In this document: one piece after another, positions 1 to 64,000 of the stretch
Numbering within the stretch: position 1 is the stretch's first letter
How the letters are laid out: every line of letters starts with the position of its first letter
Origin: Aurantiacibacter spongiae
Lineage (GTDB): Bacteria; Pseudomonadota; Alphaproteobacteria; Sphingomonadales; Sphingomonadaceae
Assembly (NCBI RefSeq): GCF_003815535.1
Contig: NZ_RPFZ01000001.1
Coordinates: 2,542,001 to 2,606,000, forward strand
DNA: 64,000 nt
Direction of reading: 5' to 3'
Notes under the pieces: model-generated
What the model was told of the DNA's origin: nothing
The model's input: the letters and a program-made list of their open reading frames with translations, nothing else
Databases searched by the model: none
Position numbers and translations under genes: made by a program

Positions 1-2
1 TC

Positions 3-1049
3 AACAAGGAAAGCCTCGCCGCGCTGGAGAAGAAGGTCGGCCCGGTCGGCGAGACGATGGAGCGCTATCGCAAGCGGGTGGAGGAGCTGGAGAAGAACCG
101 GGTCAACGATTTCCAGCAATTGCACGGCGTCATCAGCGAGGTGCGCGCCGGGCAGGAGCGGGTGGTGGAAGGTGCCAACCGCATCACCACCACGCTGCGC
201 GGGGCGACCAAGGCGCGGGGCGACTGGGGCGAGTTGCAGCTGGCGAACCTGCTGGAAAGCTGCGGTCTGTACGATCGGGCGGACTTCGATTTCCAGGTCA
301 ACGTCAAGGATGAGAGCGGCGCCAATCTGCGCCCCGATGCCGTCATCAACATTCCCGGCGGCAAGTGCATGGTGGTGGACGTGAAGAACGTCTTCAACAC
401 CTACGCCCGGGCGAACGAGGCGGAAAGCGAGGAGGAGCGGGGCGAACTGCTGCGCACCCATGCGCGCGAACTGCGCGGCCATATCGACGACCTGGCCGGC
501 AAGCGATATCAGGATCATGTCCCCGGCTCGGCCGATTTCGTGGTGCTGTTCGTGCCGGGCGAACACGTCCTCTACGCCGCGCTGACGCAGGATCACGCGC
601 TGCTCGGTTATGCGTTGAAGAAAAACATCGTCCTCGCCAGTCCGCTCAACTTCATGTCCATCGCCCTGACCGTCAGCACGGTGTGGCGACAGGCCGGAAT
701 GCAGGCCGATGCGGAGGAGATCGCGCGGCTTGGCAAGGAGATGTACGATCGGCTGGGCGTCGTCGCCGGCCATCTCTCGCAGCTGCGCAAGAGCCTTGCC
801 TCCACCAACCAGCATTTCGACAGGCTGGTGGGATCGTTCGATTCCAACCTGCGCCGTACGGGGGAGCGGTTCGAGGAACTGTCGGTCGATACCTCGGCCA
901 AGGAACTGCTCGAGGCGACCCCGCTCAACAGCGCGCCGCGGCGTCTGACCAATTTCCCCGATTCCGATGGTCAGGACGGGGCGGAGCGTGTAGCGGAACC
1001 GGTATCGGGCCTGCCGGTTGAGAGCGGCGGGGGCGAGGAGGATCGATAA
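3..1049 (+). CDS. rmuC: DNA recombination protein RmuC, C-terminal part (5' end outside window)
   Basis: The reading frame is open from the first bases of the window, so the first Met at 57 is internal and the true start lies upstream. The visible protein starts with a charged, coiled-coil-like segment and then the RmuC nuclease-like core, including an RGDWGELQL stretch and a VVDVKN stretch typical of PD-(D/E)XK-fold RmuC proteins. RmuC proteins limit inversions between short repeats; the exact biochemical reaction is not settled. The C-terminal 40 residues look disordered and acidic. It ends 6 bases before the next gene and is probably co-transcribed with it. Family call confident; N-terminus missing because of the window edge. 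Confidence 0.9.
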   Translation, partial: NKESLAALEKKVGPVGETMERYRKRVEELEKNRVNDFQQLHGVISEVRAGQERVVEGANRITTTLRGATKARGDWGELQLANLLESCGLYDRADFDFQVNVKDESGANLRPDAVINIPGGKCMVVDVKNVFNTYARANEAESEEERGELLRTHARELRGHIDDLAGKRYQDHVPGSADFVVLFVPGEHVLYAALTQDHALLGYALKKNIVLASPLNFMSIALTVSTVWRQAGMQADAEEIARLGKEMYDRLGVVAGHLSQLRKSLASTNQHFDRLVGSFDSNLRRTGERFEELSVDTSAKELLEATPLNSAPRRLTNFPDSDGQDGAERVAEPVSGLPVESGGGEEDR

Positions 1050-1055
1050 GACGAC

Positions 1056-1793
1056 ATGAACAGCCGCCGCGTAGCCGCCCTGCTCGCCACTTCCGCCCTC
1101 CTTTCGCTCGCCGCCTGCGACCGCGCCAATCCCCCTTCCGAAAAGCTCGAACGCGCGGCCGAGGAAATGGTCACGGGCGAGCCCGCGGCCGAACCGGTCG
1201 AGGTGCTGAAGGGCCCCCTCGCGCCGCGCAACGACTGCACCGACCTGCCCGGCGCGCCCGCCTTCCTCGCCGCGCTGCGAACCGCGGTGGAAGAACGCGA
1301 TGCCGACGCGCTCGCCTCGCTGGCGGCGGACGATATCAAGCTCGACTTCGGCGGGGGCGCCGGCATCGCCACCATGCGACAGCGGCTGGCGGCCGACGGC
1401 GGGCGGCTGTGGGGAGAGCTGGAGCGTATCCTCGATCTGGGCTGCGCCGCAAAGGGCGACGATTCGATCACCATGCCGTGGTACTTCGCGCAGGAAACGG
1501 ACGCGGATCCAGCCACCTCGATGCTGGTGATGGGTCAGGATGTCCCGATGTATCAGGGGCCGGACGAACGATCCGCGGTGATTGCGCGCATATCGTGGGA
1601 CAGGGCGACAATCGCATCGGGAAATCCCGGCGGCGGCGAATACCGCAGGGTCGAATGGACCGATCCGGAAAGCGGGGAGGACGTCAGCGGTTTCGTGCGT
1701 TCGGACCAATTGCGCTCGATGCTCGGCTATCGCCTGATGGCCGCCCGGCGCAACGATCGCTGGCGGATCGTCAACTTCCTCGCCGGCGACTGA
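1056..1793 (+). CDS. Secreted lipoprotein with SH3-like C-terminal domain
   Basis: 245 residues. The N-terminus is a lipoprotein signal with lipobox LAAC (Cys21), so the mature protein should be lipid-anchored outside the cytoplasm. Residues about 60-140 contain a helical stretch resembling small secreted DUF4440-like domains, which is only a weak impression. Residues about 150-225 read like a bacterial SH3 domain (PMYQGPDERSAVIARI and GFVRSDQLRSM), a fold that often binds peptidoglycan or partner proteins. It starts 6 bases after rmuC, implying one transcript. No enzymatic motif is visible. The lipoprotein call is firm; function unknown. Confidence 0.75.
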   Translation: MNSRRVAALLATSALLSLAACDRANPPSEKLERAAEEMVTGEPAAEPVEVLKGPLAPRNDCTDLPGAPAFLAALRTAVEERDADALASLAADDIKLDFGGGAGIATMRQRLAADGGRLWGELERILDLGCAAKGDDSITMPWYFAQETDADPATSMLVMGQDVPMYQGPDERSAVIARISWDRATIASGNPGGGEYRRVEWTDPESGEDVSGFVRSDQLRSMLGYRLMAARRNDRWRIVNFLAGD

Positions 1794-1797
1794 GCGA

Positions 1798-2598
1798 TCA
1801 CACCTCCAGCGCCGCCAGCACCTCGTAGGACAGCACGGCGGCGGCAACCGCGGCGTTGAGACTATCGGCGCGGCCGCGCATGGGCATCGTCACGCGCAGG
1901 TCGCAGGCCGCTTCGTAATCCTCGGGCAGACCGCGCGATTCGTTGCCGACCAGTACGAAGCACGGCGCGGCGTAGGGCGCGCCGCGATAGGGCACCGCAT
2001 CGCGCAGCGACGCGGCGACGAGCTGGCCCTCGCCCCCGCGCAGCCAGTCGAGGAAATCGGGCCAGCGCGCCTGCGCTATCCCTTGCGTGAACACCGCCCC
2101 CATGCTGGCGCGCACCGCCTCCGCGCTGAACGGGTCGGCGCAGTCGTCGACCAGGATCAGTCCGCCCGCGCCCACCGCGTCGCCGGTACGCAGCATGGTG
2201 CCGAGATTGCCCGGATCGCGCAGGGCCTGCGCCACCAGCCAGATCGGCGCGGCACCGCGCCGGACCGCGGCCAGCGAAGTGTCGAACTCGGCAAAGACCC
2301 CGGCGACCGCCTGCGGATTGTCCTTGCCGGTGATCTTGGCGAGGATGTCGGGCGTGGTGACGACCACATCGCCGCCTTCCGCCGTCACAGCTTCTTCCAG
2401 CGAGGCGATCAGCGGATGGGCGTCGCGCGTGTCGGCCATCACCAGCATTTCGGGCACGCGCCCGCTTTCGTACGCGTCGGTCAGCAGGCGCAGACCTTCG
2501 GCGAGAAAGCGTCCCTCGCGCCGGCGATGCTTCTTGTCGCGCAGACTGCGCAGCCATTTCACGGTGGGATTGGAAAAGCCGGTGATCTCGCGGCGCAT
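1798..2598 (-). CDS. TrmH/SpoU-family RNA 2'-O-methyltransferase
   Basis: 266 residues. The N-terminus (FSNPTVKWLRSLRDKKHRRR...FLAEGLRLL) is the SpoU substrate-binding domain of 23S rRNA 2'-O-methyltransferases. The C-terminal SPOUT knot is marked by ALRDPGNLGTMLRTGDA (motif 1), FVLVGNESRGLP (motif 2) and a final SLNAAVAAAVLSYE (motif 3). Such enzymes use SAM to methylate ribose in 23S rRNA or tRNA; the target base cannot be read from sequence. It starts 14 bases after the HPr gene and is likely the last gene of the chvI-to-ptsH run. All three catalytic motifs are present. Confidence 0.88.
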   Translation of the reverse strand: MRREITGFSNPTVKWLRSLRDKKHRRREGRFLAEGLRLLTDAYESGRVPEMLVMADTRDAHPLIASLEEAVTAEGGDVVVTTPDILAKITGKDNPQAVAGVFAEFDTSLAAVRRGAAPIWLVAQALRDPGNLGTMLRTGDAVGAGGLILVDDCADPFSAEAVRASMGAVFTQGIAQARWPDFLDWLRGGEGQLVAASLRDAVPYRGAPYAAPCFVLVGNESRGLPEDYEAACDLRVTMPMRGRADSLNAAVAAAVLSYEVLAALEV

Positions 2599-2612
2599 CG
2601 GTGGCCGCCCCG

Positions 2613-2888
2613 TCAGTCTTCGCCGAAGCCGCTCTCGACCAGGGCGACCAGCTCTCCCAGCCGATCCTCGGCGGCATCGCCCGAGACCTTGAGCGTCACC
2701 TCGTCCCCCTTGGCCGCGCCCAGCATCATCAGGCCGAGGATCGATCCGCCCGAGGCCTGCTGCCCGTCGCGCGCGACGGTGACGGTCGAGCCGTCCATGT
2801 CGGCGACCGCGGCGACGAACCTGGCGCTGGCGCGTGCGTGCAGGCCGCGCTTGTTGACGATCGTCACCTCGCGACTGGCTTCGCCCAT
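2613..2888 (-). CDS. ptsH: HPr family phosphocarrier protein
   Basis: 91 residues, normal HPr length. The active-site histidine lies in RGLHARAS (His17), and the regulatory serine lies in GGSILGLMML (Ser49), the site HPr kinase phosphorylates. Both are present, matching the hprK gene four genes upstream. No sugar permease is nearby, so this is probably a nitrogen/regulatory-type PTS (NPr-like) passing phosphate from an EI-type enzyme encoded elsewhere to the EIIA just upstream. It lies 14 bases downstream of the EIIA gene in the same transcription unit. Confidence 0.93.
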   Translation of the reverse strand: MGEASREVTIVNKRGLHARASARFVAAVADMDGSTVTVARDGQQASGGSILGLMMLGAAKGDEVTLKVSGDAAEDRLGELVALVESGFGED

Positions 2889-2902
2889 CGCCCCGTTCTC
2901 CC

Positions 2903-3307
2903 TCAGGCTTCCTGTCCCAGGAACTCTGATGCCAGCGTGATGTAGGTCCGTCCAGCCTCGCGCGCCGCTTCCGCCGCGCGGGCGAGCGGCAATTCCTTGC
3001 GCGCGCCCGCCAGCCTGATCAGCATCGGCAGATTGATCCCGGCGATCACCTCGGTCTTGCCCTGTTCGAGGAGCGAGATCGCGAGGTTGGAAGGCGTTCC
3101 GCCGAACAGGTCCGTCAGCATGATGGCGCCGCGCCCGGTATCGACGGCGGCGATGGCGTCGGCAATTTCCTGCCGCCGCACCTCCATGTCGTCGCTGGGA
3201 CCGATGCAGATCGTGGCGACGCCGTCCTGCTGACCGACCACGTGCTCCATCGCGGAGACGAATTCCTCGGCCAGCCGGCCGTGGGTGACGAGAATGAGTC
3301 CGATCAT
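2903..3307 (-). CDS. manX: PTS system EIIA component, mannose/sorbose (Man) family
   Basis: 134 residues, a single EIIA-Man domain. The phosphorylated histidine is His9 in LILVTHGRLA, and the conserved TDLFGGTPSN motif follows at about residues 66-75. With no EIIB, EIIC or EIID in the window, a transport role is unlikely. In alphaproteobacteria this protein is a phosphorylation-state sensor encoded with HPr and HPr kinase next to chvGI. It sits 70 bases downstream of rapZ; that gap shows nothing but the ribosome site. Confidence 0.92.
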   Translation of the reverse strand: MIGLILVTHGRLAEEFVSAMEHVVGQQDGVATICIGPSDDMEVRRQEIADAIAAVDTGRGAIMLTDLFGGTPSNLAISLLEQGKTEVIAGINLPMLIRLAGARKELPLARAAEAAREAGRTYITLASEFLGQEA

Positions 3308-3377
3308 GAAATGCGGCAGTACTTCGTGCGACGGGGGATTTGCGACACGGGAGAGTGAACCTTGCTGGATGAAGCGA

Positions 3378-4286
3378 TCATGACTGCTGGCCGCCCTCCA
3401 CCAGTTCGGCGGCGCGCGAAGCCAGGTTGCGGTGCAGCACGGTGGGCGAAAAGCCTCCCTCGCGCAAGGCCCGGGCCAGTTTCTCCGCCGTGTAGACGGA
3501 GCGGTGTCTCCCCCCGGTACAGCCTATGGCGATGTTGACGTAGGTCTTGCCCTGCTCCGCGTAGTGCGGCAGCAGTTCGAGCACGAGCGCGCGCATCTTG
3601 GCGAAGCTGGAGGCGAAGATCGCCGACTTCTCGATATGCTCGCCCACGGCCGCGTCCAGCCCGGTCAGTTCGCGAAGGCCCGGCACCCAGTGCGGATTGT
3701 CGAGATAGCGCATGTCGAACACCAGATCGGCCGTCGGCGGCTTGCCGCGCGCGAAGCCGAAGCTCGACACGGTGACGGTCATGGCGCGCGGGGCGGTCTG
3801 CGCGAACTGGTCGCGGATGGTCTGCTTGAGGTCGTTGACCGAGAATTCGCTGGTATCGATCAGCACGTCGGCCCAGGCGCGCAGAGGGGCGAGCAATTCG
3901 CGCTCCGCCGAGATGCCCGACATCACCGGCAGATCCTGCGCCAGGTAATGCCGCCGGCGCGTCTCGTTGAAGCGGCGCTCCAGCTCGTTGCCCGCGCAAT
4001 CGAGGAACAGCGTGGTCAGCGAAACGGCATCGCCGTCGGTCAGCTGGCGCACCTGGTCCATCACGTCCTGGGGCACGAAGCCGCGCGTGCGGCAGTCGAA
4101 GCCGATGGCGAGCGGATGGTCCTGCGTCTCGCCGGTCAGCAACCGGTCGAGCAGGCGGATGGGGAAATTGTCGATCGATTCCCAGCCCAGATCCTCCAGC
4201 TCGCGAAGCGCGGTGGACTTGCCCGCGCCGAGCATTCCGGTGACCAGCAGGACGCGCTGGGGCGATTGGGCGGCATCGTCAGCCAT
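3378..4286 (-). CDS. rapZ: RNase adapter / nucleotide-binding protein RapZ
   Basis: 302 residues from the Met at 4286; an alternative Met at 4307 would add seven residues. Walker A is GMLGAGKS at about 17-24, followed by DLGWESIDNFPIRLL, and the C-terminal domain carries GCTGGRHRSV, both hallmarks of the RapZ/YvcJ family. In E. coli RapZ guides RNase E to the GlmZ sRNA and controls GlmS. In alphaproteobacteria the GTP/ATP-binding protein lies in the hprK-PTS cluster and its RNA target is unknown. It begins 47 bases after hprK, in the same direction. Confidence 0.93.
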   Translation of the reverse strand: MADDAAQSPQRVLLVTGMLGAGKSTALRELEDLGWESIDNFPIRLLDRLLTGETQDHPLAIGFDCRTRGFVPQDVMDQVRQLTDGDAVSLTTLFLDCAGNELERRFNETRRRHYLAQDLPVMSGISAERELLAPLRAWADVLIDTSEFSVNDLKQTIRDQFAQTAPRAMTVTVSSFGFARGKPPTADLVFDMRYLDNPHWVPGLRELTGLDAAVGEHIEKSAIFASSFAKMRALVLELLPHYAEQGKTYVNIAIGCTGGRHRSVYTAEKLARALREGGFSPTVLHRNLASRAAELVEGGQQS

Positions 4287-4333
4287 CGCGCGTGCCCATG
4301 CGCGCATCGGCAGCAAATGTGAAGGGGCTCGTC

Positions 4334-4768
4334 TCAGGCAAGCCCGTGGCGGGACAGCGCCCACTCCGCGCGCAGGGCGAGGGCGGGCGCATCGGGGTAG
4401 AGCGCCAGCCGCGGGATCGCCACGCCCGCCACCTCGCAGATGTCCGCGCCGTCGGGCAGGCGGGGCGCGCTGTCGACGAGGTCGAGAACGATCGCGATCA
4501 GGGCGTCGGAAACGGGCACGCGAACGATGCCGACATTGCGGATTTCCAGGTGTCCTGCGATGCGCGGCGGGGGGGAGGCACGGACCGATCCGTCCACCCG
4601 CGAAAGGATCACGCCATCGTCGCCTACCAGTATCGCCCCGCGGTCGATCAGGGCGAGCGCGAGGCTCGACTTGCCGCTGCCCGGAGCGCCGCGGATCAGC
4701 ACGCCGCGCCGTTCCAGGGCAACGCAGGTGACGTTGGCGACCAGACCCGCCTCCAGCCCCGCGCTCAT
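4334..4768 (-). CDS. hprK: HPr kinase/phosphorylase, short alphaproteobacterial form
   Basis: 144 residues, about half the Firmicutes enzyme: only the C-terminal kinase domain is present, as is usual in alphaproteobacteria. Walker A is GAPGSGKSS (27-35), followed by GDDGVIL. It phosphorylates a serine on HPr and can reverse the reaction. The start at 4768 was chosen because its ATG overlaps the chvG stop as ATGA, indicating translational coupling, whereas upstream Met codons would lie inside chvG. Linking this enzyme to a two-component system is a known alphaproteobacterial arrangement. Confidence 0.92.
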   Translation of the reverse strand: MSAGLEAGLVANVTCVALERRGVLIRGAPGSGKSSLALALIDRGAILVGDDGVILSRVDGSVRASPPPRIAGHLEIRNVGIVRVPVSDALIAIVLDLVDSAPRLPDGADICEVAGVAIPRLALYPDAPALALRAEWALSRHGLA

Positions 4769-6327
4769 ATGGCCGGCAGGTCCAGCACCAGACAGGCTCC
4801 GCCCAGGCTGGAGTCGCAATCGCCGTCCGCCACGCGCAACGTTCCGTCATGCGCCTCCGCGATCGTTCGACCGATGGCGAGGCCGAGGCCGCTATGGTCG
4901 CCGAAATCCTCTTCCTCGGGGCGGTGGGAGTGGAAGCGGCGAAAGACCTTCTCGCGCTCGCCTTCGGGTATCCCCGGTCCCTCGTCGCACACGCTAGCCT
5001 GCACGCGGTCTTCCGGACTGGTCACGCGCACCACGATGCGCCCTCCCTCGGGAGAGAAGGAAATGGCGTTGTCGAGCAGGTTTTCCGCCACCCGCTCCAG
5101 CCGGATCGGCACGCCGGAAACCATCGCCGAGGCGTAGGCCCGTTCCATTTCTATGCGGCAGCCGCGGGTTTCGCCGCGATCCTGCTTGCGGGCGATGACG
5201 TTGGCGAACAGGTCCGCCAGTTCGACCGGCTGGAAGGTCGCCCGGCTCAGTTCCGCGTCGATGCGGCTCGCATCGGAGATCTCCGTCACCAGCCGGTCGA
5301 TCCGGCGCACGTCGTGCGCGGCGATGTCGTTCAGCCTTTCGCGCAGATCCGGATCGTCCACCTTGCCCAGCGATTCGATGGCGCTGCGCAGCGAGGCGAG
5401 CGGGTTCTTGATCTCGTGCGCGACGTCGGCGGCGAACGTCTCGACCGCGTCGATGCGGTGGCGAAGGGCGCTGGTCATGTCGGATACCGAACGCGCGAGC
5501 AGGCCGATCTCGTCGGCGCGCTCGTCCATCCGCGGAACCTCCACCTCGCGCTCGCGCCCGAGCCGGACGCGCGATGCCGCCAGCACCAGGCGGCGCAGCG
5601 GCTGGATGATGGTGGAGGCGAGGTAGAGCGAAAGAATGATCGACACACCCAGCGCCAGCAGGATGATCGTCGTCAGGCTGCTGCGCGCGCTGCGGACGGC
5701 CTGGGTGATGTCGGTCGCGTTGCGCGTGGTCAGCAGGCTCGCCCCGTTGATGCCGACCGGCGCCGCGGCGTTGATGACGGGGGTGTTGTCGGGTGCGCGG
5801 CGCAGTTCGATCTGGGTCAGCCCCTGCTGCCGCACGCGGGCGAGTTCGGGCCAGCTATCGGCATTGGTATCGGCCGGCTCGGCATAAGGGGGCGGGGAGG
5901 GCGCGCCGACCGCTAGGTTCACGGCGTTGTCGGTCCACCGCGCGAGATCCTCGATGAACGGCTCTGCAACCGGATCGTCGAAGGTGAAGCTGGGCTCGTC
6001 GAGTTCGAAGCTGTCGGCCATCAGCGCGCCCGAGGCATCGTACATGCGCAGCCGCATGTGCTGTTCGCGGCCGATCTGGCTGAGCAGCGCGTTCTGCCGC
6101 TCCGCCGTCGCGCCGGCCAGCGCCTCGGCGGTGATCTGCGCCTCGATCCGGGCGAGCTTGAAGCGTTCGTCGAGCAGCTGCCGACGATAGGAATCGAGGA
6201 AGAACAGGCTGCCCGCCAGCACCAGCAGCGGGACCAGGTTCACCGCCAGGATGCGCGCGGTGAGCGAGCGGCCGAGGGGGAAGGCGAGCCGTTCCAGCCG
6301 GCTCGCATGGACGCCCTCCTCAGCCAT
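4765..6327 (-). CDS. chvG: Sensor histidine kinase ChvG
   Basis: 520 residues from the ATG at 6327, which overlaps the end of chvI by 8 bases. Order: TM1 about 27-45, periplasmic sensor about 46-218, TM2 about 219-240, HAMP, H-box [13 protein letters not shown] with His304, and an HATPase with [10 protein letters not shown] and DEGPGIPEG. The size and the partner genes identify the ChvG/ExoS family, which responds to acidity and envelope stress and controls exopolysaccharide, motility and central carbon genes in Rhizobiales. Here it is coupled both to chvI (overlap) and hprK (ATGA). Confidence 0.92.
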
Positions 6328-7111
6328 CGGAGAAGCTGTAGCCTGCCCCGTACAAGGTTTCGATCGCGGAGAAGTCGTCATCCACCGCGCGGAACTTGCG
6401 GCGCAGGCGCTTGATGTGCGAATCGACCGTGCGATCATCCACGAACACGTCGTCGGGATAGGCCGCGTCCATCAGCTGATTGCGGCTCTTGATGACGCCG
6501 GGACGCTGGGCGAGCGCCTCCAGGATGAGGAACTCGGTCACGGTCAGCGAGACGTTGCGCCCATCCCACGTCACCTGGTGGCGCGCCGGGTCCATCGTCA
6601 GCCGTCCGCGCGCGATCAACTGGCCGCCGCCCGCCGCCGCCGCGCCGGGCTGATCGCCTTCCGCCAGGGGTGCGGCCCGCCGCAGGATCGCGCGAATGCG
6701 GGCGAGGAGAAGGCGCTGGCTGAACGGCTTGGCGATGTAATCGTCCGCCCCCATGGCCAGGCCCGCCTCCTCGTCCTCCTCCTGATCCTTGCTGGTCAGG
6801 AAGATCACCGGCAGGCTGGATTTCGCGCGCAGCTTCTGCAGCAGCTCCATCCCGTCCATGCGCGGCATCTTGATGTCGAACACGGCGAGGTCCGGGGGGT
6901 TGTCCTGCAACGCCGCCAGTGCCGCTTCCCCATCGGAATAGACGCGGGTGGCGAAACCTTCCGCCTGCAACGCGATCGACAAGGTGGTGAGGATGTTGCG
7001 ATCGTCGTCCACCAGCGCGATGGTGCGCTGCCGTTCGAAGGGCGGGGCGGCGGCATCGTCCCCGGGGGTCTTGGTGGCCAGGGGGTCGTGCGGGGTGGAT
7101 TGATCGGTCAT
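6320..7111 (-). CDS. chvI: Response regulator ChvI (OmpR/PhoB type)
   Basis: 263 residues from the ATG at 7111, preceded by an AGAGGAA ribosome site; the longer frame to 7162 lacks one. A Pro/Ala/Asp-rich N-terminal extension of about 28 residues precedes the receiver domain. The phosphoacceptor is Asp79 in [13 protein letters not shown], and the conserved Lys lies in DDYIAKPFS. The C-terminal winged helix includes [15 protein letters not shown] and ends GAGYSFSDG. It heads the six-gene minus-strand run and is divergent from pckA across a 246-base region, the classic alphaproteobacterial layout. Confidence 0.93.
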
Positions 7112-7254
7112 GGGTTCCTCTAGCGTTGCGGCGGAGGTAACTTTTCGCGCGTCATCCGACAACGCCGCTGCGCCATTTGCCGCGGAAAAAGAGTCCCCCG
7201 TCGATTGATAACGCTAACATCTTGAGACCTCTTTACATTAGCCGTTTGCGCAAA

Positions 7255-7283
7255 TTGACGCCGCAATTCCCGCTCACTATGCG
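7255..7283 (+). promoter_or_regulatory. Predicted pckA promoter
   Basis: TTGACG at 7255-7260 and TATGCG at 7278-7283 are separated by exactly 17 bases, a sigma-70-like arrangement that would start the pckA transcript near 7290 and include the hairpins at 7303-7340. This is a motif reading only. The 7112-7357 gap must also hold the chvI promoter, which I could not assign. Confidence 0.45.
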
Positions 7284-7302
7284 CGAAGGGACGAATCCGC
7301 GC

Positions 7303-7340
7303 ACGCATTCGTATGCGTCGCGGAATTCGCGACCTTTTTT
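7303..7340 (+). promoter_or_regulatory. Two adjacent hairpins and T-tract in the pckA leader (candidate attenuator)
   Basis: ACGCAT-TCGT-ATGCGT (7303-7318) forms one hairpin. GTCGCG-GAATT-CGCGAC (7317-7333) forms another and is followed by CTTTTTT (7334-7340), the form of an intrinsic terminator. The two share bases 7317-7318, so they compete slightly. The T-tract ends 17 bases before the pckA start and just before its ribosome site. It could terminate or attenuate the pckA message; no ligand or leader peptide is evident. Confidence 0.5.
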
Positions 7341-7357
7341 CGTGCAAGGAGCCTGTC

Positions 7358-8965
7358 TTGTCCGCTTCGCTTTCCGTCCCGCTGGCCCGCCAGGGCATCG
7401 ACACCGATGCCACGATACACGCCAACCTGGAAAGCGATGCGCTGGTCGATCATGCCCTGAAGAATGGCGAGGGCCGGCTGGCGAAGGACGGTCCGCTGGT
7501 CGTCGAGACGGGCGAGCATACCGGGCGCAGCGCCAACGACAAGTTCATCGTCCGCGATGCCCAGACCGAGGACACCGTGTGGTGGGGCAAGGTCAACGCC
7601 TCGATGACGCCCGAACACTTCGCCAATCTGAAGGCCGATTTCCTCGAAGCCGTGGCCGGCAAGGACACGCTCTACGTTGCCGACCTGTTCGGCGGTTCGC
7701 AGCCCGAGCACCGGGTGCGCGTGCGCGTGATCAACGAACTGGCCTGGCACAATCTGTTCATTCGCACGATGCTGGTCCGCCCGACCGCGGCGCAGCTGGA
7801 CGGGTTCGATCCGGAATACACCATCATCGACCTGCCCAGCTTCCGCGCCGATCCCGCGCGTCACGGCACCCGCAGCGCCACGGTGATCGCGGTCAATCTT
7901 TCGGAAAAGCTGATCCTGATCGGTGGCACGAAATACGCCGGCGAGATGAAGAAGAGCGTGTTCGGCGTGCTCAACTACCTCCTCCCGCCCAAGGGCGTGA
8001 TGCCGATGCACTGTTCGGCCAATATCGGTCCGGACGGCAAGACGGCGGTATTCTTCGGCCTGTCGGGCACTGGCAAGACGACGCTGTCCGCCGATGCCAG
8101 CCGCACGCTGATCGGGGATGACGAGCACGGCTGGTCGGACACTGCGGTCTTCAATTTCGAAGGCGGCTGCTACGCCAAGATGATCCGCCTCGATCCCGAG
8201 GCCGAACCGGAAATCTACGCGACGACGAAAATGCCGGGCACCGTGCTCGAAAACGTGGTGATGGACGAGAACGGCGAGCTCGATCTCGACGACAACTCGC
8301 TCGCGGAGAACACCCGCGGCGCCTATCCGCTGTCCGCCATTCCCAACACCAGCGAAGAGAACATGGGGCCGGTCCCCAGCAACGTCGTGATGCTGACCGC
8401 CGATGCGTTCGGCGTGCTGCCCCCGATTTCGCGGCTGACGCCCGACCAGGCGATGTATCACTTCCTGTCGGGCTACACCGCCAAGGTCGCCGGCACGGAA
8501 ATCGGCGTGACCGAGCCGGAAGCGACCTTCTCCACCTGTTTCGGCGCACCGTTCATGCCGCGCCACCCGTCGGTCTACGGCAACCTGCTGAAGAAGCGCA
8601 TCGCCGAAGGCAGCGCGCAATGCTGGCTGCTCAATACCGGGTGGACGGGCGGCAAGTACGGCACCGGCACCCGCATGCCGATCAAGGCCACCCGCGCCCT
8701 GCTCAACGCCGCGCTCGAAGGGCGGCTCGATGACGTGGAGTACCGCAAGGATCCCAATTTCGGCTTCGACGTGCCCGTTGCCGTTCCCGCGCTGGAGGAC
8801 GCCGGCATCGACCAGACCATTCTCGACCCGCGGGAGACGTGGGCCGACAAGGACGAGTACGATCGCACCGCGCATCGGCTGGTGCAGCTGTTCGTCGACA
8901 ATTTCGAACCCTTCGCGGCGCATGTCGACGAAGGCGTGCGCCAGGCCGCGCCGCAATCGGCCTAG
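7358..8965 (+). CDS. pckA: Phosphoenolpyruvate carboxykinase (ATP)
   Basis: 535 residues when started at the TTG at 7358, which has AAGGAG at 7346-7351 six bases upstream. The Met at 7313 has no ribosome site and lies in the leader hairpin. The P-loop is [10 protein letters not shown] (about 233-242), and the metal-binding and kinase-2 segments include LIGDDEHGW. The enzyme converts oxaloacetate and ATP to PEP, CO2 and ADP, the first committed gluconeogenic step. Length matches rhizobial PckA. Divergence from chvI suggests control by ChvI, as known in Sinorhizobium and Agrobacterium. Confidence 0.95.
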
Positions 8966-8996
8966 GCCAGCGCGGTTCTACCAGTTGGAGAGGAGA

Positions 8997-9030
8997 GCCC
9001 CGCCCGGTTAACCCCGGAGCGGGGCCCGTT
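8997..9030 (+). terminator. Probable terminator after pckA
   Basis: GCCCCG (8997-9002) pairs with CGGGGC (9020-9025), with a further inner CCGG pairing, and is followed by CCGTTTCC. The stem is strong but the T-tract is weak, so this is a moderate call. It lies 31 bases after the pckA stop and before the DUF937 gene. Confidence 0.5.
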
Positions 9031-9090
9031 TCCTTCACCCGGCACCTTCCCCGACGCGGCGCGTTGATGGCGGCGAAGGAGATCAGTCCC

Positions 9091-9600
9091 ATGAACCTGT
9101 CGCAAATGCTGCAAAACCAGGGCGTCATCGCCAGCATGGCGAACGAGCTGAACATCGACGAGCGCACCGCGCAGGCCGGAGCCAGCGCCCTGTTGCCCGC
9201 CCTCGTCGCGGGAATGGGCCGGCAGTCGGCCACGCCGGCGGGGCTGGGCGGGCTGGGCCAGATCCTCTCGGGCGGCGGCGCAGGTGGCGGATTGCTCGAT
9301 GCGGTGCTGGGTCGCCAGCCGACGCCGCGGCAGCCGGGCAACGACATTCTGGGCGAGATTTTCGGCAGCAAGGATGTCAGCCGCGGCGTCGCGGAAGAAG
9401 CGGCCGGGTCGACGGGCATCAGTTCCGCCATCCTCAAGAAGATGCTGCCCATCCTGGCGATGGCAGTGATGGGCTACATGATGAACCAGAAGACCGCGCA
9501 GGGCGATGCGCCCGCGGGCGGCGGCGGGCTGGGCGGCGCGCTGGGCGGCCCGCTGGGCAACATACTCGGCCAGGCGGTCTCGGGGATGGGGCGGCGTTAA
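9091..9600 (+). CDS. DUF937 / YidB-like protein
   Basis: 169 residues from the ATG at 9091, chosen because AAGGAG (9076-9081) lies nine bases before it; the ATG at 9067 has no such site. The protein has the DUF937 layout: N-terminal helix (NLSQMLQNQGVIASMANEL), Gly-rich linkers, a GGLLDAVLG repeat-like unit, a helix-rich middle (ISSAILKKMLPILAMAVMGYMM) and a Gly-rich tail. No signal peptide is visible. DUF937 proteins are widespread and functionally unassigned; some resemble YidB. It is flanked by a probable terminator and the next secreted enzyme. Confidence 0.8.
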   Translation: MNLSQMLQNQGVIASMANELNIDERTAQAGASALLPALVAGMGRQSATPAGLGGLGQILSGGGAGGGLLDAVLGRQPTPRQPGNDILGEIFGSKDVSRGVAEEAAGSTGISSAILKKMLPILAMAVMGYMMNQKTAQGDAPAGGGGLGGALGGPLGNILGQAVSGMGRR

Positions 9601-9639
9601 CCTTCTGTCATGGTAAGAGGGCGCAGAGCAGCGATCGCC

Positions 9640-10449
9640 ATGAACCGCCTGCTGCCCCTTGCCCTCCTGCTTCCGCTCGCCGCCGCCCTGCCTCTCGCCG
9701 CGCAGGAAACGGCACCGCCGGTCGCTGCGGCCGCGCCCGCCGAACCGACCTTCTACGATTTCGAGATCGTGGCGCGCTATCCGCACGATCCGGACGCCTA
9801 CACGCAGGGCCTGCTGTGGCATGACGGCGCTCTTTACGAAAGCACCGGGCGCGAAGGGCAGTCCGAGATCCGCCGGGTCGACCTTGCCACCGGGGAGATC
9901 GAGGCCCGCCGGGCCATCCCCCCGGGCGAGTTCGGGGAAGGGCTGGCGCTGTGGAACGACACGCTCGTCAGCCTCACCTGGATGGACGGCACGGTGCACC
10001 GCTGGGACCGCGAGACGCTCGCCCCGCTGTCCAGCGACGCTTACAATTACGAAGGCTGGGGCCTCACCACCGACGGGGAGAGCCTGATCGCCTCCGACGG
10101 ATCGCCGACCTTGCGTTTTCTCGATCCCGAAACCGGAACGCTGCGGCGCAAGATCGACGTCACCATTCGCGGGACGCCGCTGGGCCGGTTGAACGAGCTG
10201 GAGATGATGGACGGGCGCGTTTTCGCCAATGTCTGGCATACCGGGTTCATCGTCGGCATCGACCCGGGAACCGGCGTGGTGGACCGGGTTCTCGACCTGC
10301 GTCCGCTGGCCGAGGCCAATCCCAACGCGGACCGGGAAGGCGTGCTGAACGGCATCGCCTATGATCCTGCAGGCGACCGCCTGTTCGTGACCGGCAAGCT
10401 GTGGTCGAACCTCTACGAAATTCGCGTCACGCCCCGTCCGTCCCCGTAG
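9640..10449 (+). CDS. Secreted glutaminyl-peptide cyclotransferase (plant/bacterial type)
   Basis: 269 residues from the Met at 9640; an upstream Met at 9610 would place charged residues before the signal peptide. The signal peptide ends near ALPLAAQ. The mature protein is a five-bladed propeller of the papaya-type glutaminyl cyclase family: conserved PHDPDAYTQGLLW near the N-terminus, GEGLALW, LNELEMMDGRVFANVW and VLNGIAYD. These enzymes cyclise N-terminal glutamine to pyroglutamate in the periplasm. It is unrelated to the zinc-dependent animal type. Substrates are unknown. Confidence 0.9.
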   Translation: MNRLLPLALLLPLAAALPLAAQETAPPVAAAAPAEPTFYDFEIVARYPHDPDAYTQGLLWHDGALYESTGREGQSEIRRVDLATGEIEARRAIPPGEFGEGLALWNDTLVSLTWMDGTVHRWDRETLAPLSSDAYNYEGWGLTTDGESLIASDGSPTLRFLDPETGTLRRKIDVTIRGTPLGRLNELEMMDGRVFANVWHTGFIVGIDPGTGVVDRVLDLRPLAEANPNADREGVLNGIAYDPAGDRLFVTGKLWSNLYEIRVTPRPSP

Positions 10450-10461
10450 GCGACAGGCGCC

Positions 10462-10623
10462 TCAGCCCGCCATCATTGCGAACACGCTGCCGAACAGGCC
10501 GAGGCCGAACAGCATCGCCGCGCCGCCGCGCGTGGCGATACGCTGCGCGCGGTTCTTCGAATGGGGGAGCATCACCAGCAGCATGAGGCCGAGGGCGAAC
10601 AGGAGAATGAAAGCGGTAAGCAT
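10462..10623 (-). CDS. Small two-helix membrane protein
   Basis: 53 residues from the Met at 10623. Two hydrophobic segments (about 2-17 and 34-50) flank a basic loop containing HSKNRAQRI. The larger frame starting at 10671 would add 16 non-hydrophobic residues. No family is recognised with certainty; small inner-membrane proteins of this form are common in sphingomonads. It converges with the glutaminyl cyclase gene, leaving only 12 bases between stop codons. Confidence 0.6.
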   Translation of the reverse strand: MLTAFILLFALGLMLLVMLPHSKNRAQRIATRGGAAMLFGLGLFGSVFAMMAG

Positions 10624-10753
10624 GGGCCGGGTCTCCGCCTCGTGACGAGGTGAAGGGAAAGTGGACCGCAATGCCTAACGCCAGTCTAACGGACATGGCT
10701 AACGCGGCGGCAGGGACGACGCCGCGCTGGTTTGCCGCCGTCCCCTCCGGTCC

Positions 10754-12607
10754 TCAGCCGCGTTCGATGTAGCGGGTGACGTTCTTGGCCAGCACGTCGA
10801 GCGGGGCATTGCCGCCCTCGACGACCGCCTGATCGAAATCGCGCAGGTCGTAGGCATCGCCCAGCGCCGCCATCGCCCGCTCGCGCTGGCGCAGGATTTC
10901 CAGCTTGCCGACCATGTATCCGCAGGCCTGGCCTGGCCAGCTGCAATAGCGGTCGACCTCGCTTTCGATCTGTTCGCGCTTGTTGCCGTTCTCCTCCATG
11001 AAGAAGCGGATCGCCTGCTCGCGGCTCCAACGCTTGTCAGGAGAATGGAGGCCGGTATCGACCACCAGCCGGCAGGCGCGGAAGGCCGCGTCCTGCAGGT
11101 ATCCCAGCCGCCATGCCGGGTTGTCCGAATAGGCACCCAGTTCGTCCGCCAGTTGCTCGGCATAGAGCGCCCAGCCCTCGCTGAACGCGTTGAAGGCGAG
11201 GATCGAGCGAATGAGCGGGAGCTGGTTGGAATATTCGCCTTCCCACACGTGGCCGGGTATCGTCTCGTGGTGGACCAGCGTGGGCACGTCGTACTTGCGG
11301 TGCAGGTCCGTGGTGCGAAGGTTGATCCACATCTTGCCGGGAATGGTGCCGTCCTTGGACCCGGCCCCGCCATAGGCGGTCGGGGCGCCGGGTTCTTCGG
11401 AAACGGGCAGGCGGCGCACTTCGAGGTTGGCGTCCACCGTGCGGCGGAAGGCGCGCGGCATCTGCTCGCGTATCCAGGCGATGCGGTCCTGGATGAACGC
11501 CATGATCTCCGCCCGGCCCGGGTCGCCCTCGGCGAATTTGAAGCGCTGGTCGGTGGAAAGCTCCGTCATGCGCGAACCGACCGAACCGCTGGTATAGCCG
11601 ATGTCGCGCAGGATCGGGTCCATCCGCGCATGGATGTCGCGCAGGGTGTCGAGCCCGAGCTGGTGTATCTCGTTCGCCGAAAGCGACGTGGTGGTGCTGG
11701 CCTTCAGCGCCCAGTCGTACCAGTCGTTGCCACCCGGCTGCGACCACATGCCCGGGTCGTTGTCGGCCACGCCCCGCTCGGTCCGCAACTCGGCCAGCTG
11801 GCGCTCCAGCATCGGGGCGATCTGCTGCGTCACGATCGGCGTGGCGCGGGCCGACCAGTCGCCCGCGATACCTTCCTGCGTCGTGCGCCGCACCAGCGAT
11901 TCGACCAGCGAACCGCCGCTTCGCGCATCCTCGAGGGACGATTCCATCTGCGGGATGGCCTTGTCGAGCAGGAAGGCGGGCGGCACCACGCCCATCGCCC
12001 GCGCGGCGCGGATGCGGGTCAGTTCGCCTTCCAGCACGCCGGGGATTTCCTCCAGCCGGGCGATGTAGGCGTCCGCGTCGGCGGCATCCTTCACCGGATG
12101 GTCGCTATCCATGAAGCGCGGCAGGTCGATATAGGCGCCGACATTCTGGATGACGACGTAGGGCGCGTTGCGCCAGCCGCCCACCGCGACATCGCCATAG
12201 GGCTGCGCGAAGCCTTCGAGCGCGGTCGAATAGGCGCTTTCGACGACCTCGAAACTGGTGCGGGTCGAGGCGTCGAGCGTCTCCTTGGGGTAGGCGCGCG
12301 CGCGAGCCAGGTCGCGCTCCAGCGTCGCGGCTAAGGCGGCCCGGCCATCGGGCCCGGCAACGCCCAGTTCGCTCCGCAGATAGGCATGCTCCCCGGTATC
12401 GACGCCCAGCGACGTCGCGCGCGTGGGCTCCTTGTTCAGCAGGTTCCAGGCGATGTCGTCGAGCAGGGCCTCTCCGGTCGCGAAGCTGGCGGCGGGGCGG
12501 CTGCCGGCGGTGGTGGCGCAGCCGCCCAGCATGGTGGCGACGGTGGCGACGGACCCCCCGGCGAGCAGCGCGCGGCGGGAGAGGGCGAAGGGAAGAGCTT
12601 TGGTCAT
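10754..12607 (-). CDS. DUF885 family lipoprotein, putative metallopeptidase-like
   Basis: 617 residues from the Met at 12607. The N-terminus has a twin-Arg-like SRRALLAGG and a lipobox ending LGGC, so export by Tat or Sec and lipid anchoring are likely. The rest is a helical DUF885 domain with the family signature HHETIPGH followed by AFSEGWALYAEQLADELG. These resemble the zinc-binding HEXXH plus distal Glu of gluzincins, although the motif is HETIPGH rather than strict HEXXH. DUF885 members are predicted peptidases, mostly uncharacterised. Good length and intact frame. Confidence 0.88.
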   Translation of the reverse strand: MTKALPFALSRRALLAGGSVATVATMLGGCATTAGSRPAASFATGEALLDDIAWNLLNKEPTRATSLGVDTGEHAYLRSELGVAGPDGRAALAATLERDLARARAYPKETLDASTRTSFEVVESAYSTALEGFAQPYGDVAVGGWRNAPYVVIQNVGAYIDLPRFMDSDHPVKDAADADAYIARLEEIPGVLEGELTRIRAARAMGVVPPAFLLDKAIPQMESSLEDARSGGSLVESLVRRTTQEGIAGDWSARATPIVTQQIAPMLERQLAELRTERGVADNDPGMWSQPGGNDWYDWALKASTTTSLSANEIHQLGLDTLRDIHARMDPILRDIGYTSGSVGSRMTELSTDQRFKFAEGDPGRAEIMAFIQDRIAWIREQMPRAFRRTVDANLEVRRLPVSEEPGAPTAYGGAGSKDGTIPGKMWINLRTTDLHRKYDVPTLVHHETIPGHVWEGEYSNQLPLIRSILAFNAFSEGWALYAEQLADELGAYSDNPAWRLGYLQDAAFRACRLVVDTGLHSPDKRWSREQAIRFFMEENGNKREQIESEVDRYCSWPGQACGYMVGKLEILRQRERAMAALGDAYDLRDFDQAVVEGGNAPLDVLAKNVTRYIERG

Positions 12608-12688
12608 GACCCGGTTGGTTATCGCCGCAACCGGCGCGGGGCAAGCGGGCTGGCGGCACGAGCGCCCTCGCGCTAACGCAATGGCGCC

Positions 12689-12895
12689 GTGTTCGATTTC
12701 GTCATCTCGCTCGTCATCCTCGCCGCCGTCGCGCTTGCCGCGGGCGCGGTGTTCCTGTTCCGCCGGGGGGATCGGCGCCGCGCCGTCCTCATGGCGGTCC
12801 TGAGCATGGTCATGATCGCCAACGCGGTGATCTGGCTCGCTCCGATGGAGGGCGGCGGTTCGATGGCGGAGCGCGCCGCCGCCGCCGGGCAGTAG
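12689..12895 (+). CDS. Small two-helix membrane protein
   Basis: 68 residues with a GTG start at 12689. Two hydrophobic helices (about 4-24 and 34-51) are separated by the basic loop FRRGDRRRAV; the tail is short and Ala-rich. It is divergent from the DUF885 gene by 81 bases and converges with tonB, leaving only 3 bases between stops. No clear ribosome site supports the GTG. Family unknown; the hydrophobic pattern and tight packing argue it is real. Confidence 0.55.
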   Translation: MFDFVISLVILAAVALAAGAVFLFRRGDRRRAVLMAVLSMVMIANAVIWLAPMEGGGSMAERAAAAGQ

Positions 12896-12898
12896 CAC

Positions 12899-13609
12899 CT
12901 ATTCCGGAATGCGCCAGGTGACCGAACCGGTATAGGTGCCCACCACCCGCTCGCCCGAGGCATCTCTCGCCGCATCGAAGCGCGCGCGGCGCTCGATCAG
13001 GCGGCAGGTATCCCGGTCGAGGCTGGCGTGGCCCGTGCCCGACACGATCTCGCATGCATCCACGCGCCCGTCGCTGCCGATGACCAGCCGATAGCGCGCG
13101 GTGCCTTCGTTGCCGCGGCGGATGTCGCTGGCGGAATAGTCGCTGTTGGTGATCCAGCCGGCGGGGCCGTTGCTCGGGCTGGGCGAGGTCGGGGTAAAGG
13201 TTGCCGTGGGCATTGGCGTGACGGCGGGCGCGGGCGGCGCGACCCGCACGGTCGGGCCAGGGTTCGGCATGGGAATGCGAACGGTCGGCTGCGGCAGGCT
13301 GGGCGTCGCCGGCACCACGTCGATGGGGTTCTTCACCACCAGATCGATCGGCGGCCTGGGCGCGGAAGGCGGCGGCGACACCGGCGGATCGACCATCGGG
13401 TCCGCCGCATCGGTCGGGGGCGGGGGCGGAGGCGGGTCTTGGGGCCTGGGGGTGAAGATCGCGGCGATCCCTTTATCCTCCTCCTCGATCACGCCGGTGA
13501 TGGAGAGGCCGGTGACGACACCTGCCCCGATCAGCGCGTGGATGGCGACGACGCCGGCGATTCCCTTTGCGCGGTCGCGCGCGCCGGGACTGGCATTGCT
13601 ATAGGACAT
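12899..13609 (-). CDS. TonB-family energy transducer
   Basis: 236 residues. One N-terminal membrane helix (about 16-40) is followed by a long Pro-rich periplasmic spacer beginning PRPQDPPPPPPPTD, and by a C-terminal TonB domain (about 140-236) with ARYRLVIGSDGRVDACEIVSGTGHASLD and a final GTYTGSVTWRIPE. It would pass proton-motive energy from an ExbB/ExbD pair to outer-membrane receptors; none is encoded in this window. The start has GAGAGGAG upstream. A GTTATACTGTAAC inverted repeat lies at 13651-13663 in its promoter region. Confidence 0.9.
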   Translation of the reverse strand: MSYSNASPGARDRAKGIAGVVAIHALIGAGVVTGLSITGVIEEEDKGIAAIFTPRPQDPPPPPPPTDAADPMVDPPVSPPPSAPRPPIDLVVKNPIDVVPATPSLPQPTVRIPMPNPGPTVRVAPPAPAVTPMPTATFTPTSPSPSNGPAGWITNSDYSASDIRRGNEGTARYRLVIGSDGRVDACEIVSGTGHASLDRDTCRLIERRARFDAARDASGERVVGTYTGSVTWRIPE

Positions 13610-13650
13610 GGTCTGGCTCCTCTCGTTGCGCCCGCCGTCCGGCGAGTCAT

Positions 13651-13663
13651 GTTATACTGTAAC
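13651..13663 (-). promoter_or_regulatory. Inverted repeat in the tonB promoter region
   Basis: GTTATACTGTAAC is an imperfect palindrome (GTTA...TAAC) 42 bases upstream of the TonB start. Read on the minus strand it contains TATAAC, a possible -10 box, so the operator-like symmetry may overlap the promoter. No -35 match is clear and the regulator is unknown. Confidence 0.35.
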
Positions 13664-13699
13664 GTAAGCGAAGCCGTGCGGGTTTGGCAAGTGCCATCG

Positions 13700-13724
13700 A
13701 AAAAGGGGCGGCAATCGCCGCCCC
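13700..13724 (-). terminator. Intrinsic terminator of the alpha/beta hydrolase gene
   Basis: On the minus strand GGGGCGGC (13724-13717) and GCCGCCCC (13712-13705) form an 8-bp stem with a 4-base loop, followed by TTTTT (13704-13700). It lies 29 bases after the hydrolase stop. Confidence 0.85.
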
Positions 13725-13752
13725 TTCGTATCGTCCCGGTATCGCCCGCGCG

Positions 13753-14409
13753 TCAGGTGATCGGACAGCTCGGATCGAGCCGGAAGTCGAGATAGTTGTC
13801 AACCGCCTTCATCAGTTCGTCCTGCTCGTTCTCGAAGAAATGGTTGGCGCGCGGGATTTCCTCGTGGTGGATGGTGATGTGCTTCTGCGTGCGCAGCTTG
13901 TCGACCAGCTTCTGCACTGCGGCGGGCTGCACGACGGTGTCCGCCGTGCCCTGGATGAAGATGCCGCTTGCCGGACACGGCGCCAGGAAGCTGAAATCGT
14001 AGAGGTTGGCGGGCGGAGCGATGGAGATGAAGCCGCGAATCTCGGGCCGCCGCATCAGCAGCTGCATCCCTATGAGCGCGCCGAAGCTGACGCCGCCGAC
14101 CCAGGTCGTCTGCGCTTCGGGATGGATCGACTGCACCCAGTCCAGCGCCGATGCGGCATCGGACAATTCGCCCACGCCGTTGTCGAAGCTGCCCTGGCTG
14201 CGGCCGACGCCGCGAAAATTGAAGCGCAGCGTGGCGAAGCCGCGATTGACGAAGGTCTTGAACAGCGCCTGCGTCATGCGTTCGTTCATCGTGCCCCCGC
14301 TCTGACTATGCGGATGCAGGATCATGGCGACCGGCGCTCGCGGGCGCGGGGCGGGAGAGAAACGGCCTTCGAGACGGCCCTCGGGACCGGGAAAGATGAC
14401 GTGCGGCAT
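13753..14409 (-). CDS. Alpha/beta hydrolase
   Basis: 218 residues, cytosolic. The nucleophile elbow is GGVSFGA with Ser108. The oxyanion region near ILHPHSQSGGT and the conserved NFRGVGRSQGSFD match the small alpha/beta hydrolases of the YcfP/YfhR-like bacterial group often annotated as peptidase S9-type or dienelactone-hydrolase-like. The likely acid lies in IFIQGTADTVV and the His in PRANHFF. Substrate unknown. It is divergent from the cysteine desulfurase pair, an arrangement I associate with Erythrobacter-type genomes, though that is memory rather than a search. Confidence 0.88.
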   Translation of the reverse strand: MPHVIFPGPEGRLEGRFSPAPRPRAPVAMILHPHSQSGGTMNERMTQALFKTFVNRGFATLRFNFRGVGRSQGSFDNGVGELSDAASALDWVQSIHPEAQTTWVGGVSFGALIGMQLLMRRPEIRGFISIAPPANLYDFSFLAPCPASGIFIQGTADTVVQPAAVQKLVDKLRTQKHITIHHEEIPRANHFFENEQDELMKAVDNYLDFRLDPSCPIT

Positions 14410-14500
14410 GGGCGTGGTGGCTCTGCGTTGATGTGGCGGGCGCGGGCGGGTGGCACAGCGCGGGTGCGCGGCTATATAGTGACCGTGCCGTTTTTCGCAA

Positions 14501-15568
14501 TTGTTACATGAGCCTGACCTGAAACAGCGCCTCTATCTCGATCACGCCGCCACCACGCCGCTGCGCCCCGAAGCGCGGGCCGCGATGGAAGACGGCTTCG
14601 CCATCTGGGCCAATCCCAGCAGTCCCCATGCCGAGGGCCGCCGCGCGAAGGCCGCGCTGGAGGATGCGCGCGCTCGGTGCAAGGCGGCGCTGGGCTGGGA
14701 GGGGGAGCTGATCTTCACCTCCGGCGCGAGCGAGGCGGCGACGCTCGCCCTGCGCCATGCCAAAGCGGGCGCGCGACTGGTAAGCGCGGTGGAACACGAT
14801 TGCATACTCGGCGCGGCGAAGGAGGCGGAGCGGTTGCCGGTCGGCGTGGATGGCGCGCTCGATCTCGAAATACTGGGCGAGGCGGTGCAGCGCGAGCGCC
14901 CCCTGGTGGCGGTGCAGCATGTCAATTCCGAAACCGGCAACCGGCAGGATCTGGAGGCGATCGTGCGTGTCGTTGATGATGCGGACGGACTGCTACTGGC
15001 CGACTGCGCGCAGAGCGCGGGCAAGGTGACGCTGCCGCCGTGCGACATGGCGATCATCTCGGCCCACAAGTTCGGCGGTACCGTCGGTATCGGCGCGCTG
15101 CTGCTGACAGACTTTTCCATCATCGAACCGGTCGGCGGTCACGAGCGCGGCTATCGCCGTGGTACCGAGAACCTGCCCGGCGCGCTGGGCATGGCAGCGG
15201 CGCTGGAAGCGGACGCCCCCTATCTGGGCAAGGACGTGCTCGCAGCACGCGAAAGGCTGGCGACGACGGTTCGCGAAGCGGGCGGCGTATGGTGGGCCGA
15301 TCGCCTGTCCGACCCCACGCCGTTCGTGAACGCGCTCGCCCTGCCGAGCATGTCCGCCACCGCGCAGGTCATGCGTTTCGACATGGCGGGGTTCGCCGTG
15401 TCGCAGGGAAGCGCCTGTTCCAGCGGGACGATGAAGACCAGTCACGTGATGGAGGCAATGGGTGCGGACCGGGACGTCGCCGACAGGACCATCCGCGTCT
15501 CGCTGGGATGGAATACCACCCCCGGGGATATCGACGCCTTTGCGGAGGTCTGGCGCTCGTTTGCCTAG
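14501..15568 (+). CDS. Cysteine desulfurase family protein (first of two); start region anomalous
   Basis: About 355 residues of a class V PLP aminotransferase. The PLP lysine is in ISAHKFGG and the catalytic cysteine loop is SQGSACSSGT, so persulfide formation from cysteine should be possible. The open frame offers only a TTG at 14501 with no ribosome site. The ATG at 14508 is followed after four codons by TGA, but one extra base (for example ACC read as ACCC) would give MSLTLKQRLYLDH, a normal N-terminus. A TATATAG-like -10 sits near 14473. The neighbour is a second desulfurase and a ferredoxin. Confidence 0.85.
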   Translation: MLHEPDLKQRLYLDHAATTPLRPEARAAMEDGFAIWANPSSPHAEGRRAKAALEDARARCKAALGWEGELIFTSGASEAATLALRHAKAGARLVSAVEHDCILGAAKEAERLPVGVDGALDLEILGEAVQRERPLVAVQHVNSETGNRQDLEAIVRVVDDADGLLLADCAQSAGKVTLPPCDMAIISAHKFGGTVGIGALLLTDFSIIEPVGGHERGYRRGTENLPGALGMAAALEADAPYLGKDVLAARERLATTVREAGGVWWADRLSDPTPFVNALALPSMSATAQVMRFDMAGFAVSQGSACSSGTMKTSHVMEAMGADRDVADRTIRVSLGWNTTPGDIDAFAEVWRSFA

Positions 15569-15640
15569 GCGGCCCTTTCCTATCGGGTCCCCCCATGCCT
15601 ATGGGAAGCGGATGTTGACCCCTCGCTCTCCCGTTTTCGT

Positions 15641-15713
15641 CCGCTGCCGTGTCAATTTCACCGCAGCGGTGCAAACCCGCGCAATTCCGCGCGAATTGGC
15701 CGCCCTCTGGCGG
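15641..15713 (+). promoter_or_regulatory. Three inverted repeats upstream of the second cysteine desulfurase
   Basis: CCGCTGC/GCAGCGG (15641-15647 and 15663-15669), CAATTC-CGCGC-GAATTG (15682-15698) and CCGCC-CTCT-GGCGG (15700-15713) lie in one 73-base stretch of the 189-base gap between the two desulfurase genes. The region also contains TGTCAATTTC twice (15650 and 15723). The spacing suggests operator sites or an RNA leader; the regulator is unknown, and no IscR-like gene lies nearby. Confidence 0.45.
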
Positions 15714-15757
15714 TTGTCATACTGTCAATTTCGTCATCTTCGCGTACACGCCGCTGC

Positions 15758-16831
15758 ATGATCTATCTCGATTACCAGGCAACCACCCCGCTCGCGCCGG
15801 AAGCGCGCGATGCCATGCTGCGCTGGCTGGACGGGCCGGACGGGACCGGCTTCGGCAATCCGCACTCGCCGCACCGCATGGGCCGGCAGGCCGCCGCCGC
15901 CGTCGATCTGGCGCGCGATCAGGTAGCGGCGCTGTTCCCCGCCGGCGGCCGCGTGATCTTCACCTCAGGCGCGACCGAGGCGATCAACCTCGCCATGCGC
16001 GGATGCCCCGGAAAGGGCGCTATCAGCGTGTCCGCCATCGAACACGCCGCAGTCCTCGATACCGCCCACGCCATCGGCAAGGCGCACGAACTGAACGTCG
16101 CCAAGGACGGGCAGTGCAACGTGAAGCAGGACATCCCGAACGACACCAAGCTGGTGTGCGTCATGCAGATCAACAACGAGATCGGCGTGATCCAGCCCAC
16201 GGTCGAATTCCATCGCAAGGCCAGGGCGGCGAATGCGCTCTATCTGTGCGACGCGGTGCAGGCCTACGGCAAGGTGCCGGTCGTCAGCGCCGACATGATC
16301 GCCGTTTCCGCGCACAAGATTCACGGCCCCAAGGGCGTGGGCGCATTGTGGGTGCGCAACGGCGTGGAGCTGGAACCGCAGCAGACCGGCGGCGGGCAGG
16401 AGGCGGACATTCGCTCCGGCACGCTCAGCCCGGCGCTGTGCGCGGGCTTCGGCGCGGCGGCGGCCGTGGCGAAGGAGCGAATGGAGCAGGACGCCGCCCA
16501 CGTCGAGGCGCTATGGGACCGCGCGCGCGACCTGTTCGCGGACTGGGAGTTGAACGGCAGTGCCGAGGCGCGCTGGCACGGCAATCTCAACATCCGGCGC
16601 GGCGAGCTCGACGTGAACCGGTTGATGAGCGATTGCCGCGACGTGATGTTCTCCGCCGGCTCCGCCTGCGCCAGCGGGTCGGGGCGCACCAGTCACGTGC
16701 TGAAGGCCATCGGCCTGTCGGCGAAGCAGGCCAAAAGTTCGATCCGCCTGGGGTTCGGGCGCTATACCGACATGGAACAACTTGAAGCGGCGGCGAAAAA
16801 AATCAATGATGCTGCATCGCAGCAGGGATAG
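15758..16831 (+). CDS. Cysteine desulfurase (second of two), IscS/NifS type
   Basis: 357 residues starting MIYLDYQATTPL. The PLP lysine is in SAHKIHGPKG and the active cysteine lies in SAGSACASGSGRTSH. It would supply sulfur for Fe-S cluster assembly by removing it from cysteine. It differs enough from its upstream neighbour that the pair is not a recent duplication. Its TAG stop (16829-16831) overlaps the predicted ATA start of the ferredoxin gene, implying coupled translation. No scaffold gene (iscU or sufB) is in the window. Confidence 0.92.
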   Translation: MIYLDYQATTPLAPEARDAMLRWLDGPDGTGFGNPHSPHRMGRQAAAAVDLARDQVAALFPAGGRVIFTSGATEAINLAMRGCPGKGAISVSAIEHAAVLDTAHAIGKAHELNVAKDGQCNVKQDIPNDTKLVCVMQINNEIGVIQPTVEFHRKARAANALYLCDAVQAYGKVPVVSADMIAVSAHKIHGPKGVGALWVRNGVELEPQQTGGGQEADIRSGTLSPALCAGFGAAAAVAKERMEQDAAHVEALWDRARDLFADWELNGSAEARWHGNLNIRRGELDVNRLMSDCRDVMFSAGSACASGSGRTSHVLKAIGLSAKQAKSSIRLGFGRYTDMEQLEAAAKKINDAASQQG

Positions 16832-17166
16832 CGACAATCGACGTCACCTTCATCACCCGCGACGGCAACAGGGTCGCAGTCGAGGCCGCACCGGGCGACC
16901 GTCTGCTCGAGGTCGGCCAGCGCGCCGGAATGCCGCTGGAAGGAACGTGCGAGGGGCAGATGGCCTGCTCGACCTGCCACGTCATCGTCGCGCGCGAATG
17001 GTTCGCGCGGCTGCCCGCCGCCAGCGAGGAGGAGGAGGACATGCTCGACCTCGCCGCCGACGTTCACGCCACCAGCCGCCTGTCCTGCCAGATCGTGCTG
17101 ACCGAGGCGATGGACGGACTGGAGGTGGGCATTCCCGCCGACAGCAACGACGCGCAGGGGTTCTAG
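16828..17166 (+). CDS. fdx: [2Fe-2S] ferredoxin, ISC/adrenodoxin type, with non-canonical start
   Basis: 112 residues. Cluster ligands are C41, C47 and C50 (GTCEGQMACSTC) and C87 (RLSCQIVL), the adrenodoxin/Fdx pattern. It likely donates electrons for Fe-S assembly with the desulfurase it overlaps. There is no ATG, GTG or TTG in frame between the preceding stop at 16807 and the Met at 16930, which lies inside the fold. The best start is ATA at 16828, giving (M)ATIDVTFITRDG; ATC at 16837, behind AGGGA, is the alternative. An internal start would remove the first beta strands. Confidence 0.85.
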   Translation: MATIDVTFITRDGNRVAVEAAPGDRLLEVGQRAGMPLEGTCEGQMACSTCHVIVAREWFARLPAASEEEEDMLDLAADVHATSRLSCQIVLTEAMDGLEVGIPADSNDAQGF

Positions 17167-17172
17167 CCCGGA

Positions 17173-18944
17173 TCAGAAGGGCAGCGTGACCCCCGCATAG
17201 ACGTTGACTCCGGTGAAGTCGTCGCGCCCGAATTCCGCGCCCCCGCCGGCGCGCACGCCGACCGGGCCGATCGTTCCGGAAATACCCGCGGCGAACTCGC
17301 CATAGTCGCGGTCGCCATAGGCGTAGCTGGAGGTATAGGACACCGGCGCCCCCGTCGGTGTGACGGTGAAGGCGATGTCGTCGTCCTCGAACTCGCGAAC
17401 GTAGCTCAGCCGGGCGAACAGCCCCGTCCCGGCGGTCAGCGGGGCCGAGGCGACGAGGCCCGCGCGGCCCGTCAGGCTCTCGTAGTCGAGGCCGTCCACC
17501 GCCAGCGACGTGGAATAGCCGCCGTCTTCGGTAAAGCCGTCGACCTTCACCTTTTCGTAAGCAAGCCCGATTTCCGGACCGATGCGGACGGGCAGGGTGA
17601 TCGCGTCGAACCCGACCGCGCCGCGCGCGCCGTAAAGCGTGGTATCGGTGGAACTGGCCTGCACCCGCAGCGCGGGGCCGAGCGGAATGGTCCGCTCCAG
17701 ATCGACATCGCCTTCGCCATAGGTGGCATCGGCGATCGCGTGCAACGGCCCGAGCGCGGCGCGCCCGAAGGCGCTGAGCGTGAAGGTGTCGGTATCGAGG
17801 TCGCCCATGTCGCCGCGGCCCGCGATGGACCCGTCGCCGTGGCGATAGCCCAGCGCGACGCCCACGCCGACACCGAGCGGCGCATCGTAGGCGACGCCGA
17901 TCGTGCCGCCCACCGCGTCCTGTGTCAACGCGCCGGCGCCCGAATCGCTGATGCGGTCGTAACTGGCATTGCCGAACAGCGACAGACCGCCGCCCGGATT
18001 GAGGCCGTTGCGCTGCACGCCTTCGTACTGGATCCGCTGCACCCGGATCGCGCGCTGCCCCTCCCGCGCGATGGTGCCGGGCAGGGTGAAGCCCGAAAAC
18101 AGGCTGGCGATGGCCTGCCCCTCGATGCGCTGGGTGATTCCGGCGGGGTGGACATCGTCCGCCTGCAGATAGGTGAGGTTGGCGTTGGGCTCGACGTAGT
18201 CCTCCGGCCCGCAGGTCAGGGAAGAGCCGGTGCAGGCGGGATCGGTGATATTGGTGATCCCGTAGGTGCCGGGGCTCGCCACGATCTCGTTGAAGAGCAT
18301 GGCGGTATCGAAATAGAGGACGTTCGCACCGTTGGCGGCAAGCGCCGCCTCGTAGGTGTCGTTGAACAGGTCGAGGCCCGCGCTGTCGGACTGGATCGCC
18401 AGCGTCACGATGCGGTCGGCGCCCGCATCCTCCAGCCGCTTCACCTGCGCCGCCAAGATGTTGGCGGCATTGGTCAACAGGCTCGGATCGGTGCCGCCGC
18501 CCGCGAGGAACGCGAAATAGTCGTTTCCGCCGCCCTGGATATAGACGACATCGCCCGGTTCGAACGTGCCGCCGGCAGCGAGGTAGTTGTCGATCTGCGA
18601 GGCGATCGGAATGGCCAGCGGCGAGGTTGGCGTAGGCAGGGCGACGCGCGCGCCGCCGATGGCGTAATTGGTGCCGCCCACGGTGTAGACCGGGTTGAGA
18701 TCGTAGCCGAGCAGCGCCGCGAACACCTCCGGCGCTACCGGATCGGGGTTGGTCGTGAAGCTTCCCTCGCCCGGCGGCAGCGGCAGGAACTGCTGGTAGA
18801 ACCCGCCATCGGCGAGACTGTCGCCGAAGACGATGACGCGCGCCACGTCCAGTCCGTCATTGTCCTGCGCGGCGACACCGCCGGCGGCGAGCAGATTGAA
18901 GGCGATGGCGGTCGTCAGCGCGGCCCGCGATGGAGATGCTTCAT
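17173..18944 (-). CDS. GDSL-type esterase autotransporter, apparent frameshift in signal peptide
   Basis: Passenger: SGNH hydrolase with block I FGDSLADGG, block III GGGNDYF and block V DDVHP, as in EstA-type surface esterases. C-terminal about 270 residues: autotransporter beta barrel ending in the YAGVTLPF outer-membrane signature. The ATG at 18944 has AGGGAGAG upstream and begins MKHLHRGP, but runs into TGA after nine codons. The long frame has no good start, only a Met at 19104 with about 60 odd residues. One added base in the GGGCC region joins them into a normal signal peptide ending GGVAAQ. Convergent with the ferredoxin gene. Confidence 0.82.
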
Positions 18945-19107
18945 GGTCTCTCCCTTCGGCCGGCTCTTGCCTGACCGTCTTGTCGTTCCGAACGGGCGGA
19001 ACTGCGGCGATGGTGTCGCTTTTCCCTGTCGCGCGCAAGTCTGAACGGCCGGTATGTCGAACGCGGCCTGTCGATCGCCGGCCGATGTTGCACGAAGGAC
19101 GCACAAG

Positions 19108-19140
19108 AAACCCCGCCGCGACGGTTCGCGGCGGGGTCTT
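19108..19140 (-). terminator. Strong hairpin terminator after the PfpI/DJ-1 gene
   Basis: CCCCGCCGCGA (19111-19121) pairs with TCGCGGCGGGG (19126-19136), an 11-bp stem with a CGGT loop. On the minus strand it is followed by TTTCTT, so it ends the PfpI transcript before the autotransporter gene. Confidence 0.8.
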
Positions 19141-19181
19141 GCATGGTTTCCGGTTCGCGTTTCGGACCGGACGGACCTGTG

Positions 19182-19736
19182 TCAGGCGGTCGCCATTTCG
19201 TCCTGCGTCATCCGCTCCTTCAGCATGTCCATGACGGCATTGGCGAAGGCGGGGATGTCGTCGGGCTTGCGACTGGTGATGATGTTTCCATCGACGGCCA
19301 CTTCCTTGTCGACCACGTTACCGCCGGCATTCTTCAGGTCGGTACGCACGCTCGGCCAGCTGGTCACGGTCTTGCCCTCGACGATGCCCGCCTCGATCAG
19401 CAGCCAGGGTGCGTGGCAGATCGCGGCGACCGGCTTGCCATCGGAGTTGAAGCTGCGGACGAGTTCGACGGCCTTGTCCTCCAGCCGCATCTTGTCGGGG
19501 TTGATCTGGCCACCGGGCATGACGATCGCATCGAACTCACCCGAGGTCGCTTCGTCCAGCGTGAGATCGACATCGACGCTATCGCCCCAATGGTCCTGGT
19601 CCCAGCCCTTGATCTGGCCGCTGTCCGGGCTGACGACGACGGTTTCGTAGCCGGCGTCCTCGAATATCTTCTTGGGCTTGACGAGTTCCGACTGCTCGAA
19701 ACCGTCGGTGGCGAGGATCATGATACGTTGGGCCAT
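19182..19736 (-). CDS. DJ-1/PfpI family protein
   Basis: 184 residues from the ATG at 19736, with AAGGAG nine bases upstream. The fold is marked by ILATDGFEQSELVKP at the start, the nucleophile Cys in AICHAPWLL, and VTSWPSVRTDLKNAGG. This matches the PfpI/YhbO subgroup (annotated as protease, glyoxalase III or protein/nucleotide deglycase). Activity is uncertain: deglycase and stress roles are reported for the family. It is divergent from parC by 103 bases and ends at a strong terminator, so it is probably a single-gene unit. Confidence 0.92.
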   Translation of the reverse strand: MAQRIMILATDGFEQSELVKPKKIFEDAGYETVVVSPDSGQIKGWDQDHWGDSVDVDLTLDEATSGEFDAIVMPGGQINPDKMRLEDKAVELVRSFNSDGKPVAAICHAPWLLIEAGIVEGKTVTSWPSVRTDLKNAGGNVVDKEVAVDGNIITSRKPDDIPAFANAVMDMLKERMTQDEMATA

Positions 19737-19839
19737 GAGATGATACTCCTTCTGTCTGAGTGTTTGCCCCTTCAACGGGTGGGGAAAGCGCGCCGTTCCG
19801 CGCTTTTCCGCCAGCCGTGCCGGTGTTAGGGCGAGCCGC

Positions 19840-22122
19840 ATGGCCACCATCGAAACGCCCGATTCACCGGACGGCATCGTCCCGGAAAGCTTCGAGAGCG
19901 CGCTGTCCGAGCGCTATCTCGTCTATGCCCTGTCGACCATCACCGCGCGTTCCCTGCCGGACCTGCGCGACGGGCTGAAGCCGGTCCACCGCCGCCTGCT
20001 GTGGACCATGCGGCAGCTGCGCCTGTCGCCCGATTCCACCTTCAAGAAATCGGCGCGCGTCGTGGGCGACGTCATCGGCAAGTATCACCCGCACGGCGAT
20101 GTCGCGGTGTACGACGCGATGGTGCGCCTCGCGCAGCCCTTCACGCTGCGTTATCCGCTGGTGGAGGGGCAGGGCAATTTCGGCAATGTCGACGGGGACA
20201 ACGCCGCCGCCTACCGATATACCGAATGCCGCCTGACGCGCACCGCGATGCAGCTGATGGACGGGCTCGACGAAGGCACGGTCGACTTCGTCCCGACCTA
20301 CAACAACGAGGAGCAGGAACCGGCGCTGATGCCGGGCCTGTTTCCGAACCTGCTGGCGAACGGGGCCAGCGGGATCGCCGTGGGCATGGCCACCAGCATC
20401 CCCAGCCACAATGTCGCCGAGGTGCTCGACGCGGCGGAGATGGTGCTGTTCAACAAGGACGTCACCCACGCGGAACTGATGGAGGTGTTCAAGGGGCCGG
20501 ATTTCGCCACCGGCGGCCTGGTGGTCGATAGCGAGGAGGCGATCAGCGCCGCCTACGAGACCGGGCGCGGCAGCTTCCGGGTGCGCGGCCGCTTCCACGC
20601 GGCCGAGGCCGAGAGCGAGGCGGATCGCGAGGCCGGGATCGAGCGGATCAAGGGCGGCGGCTGGCAGCTCGTCATCTCCGAAATCCCCTACCAGGTGCCC
20701 AAGGGCAAGCTGATCGAGCAGATCGCCGCCGCCATCGCCGACAAGAAGCTGCCGATCCTGGAGGACGTGCGCGACGAGAGCGACGAGAACATCCGCATCG
20801 TGCTCGTGCCGCGCAGCCGCAACGTCGATCCCGAACTGCTCCGGGAATCGGTCTACAAGCTGACCGATCTGGAAACCCGTTTCGGCCTCAACCTTAACGT
20901 GCTCGACCACACGCGCACGCCGATGGTCATGGGGCTCAAGGAACTGCTTTCGAACTGGATCGCGCACCAGATCGAGATCCTCCAGCGCCGCACCGCGCAC
21001 CGGCTGGCCAAGATCGCCGACCGGCTGGAACTGCTCGAAGGCTACATCATCGCCTTCCTCAACCTCGACCGGGTGATCCAGATCATCCGCAGCGAGGACG
21101 AGCCCAAGCCTGTGATGATGGCAGAGTTCGCGCTGACCGACCGGCAGGCCGAGGCCATCCTCAACATGCGGCTGCGGTCGCTGCGCAGGCTGGAAGAGAT
21201 GGAGCTTCGCCGCGAGAAGGACGAATTGCTGAAGGAGCAGGAGGAGCTGACGAAGCTGCTCGACAGTCCGGCCCGGCAGCGAACGCGGCTGAAGAAGGAC
21301 ATGGCGGCGCTGCGCAGGGAATACGGCCCTGATACCGCGCTCGGCGCCCGGCGCACGACGATCGCCGAGGCGGAACCGACGGTCGAATACGATCCCGGCG
21401 CGATGATCGAGAAGGAGCCGATCACGGTCGTCCTCTCGCAGAAGGGCTGGGTGCGCGCGGCAAAGGGCCATGTCCCGCTCGATCAGGAATTCAAGTACAA
21501 GGAAGGCGACGGTCCCGCCTTCATCCTCCACGCGCAGACGACCGACAAGCTGCTGCTGGCCGCCGATGACGGTCGCTTCTTCACGCTGGGCGCGGACAAG
21601 CTGCCGGGTGCGCGCGGGTTCGGCGAACCGGTCCGCAATACGCTGGATATCGAGGCGAGCGCGCAGATCGTGTCGGTCGTGGTTCACGAGAAGGGCAAGC
21701 AGGTGCTGCTCGGCTCCACCATCGGCAAGGGTTTCGTCGCGGTGACGGATGAACTGCTGGCCGAAACGCGCAAGGGCCGGCAGGTGGTGAATCTCAAGGG
21801 CGATGCGAAGCTGCTGGTCGCCCGCCCCGTCGATCCGGCGGACGACCACGTCGCCGTGGTGGGCGAGAACCGCAAGCTGGTGGTGTTCGCGCTGGAGGAG
21901 ATGCCCGTCATGCAGCGCGGGCAGGGCGTCACCCTGCAACGCTACCGCGACGGCGGCCTGTCGGACGCGACGACCTTCCGGCTGGAGGACGGGCTCAGCT
22001 GGGCAATGGGCGGCGACACGGGCCGCACCCGCACCGAAAACGAGATCGGCATGTGGAAGGTGGCGAGAGGCGCCGCGGGACGCTTGCCGCCGAACGGCTT
22101 TCCCAAGGACAACCGGTTCTGA
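19840..22122 (+). CDS. parC: DNA topoisomerase IV subunit A
   Basis: 760 residues, standard ParC length for alphaproteobacteria and shorter than GyrA. The N-terminal breakage-reunion domain has [24 protein letters not shown] and the catalytic Tyr127 in AAYRYTE. The C-terminal propeller is reduced, with blade-like repeats such as [12 protein letters not shown] and [13 protein letters not shown]. With ParE it decatenates daughter chromosomes. The quinolone-binding serine (83 in E. coli GyrA) is Val88 here. It ends at the bidirectional terminator at 22258-22296. Confidence 0.93.
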
Positions 22123-22257
22123 CGCAACGCCTGTGGCCGACCTTCCCGGACAGGGACAGCGCTCGCATCGGGGTCACGTAGCCGGTAGCGGCGGAGGGAG
22201 CGGCCGGGGTAGGAAACTCGCCCTTAAGGTCCGGCCACCGCTCCCAGGCGTCGCACG

Positions 22258-22296
22258 AAAAAGGGGCCGGAAGGATCGCTCCTTCCGGCCCCTTTT
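22258..22296. terminator. Bidirectional intrinsic terminator between parC and a convergent gene
   Basis: GGGGCCGGAAGGA (22263-22275) pairs with TCCTTCCGGCCCC (22280-22292), a 13-bp stem with a TCGC loop. It is flanked by AAAAA on the left and TTTT on the right, so it works on both strands and serves both convergent genes. Confidence 0.92.
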
Positions 22297-22316
22297 CGAT
22301 CGGCGCCGGCGCGCTG

Positions 22317-22814
22317 TCAGCCGCCGGCCTGCTCGAGCGCGGCCATGATGTCGGCATGGTTGGCCAGCACCATCAGCCCGCCATTGTCGCCCACGGCGAA
22401 CATGGCGCGTTCGAGGCTCATCGGGCCGGCTTCGGTAACGACGACCACGTTAGCCTCGTCCAGCGATTCCACGGTCCCCAGCGGCATCGCGTCTGCGGTG
22501 GCGACGGCGGCACCTTCGACCAGCGCGGCGTCGAGCGCGGCCTGCTGCTGCGCCATCAGGTCGCCGTAAGCGGTGTCGAGTTCGGCCTTGGTCGTGTTCA
22601 GCGTCCAGGTGCCGTCGGTTTCGGCAAAGGCGGCGGTGCCAAGCGGCACCTGGTGCGTGCCGGTGTCGATGACGACCGTGGTGCCGTCGTTCGAAAGCAC
22701 GGTGCCGACGGCGGCATCGTCATTGCCCATGATCGTCGTGCCCGCATCCTGCGCGGCGACGGGCGCGGCGGCTAGGGTGGCAAGGGCGGCGGCGGTGAAA
22801 GCGAGGCGCTTCAT
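22317..22814 (-). CDS. Secreted protein of unknown function
   Basis: 165 residues with a clear signal peptide (MKRLAFTAAALATLAAAPVA, then AQ). The mature part repeats a short strand pattern: VGTVLSNDGTTVVIDTGTHQVPLG and, after about 70 residues, LGTVESLDEANVVVVTEAGPMSLE, suggesting two related PRC-barrel-like or OB-like halves. There is no catalytic motif. It is probably periplasmic. Proteins of this form recur in sphingomonads, but no function is known to me. It shares the terminator with parC. Confidence 0.75.
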   Translation of the reverse strand: MKRLAFTAAALATLAAAPVAAQDAGTTIMGNDDAAVGTVLSNDGTTVVIDTGTHQVPLGTAAFAETDGTWTLNTTKAELDTAYGDLMAQQQAALDAALVEGAAVATADAMPLGTVESLDEANVVVVTEAGPMSLERAMFAVGDNGGLMVLANHADIMAALEQAGG

Positions 22815-23018
22815 GTGTTATCCTTCTCCTGTCGGGAAACGCCGGTCGGGCGGCCCGAAGATGATGTGTCCGGAACTGGCCGGGAACTGAATGACCGGGC
22901 GGCAAGCTGCGCGATGGCGCGGCAGACACGATGGACGCGAGGGACCGCGCCCGAACCCGACGGATGGAACCTTAGCGAACCGTCCTGAACCTTTCCTGCA
23001 CCATACCGGCGCAAAAGT

Positions 23019-24200
23019 TCAAGACCCGGCCGCCAGTTCTTCGTCCAGCAGCGTTTCCACGCGGGACCGGGGCGGGAAGCCTTCCGCGACCCAGCGCGCC
23101 TCCACCGCCTGTAATATCCGTGCGACCTGCGGCCCGGCATCGACGCCGCGGCGCACGATCTCGCCGCCTTTCAGCGGCAGCGCGGGCGGGGTCCAGCCCT
23201 CGAGCGGCGCGGGAGAGCGGTTCGCCAGCAAGAGGATGTCGCGCGCGACCTCGTGCCCCTCGCGGTAGGCGAGAACGCGTGCGTCGCCGGCCCGCTCCAC
23301 CCGCCCGGCCAGACGGACGAGGTGCTTGCGCTGCGCGTTCGACAGTCGCAGCCGGGCGGCGACCTGCTCGGCAGTCCGGCCGCCGCGCGGCAGCAGCGCG
23401 GCGAGGCGGCGGATGGGCGCGGGCGGGGCGCCGTGGGCGCGCTCCGTTGCGATCAGCCCGGCGAGCGTCGCCAGTTCGGCCTCGCCGGTTTCCGGCAGCA
23501 CGACAGGCAGCACGCCGCGTTCGAACATGCGGCCAAGCGTCGAAAGCGGATCGGGCAGCGCCAACAAGGCCAGCAATTCCATCGCCACCCGTTCGCGGCT
23601 CAACCCCTTCAGCATGGGGGCGAGGGCCGCGCACGCCTCCTCGCCTTCTTCGTCCAGGGTCGATCCGAATCGCGCCTGAAAGCGATAGTAGCGCAGGATC
23701 CGCAGGTGATCCTCGCGGATGCGCTGCGCCGCGTCACCGATAAAGCGAACCCGCCGCGCCTCCAGATCGGCCAGCCCGCCGAAATAGTCGGCGATGGCGA
23801 AGGTTTCGGGGTGCGCGTAGAGCGCGTTGATGGTGAAGTCGCGCCGCGCGGCATCTTCCTGCCAGTTTTCGGCGAAGGCTATGGTGGCGCGGCGGCCGTC
23901 GGTGGCAACATCCTTGCGCAGCGTGGTGATCTCTATCGGCCCGCTATCGAGCACGGCGGTGATCGTGCCGTGATCGATACCGGTGGGAATTGCGCGGATG
24001 CCCGCTTCCTCCAGCCGGCGCGTGACTTCGGGCGGGTGGTGCAGGCTCGCTGCATCGATGTCCTTCACTGGCAGGCCCAGCAGCGTGTCGCGCACCGCGC
24101 CGCCGACCCATCGCATCGAGTCGGCTCCCAGCGCCCCCACGAGGGCGGGCAGGTCGCGGCGGCGGGTCCACGCGGCGGCGGGCAGCTTCGCGCCGGTCAT
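23019..24200 (-). CDS. cca: CCA tRNA nucleotidyltransferase / poly(A) polymerase family
   Basis: 393 residues, class II nucleotidyltransferase. The head has WVGGAVRDTLLG and the catalytic D-x-D in VKDIDAAS; later come RRDFTINALY and RIREDHLRILRYYRFQARFG (the RNA/base-selecting segments). It adds or repairs the 3' CCA of tRNAs; a poly(A) polymerase role cannot be excluded without a search. Its ATG (24200) overlaps the Nudix stop as ATGA, so translation is coupled. No HD domain is present. Confidence 0.92.
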   Translation of the reverse strand: MTGAKLPAAAWTRRRDLPALVGALGADSMRWVGGAVRDTLLGLPVKDIDAASLHHPPEVTRRLEEAGIRAIPTGIDHGTITAVLDSGPIEITTLRKDVATDGRRATIAFAENWQEDAARRDFTINALYAHPETFAIADYFGGLADLEARRVRFIGDAAQRIREDHLRILRYYRFQARFGSTLDEEGEEACAALAPMLKGLSRERVAMELLALLALPDPLSTLGRMFERGVLPVVLPETGEAELATLAGLIATERAHGAPPAPIRRLAALLPRGGRTAEQVAARLRLSNAQRKHLVRLAGRVERAGDARVLAYREGHEVARDILLLANRSPAPLEGWTPPALPLKGGEIVRRGVDAGPQVARILQAVEARWVAEGFPPRSRVETLLDEELAAGS

Positions 24201-24811
24201 CCCTCGCCCCGACCCCCGGCAAGGTCTTCCCACGCCAGCCGGTGGGACAGGTTGGCGATGATGCCCGCGGTGATGCCCCAGATGCGGTGGCCTTCCCATT
24301 CGATCTCGTAATAGGGCAGCTCGGTCTCGCCGAACATCCCGGTCTTCTCGACATGGTTGCGCTGGTCGAGAACGAAGCGCAGCGGTGCCTCGAACCAGTC
24401 GGCGACCTCGCGCGGGTCGGGGCGGATGGGAAGGTCCGGCGGGATCAGGCCGAGCACGGCGGTCAGCGTGTAGCCCGAACCGGTGACGAAGGGCGGGGCG
24501 GAGCCGACGATGCGGACTTTCGCCGGATCAATGGCCAGCTCCTCCTCGGCCTCGCGCAGGGCGGCGGCAATGGCATCCTCGCCCGCTTCCAGCTTGCCGC
24601 CGGGAAAGGCGACCTGGCCGGGATGGGAGGGCATGGTATCAGGCCGGTGGGTAAGCAGGATGCCCGGCTCGGGCCGGTCCGTCACCGCCATCAGCACGGC
24701 GGCGTCGCGCAGGGTTTCGGGTGCCCACTCCCGGTCGTCGCGAATGCCCGCGAAACCGACGTCGCGGCTGCGCTCGAACAGGTGCGACAGGCGCTCGAAC
24801 AGGTCGCTCAT
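24197..24811 (-). CDS. Nudix hydrolase, CoA pyrophosphatase type
   Basis: 204 residues. The Nudix box is GKLEAGEDAIAAALREAEEE, with the Gly near the end of the motif replaced by Ala in EELAI. Just before it, LLTHRPDTMPSHPGQVAFPG matches the extra motif of CoA-specific Nudix enzymes (NudL/NUDT7). It would split CoA or acyl-CoA to phosphopantetheine and 3',5'-ADP. It is coupled by ATGA overlaps to DUF1285 upstream and to cca downstream, an arrangement common in alphaproteobacteria. Confidence 0.9.
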   Translation of the reverse strand: MSDLFERLSHLFERSRDVGFAGIRDDREWAPETLRDAAVLMAVTDRPEPGILLTHRPDTMPSHPGQVAFPGGKLEAGEDAIAAALREAEEELAIDPAKVRIVGSAPPFVTGSGYTLTAVLGLIPPDLPIRPDPREVADWFEAPLRFVLDQRNHVEKTGMFGETELPYYEIEWEGHRIWGITAGIIANLSHRLAWEDLAGGRGEG

Positions 24812-25356
24812 GCGGGCACGAGATCGAAGGTCGCGCCCTGGCTGGACACGGTGAGCGCGCCGTCTTCGCCAAGGGCCATGTCGGCCAGTTGCAGCCAGGT
24901 CGAGCGGTCGAGCCGCGCTTCGCAACCGCGGCGAACGGAGAGGTAGATCGCGGGAAGGTCGGGATCGCCCTCGGCCCGTAGCGGGTTCTCGGGTCCGGCC
25001 AGCACCAGTTCGTCGGTATTCAGGCGAAAGGCGAGCGCGTCGCCATCGGCGCGGCAATCGACGGCGAGGAAGGCCGCGTCCTCCACCGCGATGCTCTGGC
25101 GAACCTGCGGCGTGACGAGGTAGTAGGCCCCGTCACCCTCGCGCATCAGGAGGGATGCGAAGGCGCGCACCATTGCGGGGCGGCGGATCGGGCTGCCGTC
25201 GTGAAACCACGTCCCGTCGGCGGCAATACGCATCCGGCTGTCGACGGTCCGGGCCGGCGACCACTCCTCCACCGGCGGCAATCGGCGCGCCCTTGCCGCC
25301 TCGGCGATCTCCAGCAGCGACATCGCGCCAAGCTCTGGTGGGGGATCGTAGGCCAT
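24808..25356 (-). CDS. DUF1285 domain protein
   Basis: 182 residues, cytosolic, no signal peptide. Conserved DUF1285 features are SRMRIAADGTWFHDGSPIRR, the MVRAFASLLMREGDGAYYLVTP segment and a C-terminal half with IYLSVRRGCEARLDRSTW. Crystal structures of DUF1285 proteins show two SH3/lipocalin-like subdomains with no known activity. A start at 25323 is also possible. It is the first gene of an ATGA-coupled trio with the CoA pyrophosphatase and cca genes, suggesting the three are made together. Confidence 0.88.
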   Translation of the reverse strand: MAYDPPPELGAMSLLEIAEAARARRLPPVEEWSPARTVDSRMRIAADGTWFHDGSPIRRPAMVRAFASLLMREGDGAYYLVTPQVRQSIAVEDAAFLAVDCRADGDALAFRLNTDELVLAGPENPLRAEGDPDLPAIYLSVRRGCEARLDRSTWLQLADMALGEDGALTVSSQGATFDLVPA

Positions 25357-25380
25357 CGCATTCCGCGATGCCAGAGCGCG

Positions 25381-25890
25381 TCAACCGAGCCAAGGGCCGA
25401 TCATGCCCTTTTCGGGCAGGACCGCCGGATTGTCCGCCCGCACCAGCAGGCGGCGCTGGTCGTAGGGACCGGGCAGCGACCAGCCCGCCGCCGGGGCGGC
25501 GATGAAGCCGAAGCGCTCGTAATATTCGGGATCGCCCACCAGGACCTGCGGCAGGGCGGCCGCCGGATCGATCGCACCGGCCATCGCCGCCATGAGCGCG
25601 CGCCCGTATCCCGTGCCCTGCAGGTGCGGGACGACCGCGACCGGTCCCACCATCAGCAGCGGATGGCGCCGCCCCCTCGGATCGGTCAGCGCGACCGGCC
25701 AGACCTGGATCGAGCCGACCAGGTAATCCTCCTCGTCCAGCGCGGCGAAGCTGAGGGCGGGCAGCCAATTCATGCCCTCCCGCACCCGGTAGGCGGTGCG
25801 CGCCTGGCGCCCTTCGCCGAACGCGCGGTCGAGCAGATCCTCGATCAGCGCGGGGTCGATATCGGCAAGGGGAACGATGGTCGCGGTCAT
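25381..25890 (-). CDS. GNAT-family N-acetyltransferase
   Basis: 168 residues from the Met at 25890. The acetyl-CoA-binding loop is LMVGPVAVVPHLQGTGYGRALM (motif A, Q/R-x-x-G-x-G/A in QGTGYG). The C-terminal VLVGDPEYYERFGFIAAP resembles the YhbS-like subgroup. The substrate is unknown. It ends 24 bases before the DUF1285 start, so it may lead that operon. No signal or membrane segment. Confidence 0.88.
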   Translation of the reverse strand: MTATIVPLADIDPALIEDLLDRAFGEGRQARTAYRVREGMNWLPALSFAALDEEDYLVGSIQVWPVALTDPRGRRHPLLMVGPVAVVPHLQGTGYGRALMAAMAGAIDPAAALPQVLVGDPEYYERFGFIAAPAAGWSLPGPYDQRRLLVRADNPAVLPEKGMIGPWLG

Positions 25891-25941
25891 GGAACGGGCG
25901 CGCCTAGGGGCGGTCGGGCCGCGGTGCAATCGATTCGCGCC

Positions 25942-27159
25942 TCAGCGCCGGGGGGTGAGGCGGATAAGCCGACCGTTCTCGCCATCCTCGACGACCCAGA
26001 TCGCGCCATCGGCGCCTTCCAGGATGTCGCGCAGCCGTTCCGGGAAATCGTAGCGCGCCACTTCGCGCGCGCTGTTGGCCCCGGCATCCACGCTCACCCG
26101 GCTGATCGAGGTGGTCTTGAGGTTCGCGATCAACGCCTGCCCGTCCCAGTCGGGGAACATGTCGCCGGTATAGAAGATCATTCCACCCGGCGCGATGACC
26201 GGGTTCCAGCTGATCGCGGGATGGGCGAACCCATCATCGGGGGAGTGGTCGGGTATGGGCGAGCCGTCGTAATTGTCGCCGTTGGAGCGGACCGGCCAGC
26301 CGTAATTCGCGCCCTTGCGCACCAGGTTCAGCTCGTCGCCGCCAGCGGGTCCGTGCTCCAGCTCCCACAGGTTCCCGCTCGGATCGAAGGCGAGGCCGAG
26401 CACGTTGCGATGGCCGTAGCTCCAGATCTGGTCGCTGGGCGCACCACGCCGCGCGAAGGGATTGCCGTCAGCCGGCGTGCCGTCGAGGTTCAGCCGCACG
26501 ATGCTGCCGAGATTGTTCGACAGGTCCTGCGCCGGGGTCTTCTGCTGGCGTTCGCCGCTGGAGACGAACAGCAGCCTCCCGTCCGGGGAAAACGCCAGGC
26601 GGTGCGAATAGTGCCCCTCGCCGTCGATCGGCACGCTCTGTTCCCAGATCTCGCGCAGCCCGGCGATCCGGCATTCCCCGCCATCGTCGCAGCGCAGTTC
26701 GCCGCTGCCCACCACGGCGCGCTTGGTGTTGCCCTGCGCCGCCTTGGCCCACGACAGATACACCTTGCCGCTGGTCGCGTAGTCGGGAGCGAAGGCGAAA
26801 TCGCCGAGCCCGCCCTGACCGGCATAGGCGACCTGCGGCAGACCGGTGATGGATCGCAGCTCGCCGGTTGCCGGATCGAATATCCTGGCCGTTCCCGGCC
26901 TTTCGGTCACGACGATGCGCCCGCTGCCGGGTTCGAGCGCAAGCGCCCACGGTTCGTCGAATTCCCCCAAGCTGACGGCGGTGAACGGCGCATCGGCGCC
27001 CAGCGTCACGCGCGTTCCGGCGACGGGCGCGCTCGCCGTCGTGCCGTTCGACGCGGTGGCGCTCGGCGCGCTATCCCCGACCGCGCCGCTGTTGCAGCTT
27101 GCGAAGGCGAGGGCGGCAGGGAATAGAGCAATGATCGAGCGACGTGTTTTCAAGGTCAT
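25942..27159 (-). CDS. PQQ-dependent sugar dehydrogenase family lipoprotein (glucose/sorbosone type)
   Basis: 405 residues. Lipobox FASC at about residue 22 marks a lipoprotein. The six-bladed soluble glucose dehydrogenase/Hhip-like propeller is recognisable by EPWALALEPGSGRIVVTER, GLGDFAFAPDY, HRLAFSPDGRLLFVSSGER, SYGHRNVLGLAFDPSG, WELEHGPAGGDELN and GANYGWP. Such enzymes oxidise aldose sugars with PQQ in the periplasm, but no PQQ biosynthesis gene is in the window. Its ATG lies on the same CATG as a possible rnhB start on the other strand. Confidence 0.9.
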   Translation of the reverse strand: MTLKTRRSIIALFPAALAFASCNSGAVGDSAPSATASNGTTASAPVAGTRVTLGADAPFTAVSLGEFDEPWALALEPGSGRIVVTERPGTARIFDPATGELRSITGLPQVAYAGQGGLGDFAFAPDYATSGKVYLSWAKAAQGNTKRAVVGSGELRCDDGGECRIAGLREIWEQSVPIDGEGHYSHRLAFSPDGRLLFVSSGERQQKTPAQDLSNNLGSIVRLNLDGTPADGNPFARRGAPSDQIWSYGHRNVLGLAFDPSGNLWELEHGPAGGDELNLVRKGANYGWPVRSNGDNYDGSPIPDHSPDDGFAHPAISWNPVIAPGGMIFYTGDMFPDWDGQALIANLKTTSISRVSVDAGANSAREVARYDFPERLRDILEGADGAIWVVEDGENGRLIRLTPRR

Positions 27160-27796
27160 GCTGTCAGGAACCCCCTCCACCAGTTTTTGTGCCGAACTCG
27201 GCCCCGGACCGCTGGTCGCCGGCGTGGATGAGGCGGGCCGCGGCCCGCTGGCGGGGCCGGTGGTGGCCGCCGCCGTGCTGCTGTGCAAGCCGCGGCCGGC
27301 CGGTATCACCGATTCCAAGGTCATGAATGCCGAGGCGCGCGCCATGGTCGAACAGCGCATCCGTCGGCGCTGCGCGTTCGGCATCGGCGTGATCGATGTC
27401 GCCCAGATCGACCGGCTCAACATCTTCGGCGCAACCATGCTCGCCATGAGCCTGGCCATGCGCAATCTGTGCGAGACGCTCGAAAACCATGCCCTCGAAG
27501 CCGTGGTGGACGGCAATCTGACGCCCGCCGGGCGCTGCGCCGAATGGCGGTGGCGCGCGCGGGCGATGGTCAAGGGCGACCTGCGCGTTCCCGCGATCGG
27601 CGCGGCGTCCATCCTCGCCAAGGAATACCGCGATCGCCTGATGCGCGATGCCGCCCGCGATCATCCGCATTACGGGTGGGAGCGGAACAAGGGATACGGA
27701 ACGGCGGACCACCTCGCCGCATTGCGGATGCACGGGCCAAGTCCGCTGCATCGTCGCAGCTTCGCGCCCGTCGCGCAGCTGGAGATGTTTGCATGA
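27131..27796 (+). CDS. rnhB: Ribonuclease HII
   Basis: 221 residues if started at the ATG at 27131, which has AGGGA eight bases upstream; a Met at 27158 would give 212. Catalytic features: VAGVDEAGRGPLAGPVV (Asp-Glu pair), ITDSKVM, the Asp in AVVDGN, and VKGDLRVPAIGAASILAKEYRDR. It cleaves RNA in RNA-DNA hybrids, notably single ribonucleotides in DNA. With the 27131 start it overlaps the opposite-strand dehydrogenase by 29 bases. Its stop overlaps the SDR start as ATGA. Confidence 0.93.
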   Translation: MIERRVFKVMLSGTPSTSFCAELGPGPLVAGVDEAGRGPLAGPVVAAAVLLCKPRPAGITDSKVMNAEARAMVEQRIRRRCAFGIGVIDVAQIDRLNIFGATMLAMSLAMRNLCETLENHALEAVVDGNLTPAGRCAEWRWRARAMVKGDLRVPAIGAASILAKEYRDRLMRDAARDHPHYGWERNKGYGTADHLAALRMHGPSPLHRRSFAPVAQLEMFA

Positions 27797-28710
27797 GTGC
27801 GTTTTCCTTCGACGACATACCCGATCAGTCCGGTCGCACCGCGCTGGTGACGGGTGCGAATACCGGCATCGGCTTTCATATCGCGAAGGAACTGGCGCGG
27901 GCCGGGGCAAGGGTGCTTCTCGCTTGCCGCGACCGGAACCGTGCGCAGGCGGCGATGGCCGATATCCAGGCCGACGTTCCCGCCGCTGACCTTGCTTTCA
28001 TCGAACTCGACCTCGCCGATCTTGCATCCGTGCGGGCCGCCGCCGACACGGCGAGGGAAGAAGCGCGGCTCGACCTGCTGATAGAGAATGCAGGCGTCAT
28101 GATGCCGCCATTCTCCACCGCCACGGCAGGGTGCGAATTGCAGTTCGCGGTCAATCACCTCGGTCATTTCGCGCTTGCCGGCCTGTTGCTGGACAAGCTG
28201 GCGCAGACCGAAGGCTCGCGCATCGTCGTGCAATCGAGCCTTGCCCATCGCCGTGGCGATATCGCCTTCGGCAATCTCGATGGCGATTTCGGCTACGACA
28301 AGTCCGAATTCTACGGCCAGAGCAAGTTTGCGAATCTGCTGTTCGCCTTCGAACTGGACCGCCGGCTTCGGGCGGAGGGCAGTCCCGTAACGGTCGTCGC
28401 CTGTCATCCGGGCATCGCCGAAACCGAACTGACCCGCCATCTGCCGGGCGGCGCGGTGTTCGGCAGAATCGTCGGGGCGGCGCTCAACGATGCGCGCCGC
28501 GGGGCGCTTCCGGCGCTGCAGGCCGCGACCGACCCCGCTGCCGCGGGCGGCGACTACTACGGCCCGTGGGGCTTCATGGAGATGAGCGGAAGCACGTCGG
28601 GGCGCGCCTTCGCCACCGCCCGCTCGCGCGATCCGGTCATCGCGAAGAAGCTGTGGGACCGTTCCGTGGAACTGACCGACGTCGATCCGGGCCTTTCGCC
28701 CGCCGCGTGA
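27793..28710 (+). CDS. Short-chain dehydrogenase/reductase (retinol dehydrogenase-like)
   Basis: 305 residues. NAD(P)-binding TGANTGIG near residue 20, then ENAGVM (NAG motif) and the catalytic YGQSK. The order and the cofactor motif match the RDH11-14/WWOX-like SDR group. Its substrate is unknown; bacterial members act on diverse alcohols and ketones. It starts within the rnhB stop (ATGA), so the two are co-translated, although there is no obvious functional link. The carboxy-terminal half keeps ACHPGIAETELTRHLPG, typical of the group. Confidence 0.9.
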   Translation: MSAFSFDDIPDQSGRTALVTGANTGIGFHIAKELARAGARVLLACRDRNRAQAAMADIQADVPAADLAFIELDLADLASVRAAADTAREEARLDLLIENAGVMMPPFSTATAGCELQFAVNHLGHFALAGLLLDKLAQTEGSRIVVQSSLAHRRGDIAFGNLDGDFGYDKSEFYGQSKFANLLFAFELDRRLRAEGSPVTVVACHPGIAETELTRHLPGGAVFGRIVGAALNDARRGALPALQAATDPAAAGGDYYGPWGFMEMSGSTSGRAFATARSRDPVIAKKLWDRSVELTDVDPGLSPAA

Positions 28711-28726
28711 AGCCCGGCCGGAAGGC

Positions 28727-28879
28727 GAGTCCTTTGGGCCACACCCCATCATGTCGAGTCCGCTCAACCGGCCGGGACTCCATATCTTGTGCCGGGCTCG
28801 ATGTGTTCCGCCCGGTTCGTATCCCCGCCCGGTCGATCCGAAGCGGACTTTGCGCTTGACCCGGACTCGGTCTGGACTC
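28727..28879 (+). promoter_or_regulatory. Cluster of four GANTC methylation sites upstream of ccrM
   Basis: GANTC occurs at 28727-28731, 28756-28760, 28864-28868 and 28875-28879. The last two are 11 bases apart and 35-50 bases before the ccrM start. GANTC is the target of CcrM itself, and in Caulobacter two sites in the ccrM leader give methylation-dependent repression. Autoregulation is the natural reading here, by analogy. Confidence 0.6.
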
Positions 28880-28892
28880 ACCCTGTGGATAA

Positions 28893-30065
<1,173 letters not shown>

Positions 30066-30122
30066 CGCGGGCGTTTCCTACAGGGCCGATCCATGCCAGA
30101 TGCGACCGATGCTCGCAAATAC

Positions 30123-30147
30123 GCGGAAAACAAGCTCCGTTTTCCGC
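30123..30147 (+). other. Hairpin in the folP leader
   Basis: GCGGAAAAC (30123-30131) and GTTTTCCGC (30139-30147) form a 9-bp stem with an AAGCTCC loop, without a T-tract. It lies in the 141-base gap between ccrM and folP. Just after it is a repeated TGTAACACC/TGTCACACC (30158-30175). It could be an mRNA stability or regulatory element for folP; function unknown. Confidence 0.4.
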
Positions 30148-30206
30148 TCCGGGACACTGTAACACCTGTCACACCTTTACAGGAAAAACGGCAGAAAGCT
30201 GAACGC

Positions 30207-31319
30207 ATGACCGATACCGTCTACATCCAGCCCCTGACCACCACATCCGCTCCGCAAGCGGTGGACGGGGACGCGGTGCGGCTGGCGGGCGGCATGGTCT
30301 ACGCCCGCGAGTTCGCCGTGATCCTGCGCCGCGATGGCGAGGTGGCGGAACGAGTGCTGACCACGAAGGCGCGGATCGAGGCGGTCCTGGGCGCTTTGCC
30401 CGACGCCGTGGGGGCCGAGGCCGAAGCGCAATGGGCGAACCTCACCGCGGTCCACGCGCCGATGCAGCTCGGGGCGCGCACCATCCGGCTCGACCAGCCG
30501 CAGGTCGTCGGCATCCTCAACGTCACACCCGACAGCTTCAGCGACGGGGGCGAGTTCATGGACGATCCTGACGCGATGCGCGCCCACGCCGCCGCCATGC
30601 ACGAAGCTGGCGCGGCGATCATCGACATAGGCGGCGAGAGCACCCGACCGGGCGCGAAGGCCGTGTGGGAGGGGCAGGAGATCGAGCGCGTCGTTCCGGC
30701 CATCGAACACTGTTCCGGAATGGGCGCCGCCATCAGCGTCGACACGCGTCGTCCGGCGGTGATGGAGGCGGCGCTGGCGGCGGGCGCGCACCTCGTCAAC
30801 GATGTCTCGGCGCTTCGCTACGATCCCCGCAGTCTCGAGTTCGTGGCTGCGAGCCGTGTGCCGGTCGTCCTCATGCACGCCCCGGGTGAAGGCGAGAACC
30901 TGCATGCCGGGGGCGACTACCGGCAAGTCGTGCTCGACGTGTTCGACTTCCTGCGATCGGCGCGCGACCGGGCGCTCGATGCCGGCATCACGCGCGATCG
31001 GATCGTGCTCGATCCGGGGATCGGTTTCGGCAAGAGCATGGCCGACAACCTCGCGCTGCTGAACGCGTTGCCGCTGTTCCACGCGCTCGGTCAGCCGCTG
31101 ATGCTGGGGGCGAGCCGCAAGCGCATGATCGGCGCTCTGTCGAACGAGGCCGGAGCGCATGAGCGGCTCGGCGGGTCGCTGGCTCTGGCCATGTGCGGCA
31201 TGGATGCAGGCGTGCAGCTGCTGCGCGTTCACGACGTCTTCGCAACCGTTCAGGCGCGCAACGTATGGCGCGGCATGCGCGATGCCGCCCTCACCGACTT
31301 CAGCATGCTGACGGATTGA
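30207..31319 (+). CDS. folP: Dihydropteroate synthase
   Basis: 370 residues from the ATG at 30207. About 95 residues precede the catalytic TIM barrel, which is longer than in E. coli; the first part (YIQPLTTTSAPQ) is of unknown role. The pABA/pterin-binding signatures are VGILNVTPDSFSDGG, DIGGESTRPGA, SVDTRRPAVME, NDVSALRYD and LGASRKRMIG. It condenses pABA with dihydropterin pyrophosphate and is the sulfonamide target. No folB, folK or folE is nearby. An upstream Met at 30093 exists but lies before the leader hairpin. Confidence 0.93.
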   Translation: MTDTVYIQPLTTTSAPQAVDGDAVRLAGGMVYAREFAVILRRDGEVAERVLTTKARIEAVLGALPDAVGAEAEAQWANLTAVHAPMQLGARTIRLDQPQVVGILNVTPDSFSDGGEFMDDPDAMRAHAAAMHEAGAAIIDIGGESTRPGAKAVWEGQEIERVVPAIEHCSGMGAAISVDTRRPAVMEAALAAGAHLVNDVSALRYDPRSLEFVAASRVPVVLMHAPGEGENLHAGGDYRQVVLDVFDFLRSARDRALDAGITRDRIVLDPGIGFGKSMADNLALLNALPLFHALGQPLMLGASRKRMIGALSNEAGAHERLGGSLALAMCGMDAGVQLLRVHDVFATVQARNVWRGMRDAALTDFSMLTD

Positions 31320-31325
31320 ACGCGA

Positions 31326-31949
31326 TCACTCGAGGGCGGAGAAGTCCAGGCTGTCGCGCACCTGCGCCAGCGCCTCCCGGCCGGCCGTCGTACCGTCTTC
31401 GGTGCGGTCAATCACGACCAGGGTGCGTTCGCCCGCCGGCAGGTAGGTGAAATCGACCGTAGTGGCCCCGTTGGTCCAGGTCAGGCCGAACCCCTCCCGA
31501 CCGGCGACGCTGGCGGAGTGGCGGGGCTTGCCCCCCAGTTCGCGCAACGATGCGTCCGCAACGTAGTCGGCATAAGGCCTGTCGAGAAGCGCAAGCGCCA
31601 GACCGACCTCTTCCTCCGCCGTACATTCGCTGTCGTCGGGAGAGTCGCCATAGGAACAGCCGGCCGTGCCGATGTTGTCGAGCAGTTCGGTGGGAATGAA
31701 TTTCGTCGCATAGGTCGGCTCGTCGAAATCCGGCGGAAGCGGCACATCCACCTCCGCACGCGAAAGGACGCTCGCATCGAAATCGTAGCCTATGGGACCG
31801 ATCGAGCCGTCGGTGAGGTCGTTTGCGACGATATCGGGCGAGGCGAGGCTTTGTGCGGCATCCGGTTCGGTTTGCCCCGCTTTCTGCGCGTCGCATGCCG
31901 TCAGGGTAAGGCAGGCGGCGGCGAGCAGGGCGAGACCGGGTTGCTTCAT
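31326..31949 (-). CDS. Lipoprotein of unknown function
   Basis: 207 residues. The signal ends at lipobox LTAC (Cys19). The mature region is acidic, with three conserved-looking Cys-containing spots, including GTAGCSYGDSPDDSECTAEEE. No known domain is recognised. The C-terminal half (GFGLTWTNGATTVDFTYLPAGERTLVVIDR) looks like a small beta domain. It converges with folP, leaving 6 bases between the stops, and is divergent from nothing: the next gene is the minus-strand regulator. Real by codon use and lipobox. Confidence 0.7.
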   Translation of the reverse strand: MKQPGLALLAAACLTLTACDAQKAGQTEPDAAQSLASPDIVANDLTDGSIGPIGYDFDASVLSRAEVDVPLPPDFDEPTYATKFIPTELLDNIGTAGCSYGDSPDDSECTAEEEVGLALALLDRPYADYVADASLRELGGKPRHSASVAGREGFGLTWTNGATTVDFTYLPAGERTLVVIDRTEDGTTAGREALAQVRDSLDFSALE

Positions 31950-32029
31950 GTTAATAGAGTGCTCGAAAACCTTCTGCGTTCCGACACTTGTCCACGCTTC
32001 GTCGCAATAGGACAGTCGTTGAAAGCCAG

Positions 32030-33445
32030 TCAGGCAGCGTTGTCGATGCCGAGATCGGACAGCTTGCGGTACAAGGTAGACCGGCCGATACCCAGTCGCC
32101 GCGCGACCTCGGTCATGCGTCCGCGGTAATGCCCGATGGCGAGCCGTATGACGTCGGCCTCGATGTCCTCGAGCGGACGCAGGTTGCCGTCATCGCAATA
32201 CAGTTGCACGCCGGCACTTTCCCGCATCGGTTCGCAGGCACTAGTTTCGCCCACGATCTCGCGAACTTGCGGGAAATCTTCGGCCGTCAGCGCATCCCCG
32301 TCGCAGAACACCGCAGCGCGAAACAGCACCGCCTGCAACTGCCGCACATTTCCGGGCCAGTCGAAGGCGGCTAGCAGGTTCAGCGCTTCGTTGGTGACCC
32401 CAAGCGGACGCAGGCCCGGCTGCTCTCCGATCCGGTTGAGGAAATGGCGCGTCAAAGCCGAAATGTCGCCGATGCGCTCCCGCAGGGGCGGAAGTTCGAT
32501 CTCGGTACGGGAAACCAGGCGAAGCAGGTCTTCCCGGAAATGCCCCGTGGCCACCAGATCGGCAAGTGGCAGATTGCTCGCAGATATTATGCGGATATCG
32601 ACCTTGTAGCCATATTGCGAGCCAAGGGGCTTCACGCAATTGGTCTCCATGACCGTGATGAGGCGATCCTGCACGTCCACCGGCAGACGGTCGATCTCGT
32701 CGAGAACCAGGGTGCCGCCGTCGCAGGATTGCAAGGCGCCGACCTGTTGTTCGAAGGCTCCGGCGAATGCACCCTTCTCGTGGCCGAAGAGGACCGAATC
32801 GAGACTGCTGGCCGGAACGGCCCCTGCGTTGATCATGCGGAACGCCGCGCGGGCGCGCGGGGAAGCGCCGACCATGGCGCGGATAAGCATCTCCTTCCCG
32901 GTCCCGCTCTCGCCCTCGATCAGCACGGGACCATGACCGCGAGCCGCCTTCGCCGCTTTCGCCAGAGCGTCGCGAAACGGCGGGGCCGTGCCCACCATCG
33001 CATCGAAATCGAGGTCGGCGGGCATCTTTTCGGTCAGCGGGGTCAGCTCGTCGCGAGGCGTTTCGCGCGTCGTGGCGTTGCGAAGCGCCTGCATCAGCCG
33101 GTCGGGCGCGACGGGCTTGACCAGATAGTCCGTAGCCCCGGCTCGCATGGCTTCGACCGCGAGTTGGGGACTGGTGCTCGCCGTGAGCATCAATATGGGA
33201 AGCGCGGGGCGGCGTTCCTTCAATTCGGCGATCAGATCGCAGGCCTCGTCGCCCGGAACCCCCTGATCGAGTATGATGGCCGAAAGCTGCATACCCTGGC
33301 GCGTTCCGAGCATGGCGATCGCCTTCTCGCTTTCGTTGACGATGACCGTCCGCCAGCCCTCCCGCCCTGCCAGCGCGGTGATGAGCCGTCCCTGCGCCGG
33401 TTCGTCGTCGATCAGCATCAGTAGTCGCTGTTCGGGCTCTGCCAT
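32030..33445 (-). CDS. NtrC-type response regulator with altered GAFTGA loop (GAFAGA)
   Basis: 471 residues from the Met at 33445, with GGTGGAAG upstream. Receiver domain about 1-120 with Asp60 in IILDQGVPG; AAA+ domain with Walker A GESGTGKE (178-185), Walker B TLVLDEID (245-252) and R-finger region; C-terminal Fis helix-turn-helix RMTEVARRLGIGRSTLYRKL. The loop that contacts sigma-54 reads GAFAGA (225-230) instead of GAFTGA, so classical sigma-54 activation is doubtful. It is divergent from the oxidase subunit IV/pnt operon by 180 bases. Target genes unknown. Confidence 0.88.
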   Translation of the reverse strand: MAEPEQRLLMLIDDEPAQGRLITALAGREGWRTVIVNESEKAIAMLGTRQGMQLSAIILDQGVPGDEACDLIAELKERRPALPILMLTASTSPQLAVEAMRAGATDYLVKPVAPDRLMQALRNATTRETPRDELTPLTEKMPADLDFDAMVGTAPPFRDALAKAAKAARGHGPVLIEGESGTGKEMLIRAMVGASPRARAAFRMINAGAVPASSLDSVLFGHEKGAFAGAFEQQVGALQSCDGGTLVLDEIDRLPVDVQDRLITVMETNCVKPLGSQYGYKVDIRIISASNLPLADLVATGHFREDLLRLVSRTEIELPPLRERIGDISALTRHFLNRIGEQPGLRPLGVTNEALNLLAAFDWPGNVRQLQAVLFRAAVFCDGDALTAEDFPQVREIVGETSACEPMRESAGVQLYCDDGNLRPLEDIEADVIRLAIGHYRGRMTEVARRLGIGRSTLYRKLSDLGIDNAA

Positions 33446-33625
33446 GCATCTTCCACCAGATTGCGCCGGACCTGTCCGGTCTTGAGCGGACGGCGCTATC
33501 ATCGGGGGGTTAAAAAGCCCCTTAAGGACGAGGGCTTGAGCGATCGTCCGGCTGACGGTAGGGCTTTTCCCGATAGACAAGCGACGTGCCGCCAGGCGGC
33601 CCGATAGAGGAAGGCAATTTTCACG

Positions 33626-33748
33626 ATGAGCAACCCGCGCGACATGAAGGCCGCGAACAGCACCTACGCCAGTTTCATCGGTACGCTGAAATGGTCGGTG
33701 CCCCTGATTGCGCTGATCGTCTTGTTCGTGGTGATCCTGATCTCCTGA
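33626..33748 (+). CDS. aa3-type cytochrome c oxidase subunit IV-like miniprotein
   Basis: 40 residues with a short polar N-terminus (SNPRDMKAANSTYASFIG) and one membrane helix (WSVPLIALIVLFVVILIS). The size and pattern match the bacterial aa3 oxidase subunit IV family (COX4_pro_2). The gene is commonly annotated just before the NAD(P) transhydrogenase genes in alphaproteobacteria, as here, 18 bases before pntA. It is preceded by AGAGGAAGG. Whether it binds the oxidase or the transhydrogenase is not known for this organism. Too short for most gene callers. Confidence 0.8.
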   Translation: MSNPRDMKAANSTYASFIGTLKWSVPLIALIVLFVVILIS

Positions 33749-33766
33749 CGAGCACAAGGGGGGGGC

Positions 33767-34894
33767 ATGCGGATAGCGGTTCTGAAGGAACGGGCGGAGG
33801 GGGAAACCCGCGTTGCTGCCACACCCGAAACGGTAAAGAAGCTGTCCGCGCTCGGTGCTACGCTCGCCATCGAGGAAGGTGCGGGCCGCCACGCCGCCAT
33901 ATCGGACGAAGCCTACCGCGACGCAGGCGGCGAAGTCGCCTCGGCGAGCGCGGCCGTTAAGAACGCCGATATGGTGCTGGGCGTCAACGCACCCCGACCG
34001 GACCTGCTCGAAGGGGCGAAGCAGGGCGCGTGGGTGATCGCTATGTTCAATCCCTTCGGACAGCGTGACCGCATCGAAGCGTACGCCGCGGCGGGGCTGG
34101 AAGCGCTGTCGATGGAGTTCATGCCCCGGATAACCCGGGCGCAGAGCATGGATGTCCTTTCCAGCCAGTCCAATCTCGCCGGCTACAAGGCGGTTCTGGC
34201 GGCGGCCGATACCTATGGCCGGGCCTTTCCCATGATGATGACGGCGGCTGGCACGGTTAACGCGGCGCGGGTGTTCGTCATGGGCGTAGGCGTGGCCGGA
34301 TTGCAGGCGATCGCCACCGCCAAGCGGCTTGGTTCGCAGGTCAGTGCCACGGATGTGCGCTCCGCCACCAAGGAGCAGATCCAGTCGCTCGGTGCCAAGC
34401 CTGTTTTCGTGGACGAGGTCGAAGGTATCGAGGGCGAGGGCAGCGGCGGTTACGCCACGGAAATGAGCGAGGAATACCGCAAGGCCCAGGCCGAGCTGGT
34501 GAGCGCTCATATTGCCAGGCAGGACATCGTGATCACCACCGCGCTCATTCCCGGCAAACCGGCACCGCGCCTCGTAAGCGACGCGCAGATCGCCACGATG
34601 AAGCCTGGCAGCGTCATATTTGATCTGGCGGTGTCGCAAGGCGGCAATGTCGAAGGGTCCGTCGCGGACAGGATCGTCGATCGGCACGGCGTTCGGATCA
34701 TGGGCTATTCGAACACCCCTGGACATCTGCCCGCCGATGCAAGCGCCCTTTATTCCCGCAATCTGTTCAACTTCCTCAACGCCTTCTGGGACAACGAAAC
34801 GGGGCGCCCGGTGCTCGACGAGGAAATCGGCGAGGCTGTCCGGCTGACGAGGGATGGCAGGATCGTGAATGATCGGCTGACGGGAGCTGCCTGA
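33767..34894 (+). CDS. pntAA: NAD(P) transhydrogenase subunit alpha, part 1 (NAD-binding)
   Basis: 375 residues, soluble domain I with the alanine-dehydrogenase-like fold. NAD binding: VFVMGVGVAGLQAIATAKRLG. It starts MRIAVLKERAEGETRVAATPE, the family N-terminus. In alphaproteobacteria the alpha subunit is split, with the membrane part encoded separately by the next gene. It binds NAD(H) and passes hydride to NADP(H) on domain III, driven by proton flow. The stop overlaps the next start by one base (TGATG). Confidence 0.95.
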   Translation: MRIAVLKERAEGETRVAATPETVKKLSALGATLAIEEGAGRHAAISDEAYRDAGGEVASASAAVKNADMVLGVNAPRPDLLEGAKQGAWVIAMFNPFGQRDRIEAYAAAGLEALSMEFMPRITRAQSMDVLSSQSNLAGYKAVLAAADTYGRAFPMMMTAAGTVNAARVFVMGVGVAGLQAIATAKRLGSQVSATDVRSATKEQIQSLGAKPVFVDEVEGIEGEGSGGYATEMSEEYRKAQAELVSAHIARQDIVITTALIPGKPAPRLVSDAQIATMKPGSVIFDLAVSQGGNVEGSVADRIVDRHGVRIMGYSNTPGHLPADASALYSRNLFNFLNAFWDNETGRPVLDEEIGEAVRLTRDGRIVNDRLTGAA

Positions 34895-35199
34895 TGGACT
34901 TCATTTCGATCCTGTCGATTTTCGTTCTCGCCTGTTTCGTGGGCTATTACGTCGTCTGGTCGGTCACGCCCGCGCTTCATACGCCGCTGATGGCGGTGAC
35001 GAACGCCATTTCAAGCGTGATCATCGTAGGCGCGCTGATCGCGGCCGCCGCGGCAGAAGTGCCGGGGGCGAAATGGCTGGGCCTGCTCGGCATCGTTCTC
35101 GCCAGCGTCAACATCTTTGGCGGCTTTGCGGTAACGGCGCGGATGCTGGCCATGTACAAGAAGAAGGATCGTCCAGCCGCCAGGGGTGACAAGTCGTGA
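34894..35199 (+). CDS. pntAB: NAD(P) transhydrogenase subunit alpha, part 2 (membrane)
   Basis: 101 residues with three to four membrane helices (LSIFVLACFVGYYVVWSV, PLMAVTNAISSVIIVGALIA, LGLLGIVLASVNIFGGFAV). This is the short membrane part of split PntA, domain II. Conserved HTPLMAVTNAISSVI and NIFGGFAVTARML match the family. It forms the proton channel with PntB. It overlaps pntAA by one base and its stop overlaps the GTG of pntB, so three genes are translated together. Confidence 0.95.
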   Translation: MDFISILSIFVLACFVGYYVVWSVTPALHTPLMAVTNAISSVIIVGALIAAAAAEVPGAKWLGLLGIVLASVNIFGGFAVTARMLAMYKKKDRPAARGDKS

Positions 35200-36740
35200 G
35201 CGGCACGGTTACTCACACCGACCTCATCGTCTCGGTAACCGCGGGGGCGGCGGGAACGGGGGCGTCGCACGGGCCCACCAACGCGTGGGTCGCGCTCGCC
35301 TATCTTGTCGCGGGGGTCTTTTTCATCCTCGCGCTGCGTGGTCTTTCCTCACCCGCCACGAGCCGGACGGGCAATCGCTTCGGCATGACCGGGATGGCTA
35401 TCGCGGTGGTGACGACGCTGGTGACGCATTTTCCGACGACCGGTTCACCCGGAAATGCGCTGCCGGTCGACGAGGGCTGGCCCGATCTTTTCTCTTTTGG
35501 CGAGATCTTTGTCGCCATTGCTATCGGTGCGATCATCGGCATCACTATCGCCCGGCGTATTGCGATGACGGCCATGCCGGAACTGGTTGCCGCCTTTCAT
35601 TCGCTGGTCGGCCTTGCCGCGGTGCTGGTGGGCTGGGCGGCCTATCTCAATCCCGTGGCATTCGGCATTCTCGGCGCCTACGGCATCGAGCCGGTCAGCA
35701 AGGTCGAGATGGGGCTTGGCATCGCCATCGGCGCGATCACCTTTTCCGGATCGGTCATAGCCTTCCTCAAGCTGTCGGGCAGGATGAGCGGTTCGCCGAT
35801 CCTACTGCCGGCCCGCCACGTCATCAACCTGGTCACACTGGGGGCGATCCTTGTCCTGACAGCCATGTTCGCGCACACGCCCGGGCAGGATGCGAATCTG
35901 ATTTTCCTCATCGCGCTGACGGTACTGGCGTTCCTCATCGGCTTCCTGCTCATCATCCCCATTGGCGGTGCGGACATGCCGGTCGTGGTTTCGATGTTGA
36001 ACAGCTATTCCGGCTGGGCCGCGGCGGCGATGGGCTTCACGCTCGGCAATTCGGCGATGATCATCACGGGCGCGCTGGTCGGCTCTTCGGGCGCGATCCT
36101 CAGCTACATCATGTGCCGCGCGATGAACCGCAGCTTCATTTCGGTCATCGCCGGCGGCTTCGGCGCGGACGAGGGCGGAGGGGGTGTCGGCGAACCGCGC
36201 GAGCAGCGTCCCTACAAGCAAGGAAGTGCCGAGGACGCTGCCTACATGCTCAAGCAGGCTGAAAGCGTCATCATCATCCCGGGCTACGGCATGGCGGTCG
36301 CCCAGGCGCAGCACGCGCTGCGCGAGATGAGCGACCTTCTCGAAGAACGGGGGGTCGAGGTGAAATACGCCATTCACCCCGTCGCCGGACGCATGCCGGG
36401 CCATATGAACGTCCTGCTCGCCGAAGCAAGTGTCGACTACGACAAGGTATTCGAGCTGGAAGATATCAACTCCGAATTCGCCCAGGCCGACGTCGCCTTC
36501 ATCATCGGGGCTAACGACGTGGTGAACCCGGCGGCCAAGTCTGACAAGTCCAGCCCGATCTACGGGATGCCGGTGTTCGATGTGGACAAGGCAAAGCAGG
36601 TCTTCTTCATCAAGCGGTCGATGGGCGGGCTCGGCTATGCGGGCGTCGGTAACGACGTCTTCTACATGGACCAGACCATGATGCTGTTGTCCGACGCGAA
36701 GAAGATGGTGGAGGAAATCAACAAGAATCTGGACGATTGA
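35196..36740 (+). CDS. pntB: NAD(P) transhydrogenase subunit beta
   Basis: 514 residues with a GTG start overlapping the pntAB stop (GTGA). About eight membrane helices occupy the N-terminal 300 residues; the soluble NADP-binding domain III follows, with VIIIPGYGMAVAQAQH (G-x-G-x-x-A/V), PVAGRMPGHMNVLLAEA and IIGANDVVNPAA. It completes the proton-translocating transhydrogenase that makes NADPH from NADH. About 25 extra residues at the N-terminus before the first helix (SGTVTHTDLIVSVTAGAA) are unusual but not alarming. Confidence 0.95.
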   Translation: MSGTVTHTDLIVSVTAGAAGTGASHGPTNAWVALAYLVAGVFFILALRGLSSPATSRTGNRFGMTGMAIAVVTTLVTHFPTTGSPGNALPVDEGWPDLFSFGEIFVAIAIGAIIGITIARRIAMTAMPELVAAFHSLVGLAAVLVGWAAYLNPVAFGILGAYGIEPVSKVEMGLGIAIGAITFSGSVIAFLKLSGRMSGSPILLPARHVINLVTLGAILVLTAMFAHTPGQDANLIFLIALTVLAFLIGFLLIIPIGGADMPVVVSMLNSYSGWAAAAMGFTLGNSAMIITGALVGSSGAILSYIMCRAMNRSFISVIAGGFGADEGGGGVGEPREQRPYKQGSAEDAAYMLKQAESVIIIPGYGMAVAQAQHALREMSDLLEERGVEVKYAIHPVAGRMPGHMNVLLAEASVDYDKVFELEDINSEFAQADVAFIIGANDVVNPAAKSDKSSPIYGMPVFDVDKAKQVFFIKRSMGGLGYAGVGNDVFYMDQTMMLLSDAKKMVEEINKNLDD

Positions 36741-36761
36741 AGGTTAACGCGGCGTTACCGG

Positions 36762-36792
36762 TTGACAGGGGTCGGGTCGGCGTCAGGATACT
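36762..36792 (+). promoter_or_regulatory. Predicted promoter of the subtilisin-like protease gene
   Basis: A consensus TTGACA lies at 36762-36767 and GATACT at 36787-36792, with 19 bases between (18 for GGATAC). The spacing is one or two bases long. The TTG inside this -35 box is therefore unlikely to be a start codon for the protease. An imperfect palindrome GGTTAACGC/GCGTTACC (36742-36760) lies just upstream. Confidence 0.4.
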
Positions 36793-36825
36793 TCCCGGGA
36801 TCAACCCAAGAGGAGTATCGGGGTC

Positions 36826-37958
36826 GTGAAATCTGGAAGTCATTGGCGCTTGCCGGGATAGCGGCGGGCACTATGGCAATCGCTGCACCCGTGTTGGCGC
36901 AGGGCAATGCCGCGACGGGCGTGGAGGGACCGATCGCCAATCAGTACATCTGTGTATTCGATGGTAACGTCATCTGCCGCGGACAGGCTCGTGCGGCCGC
37001 GGCCCGCCTGGCGAACGGCAACGGTGCCCGGGTGCTTCATGTCTACGAAAACTCCATTCGCGGTTTCGCCTTCCGAGGTTCAGCGCAGGGGGCGCAGAAC
37101 ATGGCTCGCGGCAACCCTTGGATCCGCTACTGCGGGCAAGACCGAGTAGTAACGCTCGCCCCTCCTCCGGGACGCGGCGGTGGCGGCGGGGGCAGCACCA
37201 GTCCATCGCAATCGACGCCATGGGGCATAGCCCGCGTAGGTGGTGCGGGAGAGGGTCGTGGCCGGGTCGCCTGGATCATTGATACGGGAATCGACCTCGA
37301 CCATCCCGACCTTACCGTTTCCACGACCGCCAGCCGCGATTTTACCGGAGCGCGCGGCGGCCCGGACGACGATAACGGCCACGGCACGCATGTCGCCGGG
37401 ACCATCGCCGCACGAAACAACTCCATCGGCGTGGTCGGGGTTGCCGCCGGGGCTACCGTCGTCGCGGTCAAGGTCCTGAACCGGCGCGGCAGCGGCAGCT
37501 ATTCGGACATTATTGCAGGTGTCGACTATGTCGCGGGTGCAGCCGGGTCGGGGCAGGTGGCGAACATGAGCCTTGGTGGAGGCGCCTACCAGCCGCTCGA
37601 CGACGCGGTCCTGGCAGCTTCGCAGCGAGTGAAGATGGTCATCGCGGCGGGCAATGACGGAGCAGACTCTTCCGGTTCCTCTCCCGCGCGCGTCAACGGC
37701 ACGAACGTTTACACGATCAGCGCGATCGATCAGAACGACAACCTGACAAGCTGGTCGAATTACGGTTCGCCGGTCGATTACGCCGAGCCGGGCCTCAATA
37801 TCGCTTCCACCTGGAAAGATGGCGGTTACAACACCATCAGCGGCACCTCGATGGCAGCCCCTCACGCGGCGGGCATTCTGCTGCTGGGCAATATCGCGAC
37901 CGATGGCTATGCCGGTAATGACCGAGACGGCAGTCCCGATCGTATCGGGCATCGCTGA
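36826..37958 (+). CDS. Subtilisin-like serine protease (S8) with I9-like propeptide; start region frameshifted
   Basis: About 377 residues. Order: signal peptide, I9-type propeptide (YICVFDGNVICRGQARAAA), Gly-rich linker, peptidase S8 with the Asp in AWIIDTGIDLDHPDL, the His in NGHGTHVAGT and the Ser in ISGTSMAAPHAAG. The best start, GTG 36826, has AAGAGGAG ten bases upstream but reaches a stop after 11 codons. One added A in GTGAAA would give MKIWKSLALAGIAAG, a normal signal peptide. The in-frame TTG at 36762 lies in a promoter box. Secreted, function probably general proteolysis. Ends at a perfect hairpin. Confidence 0.82.
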
Positions 37959-38001
37959 AGCAGCAAAACCGTTCCGCGGGACGGCGAAGTAATTGACGTT
38001 G

Positions 38002-38042
38002 ACCGCCCGTTCATTGCTCCATGGCAATGAACGGGCGGTTTC
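38002..38042 (+). terminator. Perfect 16-bp hairpin terminator after the protease
   Basis: ACCGCCCGTTCATTGC (38002-38017) pairs exactly with GCAATGAACGGGCGGT (38024-38039), loop TCCATG, followed by TTCG. The stem is unusually long. It lies between the protease stop and the racemase-like gene; the ATG in its loop (38021) is not a start codon. Confidence 0.85.
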
Positions 38043-38071
38043 GTGAACGACGACGAAGCAGGGGAAGACAG

Positions 38072-38767
38072 GTGCGAAAGCTGGGCTTGATTGGCGGAAT
38101 GAGCTGGGTTTCGACGCGCACCTATTACGATTGCATCAATCGCATCGTACAGCGCCATCGCGGCCCCCGTTCCTCGGCTCCGATGCTGATCGAAAGCCTC
38201 GATTTCGAACGGATCTACAAGCTGCAAACGTCGGAGGACTGGAAGCGCGGAGCCCAAGTTCTGACCGACAGCGCCCGGCGCCTGGCCGAAGCTGGTGCGC
38301 AGATGATCGTCATCGGGGCGAACTCCATGCACAAGGTCTTCGAGGACGTGCAGGCGGGCGTGGACGTGCCGATCCTTCACATCGCGGAGTGCGTCGGCAA
38401 AAGGATGGAGCAGGAGGGTGTCCGGCGTGCAGCCCTGATCGGGACGCGCAACGTGATGACGGAAAGCTTCTACCGCCGGCGTCTCGTGGCGCATGGTGTC
38501 GACCTGTTGCCTCCGGACATGGGAAATGTCGAGATGCTTGATTCCATCATCTACGACGAACTGATGGTCGGGCGAGCGACGCGAGGGGCGGAGCGCGCGT
38601 TGAAGTCCATGTTCACCGATCTCGAGAAGGACGGCGCCGAGGCGGTCGTTCTTGCCTGTACCGAGCTTGAGCAGGTGGTGGATACCGATGCCAACGTCCT
38701 GCCCGTTTTCGATTGCACCCGCATTCATGCAGAAGCCGCGGCAGAGTGGATCATGGGCGACGAATAG
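38072..38767 (+). CDS. Aspartate/glutamate racemase-like protein lacking one catalytic residue
   Basis: 231 residues from the GTG at 38072, with GGGGAAG upstream; the longer frame starts in the terminator loop. Residues 1-12 read RKLGLIGGMSW, the Asp/Glu racemase signature. The second active residue is present (VVLACTELEQ). The first position, Cys in most racemases and Thr in E. coli YgeA (CTNTMH), is Ala in IGANSMHKVF. It may have altered stereochemistry or not racemise at all. It resembles YgeA in most other blocks (LIGTRNVMTESFYRRRL). Confidence 0.8.
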   Translation: MRKLGLIGGMSWVSTRTYYDCINRIVQRHRGPRSSAPMLIESLDFERIYKLQTSEDWKRGAQVLTDSARRLAEAGAQMIVIGANSMHKVFEDVQAGVDVPILHIAECVGKRMEQEGVRRAALIGTRNVMTESFYRRRLVAHGVDLLPPDMGNVEMLDSIIYDELMVGRATRGAERALKSMFTDLEKDGAEAVVLACTELEQVVDTDANVLPVFDCTRIHAEAAAEWIMGDE

Positions 38768-38836
38768 GCGCTTTTCTGCGCTGTTCCCGCCCTGTTCCCG
38801 TTGCCTGAAAACCGGCTGCTACCTAGCGCTGATCGC

Positions 38837-39997
38837 ATGATCCGTGCACCGTATGCCGCCGACCCCGCAATGACACGCGGACGCGAATTCGATCAACCGG
38901 GCGACGGTGCGCGCGGTCCGCGGACGGCATTCCAGCGGGACCGGGACCGGATCATCCATTCCATTGCTTTTCGCCGGTTGGCCGGGAAGACCCAGGTTTT
39001 CGTCGCGCCGGACGGCGACCATTACCGGGTCCGGCTGACCCATAGCCTCGAGGTAGCGCAGATCGGGCGGGTGATCGCTCGCGAATTGCGGGCAGACGAG
39101 GATCTCACCGAAGCCCTGTGCCTCGCGCACGATCTCGGGCATCCGCCATTCGGCCACTCGGGGGAGGACGCTCTCGACGCTGCGCTCCACAACCGGGGCG
39201 GCTTCGATCACAACGGGCACACGTTGCGAACCGTCATGCGTCTGGACAGCCCCTATTGTGGCATATCGGGTCTCAACCTGTCCTGGGAGACACTGGAAGG
39301 TTTGGCCAAGCACAACGGGCCGGTCGCGACGCCCGGCTGGGCGCTCAGGGAACTCGACGAGCAATTTCCGCTCGATCTTCGCCAGTGGCCCTCGCTGGAA
39401 GCACAGATTGCCGCGCTGGCGGACGACATCGCTTACGATAATCACGATATAGACGACGGGCTTCGTGCCGGCTTCCTCGATCTCGACGACCTGCTGACGC
39501 TCGATTTCGTGGCCGAGCACTGGCGCGATGCAGAACGTCGCTTCCCTGGAGCGCCACGGGAGGCGCTTCTGCGCGAGCTGGTCCGCAGTCAGATCGGGAC
39601 CATGGTGAACGACGTGATCGAAACCACGCGCAGCAAGCTCGAAGGCATGGAATCCCCCGCTCAGATACGCGAAGCGAACGCCGCCGTAGCCACGTTCAGC
39701 AGCGCCATGGCGCAGCGTGAAAGAGCGCTCAAACGCTTCATGTACGCCAGGCTTTATCATCACGGCGAACAAAGGGAGACAGCGTCGCGCGCCCGCGCCC
39801 TGGTCGCCCGCCTTTACGCCGCGTACGACCAGCAGCCCTCGCTGATGACGCAGGGCTGGACCGACGGGGCACCCGCCCGGGAACCTCAGCGCGCTCGGCA
39901 TATCGCCGATTTCATTGCCGGAATGACCGATCGTTTCGCAATCGATCAGTATGCTCGCATTTTTGGCGAGCGACCGCAGGGTTTGTCAAATGTCTGA
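38837..39997 (+). CDS. dgt: dGTP triphosphohydrolase-like HD protein
   Basis: 386 residues from the Met at 38837; an upstream TTG at 38801 has no support. HD-domain motifs in order: RRLAGKTQVF, HYRVRLTHSLEVAQIGR, CLAHDLGHPPFGHSGE (His-Asp), and SLEAQIAALADDIAYDNHDIDDG. These are the dGTPase type 2 deoxyguanosinetriphosphate triphosphohydrolase family, which hydrolyses dNTPs to nucleoside and triphosphate. The last 8 bases overlap the next gene. Cytosolic. Confidence 0.93.
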   Translation: MIRAPYAADPAMTRGREFDQPGDGARGPRTAFQRDRDRIIHSIAFRRLAGKTQVFVAPDGDHYRVRLTHSLEVAQIGRVIARELRADEDLTEALCLAHDLGHPPFGHSGEDALDAALHNRGGFDHNGHTLRTVMRLDSPYCGISGLNLSWETLEGLAKHNGPVATPGWALRELDEQFPLDLRQWPSLEAQIAALADDIAYDNHDIDDGLRAGFLDLDDLLTLDFVAEHWRDAERRFPGAPREALLRELVRSQIGTMVNDVIETTRSKLEGMESPAQIREANAAVATFSSAMAQRERALKRFMYARLYHHGEQRETASRARALVARLYAAYDQQPSLMTQGWTDGAPAREPQRARHIADFIAGMTDRFAIDQYARIFGERPQGLSNV

Positions 39998-40697
39998 CTT
40001 CGGGCGGGTGTTGCTGGTTGGCGCGACGGGACTTGTCGGGCGCGCTATCCTGACCCGGTCGATCGATCTGCCGAAGATACGTTTGCAAGCCCTGGCTCGC
40101 CGCGAGATACCCCTGCCTCGCGGAGCGCGCATGGAGTTGGTCCTGGCCGACGCGGAGGATTGGCCGGCTATCATCGCGACCCTGCAACCCGATGCCGTAA
40201 TCTGCGCGCTCGGCACGACGCGGACCAAGGCCGGAAGCCGCGAGGCTTTCCGCGCGGTGGATCATGACCTGGTCATGGACGTCGCGAACGCGGCGAAAGC
40301 GAACGAGGCCACGCATTTCGTCATGGTCTCCGCAGCCGGGGCCGATGCAGCATCGCGCAATTTCTATTTACGGACCAAAGGGGAAACGGAAGAGGCCGTG
40401 CGTGCACTGAAGTTTTCACGCCTCGACATCCTTCGTCCAGGCCTGTTGCGCGGGCGACGCGCTGGAGACCGGCGCCCCCTTGAATCTCTTGCGCAGCTTG
40501 CCGCCCCTATCGTCGACCCTTTCCTTCGTGGGGGGAGGGCAAGGTATCGTTCGATCCCGACGGAGACCGTAGCCAAGGCCGCCTTGCAAGGAGCGAGCGC
40601 GAAAGCCCGCGGTTCGTTCGTCCACGCCAATGACGGTATCGCTCGTCTGGCGAGAGACCTGGACCGGCGCATGGCCTCCACGCCTCATTCGGGCTAG
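39990..40697 (+). CDS. NAD(P)-binding oxidoreductase, HTATIP2/SDR-like
   Basis: 235 residues. The N-terminal Rossmann motif is RVLLVGATGLVGRAILTR. A later YLRTKGETEEAVRALKFSRLDILRPGLLRG matches the NAD(P)-binding NmrA/HTATIP2-type atypical SDR family, with the YxxxK-like YLRTK. Substrate unknown. It overlaps the dgt gene by 8 bases (ATG at 39990), so it is translationally coupled to it. It ends with a short polar tail. Possibly an NADPH-sensing protein instead of an enzyme. Confidence 0.82.
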   Translation: MSDFGRVLLVGATGLVGRAILTRSIDLPKIRLQALARREIPLPRGARMELVLADAEDWPAIIATLQPDAVICALGTTRTKAGSREAFRAVDHDLVMDVANAAKANEATHFVMVSAAGADAASRNFYLRTKGETEEAVRALKFSRLDILRPGLLRGRRAGDRRPLESLAQLAAPIVDPFLRGGRARYRSIPTETVAKAALQGASAKARGSFVHANDGIARLARDLDRRMASTPHSG

Positions 40698-40718
40698 GCC
40701 ATTCCCCAGGAGGCAGAG

Positions 40719-41180
40719 ATGTGGAACACGATTTTCGGTATGGCGAACCTGTGGGCCTTGCTCGCCTGGACGGTGTTGATCGCCCTGCCGCGAAAGCCGG
40801 TATCGCTCTCGGCTTTGATGTATGCCGGTGTCGGGCTGCTCTGCCTCGCCTACGTCCTGCTGGTGGCACTTGTTCTGGGGGGTCTGGTCCACACCGGGGG
40901 AGAGCAAGGCGCAATATCCTTTACCTCCGTCCCCGGCGTTCGAGCGATCTTTTCTACCGATGCCGGCGTCACAATTGGCTGGATACACTATCTCGCGCTT
41001 GATCTGTTCGCCGGCCTTTGGATCGCACGCGATGCAGAAGCAAAAGCCTATTCGCGCCTGCTGCAAGCCCCTGTCCTTCTGCTTACCTTCATGGCCGGAC
41101 CGGCGGGGTTGGGTGTATGGCTGCTCGTTCGAGAAGGGCGCGCCCGCGCCGTCGCGGGACCGCGGAAGCGATTGCGTTGA
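40719..41180 (+). CDS. ABA4-like membrane protein
   Basis: 153 residues with four membrane helices (about 4-23, 30-55, 88-103, 118-138). The pattern FGMANLWALLAWTVLIALPR... GWIHYLALDLFAGLWIARD matches the ABA4-like family (DUF4281), named for the plant protein needed for neoxanthin synthesis. Bacterial members occur in carotenoid-producing organisms, but no reaction is established. It is 21 bases after the oxidoreductase gene and its stop (TGA) overlaps the TTG of the methyltransferase gene. Confidence 0.85.
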   Translation: MWNTIFGMANLWALLAWTVLIALPRKPVSLSALMYAGVGLLCLAYVLLVALVLGGLVHTGGEQGAISFTSVPGVRAIFSTDAGVTIGWIHYLALDLFAGLWIARDAEAKAYSRLLQAPVLLLTFMAGPAGLGVWLLVREGRARAVAGPRKRLR

Positions 41181-41773
41181 AACGTCACGCCCCTGCCGCC
41201 GACCGCAATTGTCTGCCGATCGCGAGGGAACTCGCGCGCGACCTGCCGGGCCGCGGAACGATTTTGGAGGTGGCGAGCGGAACCGGTCAGCATGCGGTCA
41301 CCTTCGCAAGGGCGTTCAAGCGATTGATCTGGCAGCCCAGCGACTGCAGCGGCGATGCGCTCGCGTCAATCGCCGCCTGGCGCGCCGACAGCGAATGCAC
41401 CAACCTTCTGTCACCGCTAGCACTCGACGCCGCTTCGCCTGAATGGCCCGTCGAAAAGGTCGATGCCATGGTTTGCATAAACATGGTCCACATCAGTGCG
41501 CCGGAGACGACCGAAGGCCTGTTCGCCGGTGCGGGTCGGCTGCTCGCGGCAGGAGACCCGTTGATACTCTACGGCCCGTTTTTTGAAGAAGGCGTCGATA
41601 CGGCGTCGTCCAATATCGCCTTCGACGAAAGTCTCAGGGCGCGCGATGCGTCCTGGGGTCTGCGCCGCGTGGAATGGGTGGATTCGCTTGCGAGACGGTT
41701 TTCGTTCATTCGCGCCCGCCGCGCTCAGTTGCCGGCGAACAATATTCTGCTCGTCTATCGTAAGGAAGCCTGA
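41177..41773 (+). CDS. DUF938 SAM-dependent methyltransferase-like protein
   Basis: 198 residues if TTG 41177 is used; it forms a TTGA overlap with the preceding stop. The first residues KRHAPAADRN are the DUF938 start. SAM-binding Gly motif: ILEVASGTGQHAVTFA. A second block is VCINMVHIS. DUF938 proteins are unassigned methyltransferase-fold proteins, related to METTL26. Co-translation with the ABA4-like protein raises the possibility of a shared pathway, which is only inference. Confidence 0.85.
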   Translation: MKRHAPAADRNCLPIARELARDLPGRGTILEVASGTGQHAVTFARAFKRLIWQPSDCSGDALASIAAWRADSECTNLLSPLALDAASPEWPVEKVDAMVCINMVHISAPETTEGLFAGAGRLLAAGDPLILYGPFFEEGVDTASSNIAFDESLRARDASWGLRRVEWVDSLARRFSFIRARRAQLPANNILLVYRKEA

Positions 41774-41828
41774 CCGGCTGAACGACATCGCAGCCGTGAC
41801 CTTCGCAGATCGGTGTTTCCGACGCGCG

Positions 41829-41954
41829 TCAGGTCGCCCTGTCGACGTCGTTTGCCAGGGATTCCAGATCCTGACCCATGCCGCGCACGGTATTGCAGGC
41901 AGTGGCGCCGAAAGCGAGAGCACCCAAGGCGACGGCGATTACTATCTTTCGCAT
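41829..41954 (-). CDS. Entericidin A/B family lipoprotein
   Basis: 41 residues: signal MRKIVIAVALGALAFGATAC with lipobox GATAC-like ending at Cys20, followed by NTVRGMGQDLESLANDVDRAT. This is the entericidin pattern of a tiny lipoprotein with N-T-V-x-G-x-G-x-D. The ribosome site CAGGAG is six bases before the ATG, an excellent match. In enterics entericidin A/B form an antidote/toxin pair; here only one is present, as usual in alphaproteobacteria, where its role is unclear (envelope stress). Missed by length-filtered gene callers. Confidence 0.88.
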   Translation of the reverse strand: MRKIVIAVALGALAFGATACNTVRGMGQDLESLANDVDRAT

Positions 41955-42015
41955 GTAAAACTCCTGAACCCGACTGCCCGCCGCTCTCGGACGAAAAGCC
42001 TTGCTTGTCCAGCCG

Positions 42016-42954
42016 TTAACCGCCGATGACTTCGTGCCGATCCCGCAGCCGCCGGCGTCGCAAAATGCTTTCGCGCCAGGTTATGATGATTCCGGCCAGG
42101 ACGACGAGGGGAGCGCCCAGCCAGGTCCACACGGTCGGCAAAGTGGCGAAGATCAGCCAGCCGTAGAGGGTCGCCCAGATCAGACCCGAATAATCCATCA
42201 CAATGACACTGGAGACCTCTCCATAACGCAGGGCAAGCGTCACCAAAACCTGACCGGCGGTTCCCGCCAGACCGATGCCCAGCAGGATCAGCCACTGGGT
42301 CGATGTATGTTCCGTCGCAACGAACGGCAGTACGGGTGCTGTCACCACGACGCTGGTGAAGGCGAACCAGAAGACGATCACCATCGGCTTGTCCGTTCGG
42401 CTGAGATCGCGGATCTGGATCGAGATAAGGGCGAGCATGAATGCGCCTCCCAGAGCGACGAGCGCACCGACAAGCGGCACATGCCCGCCGCCCGGCTGTG
42501 CGATGACCAGTACCCCTGCGAAACCGGCGATAACCGCAGACCAGCGCCACTTCCCCACATGTTCGCCCAGTAAGGTGGCGGACAGGATGACGGCCCAGAT
42601 CGAGGACGTGAAGTTGAAGGTGGTCGCTTCCGCCAGCGGCAGGAGGATGACGCCGCCGAAATTGAATGCCATGCCCACCAGACCGTAGCCCGCGCGGATC
42701 GCATGGGAGCGCGGCCGTGCTGTCCTCAGGGTCGAGAGGCCGCCCGCGAGCATCGCCCAGCCGAGCAGTATCGGGACGGATACCGCCTGCCGCCAGAACA
42801 CGATTTCGACGATATGTATGCCGCTTTCGGAAGCCAGCTTGATGAACATGGCCATTGTCCCGAAGGCGGCGATGCCAGCGATCCGGAGGATCAGAGCGAG
42901 AACGGGATTGTCGTCGGATGGATTGCCGGTCGCGGGAGCCACGGCCGCTGCCAT
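42016..42954 (-). CDS. EamA-family (DMT) transporter
   Basis: 312 residues from the Met at 42954. Ten membrane helices in two five-helix halves (two EamA domains), with KLASESGIHIVEIVFWRQ near the start. The first half ends near VLVIAQPGGGH and the second contains VVVTAPVLPFVATEH and SSVIVMDYSGLIWATLYGWLIF. Members export metabolites or drugs or import nucleotide sugars; the substrate cannot be read. A second EamA gene lies 2 kb away but its sequence differs. The short frame extension to 43029 is not supported. Confidence 0.88.
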   Translation of the reverse strand: MAAAVAPATGNPSDDNPVLALILRIAGIAAFGTMAMFIKLASESGIHIVEIVFWRQAVSVPILLGWAMLAGGLSTLRTARPRSHAIRAGYGLVGMAFNFGGVILLPLAEATTFNFTSSIWAVILSATLLGEHVGKWRWSAVIAGFAGVLVIAQPGGGHVPLVGALVALGGAFMLALISIQIRDLSRTDKPMVIVFWFAFTSVVVTAPVLPFVATEHTSTQWLILLGIGLAGTAGQVLVTLALRYGEVSSVIVMDYSGLIWATLYGWLIFATLPTVWTWLGAPLVVLAGIIITWRESILRRRRLRDRHEVIGG

Positions 42955-43016
42955 AGGGCAGGCGACCAAACGTTCAAGCGCCGCGATCCGTTGCACCTGT
43001 ATCGGACAGTCGTCAT

Positions 43017-43262
43017 ATGCAAGCCGCAATGCACGAGCCCGACTTCATCCTGTTCGCCAGCGACGCGACGATTTACGGGCTTTTCGGAATGGGCTTGCTT
43101 GTGCTCTCGCTCGTTTGCGCCATCGGCGACCGGCGTCGGCGCAATCGGCGACACATCGACCGGGTCGGCATCATGCCCTGGCGCGATCTGGGTGCGCTGA
43201 CCGGCTTTGCCGGGCTGGTGCTGCTCGCATTTGCGGCGACCGGATGGCTCGCCGGCGGATAA
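43017..43262 (+). CDS. Small two-helix membrane protein
   Basis: 81 residues from 43017 (77 from 43029). Two hydrophobic helices (about 14-36 and 60-77) surround the basic loop IGDRRRRNRRHIDRVG. A function is not recognised. It is divergent from the EamA gene, with the two starts about 60 bases apart, and converges with cpaF. The basic loop suggests the loop is cytoplasmic. Reality is likely but moderate. Confidence 0.55.
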   Translation: MQAAMHEPDFILFASDATIYGLFGMGLLVLSLVCAIGDRRRRNRRHIDRVGIMPWRDLGALTGFAGLVLLAFAATGWLAGG

Positions 43263-43272
43263 GGGCGAAAGT

Positions 43273-44799
43273 CTAGAGACACGCCTCCAGATAAGCCTGA
43301 TCGAAGCCGAACTGCCGGGCCTTCTCGAGAGTGTAGGGCCTGAGACCCGAGGAACGGAATTCGCCGATGATCTTGCCGTCGTCGCCCTCATCCAGATATT
43401 CGAAGTTGAACAGCTCCTGCGTCACGATCACGTCGCCTTCCATGCCGATCACCTCGGTGACATTGGTAGTGCGGCGCGACCCGTCGCGCAGGCGCTTCAC
43501 CTGCACGATCAGGTCGACCGATTCGGCGATCTGACGACTGATGGCTTCCTTCGGGATCTTGATGTCGCCCATCAGGATCATGTTCTCCATACGGCCCAGG
43601 CATTCGCGCGGGCTGTTTGCGTGGAGCGTACACATCGAGCCGTCGTGGCCGGTGTTCATGGCGGCGAGAAGGTCGAAACATTCCGCGCCACGAATTTCGC
43701 CGAGGATGATGCGGTCCGGCCGCATACGCAGGGCGTTCTTCACGAGGTCGCCGATGGTGATGGCCCCCTGGCCCTCAAGGTTGGGAGGACGCGTCTCCAG
43801 CGGCAGCCAATGCGGCTGCTGGAGACGGAGTTCGGCCGCGTCCTCGATCGTCAGCACGCGCTCGCCGGGGTCGATCATCTTCGACAGGGCGTTGAGCATC
43901 GTCGTCTTGCCCGAGCCGGTACCGCCCGAGATCACGATGTTCATGCGGCTGGCACCGGCAATCTTGAGCGCGGTACACATTTTGTCGTTCATCGAATCCC
44001 ACCCCTTCAGGTTATCGAGGGTGATGGGCTTTTCGGAGAACTTGCGAATGGAGATGGCTGTGCCTCGAAGGCTCAGCGGCGGAACGATCACGTTGACGCG
44101 GCTGCCGTCCTTCAGACGCGCGTCCGCCAGTGGCGTGGTCTGGTCGACGCGGCGACCGACCTGGTTCACGATGCGTTGGGCAATCTGGAACAGGTGCTGT
44201 TCGTCGCGGAACTTGATCGGCGCGACGACCAGTTTGCCCTTCTTTTCGATGTAGGTCTGATCCGGACCATTGACCATGATGTCGGTAACGTCAGGATCGT
44301 GCAGCAACTCTTCGAGCGGACCGAAGCCGAGCAGTTCGTCGATCAGTACCTTTTCGAGCGCGAATTGCTCGCGCCGGTTCAGCGTGACCTTCAACTCGGC
44401 CAGCACTTCCATGATGATCGGACGGAATTCCTCGCTCAATTCTTCCTTGCTGAGCGTTGCGGCAGCCTCGGGATCGACGCGCTCCAGCAGGCGGGGAAGC
44501 ACCTGCTCCTTGATCTTGTGAACGCTTGCCTCGAACCCGCCGACTTCCTGGTTCTCGTGAACCGCATTGGAACGGTCTGCCAGACGTGACATCGCATCGT
44601 CGTGACGCGAGGGTGCGGGCTTCTGCGCCTCGCCCCCTTCGGGTAGCGGCGGGAACTGTTCTCCGCCGGGGGCAAGCGTTGCATCGTCGCCGCCGGGCGA
44701 TCCGGAGCCGCCGCCGCGCATCGGCTTGGCGACACCGAAGCTGGGGCGCGCGCCCTTGCCCATACCGCCTGCGCCATTCTTGCGTCCGAAAGCGCTCAT
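43273..44799 (-). CDS. cpaF: Tad/Flp pilus assembly ATPase CpaF
   Basis: 508 residues. N-terminal about 85 residues are Gly/Pro-rich and disordered; then the CpaF N-domain (VHKIKEQVLPRLLERVDPE), the type II/IV secretion ATPase with Walker A ISGGTGSGKTT, Walker B-like RPDRIILGEIRGAECFDLL, and the conserved NTGHDGSMCTLHANSPRECLGRME. It powers Flp/Tad pilus assembly or retraction. It is isolated: no other cpa/tad gene, pilin or TadB/C is in the window, which is unusual because cpaF normally lies in one operon. Confidence 0.93.
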   Translation of the reverse strand: MSAFGRKNGAGGMGKGARPSFGVAKPMRGGGSGSPGGDDATLAPGGEQFPPLPEGGEAQKPAPSRHDDAMSRLADRSNAVHENQEVGGFEASVHKIKEQVLPRLLERVDPEAAATLSKEELSEEFRPIIMEVLAELKVTLNRREQFALEKVLIDELLGFGPLEELLHDPDVTDIMVNGPDQTYIEKKGKLVVAPIKFRDEQHLFQIAQRIVNQVGRRVDQTTPLADARLKDGSRVNVIVPPLSLRGTAISIRKFSEKPITLDNLKGWDSMNDKMCTALKIAGASRMNIVISGGTGSGKTTMLNALSKMIDPGERVLTIEDAAELRLQQPHWLPLETRPPNLEGQGAITIGDLVKNALRMRPDRIILGEIRGAECFDLLAAMNTGHDGSMCTLHANSPRECLGRMENMILMGDIKIPKEAISRQIAESVDLIVQVKRLRDGSRRTTNVTEVIGMEGDVIVTQELFNFEYLDEGDDGKIIGEFRSSGLRPYTLEKARQFGFDQAYLEACL

Positions 44800-45020
44800 C
44801 GTGTGCCCCTCGATTGTCCGTTCGTGACAGGGCGGCGATCCGGCCGCTCCGTAGTGTCCGCCTTGTCGCCGAGTTTGGTGAACAATTCGCTAAGGTCGGC
44901 CACCGTGCAGCGTCGAAGGGGAGCCTGCGGCACTCCGGCCGTCGCCATCTTTCCGCCATTGTCATGGCGCCAAGCAAACCCTATCGGCACCCGTCGCCCT
45001 GGAAGGAAAGTTTCTCCGCC

Positions 45021-45926
45021 ATGCAACAATCGGACCGTGCCGGGCTGCTGTTCGCGCTTGCTGGTTTCTGCTGCCTTTCGGTCGGCGATGCGGTCGTAAA
45101 GGGGATGGCAGACGAGTGGCCGGCCACCGCGATCGCGGCCCTTCGCTACGTCATGGGAGCAATCGGTCTATCGGCGATCCTGCTGGCACGGGAAGGGATG
45201 GCTCCGTTCCGGACTATCCCGAAACCCGGTATCCAGTGGCTGCGCGGTCTGGGGGTCGCGGTGGCGACAGTGTGCTTCTTTACCGGCGTGTGGCTGATGC
45301 CATTGGCGGACGCCGCCTCCATCACCTTCATGCAACCGATGCTCACCGCGGTACTCGCTGCGGCGTTCCTGGGGGAACGACTGCGAACCACCGCCGTGAT
45401 CGCCACCATAGTCGCGTTCGGCGGGGTTTTGATCGTACTGCGCCCGAATTTCCTCGCCATCGGTCCTGCCGCCCTGCTGCCGCTGGTCGCCGCGTTCGGC
45501 ATGGCCATCCTGATGACCGCGAACCGTGCGGCGCGCGGATCGGGGAGTGCCCTGGCCATGCAGGCTTATATCGCCTGCTTCGCCGCGCCCCTCCTCGTCG
45601 GCTTCGCAGTCGTCGGTCACGTCAGCGGTGTCGAGGAGTTTGCGGTGGACTGGCCCGAATGGCACGTCATCGCCCGCTGCGCCTTTGTCGCGGTATCGGC
45701 AAGTCTGGCGCATGGGCTTGTCTACATGGGCACCGAGCGAGCCGGCGCGGCAACGGTCGCGCCGATGACCTACGGGCAGTTGCTGGTGGCGATCACTCTC
45801 GGCTGGCTTTTTTTCGACGAGGTGCCCGACCTCGTCACCCTGCTGGGCGCTGCAATCATCATCGGCTCCGGCCTGTGGCTGTGGCGGGACGGGCGCAACC
45901 GCCGGCCGGAGGATGTGGCGCGCTGA
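45021..45926 (+). CDS. EamA-family (DMT) transporter
   Basis: 301 residues from the ATG at 45021, with GGAAGGAAAG upstream. Ten hydrophobic helices in two EamA units; GLLFALAGFCCLSVGDAVVKGMA and LRYVMGAIGLSAILL at the start, SITFMQPMLTAVLAAAFLGERL in the middle, and TYGQLLVAITLGWLFFDEVPD at the end, each typical of the family. Substrate unknown. It is divergent from cpaF (221-base gap) and converges with the GT39 gene, leaving only 2 bases between the stop codons. Confidence 0.9.
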   Translation: MQQSDRAGLLFALAGFCCLSVGDAVVKGMADEWPATAIAALRYVMGAIGLSAILLAREGMAPFRTIPKPGIQWLRGLGVAVATVCFFTGVWLMPLADAASITFMQPMLTAVLAAAFLGERLRTTAVIATIVAFGGVLIVLRPNFLAIGPAALLPLVAAFGMAILMTANRAARGSGSALAMQAYIACFAAPLLVGFAVVGHVSGVEEFAVDWPEWHVIARCAFVAVSASLAHGLVYMGTERAGAATVAPMTYGQLLVAITLGWLFFDEVPDLVTLLGAAIIIGSGLWLWRDGRNRRPEDVAR

Positions 45927-45928
45927 AC

Positions 45929-47443
45929 TCAAGGGCGGCGGAGCCACGCCGTAATGGTCCTGTCGTTCATCCGCACACTGACATCCTGGCGGTAGTTGCG
46001 TTCCAGAGCGCGCTCGACGAGCGCTGTCGCCTGTGGGTTCTGCAGCGTCATGGGCCGGTTCGCCGTAACGATGGCGCCTGGACGGGTGGCCAGGATCCGC
46101 GCCACTTCCGCAGTCTGATCGATGCCGATGGCCCGCGTCTCCAGTGCGTTGTTGAGGTGGTCGGGATAGACGAAGCGGCTCGGCGTGCAGCTTCCCGTCA
46201 TGCGATAGAGAACAGTTGGCCCGTCCCACACGAACAGGCAATTCCTGTCCGCCCCGACATACGGAGCGATGGCTGCCGCCATGCGGTGCGTCGCGTCTCG
46301 TTCCGCGCCAGCCTGGGCATGGCGCGCCGGCATCGCCAGCAGGGTCCACAGGATCGAGACCAGAACGAGGCCGGGCACCATCCCGGCGGGGGTCCGGCGA
46401 TCGAGTAGTGGAACGGCGACGAGCGCGACGGGCGCGGCCAGGGCGGCGTAATAATAGAGGTAGACGGTACCGGGCAGGAGCACAGTGCCGAGCGTCGCCA
46501 CCGCCCAGCCGCAGAAATAACGCCACAGCGTCGCATCGTGCGGCGCGCGCAGGCGCAGCGCAGCGCACACTCCGCCCGCGGCGAGGACGACGAGCGGCGT
46601 GAGGCCGATCCAGTGGCTTTCGCTCCAGCGCCCCTGGGGTGCGGCGACGCGATCGAAGAACGACTGGAAATTGGCGAACCAGAAGGCGTCGAACTCCCCG
46701 ATCGCCGCGTAAAAGCCCGCTACCAGAAGCGTGGGCGCCAGCCCGGCAAGGGCGAATACGGCGGCCTGGGAGACGAGCCCGGTATTGCTCGCCCCGCGTC
46801 GATACGAGACCCACAACGCCCAGCCGCCGAAGAAGGCGCATTGCGGCAGGACGGTGTACTTGATCTGCAGCGCAAAGCCGCCCAGCAGCATGGCAGCGAG
46901 CGAGCGGCGCGCGAAATGGGGATGGTCGCGGTCGGCGAGCAGCGCGGCCATGCCGAGAATGAGAGGGGTGAAGAACACCTCGCTCTGCGCCGAATAGCTG
47001 GCATAGGCCGACAGCAGCATCGCGTAGATGGCGGCGGCGCAGGCACTCGCGAAAGGATCGGCCAATCGCCGCGCAAGGCGGTAGGTGATGGCGGAGCCGG
47101 CCAGCACGAACACGCAGGCGACCCCCTGGTAAGCCAGCGTTTCCGGCCCGAACAGGGCGTGGATGGCGGCAAAGATGGCGAACAGGCCGAAGGGCTTGCG
47201 ATCCCACCAGTCGACGAAGGGCAGTTCGCCGTGCGTCATGCGCCAGCCGATGAACGAGTAGAGCTGCTCGTCAAAATCGGCCACCGGATCGCCGAACCAT
47301 ACGGCGCGGGTGGCCAGCACGGTGATCGCGACGAGGGCGAGGGCGATCAAGTCCGGCGCGCGCATCCACGCGACGAGCCGCCCGCCTGCCGGTGCGCCCG
47401 CCACCGGCGGACCGGTCATCGCATTGCCTCGCCTGGCTTCCAT
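45929..47443 (-). CDS. GT39/PMT-like membrane glycosyltransferase
   Basis: 504 residues with about ten membrane helices. An N-terminal loop carries VADFDEQLYSFIGWRMTHGELPFVDWWDRKPFG, with the D-E pair and the W-D-R-K-P motif typical of the ArnT/PMT superfamily of lipid-linked sugar transferases. C-terminal part is a soluble periplasmic domain. It would move a sugar from a polyprenyl phosphate to lipid A, protein or another acceptor, but neither donor nor target can be told. Start at 47443 or 47419. Divergent from the transferase gene at 47549 by 105 bases. Confidence 0.85.
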   Translation of the reverse strand: MEARRGNAMTGPPVAGAPAGGRLVAWMRAPDLIALALVAITVLATRAVWFGDPVADFDEQLYSFIGWRMTHGELPFVDWWDRKPFGLFAIFAAIHALFGPETLAYQGVACVFVLAGSAITYRLARRLADPFASACAAAIYAMLLSAYASYSAQSEVFFTPLILGMAALLADRDHPHFARRSLAAMLLGGFALQIKYTVLPQCAFFGGWALWVSYRRGASNTGLVSQAAVFALAGLAPTLLVAGFYAAIGEFDAFWFANFQSFFDRVAAPQGRWSESHWIGLTPLVVLAAGGVCAALRLRAPHDATLWRYFCGWAVATLGTVLLPGTVYLYYYAALAAPVALVAVPLLDRRTPAGMVPGLVLVSILWTLLAMPARHAQAGAERDATHRMAAAIAPYVGADRNCLFVWDGPTVLYRMTGSCTPSRFVYPDHLNNALETRAIGIDQTAEVARILATRPGAIVTANRPMTLQNPQATALVERALERNYRQDVSVRMNDRTITAWLRRP

Positions 47444-47548
47444 CCCCCTCGATTGCCCCTTGCATGGTTAAGATGTCGTTGCCGGCGGCGATGGCCGTGG
47501 TGGACCGCAAACCGGAAATTAACCCTCTTTCCCGTAGAACCTGGGGTC

Positions 47549-48955
47549 ATGGCTACCTCCCCCGACATGCTGTCGCCCTGCGCCGACCGGACGGACCATC
47601 GCTTCGGAGGGATGCGCGCCGGGGCGGTGCGTCTCGGGGCGATCGTGCCGTGGCGCTGGATCGGCGTCTGGCTGCTGCTTCCCAACATCGTCAACATCGC
47701 CATGTGGCCCATCGGCGGTCCGGTCATGCAGCATCCGCTGATGCTGTTCGGCCTCGCCGCGCTGCTTGCCGCGCAATTGCCCTGGACCTTCGCCAAGCGA
47801 CTGGTGCTCGCGGTACTGATGCTGGCGATCACGACCGTTTATGCCTGCCTGAGCTTCAACCTCCCGATCTGGGGCTTCGTCCATCTTCCCGATTTCGCGC
47901 GGGAAGTTAAACCGTGGCGCGCGCCGATCTACCTCGCGGGCGCCGGGGTGTTCCTCGTCGCCTTCGTCGCCGCGCTGCGGCTGGTGCCCACCGTGCCGCG
48001 GATGCGCAATTTCTGGACCATGCTGACCGCGCTTGCCGCGGTCTGGGGCGTGTCGCAGGCCGATGCCCTGATTTCCGCGCCCACCGGCGACAGCTACCGC
48101 GCGTCTCCCGGCCCGGGCGATCCGTTCGAGGCGGCGAGCTGGCACAACGGCCTCGCCGTGCCGCCGACCGACGGGCGCAACGTCGTCATCGTGCTGGTCG
48201 AGGCGCTCGGCCTGCCGACCGGCGATGTCGAGACGGCACTGTTCGACGCGGCCTGGAACCGCCCCGACCTGGCAGGCCGCTACGACATCGCGACCGGCAG
48301 CGTGCCGTTCTACGGCTCCACCACCAATGCCGAGCTGCGCGAATTGTGCGGACAGTTCGGCCGCTATGACAGCTTCGACTTCGAGGATGCGCGCTGCCTT
48401 CCCGAAATCTACCAGGCGGCCGGCTACCGCACCAGCGCGATGCACAGCTTTTCGAGCGCGCTGTTCCATCGCTACGAATGGTACCCGCGGCTGGGTTTCG
48501 GGAGCATAGAATTCGCTCCCGAACTCGAGGCCGCCGGATCGGGTGCCTGCTCCGGCCTGTTCCCCGGCGCCTGCGATACCGGCGTCCCCGCGATCATCGC
48601 GAGACGGCTGAAGGCGGGCGACGGGCCGCAGCTGATCTACTGGCTCACGCTCAATTCGCACCTTCCCGTCGTCGCTCCCGAAGGCGCTGGGCCGAACAGC
48701 TGCCGGCTCGGACCGGACGCATGGAGCCGCGATAACCAGAGCCTGTGCCGCCTGTTCGCGATCCATTCGCGGCTGGCCGACGCGCTGGATGCGCTGGCGA
48801 GCGATCCCGACCTGCCGCCGACCGACTTCCTGATCGTGGGCGACCACATGCCGCCCTTCTTCCAGCGCGAGACGCGGCTGCGCTTCGATACGCGGCACGT
48901 TCCCTTCATCCACCTGCGCAGCCGCGCCGAAGCCGCTACCCCCGTCGGCGGCTGA
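47549..48955 (+). CDS. Membrane-anchored alkaline-phosphatase-superfamily transferase (EptA/LtaS-like)
   Basis: 468 residues. Four to five hydrophobic helices in the N-terminal 190 residues, then a sulfatase-type domain: NVVIVLVEALGLP, the likely nucleophile threonine in FYGSTTNAELREL, SAMHSFSSALFHRYEWYPRLGF, TLNSHLP and the metal site LIVGDHMPPFF. This matches phosphoethanolamine or phosphoglycerol transferases that modify lipids or glycans in the periplasm. It is divergent from the GT39 gene, so the pair may decorate the same surface polymer, an inference. No ribosome site is obvious before the ATG. Confidence 0.83.
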   Translation: MATSPDMLSPCADRTDHRFGGMRAGAVRLGAIVPWRWIGVWLLLPNIVNIAMWPIGGPVMQHPLMLFGLAALLAAQLPWTFAKRLVLAVLMLAITTVYACLSFNLPIWGFVHLPDFAREVKPWRAPIYLAGAGVFLVAFVAALRLVPTVPRMRNFWTMLTALAAVWGVSQADALISAPTGDSYRASPGPGDPFEAASWHNGLAVPPTDGRNVVIVLVEALGLPTGDVETALFDAAWNRPDLAGRYDIATGSVPFYGSTTNAELRELCGQFGRYDSFDFEDARCLPEIYQAAGYRTSAMHSFSSALFHRYEWYPRLGFGSIEFAPELEAAGSGACSGLFPGACDTGVPAIIARRLKAGDGPQLIYWLTLNSHLPVVAPEGAGPNSCRLGPDAWSRDNQSLCRLFAIHSRLADALDALASDPDLPPTDFLIVGDHMPPFFQRETRLRFDTRHVPFIHLRSRAEAATPVGG

Positions 48956-48995
48956 TCCCTTGCCAGAACCGCCCGTCGGCGCCATTTCGGTACCG

Positions 48996-49286
48996 ATGGC
49001 GGACACCGAGGTCACGACTTGCTGGCTGTGCGAGCGCGCGCTCGGTCGCCGGGTGCAGCACCATCATGTCGTGCCCAAGGCCAAGAAGGGCCGCGTGACG
49101 GTCCCGGTCCATCCGATCTGCCACCGCACCATCCACGCCCATTTCACCAATGCCGAACTCGCCCGGACGCAGGGGAAACGGGCGCCCCTGGTGGCGCAGC
49201 CCGATGTCGCACGGTTCCTCGACTGGATCGCCGACAAGCCGCCCGAATTCCATGCTCCCACGCGCCGCCCGAAGTCGCGAAACTGA
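48996..49286 (+). CDS. HNH-type nuclease-like protein
   Basis: 96 residues from the Met at 48996; a TTG at 48960, 4 bases after the previous stop, is an alternative. A zinc-finger pair TTCWLCERALG (Cys-x2-Cys) precedes HHHVVPKAKKG and HPICHRTIHAHF, the HNH fold with structural Cys and His residues. Such small HNH proteins are often annotated as endonucleases, but many are of unknown role. It follows the transferase gene on the same strand, possibly by chance. Some family members lie near phages; no phage gene is here. Confidence 0.8.
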   Translation: MADTEVTTCWLCERALGRRVQHHHVVPKAKKGRVTVPVHPICHRTIHAHFTNAELARTQGKRAPLVAQPDVARFLDWIADKPPEFHAPTRRPKSRN

Positions 49287-49287
49287 C

Positions 49288-49374
49288 GAAGTTTACACCC
49301 TGTCAGCCTTTCAGAAGCGAGGATTACCGTGGAAATCCAGCATCTTGAGCCAGCAGTGCGAAGTTGACACCTTG
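49288..49374 (+). repeat. Pair of near-identical 15-base repeats in the 49287-49468 gap
   Basis: GAAGTTTACACCCTG (49288-49302) and GAAGTTGACACCTTG (49360-49374) differ at two positions and stand 72 bases apart in the same direction. The gap between the HNH gene and the prolyl oligopeptidase terminus holds nothing else recognisable. They may be protein-binding sites or relics of an element. Confidence 0.4.
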
Positions 49375-49468
49375 CGGGATTGAAAATTGCGCTTCACCCC
49401 CTTTCCGGCAGAACGAGCCACGACGCGCCGATGCATCATGGCCCGCTCTGTAGGAAAGGAATAGCGCG

Positions 49469-51610
49469 CTATTCGTCCATCAGTTGCTGCATCAGGTAGA
49501 CGATCTGCATAGCGCGCAGCTTGGCCCGCTGTTCGTTGTCGACGCCGCCCGAATGGCCGCCCTGGGTATCCTCGAAATAGAGGTAGTCGTCGCCGTTTGC
49601 GGCCATGCGCGCCGCGGCCTTGCGCCCGTGGCTGGGATGGGTGCGATCGTCGGCGGTGGAAGTGACGAAGAAGACCCGTGGGAAGTCCTTGCCCGAATTG
49701 AGCGCCTGATAGGGCGAATACGGCTCGATCCACGCGCGCTGTTCGGGAATGCGCGGATCGCCATATTCGCCGATCCACGACGCGCCGCGCCCGATATACT
49801 GGTAGCGCAGCATGTCGAAGAGCGGAATCTGCACGATCGCCGCGTCGAACAGGTCGGGTCGCTGGGTGAAGGCGGTGCCGACCAGCAGGCCGCCCTGGCT
49901 GCCGCCCTGAACGCCCAGATTGTCGGGACTGGTAAAGCCGCGCTCCACCAGATCCTCGCCGACGGCGATGAAATCGTCCCAGGTGCGCTGCTTGTTCTCG
50001 CGGATCGCGCTCTGATGCCATTCCGGCCCGAATTCCCCGCCGCCGCGCAGGTTCGCGAGGACGTAGGCACCGCCGCGCTCCAGCCACATCTTCCCGGTCG
50101 AGCCGAGGTAGGAAGGCAGTTGCGGCACCTGGAACCCGCCATATCCGTAGAGCAGGGTAGAAGTGTGACCATCCATCTCCATGCCCGCCGGCTTGACGAT
50201 GAAGTAAGGAATCTTCGTGCCGTCGGCGCTGGTCGCCTCGTACTGCTCGATCTCCATCCCGGTCGCATCGAAGCGCGCCGGCGCTTCCTTCACGGGCACC
50301 AGATCGACGCCGTTCTCGGCGTAGTAATAGGTGCCGGGCGAAAGGAAATCGGTGCTGGTGAACATGATCTGGTCGGTCTCGTTCGATGCCGTGGCGACCC
50401 CGACCGTGGCGTTTTCCGGCAGGGCGATGCGCTGCGAGACCCACTCGCCATCCTCATAGTCGAACTTCAGCACCTGCCCGCGGACATTATCGAGCAGGGT
50501 GACGTAGAGACTGCTGGCCGTGGTGCTGGCGCCGCGCTTGGTCTGACGTTCGCCGGGTGCCCATACCAGCTCCTTGGGCGCCCCGTTGGGATCCGCCTTG
50601 AACGCCTCCAGATCGACCGCGACGATCGAATCGGCGGGAAAGGTCTGGTCGCCGGTGTTCCAGTCGACATCGGTCGAGAACAGCATGTGCCCGTCGACGA
50701 TGCCGTACGGCCCGGCCTTGCGCGGCAGGTCGAGCGGCACCCATTCGCCGTCCTTTTCGAAATAGTAGGCGCGCTCGTGAAAGGACAGGCCGCGATAGGC
50801 GATGCGGCCGTGGATCGTGCCCGCCGCATCGCGCAGCAGATACGCGCCTGCCGAAACGTCGGTCGGTTCGCCGCGGAAGATCTCGCGCGCTTCGGAGATC
50901 GGCGTGCCGCGATGCCATTCGCGCGTGGTGAAGGGGTAGAAACTTTCGGTGACGGTGTTCTCGCCGAAATCGCGGCTGATCAGCAGCGTGTCCTCGTCCA
51001 CCCAGCTCGCGCTGCCCTGGCTTTCGGGCAATTCGAAGCCGTCCTCCACGAAGCGCAATGTGTCGAGATCGAATTCGCGCACGACGCTGGCGTCCTTGCC
51101 GCCATCGGACAGCGAGACGAGGCAGCGCGTGCCGTCGGGCGGCAGGCAGGAAAAGCCCTGATAGACCCACTCCTTGCCCTCGGCCTCTGCCAGTGCGTCG
51201 ATATCGAGGATGGTTTCCCATTCGGGATCGTCGCTGCGCCAGCTATCGAGCGTGGTGCGGCGCAGGATGCCCTTGGGATTGTCCGCGTCCTGCCAGAAAT
51301 TGACCAGGCCGTAATGGGTGAAGCCGACGCCGGGAACGCGATCCTCGGCATTGTAGATGGCCAATGCTTCGGCCTTGAGCTCCTCGAACCGGGGATCGGT
51401 CTGGAGCGCGGCGACGGTCTTCTCGTTCTCTTTCTCGACCCAGGCGAGGGCGCGGTCGCTGCGGGTTTCCTCGAGCCAGATGAACGGATCGTTCTCGGCT
51501 TCGAATTCGGTATTGGTCACGGTGTTGGAATCCTGCGCGGCCACGGGCGTGGCGGTGAGTGCGGCGAGCGCGAGCGAGGTCGCGAGCGCGCGGGTCGATA
51601 CGAGTTTCAT
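49469..51610 (-). CDS. Secreted prolyl oligopeptidase family protein (S9A)
   Basis: 713 residues. A signal peptide ends at VAAQ (about residue 26). The N-terminal EFEAENDPFIWLEE and the propeller region are followed by the alpha/beta hydrolase: nucleophile in GVQGGSQGGLLVG, Asp in STADDRTHP, His in TQGGHSGG. It cleaves short proline-containing peptides, here in the periplasm; nothing excludes a wider specificity. Upstream region 51611-51752 holds the ATP operon terminator, so this gene is its own unit. The complete triad is present. Confidence 0.92.
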   Translation of the reverse strand: MKLVSTRALATSLALAALTATPVAAQDSNTVTNTEFEAENDPFIWLEETRSDRALAWVEKENEKTVAALQTDPRFEELKAEALAIYNAEDRVPGVGFTHYGLVNFWQDADNPKGILRRTTLDSWRSDDPEWETILDIDALAEAEGKEWVYQGFSCLPPDGTRCLVSLSDGGKDASVVREFDLDTLRFVEDGFELPESQGSASWVDEDTLLISRDFGENTVTESFYPFTTREWHRGTPISEAREIFRGEPTDVSAGAYLLRDAAGTIHGRIAYRGLSFHERAYYFEKDGEWVPLDLPRKAGPYGIVDGHMLFSTDVDWNTGDQTFPADSIVAVDLEAFKADPNGAPKELVWAPGERQTKRGASTTASSLYVTLLDNVRGQVLKFDYEDGEWVSQRIALPENATVGVATASNETDQIMFTSTDFLSPGTYYYAENGVDLVPVKEAPARFDATGMEIEQYEATSADGTKIPYFIVKPAGMEMDGHTSTLLYGYGGFQVPQLPSYLGSTGKMWLERGGAYVLANLRGGGEFGPEWHQSAIRENKQRTWDDFIAVGEDLVERGFTSPDNLGVQGGSQGGLLVGTAFTQRPDLFDAAIVQIPLFDMLRYQYIGRGASWIGEYGDPRIPEQRAWIEPYSPYQALNSGKDFPRVFFVTSTADDRTHPSHGRKAAARMAANGDDYLYFEDTQGGHSGGVDNEQRAKLRAMQIVYLMQQLMDE

Positions 51611-51697
51611 GATTGCTCCCCTTCCGAAACGGCTGGCCCTACCTTGGCCGGGAACGGGGCGATTGCAAGGCCTTACGGCGGATGGGGCGCGGATACG

Positions 51698-51723
51698 AAA
51701 AGGGCGACCCGCGCGGGCCGCCC
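51698..51723 (-). terminator. Terminator of the ATP synthase operon
   Basis: On the minus strand GGGCG and CGCCC arms (51723-51719 and 51706-51702) with an inner CCCG/CGGG pairing form a hairpin, followed by TTTT (51701-51698). It is 30 bases after the atpC stop and thus ends the atp operon. Confidence 0.75.
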
Positions 51724-51752
51724 GTCACGTTATAGCGAGAGGTGCGAGCAGG

Positions 51753-52010
51753 TCAGTCCTCGACGTGTTCGGCCAGCACGGTCAGGCCGTTATCGCCCAC
51801 TTCGGCGAAACCACCGCGCACGGCGATGCTTTCGGGCGATGCACCTTCGCTGCGATAGACCTGCACGTCCCCGTCGCGGATGGTGGACATGAACGGGGCG
51901 TGGCCTTCCAGCACGCCGAATTCCCCTTCCACGCCGGGGACCACGACCATGTGGACATCTTCGGAGCGGACCAGCTTGCCGGGCGTGACGAGTTCGAAAT
52001 GCAGGGCCAT
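51753..52010 (-). CDS. atpC: ATP synthase F1 subunit epsilon
   Basis: 85 residues, the beta-sandwich domain of epsilon alone: [43 protein letters not shown]. The C-terminal helical hairpin of the E. coli protein is missing, which is common in alphaproteobacteria. Epsilon links rotor and catalytic head and can inhibit ATP hydrolysis; without the hairpin that brake is absent. It starts one base after the stop of the membrane protein gene at 52012 and is last in the operon. Confidence 0.93.
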
Positions 52011-52011
52011 G

Positions 52012-52503
52012 TCAGTTGTCTTTCGCTTGCGCGCGCGTGTCTGTCGCGCGCTCTCTACTATCGCCGGACGCGGTGTCCAGCCCCAGATACAACAGCACCG
52101 CGATGGCGCCGCCAATGAAATATCCCGCCGCCGTCAGCATGCTTTCCCAGATCATCGCGTAGCCGACGAGCTGCCAGGCGAACAGCGGGACCAGCGCTAT
52201 CACCGCGGCGCTGGCCACGAAGGGCTTGAGAAGTCCCTCCCTGCGCCCTCTCCAGATCAGCAACATGCAGCCGAAATTCACGGCGACGGCGGGAAAGGCC
52301 AGCGGATAGAGCCACCAAGGCGAATAGGGCTGGCCGAATACCGCGTTGGCGAGATCGGCGAAGCCGCTGTCGAAAAGCTGCCACGGCTCGCGCCGCCAGC
52401 GATGGATGTCGAAGGCCGAGATCAGCAGGAAGACCGCGATCCCGGCCTGCGACAGGCGGCGGAGGAGGTGGGGCGATCGGTGCCGGAAATCCGCCTCCGC
52501 CAT
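52012..52503 (-). CDS. Membrane protein embedded between atpD and atpC
   Basis: 163 residues with about four hydrophobic helices (about 17-35, 63-82, 93-115 and 120-142). The N-terminus is basic ([12 protein letters not shown]), and the end polar. No family is recognised. Its start is 8 bases after the atpD stop and its stop touches the atpC start, so it is read as part of the operon. Possible roles in assembly or membrane placement of the ATP synthase are guesses. Confidence 0.7.
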
Positions 52504-52511
52504 CGGTTCTA

Positions 52512-53978
<1,467 letters not shown>

Positions 53979-53986
53979 CTACTTGA

Positions 53987-54358
53987 TTAATCGTTGAATT
54001 TGGTAGGCGCGGAGCTCTGTTCGGAGCAATCGTCGAAATAGAATGCCATATGGCATTGAACTACCTTGGCATTGAGCATCTCGTCGGGAGCATTCTCAAG
54101 ACTGTAAGTACAATCATGTCCCACGGAGCTGCCAGAAATTTCGGTGCAGCGAGCATAAGCAATGTCGAGCGATTGGCCGGCTGCTTGGCGAGCGGCTCGT
54201 ACCAAGAATTTACCTTTTGCGAATTCATTGGTCGTCTCAAGATCGAATTCACTGAGGGTTTCGTTGGCAGCCAGTGCGGCGTGGTTCGCCTGTGAAGCTT
54301 CATCGCTCCCGCTACATCCAGCAAGGATGGAGGCCAGAATGAGAGCGGTCGGTTTCAT
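53987..54358 (-). CDS. Low-GC lipoprotein gene inserted in the atp operon
   Basis: 123 residues. Lipobox LAGC (Cys15), then an acidic and Ser/Ala-rich stretch and five Cys in the mature part, including ARCTEISGSSVGHDCTYS and VVQCHMAFYFDDCSE. The coding sequence is visibly richer in A+T than its neighbours, about 50 percent GC against the 60s. It starts within the atpG stop (TGATG overlap) and ends 17 bases before atpD. No relation to ATP synthase subunits is apparent. Probably a recent acquisition; function unknown. Confidence 0.75.
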   Translation of the reverse strand: MKPTALILASILAGCSGSDEASQANHAALAANETLSEFDLETTNEFAKGKFLVRAARQAAGQSLDIAYARCTEISGSSVGHDCTYSLENAPDEMLNAKVVQCHMAFYFDDCSEQSSAPTKFND

Positions 54359-55230
54359 CAGAGCGCTTCCGCGCCCGCGATGATCTCGATCAGTTCGGTG
54401 GTGATCGCGGCCTGTCGGCTACGGTTGTATTCGATGGTCAGCTTGTCGATCAGGTCGCCGGCGTTGCGCGTGGCGTTGTCCATCGCCGTCATCGAGGCGC
54501 CCTGTTCGGAAGCCTCGCGCTCCAGCAGCGCGCCGAAGATCTGCGTCTTGACGTAACGCGGCGCCATGTCCTCGAGGATTTCCTCCTCGCCCGGCTCGTA
54601 CTCCACGACGGCATCGCTCGCTTCGGCGGTTTCGGGGGCGGGGACGGGTATCAGCTGCTGCGTCACCGGATCCTGCGCCAGCGCGGACTTGAACACCGGA
54701 TAGACGAGATGCGCGACGTCGAATTCGCCGTTCCCGAACCGCGTGATCAGATCGTCTGCGATGGCCTCGGCCTCCTCGAAGCCCGGCGTGCGCGCCTCGG
54801 ACGTATCGAACCACTTCTCCACGCGGTCGGCATAGTCGCGCTTGATCGGCGCGCGGCCCTTCTTGCCGACGAGGTAGAAGGAAACCTCCTTGCCCTCGGC
54901 AAGCAGGGCCTTCGCCTTGCGCTTGGCTTCCTTCACGATATTGGCGTTGAGGCCGCCGCACAGCCCCTTGTCGGTGTTGACCACCACCAGCAGGTGACGC
55001 TGTTCGTTGCCCGTGCCGCGCATCAGCCGCGGCGCGGAATCGCTGTCGCCGACCTTCGCCGCGAGGCTTCCCATGACCGAAGCCAGCCGCTCCGCATACG
55101 GGCGCGCCGATTCGGCGGCCGCCTGCGCCCGGCGCAGCTTCGCCGCCGCGACCATCTGCTTGGCCTTGGTGATCTTCTGGGTCGACTTGACCGAGTTGAT
55201 CCGGCCCTTGAGTTCCTTGAGTGAAGCCAC
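54358..55230 (-). CDS. atpG: ATP synthase F1 subunit gamma
   Basis: 290 residues from the GTG at 55230; the 8 residues of the longer frame to 55254 lie outside the conserved start (M)[20 protein letters not shown]. The C-terminal helix ([36 protein letters not shown]) forms the rotor shaft with the N-terminal helix. It transmits rotation from the c ring to the alpha/beta head. Its stop overlaps the start of the inserted lipoprotein gene by one base. Confidence 0.96.
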
Positions 55231-55249
55231 TCTTCCAACTCTCCAATTC

Positions 55250-55328
55250 GTCACTCCGGCGAAAGCCGGCGTCTCTATCCACTAGGTCGTACCTTGCGGC
55301 ACGAGATCCCGGCCTTCGCCGGGATGAC
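55250..55328. repeat. Inverted pair of REP-like palindromic units
   Basis: A unit at 55250-55276 (GTCACTCCGGCGAAAGCCGG with a following CGTCTC) and the reverse-complement unit at 55303-55328 (GAGATCCCGGCCTTCGCCGG with GATGAC) face each other in the 109 bases between atpA and atpG. Each contains its own stem, CCCGGC-GAAG-GCCGGG in the better copy. This is the palindromic repeat pattern seen in many sphingomonads and could act as a BIME-like mRNA stabiliser. Confidence 0.75.
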
Positions 55329-55339
55329 GGCTGATGTCC

Positions 55340-56875
<1,536 letters not shown>

Positions 56876-56899
56876 TCAGCCTTTGTGCGTGGGGCTGCC

Positions 56900-57457
56900 T
56901 CAGGCGCTCTTCATGGCCTGGGCGAGGGTGTTGAGACGGGTGCGGATCGAGCTGTCGATGCGCTTCGATCCGATGGTTACGACGAGACCGCCCAGAAGGT
57001 CGGGATCGACGCGGGATTTCAGCTTCACGGTGCGCCCTTCGCGCACCCGCAGCTTCGTTTCGAGATCGGCGAGCTGCTGATCGGTCAGCGCATGGGCGGA
57101 GGCGACCTCGGCCTGCACCTCTCCGCGCTGGGCCGCGGCTATCTGGTGGAAGGCGCGGATCATCGCCGGAAGGTCGCCCATGCGACGGTTTTCCGCAAGC
57201 ACGCCTAGGAAGTTGCGCGTCAGGTCCGACACGCCGAGATGCTCGGCCACGCCCGTCATCACATTGCCCATCTGGCCGCGGCCGATCCGGGGATTGTGGA
57301 TAAGCGCGGCGAGATCGCCCGATTCGCGCAGCGCCGCCTCGATCCGGTCGAGATCGGATTCGACCGCCGTGACGGTCCCCGCCTCGCTCGCGAGATCGAA
57401 GAGAGCCGACGCATAGCGCCCTGCGAGACTAGCCTGAATACCGGCGGAAAGCTCCAC
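56900..57457 (-). CDS. atpH: ATP synthase F1 subunit delta
   Basis: 185 residues from the GTG at 57457 ([23 protein letters not shown]); the longer frame to 57562 adds residues that do not fit the family. The conserved C-terminal part [29 protein letters not shown] is the stator-binding region. It connects the peripheral stalk to the top of F1. The first gene of the operon, with GAGGAC upstream and a 150-base gap before the protease gene. Confidence 0.94.
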
Positions 57458-57607
57458 GCGTGAAAGTCCTCTTCGGGGTCCGGAACGGAAATTTGTTTCG
57501 TGTGCATGCCAACGGGACGCGGTAAGGACCGCATCCCGGCAAGCTCGGCGCGCGCCTAGCAAAGGGGGCGGGGGAGTGCAAGCCGGGGCGGCGCATCCCG
57601 CAGCGGC

Positions 57608-59158
57608 TCAGTCCCCCGTCGCGGTGCAGTCGTAAACCAGTCGTTCGTTCGGGCGCGGGGGGAGGGAGGACATGACGGCCGCCTGATCGCTGCCGAGCCG
57701 CTGCGCCGCGGCTTCGGGGGCGCCGCAATCGGGCGCGTTGTACTTGCCCCGTGCCGCGCGCGCGCCGGTCATCGCCTCGCGGTCCAGCAGGTAGCGTTCC
57801 ATGATGAACTGGCCCTGGGCAGGGTCGAAGCGGTTGACCGACACCGCTGCTTCGTTGGCGGGGACGAACACGCGGGTCCAGCGGCCCCCGGCAAGGCCGT
57901 ACTGGGTGCGGCCGTTGATACAGCCGCCCGCGCCCCAGTCGATGTCCATGTCCTCCTGCGGGTCGCCGACCGCGCGGCTGCGCTGGGTGTCGAGCACGCA
58001 CTGGTAGGTGCCCGTCGCGTCGCCCGGATCGGGAATGGTGCCGGTGTCCGCCGCGCTCATCCGGGCGCGCAGGGTGTCTTCCAGCCGGGTGTCGATCTCC
58101 GCGAAGGCGGGCCGCGAGAACCAAGCGATCGCCGCGCCGGCGAAGGCCAGGAAGGCGATGCCGCCGGCGATGGCGCGCATCCGCATGTCCGCGCGCACAT
58201 GACCGTAGGCGGCGACACCGCCGGCGGCCAGCGCGACGAACAGCAGCAGCACCGCCAGGGCGAGACCGTTGTCGCGTTCCTGCATCACGGCGTAGGTCGC
58301 GCCGCGGCGGGCCTCCTCCGTCTGCCGGGCGAGCGCCTGCGCCTGTTCGCGCGCGCGGGCATCGGCGAGATCGGCCTGCGCTTCCGAACGCGCGGCTTCC
58401 TCCGCCTCGAGATCGGCGAGCGAGCGGCAGGGCATGGCGTTGAGGCGAGGGCTGACGCCGTTGGCGCGCAGGAAGGGCAGCAGCTCGCGGGTGCTGACGG
58501 CGAAGAAGAACTCGGCGTCCGACCCTTCCGAATCGGTGCCGAAGGAATTCACGCCGACCACGCGCCCGCAATCGTCGACCAGCGGCCCGCCGCTGTTGCC
58601 GCGGGCGATGGGCGCGGTGTGCAGCAGCGTGTCGAATTCGCGGCTGGGTCGCCGGCCCGAGAGGAAGCCGGTGGCCGCGACGGGCGGCTGCGGCCGGAAG
58701 ATGTCGGTGCTTGTCAGACCCTGCGCGCGGTCGACGTTCATCGGATAGCCGATCGCCGCGACCGAGCCGGACTGCGCCGGGTTCGCGGCGATGGTGAGCG
58801 GCGGCAGCCCCAGGCGCTCGGTCGTCTCGAGCAAAGCGAGATCGTTGCGGGGGGAGACCGCGACGAGCCGGGCATAGACGGCATCGCCGCCCTCCGCCGG
58901 GACGATGCCGATGGACAGCCGCTCGTCCTCAATCGCCTCGGCGACGACGTGCGCGTTGGTGACGAACCGCTCCTGGCCGACGGCGAAGCCGGTGCCGTGG
59001 CTGACGGCGAAGATTTCCTCCCCGTCGCGCCCGATGATGATGACGCGCACGACGCCGCGGGCCGCCGCCTCGATATCGGCGGGTTCGGCCCCGGCGGGCG
59101 CGGGGCACATGGCCAGTGCAGCAAGCATCAGGCCGAGAATGTGGAGAAGGGCGCGCAT
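57608..59158 (-). CDS. Membrane-spanning trypsin-like serine protease
   Basis: 516 residues. Signal peptide about 1-24, trypsin-like domain about 25-235 with the His in VTNAHVV, the Asp in SPRNDLALLE and the Ser in IARGNSGGPLVDD. A coiled-coil of Ala/Glu/Arg follows (about 250-290), then two membrane helices (about 302-320 and 333-350) and a C-terminal 160-residue domain ending in VYDCTATGD. The order protease-coil-TM-TM-domain is unusual; it is not a DegP-like protein because no PDZ domain is seen. The function is probably envelope quality control or signalling. Confidence 0.85.
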   Translation of the reverse strand: MRALLHILGLMLAALAMCPAPAGAEPADIEAAARGVVRVIIIGRDGEEIFAVSHGTGFAVGQERFVTNAHVVAEAIEDERLSIGIVPAEGGDAVYARLVAVSPRNDLALLETTERLGLPPLTIAANPAQSGSVAAIGYPMNVDRAQGLTSTDIFRPQPPVAATGFLSGRRPSREFDTLLHTAPIARGNSGGPLVDDCGRVVGVNSFGTDSEGSDAEFFFAVSTRELLPFLRANGVSPRLNAMPCRSLADLEAEEAARSEAQADLADARAREQAQALARQTEEARRGATYAVMQERDNGLALAVLLLFVALAAGGVAAYGHVRADMRMRAIAGGIAFLAFAGAAIAWFSRPAFAEIDTRLEDTLRARMSAADTGTIPDPGDATGTYQCVLDTQRSRAVGDPQEDMDIDWGAGGCINGRTQYGLAGGRWTRVFVPANEAAVSVNRFDPAQGQFIMERYLLDREAMTGARAARGKYNAPDCGAPEAAAQRLGSDQAAVMSSLPPRPNERLVYDCTATGD

Positions 59159-59239
59159 TCGCCGCCTTCTCTAGCCGCTGTGACATTGACCGCAAGCTTC
59201 GGGACGCGCAGCGTGCGCGTTCGCGATAGAGCCGCCGCC

Positions 59240-60277
59240 ATGACAGACCCCATCGACCTTTCCGACGACGAGCGCTGGCGCATCGCGCTCGCCAAGGACC
59301 GCCGCTTCGATGGCGCGTTCGTTACCGGCGTGCATTCGACCGGGATCTATTGCCGCCCGTCCTGCCCGGCGCGCGCGCCGAAACGCGAGAACGTGCGCTT
59401 CTACGCCGGTCCCGCCAGTGCCGAGGCCGCCGGCCTGCGACCGTGCAAGCGCTGCGCCCCGGACCGCCAGGGCCGCGACGAGGCGGCGGTGCTGCTTGTG
59501 CTGGCGATCCTGCGCCGGAGCGAAGGCCCGGTGCCGCTCGGCACGCTGGGCGCGGCGACAGGGTACTCGCCCGCGCATCTGCAACGCATCTTCAGCCGCG
59601 CCGTGGGCCTTTCGCCGGCGGCCTACGCCCGCGCCCTGCGGCGGGAGCGGGCGGACGAGGCGCTGGGCCGGGAAAAGCGTGTGAGCGATGCCATCTACGC
59701 GGCGGGTTACGGCGCGCCGTCGCGCTTCTACGAAGACAGGGGGGATAGCGGCATGAGCGCGAGCGACTGGCGCGGCGGCGGGCGGGGCGTGACGATCGCT
59801 CATGCGGTGGTGGAAACGACGCTCGGCCCGATGCTGGTCGCGGCCACCGCGCGGGGCGTGTGCCGTGTGTCCTTCGGCGAAGACGCGAGCGCCCTCGCGG
59901 CCCGCTTCCCCCATGCCGAGCTGGTGGCGGGAGGCCGCGGGTTCGCCGCGCTCCTGACGCGCGTGGTGGAAGCGGTGGAAACGCCCGGCAGCGGGCACGA
60001 CATCCCGCTCGACGTGCAGGGCACCGCGTTCCAACACCGGGTCTGGCGGGCCCTGCGCGATATTCCGGCCGGCGAGACGCGCAGCTACGGCCAGCTCGCC
60101 GCGGCGCTCGGCAACCCGCGGGCCGGGCGCGCCGTGGGCGGGGCGAACGGGGCGAACGGGGTGGCCGTCCTCATCCCCTGCCACCGGGTCGTCGCGGCGG
60201 ACGGATCGCTCGGCGGCTATGCCTACGGCCCCGACATCAAGCGCGAATTGCTCCGCCGGGAAGGCGCACGGTCCTGA
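59240..60277 (+). CDS. ada: Ada: bifunctional methyl-phosphotriester/O6-methylguanine repair regulator
   Basis: 345 residues. The N-terminal zinc site is C38, C42, C69 and C72 (YCRPSC and PCKRC), the same positions as in E. coli Ada; C38 takes a methyl from phosphotriesters and turns the protein into an activator. Then an AraC-type HTH (GAATGYSPAHLQRIFSRAVG). The C-terminal MGMT domain has the acceptor in LIPCHRVVAADG. It repairs methylation damage and self-induces. Divergent from the protease gene by 81 bases; no alkB or alkA is next to it. Confidence 0.95.
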   Translation: MTDPIDLSDDERWRIALAKDRRFDGAFVTGVHSTGIYCRPSCPARAPKRENVRFYAGPASAEAAGLRPCKRCAPDRQGRDEAAVLLVLAILRRSEGPVPLGTLGAATGYSPAHLQRIFSRAVGLSPAAYARALRRERADEALGREKRVSDAIYAAGYGAPSRFYEDRGDSGMSASDWRGGGRGVTIAHAVVETTLGPMLVAATARGVCRVSFGEDASALAARFPHAELVAGGRGFAALLTRVVEAVETPGSGHDIPLDVQGTAFQHRVWRALRDIPAGETRSYGQLAAALGNPRAGRAVGGANGANGVAVLIPCHRVVAADGSLGGYAYGPDIKRELLRREGARS

Positions 60278-60400
60278 ACATATGTTCAACGTCTGAACCC
60301 GCGCCGTTCCAACCCCTTGCAATAGAGGTTTCCTTAACCGTCGCAGTGTAGGCGTGGCCGGGGCTGCAAACATGCAGACCGGTCGCCGGGGAAAACCGCA

Positions 60401-62440
60401 ATGCGCATCGTCACCTGCATCGTGCACGACCACAACCTGTGGTTCGTCGCCATGGCAGCGCTGATGTGCGTGACCGGTTCGCTGGTTTCGGTCACGCTGT
60501 TCAGGCGCACGATGGCCGAGACGGGACTGGCCCGCGTGTACTGGTGCTTCATGTCGGCGATGACCGCCGGCGCGGCGACCTGGGCCACGCATTTCATCGC
60601 CATGCTCGGCTACCAGACCGACGCACCGGTCGATCTCGACAGCGTCCTCACCGTCGTTTCCGCCCTGATCGCGACGGCCGGCATCGGTTTCGGCCTGGTC
60701 TTCGCATCGCTGAACAACCGCCGGCTCGCGATCGTGGCGGGCGGTGCGACGATGGGGCTGGCGGTGGCGGCGATGCACTATGTCGGCATGTTCGCCTACC
60801 GGGTGGAAGGGATCGTGCACTGGGATTGGCGCTACATCGCCGCCTCGCTCGTCATCACGGTCGCCGGCGGCATGCTCGCGGTGCGCCGGCTGCGGACAGG
60901 GGGCGAGCGGCTGATGATCGTGCAGGCGGGCGCGCTGCTGTCCCTCACCATCGTCGGTCTGCACTTCGCCGACATGGCGGCCTTCTCGGTGACGCCGCTG
61001 CCGGGAATCTCGCATGTCGACGACAGCGAGATCTTCACCGGCATGGCCGCCGCGATCGGCATGGTCGCACTCCTGATCGTGGGCACCGGCATGTCCACCT
61101 ACGTCATCGAGCGCAAGACCAGCAGCGAGAGCGAGGATCGCATCGCGCACATCGCCATGCACGATTCGCTCACCGATCTCGCCAACCGCCACCAGTTTAC
61201 CGATCTGCTGGAGGCCGAGTGCGACAAGCTCAAGCGTTACGGTCGTCCGTTCTCGCTGCTGATGGTCGATCTCGACCGGTTCAAGCCCATCAACGACACG
61301 CTCGGCCACCCGATCGGCGACGCGGTGCTGCAACGGGTCGCCAACCGGTTGTGCGTCGCCGTGCGTTCGGGCGATGTCGTCGCGCGGCTGGGGGGTGACG
61401 AGTTCGCCATCCTGGGCTTCGGCATCCGCGACAGCGGCACCGCCGCATCGCAGGCCGCGCGCATCGTGGAGATCCTGTCGCGGCCGATGATCGTCAACGG
61501 CCATGTCATCGAGCTGAGCGGCAGCGTAGGCTTTGCGGTCGCGCCCGAACACGGCAGCGACCCCGAAAACCTTATCCAGCACGCCGACATCGCGCTGTAT
61601 TCCGCCAAGCGCGACGGCAAGCGCACGTTCCGCATGTTCGAGGCGAGCCTGATGGAGGACATCCGGCGGCGCCGCTCGCTCGAGGCGGCGCTGCGCCAGG
61701 CGTGCATGCGCGACGAGTTCACCATCGCCTATCAGCCCGTCTTCAGTTCCGCGAGCGGGGAGATCAGCGGAGCCGAGGCGCTCGTCCGCTGGACCTGCGC
61801 CGAACGCGGGCCGGTATCGCCGGTGGAGTTCATTCCCGTCGCAGAGGAGCTGGGACTCGTATCGCGCATCGGGGCCGATGTGCTTCGACGGGCGTGCAAG
61901 GACGCCGCATCTTGGCCGGGCGGCCTGGATCTCGCCGTCAACGTCTCGCCGGTGCAGTTGCTCGATCCGCGCCTGCCGCAGACCGTTGCCCGCGCGCTGG
62001 AGGATTCCGGCCTCCAGCCAGAGCGGCTGGAACTGGAGATCACGGAGACGGCGCTGCTCAACAACGACGAAGCGGCGCTGCGGACGCTGACGCAGATCCA
62101 GGAACTTGGCGTGCGTATCTCGCTCGACGATTTCGGCACCGGCTATTCGTCCCTTAGCTATCTTCACCGCTTCCCGATCAGCCGGATCAAGATCGACAAG
62201 TCGTTCGTCCAGCGGTTGCCCGACGATCTCGGCAGCGCCTCCATCGTGCGCGCCATCGCCCAGCTCGGCGAGAGCCTGAGCATGAAGATCACCGCCGAGG
62301 GTATCGAGACCGACGGGCAGCTGACCTTCATCCGCGAACAGGGCTGCGATCACGTCCAGGGCTTCCTGACCGGACACCCCATTCCCGCAGAGGCCTTCGC
62401 CGATCTCGTGGCGAGAGCCGCGCGGGTGGCGGCCTCGTGA
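60401..62440 (+). CDS. MHYT-GGDEF-EAL c-di-GMP signalling protein
   Basis: 679 residues. The membrane MHYT sensor (about 1-240) has three motif copies: ATHFIAML, AMHYVGMF and GLHFADMA. GGDEF domain (about 265-400) with intact GGDEF in RLGGDEFAI, and EAL domain (about 420-670) with AEALVRW and LDDFGTGYSS. Both catalytic sites look intact, so it could make and degrade c-di-GMP. MHYT may sense CO, NO or O2 through a bound metal. The next gene, a BLUF protein, starts 19 bases later. Confidence 0.94.
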   Translation: MRIVTCIVHDHNLWFVAMAALMCVTGSLVSVTLFRRTMAETGLARVYWCFMSAMTAGAATWATHFIAMLGYQTDAPVDLDSVLTVVSALIATAGIGFGLVFASLNNRRLAIVAGGATMGLAVAAMHYVGMFAYRVEGIVHWDWRYIAASLVITVAGGMLAVRRLRTGGERLMIVQAGALLSLTIVGLHFADMAAFSVTPLPGISHVDDSEIFTGMAAAIGMVALLIVGTGMSTYVIERKTSSESEDRIAHIAMHDSLTDLANRHQFTDLLEAECDKLKRYGRPFSLLMVDLDRFKPINDTLGHPIGDAVLQRVANRLCVAVRSGDVVARLGGDEFAILGFGIRDSGTAASQAARIVEILSRPMIVNGHVIELSGSVGFAVAPEHGSDPENLIQHADIALYSAKRDGKRTFRMFEASLMEDIRRRRSLEAALRQACMRDEFTIAYQPVFSSASGEISGAEALVRWTCAERGPVSPVEFIPVAEELGLVSRIGADVLRRACKDAASWPGGLDLAVNVSPVQLLDPRLPQTVARALEDSGLQPERLELEITETALLNNDEAALRTLTQIQELGVRISLDDFGTGYSSLSYLHRFPISRIKIDKSFVQRLPDDLGSASIVRAIAQLGESLSMKITAEGIETDGQLTFIREQGCDHVQGFLTGHPIPAEAFADLVARAARVAAS

Positions 62441-62459
62441 TTTCCGAAAGGCGCACGCG

Positions 62460-62906
62460 ATGCCGATGAGCAGGCTCCTCTACATCAGCCAGTCGAACCT
62501 CGTCGACGGCGAACGCTCCGTGCAGGAGCAGGTGCACGAAATCGCGCGATCTTCCGCGGACCGCAATCGCAAGGTCGGTCTGACCGGCAGCCTGTTGTTC
62601 GTCGACAATCATTTCATCCAGGTGCTGGAAGGCGACACGGCGACGATCGAAACCGTCTTCGAGCGTATTTGCTGCGACTTCGATCATCGCGAGGTCAAGC
62701 TGATCGACCTCGTCCCGGTGAAGGATCGACTGTTCGGCCACTGGCACATGGCGGTGATGTCGGAAGACGACGATACCGTACTGCCGCTGCGCGACGAATT
62801 GCAGCACATCCGCTTCCTTGTCGGCGTGAACGCGTGGAGCGCCGTCGACCAGATGCGCGAATGCCTGCAGATGCGCACGGCGAGCGAGCGGCAGCTGGTT
62901 CCCTGA
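62460..62906 (+). CDS. BLUF blue-light sensor protein
   Basis: 148 residues, a stand-alone BLUF domain. The flavin-cycle residues are all present: Tyr8 in RLLYISQS, Asn36 in DRNRKVGLTG, Gln54 in HFIQVLEGD, and Trp95/Met97 in FGHWHMAVM. It should bind FAD and respond to blue light. The stop of the MHYT-GGDEF-EAL gene lies 19 bases upstream with a ribosome site GAAAGGCG in the gap, so the two are likely one operon. It could regulate the neighbour by direct contact. Confidence 0.92.
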   Translation: MPMSRLLYISQSNLVDGERSVQEQVHEIARSSADRNRKVGLTGSLLFVDNHFIQVLEGDTATIETVFERICCDFDHREVKLIDLVPVKDRLFGHWHMAVMSEDDDTVLPLRDELQHIRFLVGVNAWSAVDQMRECLQMRTASERQLVP

Positions 62907-62922
62907 TCCGCGAGGCGGCCCG

Positions 62923-64000
62923 TCAGTCCGTGCGCGCCCAGGTCTTCGCCGCCGGCACCAGCGTATCCAGAAAGGCCTCCGCGCTGTCGAGGTAGTCCTG
63001 CCGTTTCGCCTCGTCCATCCGGTCCCAGTTGGCATAGATGCGACCGACCCGGTGGTTCGATTCCAGCCGGTCGCGATGCCGGATCATGAAATGCCAGTAG
63101 AGCGGGTTGAACGGACAGGCGCCTTCGCCGGTCTTCTTCGACGGGGAATAGGCGCACCCCGAGCAGTAGTCGCTCATCTTGTTGATGTAGTTTCCGCTCG
63201 CCGCATAGGGCTTGGTCGCCAGCTTTCCATCGTCGGCATAGAGGATCATCGCCGCGACGTTGGGTAGCTCGACCCATTCGTAGGCGTCGGCATAGACGAT
63301 GAGATACCAGTCCTGCACCTCGCGCGGGGAAATCCCCGCAAGCAGCGCGAAATTGCCCAGCACCATCAGCCGCTGGATATGGTGGGCGTGGGCATTGTCG
63401 CGGGTCGAGCGGATGCAGTCCGCGAGGCAGGCCATGTCGGTGTCCCCGGTCCAGTAGAACTCCGGCAGGGCGCGCCGGGCGTCGAGCGCATTGGCCTTTT
63501 GCAGATGCGGCATGTGAAACCAGTAGAAGCCGCGCACATATTCGCGCCAGCCGATGATCTGACGGACGAACCCCTCCACCGAATTGAGCGGGGCGTTGCC
63601 GTCCGCGTAGGCCTTCGCCGCCCGCTCGCACAAGTCGAGCGGATCGAGCAGGCCGAGATTGAGGCTGGTGGACAGCATCGAATGATACAGGTCGTCCTCG
63701 CCCGCCACCATCGCATCCTGGTATGGGCCGAACTTCTCGATACGTTCGGCGAAGAAGGCATCGGCGGCTTCCTCCGCCTCCTCGCGCGTGACGGGCCAGT
63801 GGAAGGTGTCGAGCGCGCCGAAATGGTCGGCGAAGCGGTCCTGGACCAGGGCGATCACCTCTCGCGTGATGTCGTCGGGTTCGAACTTCGGGCGTTCGGG
63901 CGGGTCCATGTCGTCTGCGGGCGGCTTGCGGTTCTGCTTGTCGTAGTTCCATTCGCCGCCCTCGGGCAGGTCGCCATCCCGGCCCGTCATCAGCAGCCCG
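62923..64000 (-). CDS. phrB: Iron-sulfur (6-4) photolyase / FeS-BCP (PhrB type), 5' end outside window
   Basis: The frame is open to the window edge (residues GLL before the Met at 63990), so that Met is not the start; about 359 residues are visible of about 500. The [4Fe-4S] ligands are the Cys in DMACLADC and the CSGC and GACPF cysteines; the spacings from the first to CSGC (88) and inside the triplet match PhrB. The FAD/DNA domain has WREYVRGFYWFHMP and ANALDARRALPEFYWTG. It repairs (6-4) lesions with blue light. Convergent with the BLUF gene by 17 bases. Confidence 0.88.
   Translation of the reverse strand, partial: GLLMTGRDGDLPEGGEWNYDKQNRKPPADDMDPPERPKFEPDDITREVIALVQDRFADHFGALDTFHWPVTREEAEEAADAFFAERIEKFGPYQDAMVAGEDDLYHSMLSTSLNLGLLDPLDLCERAAKAYADGNAPLNSVEGFVRQIIGWREYVRGFYWFHMPHLQKANALDARRALPEFYWTGDTDMACLADCIRSTRDNAHAHHIQRLMVLGNFALLAGISPREVQDWYLIVYADAYEWVELPNVAAMILYADDGKLATKPYAASGNYINKMSDYCSGCAYSPSKKTGEGACPFNPLYWHFMIRHRDRLESNHRVGRIYANWDRMDEAKRQDYLDSAEAFLDTLVPAAKTWARTD

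Follow-up and report, generated by a model that had tools for sequence, protein, structure and literature searches.

A conserved BLUF and MHYT-GGDEF-EAL gene pair in Aurantiacibacter spongiae: a candidate blue-light c-di-GMP module with its photosensor in trans

In passages of PMC8846402, PapB of Rhodopseudomonas palustris is described as a short BLUF protein whose C-terminal helices act on a separate EAL phosphodiesterase, PapA, itself a solo EAL protein, and light is reported to raise the phosphodiesterase activity of BlrP1 4-fold. For Synechocystis, a part of PMC5899715 describes the roles of the flavin-contacting Tyr, Asn and Gln residues of PixD, a short BLUF protein acting in trans, and presents its partner PixE as response-regulator-like. 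The stretch analyzed here, 64,000 nucleotides of A. spongiae DNA that we refer to as the window, contains a locus with likeness to these systems. As in PapB-PapA, a stand-alone BLUF is encoded beside an EAL-domain candidate partner (papA presumably adjoins papB), but this partner is an MHYT-GGDEF-EAL protein and not a solo EAL. The coupling of BLUF to EAL is shared with BlrP1 and BluF (YcgF). These two are fusions with an N-terminal BLUF and lack MHYT, whereas the window holds two separate reading frames, 19 bases apart, with the BLUF gene downstream. The short BLUF also recalls PixD-PixE, although PixE, unlike the window partner, is no c-di-GMP enzyme.

A sequence-only reading had assigned to this region an MHYT-GGDEF-EAL protein with intact sites, a stand-alone BLUF 19 bases downstream that keeps Tyr8, Asn36, Gln54 and Trp95, and a convergent iron-sulfur (6-4) photolyase; Pfam domains, reading frames and alignments agreed with all three assignments. 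The enzyme gene, delineated by its open reading frame, Pfam and a 12-sequence alignment, occupies positions 60401..62440 of the plus strand and encodes a protein of 679 amino acids in which Pfam recognizes MHYT in two stretches with 80 bits, GGDEF with 155 bits and EAL with 233 bits. In all 12 aligned sequences, the window's included, the GGDEF motif at residues 331-335, R322 and D325 of the RxxD I-site, and the EAL residues E459, N514, E546, D576, D577, K597, E633 and Q653 were invariant; we take these residues to have their customary roles in the enzyme. Judged by the residues present, the product would be a catalytically competent GGDEF-EAL protein. The His/Met motifs of the MHYT repeats (H64, M68, M125, H126, M130, H188 and M192) were likewise invariant in 12/12 sequences and, together with the two Pfam stretches in a predicted membrane domain, place the protein in PF03707. 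The activity of MHYT is stated to be unknown in the part of the review PMC8846402 that deals with it.

The BLUF gene (62460..62906, plus strand) encodes a 148-aa protein that consists of the core and two C-terminal helices at residues 108-123 and 125-145, and it matched Pfam BLUF (PF04940) at 79.9 bits, the cut-off being 25. It is the one BLUF match in the organism's own genome. Residues Y8, N36, Q54 and W95 were invariant in two alignments that include the window's protein (13/13 and 24/24 rows), and M97 was invariant in the 13-row alignment and present in at least 90% of rows in the 24-row alignment. An AF2 model of the protein (mean pLDDT 91.4), which shows the two C-terminal helices, matched stand-alone, PixD-type BLUF structures such as TePixD and BlrB. 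A C-terminal patch, L120/N124/A125/A128, was conserved across the 13 close rows; in the broader alignment of 24 rows these positions are not among the conserved ones, and the patch was rejected as a general docking mark.

To assess the conservation of the pair, 30 loci in named genomes were retrieved through BLUF alone. A GGDEF-EAL gene lay directly upstream on the same strand at 29 of them, in Sphingomonadales and Rhizobiales, and the upstream gene had an MHYT match at 28 of the 30 loci, with MHYT and EAL sharing a reading frame in 26 of the 28. The pairing recurred at 12/13 loci of a second orthologue set, whose genomes partly overlap the first, and in a comparison of 397 family genomes, the organism's own excluded, each of the nine best MHYT relatives carried BLUF (9/9). 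Among 52 other BLUF loci of the family, which served as a control, 5 had an EAL gene directly upstream; in a control sample of the class the figure was 1 of 29, and this single locus is also one of the 5. The adjacency of BLUF and enzyme is thus far above chance, and the pair constitutes a two-gene module that has been conserved; the earlier proposal that the BLUF is paired with this enzyme gene therefore gained a neighborhood kept in relatives, with a linkage confined to particular clades. Each partner also occurs apart from the other. In Alteraurantiacibacter buctensis an orphan BLUF (L103/L075) lies without an adjoining EAL gene and the genome (G302) gave no MHYT match, indicating that a BLUF of the window's clade can exist without the MHYT-GGDEF-EAL partner. 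Similarly, among MHYT-GGDEF-EAL genes one tier lower in similarity, seven from seven family genomes have no BLUF neighbor, so this type of enzyme can work without BLUF. Such BLUF-less proteins share the domain order of the window enzyme but branch outside the fork containing the BLUF-linked MHYT enzymes (SH-aLRT 90).

In a tree of 150 BLUFs, of whose 147 inner branches 58 are open, linkage to an EAL gene was confined to two clades and one singleton: 37/38 BLUFs of the window's clade and 17/17 of the second clade were linked. The linkage label changed 4 times in this tree against a shuffled mean of 44.9, and twice in the MHYT-enzyme tree against a mean of 13, with 0/500 shuffles as low in either case; the counts rest on related sequences and describe clustering, not independent events. 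The second clade contains a natural GGDEF-EAL-BLUF fusion (L090), with BLUF at the C-terminus, unlike BlrP1 and BluF, and this fusion backs a direct coupling of BLUF and enzyme. The 'fused' label of another entry in the tree (locus L120) reflects broken reading frames in the record and is no fusion. MHYT was absent from all 10 second-clade partners fetched, hence BLUF is kept there while the front sensor part differs. We also considered an EAL signature of the BLUF-linked enzymes, for instance an Ala before the EAL glutamate, which was found in 26/26 BLUF-linked enzymes vs 0/14 others (L134 and L139 left out). As a docking mark it was rejected: it occurred in 0/17 sequences of the second BLUF-linked clade and in 9 of the 34 rows that carried an unlinked label, and these labels may be impure as removed duplicates were not given new ones. 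This signature appears to be at best a clade marker.

The two genes are separated by 19 bases from stop to start (62441..62459, plus strand), with an AAAGG run before the BLUF start. In relatives, the BLUF start ranges from 4 bases inside the enzyme gene to 18 bases past its stop; of the 29 linked loci, 9 have the start 4 bases inside, one shows a single-base overlap, and in the remaining 19 the start comes 9-18 bases after the enzyme gene. A consensus scan of 60200-63100 returned no promoter- or terminator-like sites. The spacing of the two genes suggests a single transcript for both and, probably, coupled translation.

The module is flanked on both sides by genes outside it. Upstream lies an Ada-type methyltransferase gene (59171..60277, plus strand). 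Downstream and convergent, on the minus strand, is the photolyase gene (62923..64000), with its stop at 62923 and its N-terminus beyond the window, which covers 358 codons of the 527-aa protein. It resembles the FeS photolyases PhrB and CryB; the alignment to Agrobacterium PhrB (4dja; E 1.2e-184) spans 510 residues with the cysteines, which we take to be the FeS ligands, in register. By this full-length similarity and its FeS cysteines, the protein is predicted to be an FeS bacterial (6-4) photolyase. Photolyases use blue light, and the convergent position beside the module could suggest, as the sequence-only reading did, a general light-response region, with the photolyase joining BLUF and enzyme in a common response. 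The compared genomes speak against this, and we regard such a region as highly improbable. Apart from the window, no photolyase was found near BLUF at any of the 30 named-genome loci or in any of 20 BLUF regions of a second comparison. Moreover, Ada directly adjoins the photolyase with no cassette between them in seven genus relatives, one of which (G305) has the cassette on a different contig from the photolyase and another of which (G302) has the orphan BLUF elsewhere, and a genus member with the cassette (G327) showed no photolyase match at E 1e-30. Judged by these comparisons, the photolyase is an incidental neighbor of the module. Besides the window's, 26 photolyase loci were inspected: Ada was adjacent in 7, about 1 kb away in 4 and not within 1.5 kb in 15. 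Since Ada abuts the photolyase in the seven relatives, the Ada gene marks the left edge of a presumed cassette insertion; the cassette was probably inserted into an Ada-photolyase DNA-repair pair, a reading that rests on those seven relatives, in which the cassette may instead have been lost. No convincing border repeats marking a mobile element were seen at the cassette, and its GC content carries no clear foreign signature.

Because the two genes stand side by side in many species, the BLUF very probably steers the enzyme, presumably by way of a complex and a light effect. Taken as a whole, the locus is in our judgment quite likely best explained as a trans pair of the PapA/PapB kind, with the BLUF controlling a putative membrane-bound c-di-GMP enzyme. 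Positions 60401-62906 would form a two-gene photosensory module in which the small BLUF, going by its family and its conserved pocket, would bind FAD and absorb blue light; its C-terminal helices may dock on the output part, GGDEF-EAL, of the putative membrane-anchored MHYT protein, and the docked BLUF would alter the c-di-GMP output of the enzyme in light. The MHYT domain may provide a second, membrane-side input, conceivably the sensed gas proposed by the sequence-only reading. The sequence alone does not tell in which direction light would act, since the GGDEF and EAL sites are both intact. By analogy with PapB-PapA and BlrP1, we lean towards light raising the EAL phosphodiesterase activity, whereby c-di-GMP would fall.

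A different division of labor would have the BLUF toggle the protein between cyclase and phosphodiesterase, with the MHYT signal picking the mode so that light and the membrane signal are read jointly. The invariance of the GGDEF, I-site and EAL residues in 12/12 sequences and the different, MHYT-free front sensor kept with BLUF in 10/10 second-clade partners are in keeping with such a bifunctional gate. However, GGDEF-EAL proteins often use their intact GGDEF as a GTP-binding regulator of EAL, which may be so here, and we regard the gate as doubtful. Less likely still is that the BLUF is merely co-expressed with the enzyme and acts on some other target, the neighborhood reflecting shared regulation only. 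BLUFs do bind unrelated partners, as in AppA-PpsR, BluF-BluR and PixD-PixE (listed in a part of PMC5899715), and the orphan of A. buctensis fits this reading, but the retention of the pair across two orders, the limitation of linkage to particular BLUF clades and the natural GGDEF-EAL fusion with BLUF argue against it. A tentative and rather speculative reading is that the module represents a recurrent alphaproteobacterial two-input switch, in which a dedicated BLUF subunit gates in trans a membrane-anchored enzyme with cyclase and phosphodiesterase sites and the MHYT signal would set whether light makes or breaks c-di-GMP. Its docking principle would have been re-used with another front sensor in the second clade and, in one case, made permanent by fusing BLUF to the C-terminus.

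LOV and phytochrome kinases are reported, in a part of PMC12172448, for strain 21-3 of Qipengyuania flava (formerly Erythrobacter flavus), and we found the MHYT-GGDEF-EAL and BLUF cassette in another strain of the species, Q. flava DSM 16421 (L097). Through the pair, blue light may reach c-di-GMP signaling in Erythrobacteraceae and Methylobacterium by a path apart from the LOV/phytochrome kinases, and a whole clade of stand-alone BLUFs gains a likely dedicated partner. A BLUF switch would provide a light handle on MHYT enzymes by which the MHYT contribution could be probed, and the trans arrangement could become an optogenetic tool for c-di-GMP.

The MHYT-GGDEF-EAL enzyme of 679 aa (60401–62440, + strand) and the stand-alone BLUF protein of 148 aa (62460–62906, + strand) were each delimited by open reading frame and domain matches, with 19 bases between the stop of the former and the start of the latter. 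Convergent with the BLUF gene is an FeS-type photolyase gene (62923 onward, − strand; 527 aa, N-terminus past the window end). Its product aligned with PhrB (4dja) across 510 residues, and the cysteines match in position. All 12 aligned enzymes, counting the window's, share without variation the GGDEF motif, the RxxD I-site (R322 and D325), the EAL residues, and His and Met residues of three MHYT motifs; we take these aligned residues to have their usual functional roles. In the BLUF protein, Y8, N36, Q54 and W95 are invariant in 13/13 rows and in a wider alignment of 24/24 rows. The sequence-only reading was correct about the intact GGDEF and EAL sites, the four BLUF residues, the 19-base spacing and the convergent photolyase with iron-sulfur cysteines. 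The organism's own genome (2.86 Mb, two contigs) gave one BLUF match.

That reading had proposed a blue-light c-di-GMP system and advised looking for the same gene pair in relatives, where the neighbourhood proved to be conserved. A scan of named genomes with the pattern FE[RS]ICxD[FL]RH, which is drawn from BLUF alone and detects only relatives keeping that stretch, yielded 30 loci; in 29 of them the gene immediately upstream, in the same orientation, encodes GGDEF-EAL. MHYT was matched in 28 of these 29 and shares one frame with EAL in 26 of the 28. The BLUF start lies 4 bases inside the enzyme gene in nine linked loci, overlaps it by 1 base in one, and falls 9 to 18 bases past the enzyme stop in the remaining 19; where several starts were possible, the −4 start was chosen if present, or else the start adjoining the BLUF core. 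The hosts belong to the Sphingomonadales and the Rhizobiales (Methylobacterium, Mesorhizobium, Xaviernesmea, Aliirhizobium, Aurantimonas and Chenggangzhangella), and the genes flanking the pair vary at most of the loci listed. The same pair accompanied 12 of 13 full-length orthologues in a second genome set, which shares several genomes with the first, and 25 plasmid records contained a match, the best two from Croceicoccus marinus. At L120 (Chenggangzhangella) and L122 (an Aliirhizobium plasmid), the enzyme gene upstream of BLUF is split across reading frames, reflecting either sequencing error or decay. A metagenome contig labelled Halieaceae (L098) has GGDEF and EAL but no MHYT match upstream of a BLUF that barely differs from the Qipengyuania flava protein, and is probably mis-binned. 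In Alteraurantiacibacter buctensis (L103/L075), a BLUF belonging to the MHYT-linked clade is an orphan that lacks an adjoining EAL gene, and a search of its genome for MHYT gave no match.

A search across the host's family found a BLUF in 150/298 genomes, but no more than 17/397 family genomes matched the window's own BLUF at E 1e-15. An EAL gene lay directly upstream in 5/52 other BLUF loci of the family, a non-random control (1.5 kb on each side) composed of the 30 best-Pfam-score loci of the family search and 22 from a genus search; a class-level control gave 1/29, that locus being among the same five. A Rhizobiales sample showed GGDEF-EAL upstream in 10/30 loci, namely the Methylobacterium centre itself and nine of a second type. 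A BLUF tree was built from 165 entries, of which 15 were removed because they were duplicates or gave no BLUF hit, and 150 kept. EAL-linked BLUFs fell into clade I, which includes the window's BLUF (37/38 rows linked, SH-aLRT 99), clade II (17/17 linked, SH-aLRT 98) and one singleton. Linkage required 4 label changes against a shuffled mean of 44.9, with 0/500 shuffles as low; because kinship among the rows makes labels cluster and many forks are open (58/147 inner branches, many of them deeper), the tree of these sequences shows linkage inherited within clades, not the number of origins.

Clade II (L174–L176, L178–L182, L184, L018, L020, L022, L025, L091, L093, L134 and the L090 fusion) comprises BLUFs directly downstream of GGDEF-EAL genes, and none of the 10 partners fetched has MHYT in its N-terminal part. 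At L090 (7866–10001, − strand, genome G051), GGDEF, EAL and BLUF are naturally fused in one protein, 712 aa long, in which the BLUF is C-terminal. Linkage was also clustered on a tree of 42 MHYT enzymes, from which 5/30 named loci and 3/19 second-tier regions were left out for want of a whole three-domain frame and start: 2 changes were required against a shuffled mean of 13 (0/500 as low). The fork containing all 26 linked enzymes (SH-aLRT 90) includes two unlinked rows, L134 and L139, both with other BLUFs no more than about 1 kb off in a different arrangement. The nine best MHYT relatives in the 397 family genomes, own genome excluded, all lie in cassettes, as does one of the next eight. 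At L138 (G300), the gene of an MHYT protein that gave neither a GGDEF nor an EAL hit diverges, at a distance of about 1 kb, from a BLUF gene amid transposase-like fragments; the C-terminal part of the MHYT protein was read from the sequence, rather than by family search, as histidine kinase and receiver-like.

The suggestion that the photolyase makes this a general light-response region was not borne out. No photolyase was found in the 20 BLUF regions examined, nor at the 30 named loci within up to 5 kb on each side using the window's photolyase as query. Within the genus, photolyase occurs in 27/40 genomes, the cassette in three (G000, G305 and G327), and G302 has a BLUF that is an orphan; a photolyase search of G327 gave no match, and G305 carries cassette and photolyase on separate contigs. 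In 7/26 relatives the Ada and photolyase genes adjoin directly and converge (gaps −4 to 53 bases), and in six of those seven (6/26 photolyase loci of the genus) Ada is preceded by one and the same protease-like gene; Ada lies about 1 kb off in four others and is absent from the stretch examined in 15. The photolyase gene of L223 (G326) carries one in-frame TGA. In the window, the protease-like gene (57608–59158, − strand; so labelled from the sequence, not by family search) precedes Ada (59171–60277, + strand), and the cassette sits exactly between Ada and photolyase. The simplest reading is that the cassette was inserted there, which would make the photolyase neighbourhood uninformative on function.

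The trans pairing of a short BLUF and an EAL protein is already known from PapA/PapB. What appears to be a new variant here is a membrane-bound MHYT partner that keeps both active sites, together with the breadth of the pair's occurrence and its clade structure. No description of the pair occurred in titles or abstract openings among the matches listed, a weak negative since subscription papers were mostly outside the search and the original PapB-PapA report was also missing; nor is the pair described in the available portions of PMC4844311, PMC12172448, PMC8805636, PMC3509220, PMC10634658 and PMC5899715. In E. flavus 21-3, a Qipengyuania flava strain, blue light reportedly drives zero-valent sulfur production via LOV and c-di-GMP, and the portion of that work available makes no mention of the cassette (PMC12172448). 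Another strain of the species, DSM 16421 (L097), carries it.

The AF2 model of the BLUF protein (mean pLDDT 91.4) comprises a BLUF core and predicted C-terminal helices at 108–123 and 125–145. Its best E-values in the PDB were to photoactivated adenylate cyclases such as OaPAC, and the stand-alone BLUFs TePixD, BlrB and Slr1694 were among the matches. In PapB-PapA, signal transfer is attributed to C-terminal helices (PMC8846402), and such helices matter in other BLUF proteins (PMC10634658). Within 13 close rows, L120 and N124 of this region are invariant and A125 and A128 are at least 90% conserved, a patch not common to the wider 24-row set. Between clades I and II the partner changes its front part but the BLUF is kept, which suggests docking on the GGDEF-EAL part. 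Because the precedents tabulated in PMC8846402 (BlrP1, BldP and PapB-PapA) are light-activated phosphodiesterases, blue light would be expected to lower c-di-GMP through phosphodiesterase activation, the sign being uncertain with both active sites intact. The organism's own genome also encodes a PAS-GGDEF-EAL-PilZ protein (L230, C1, 3923–6712, − strand), a single chain that combines a c-di-GMP enzyme with a receptor. Eight PilZ matches came from that genome, with two sharing a frame, and a search for flagellin gave no match, so attachment or envelope functions would be likelier outputs than flagella.
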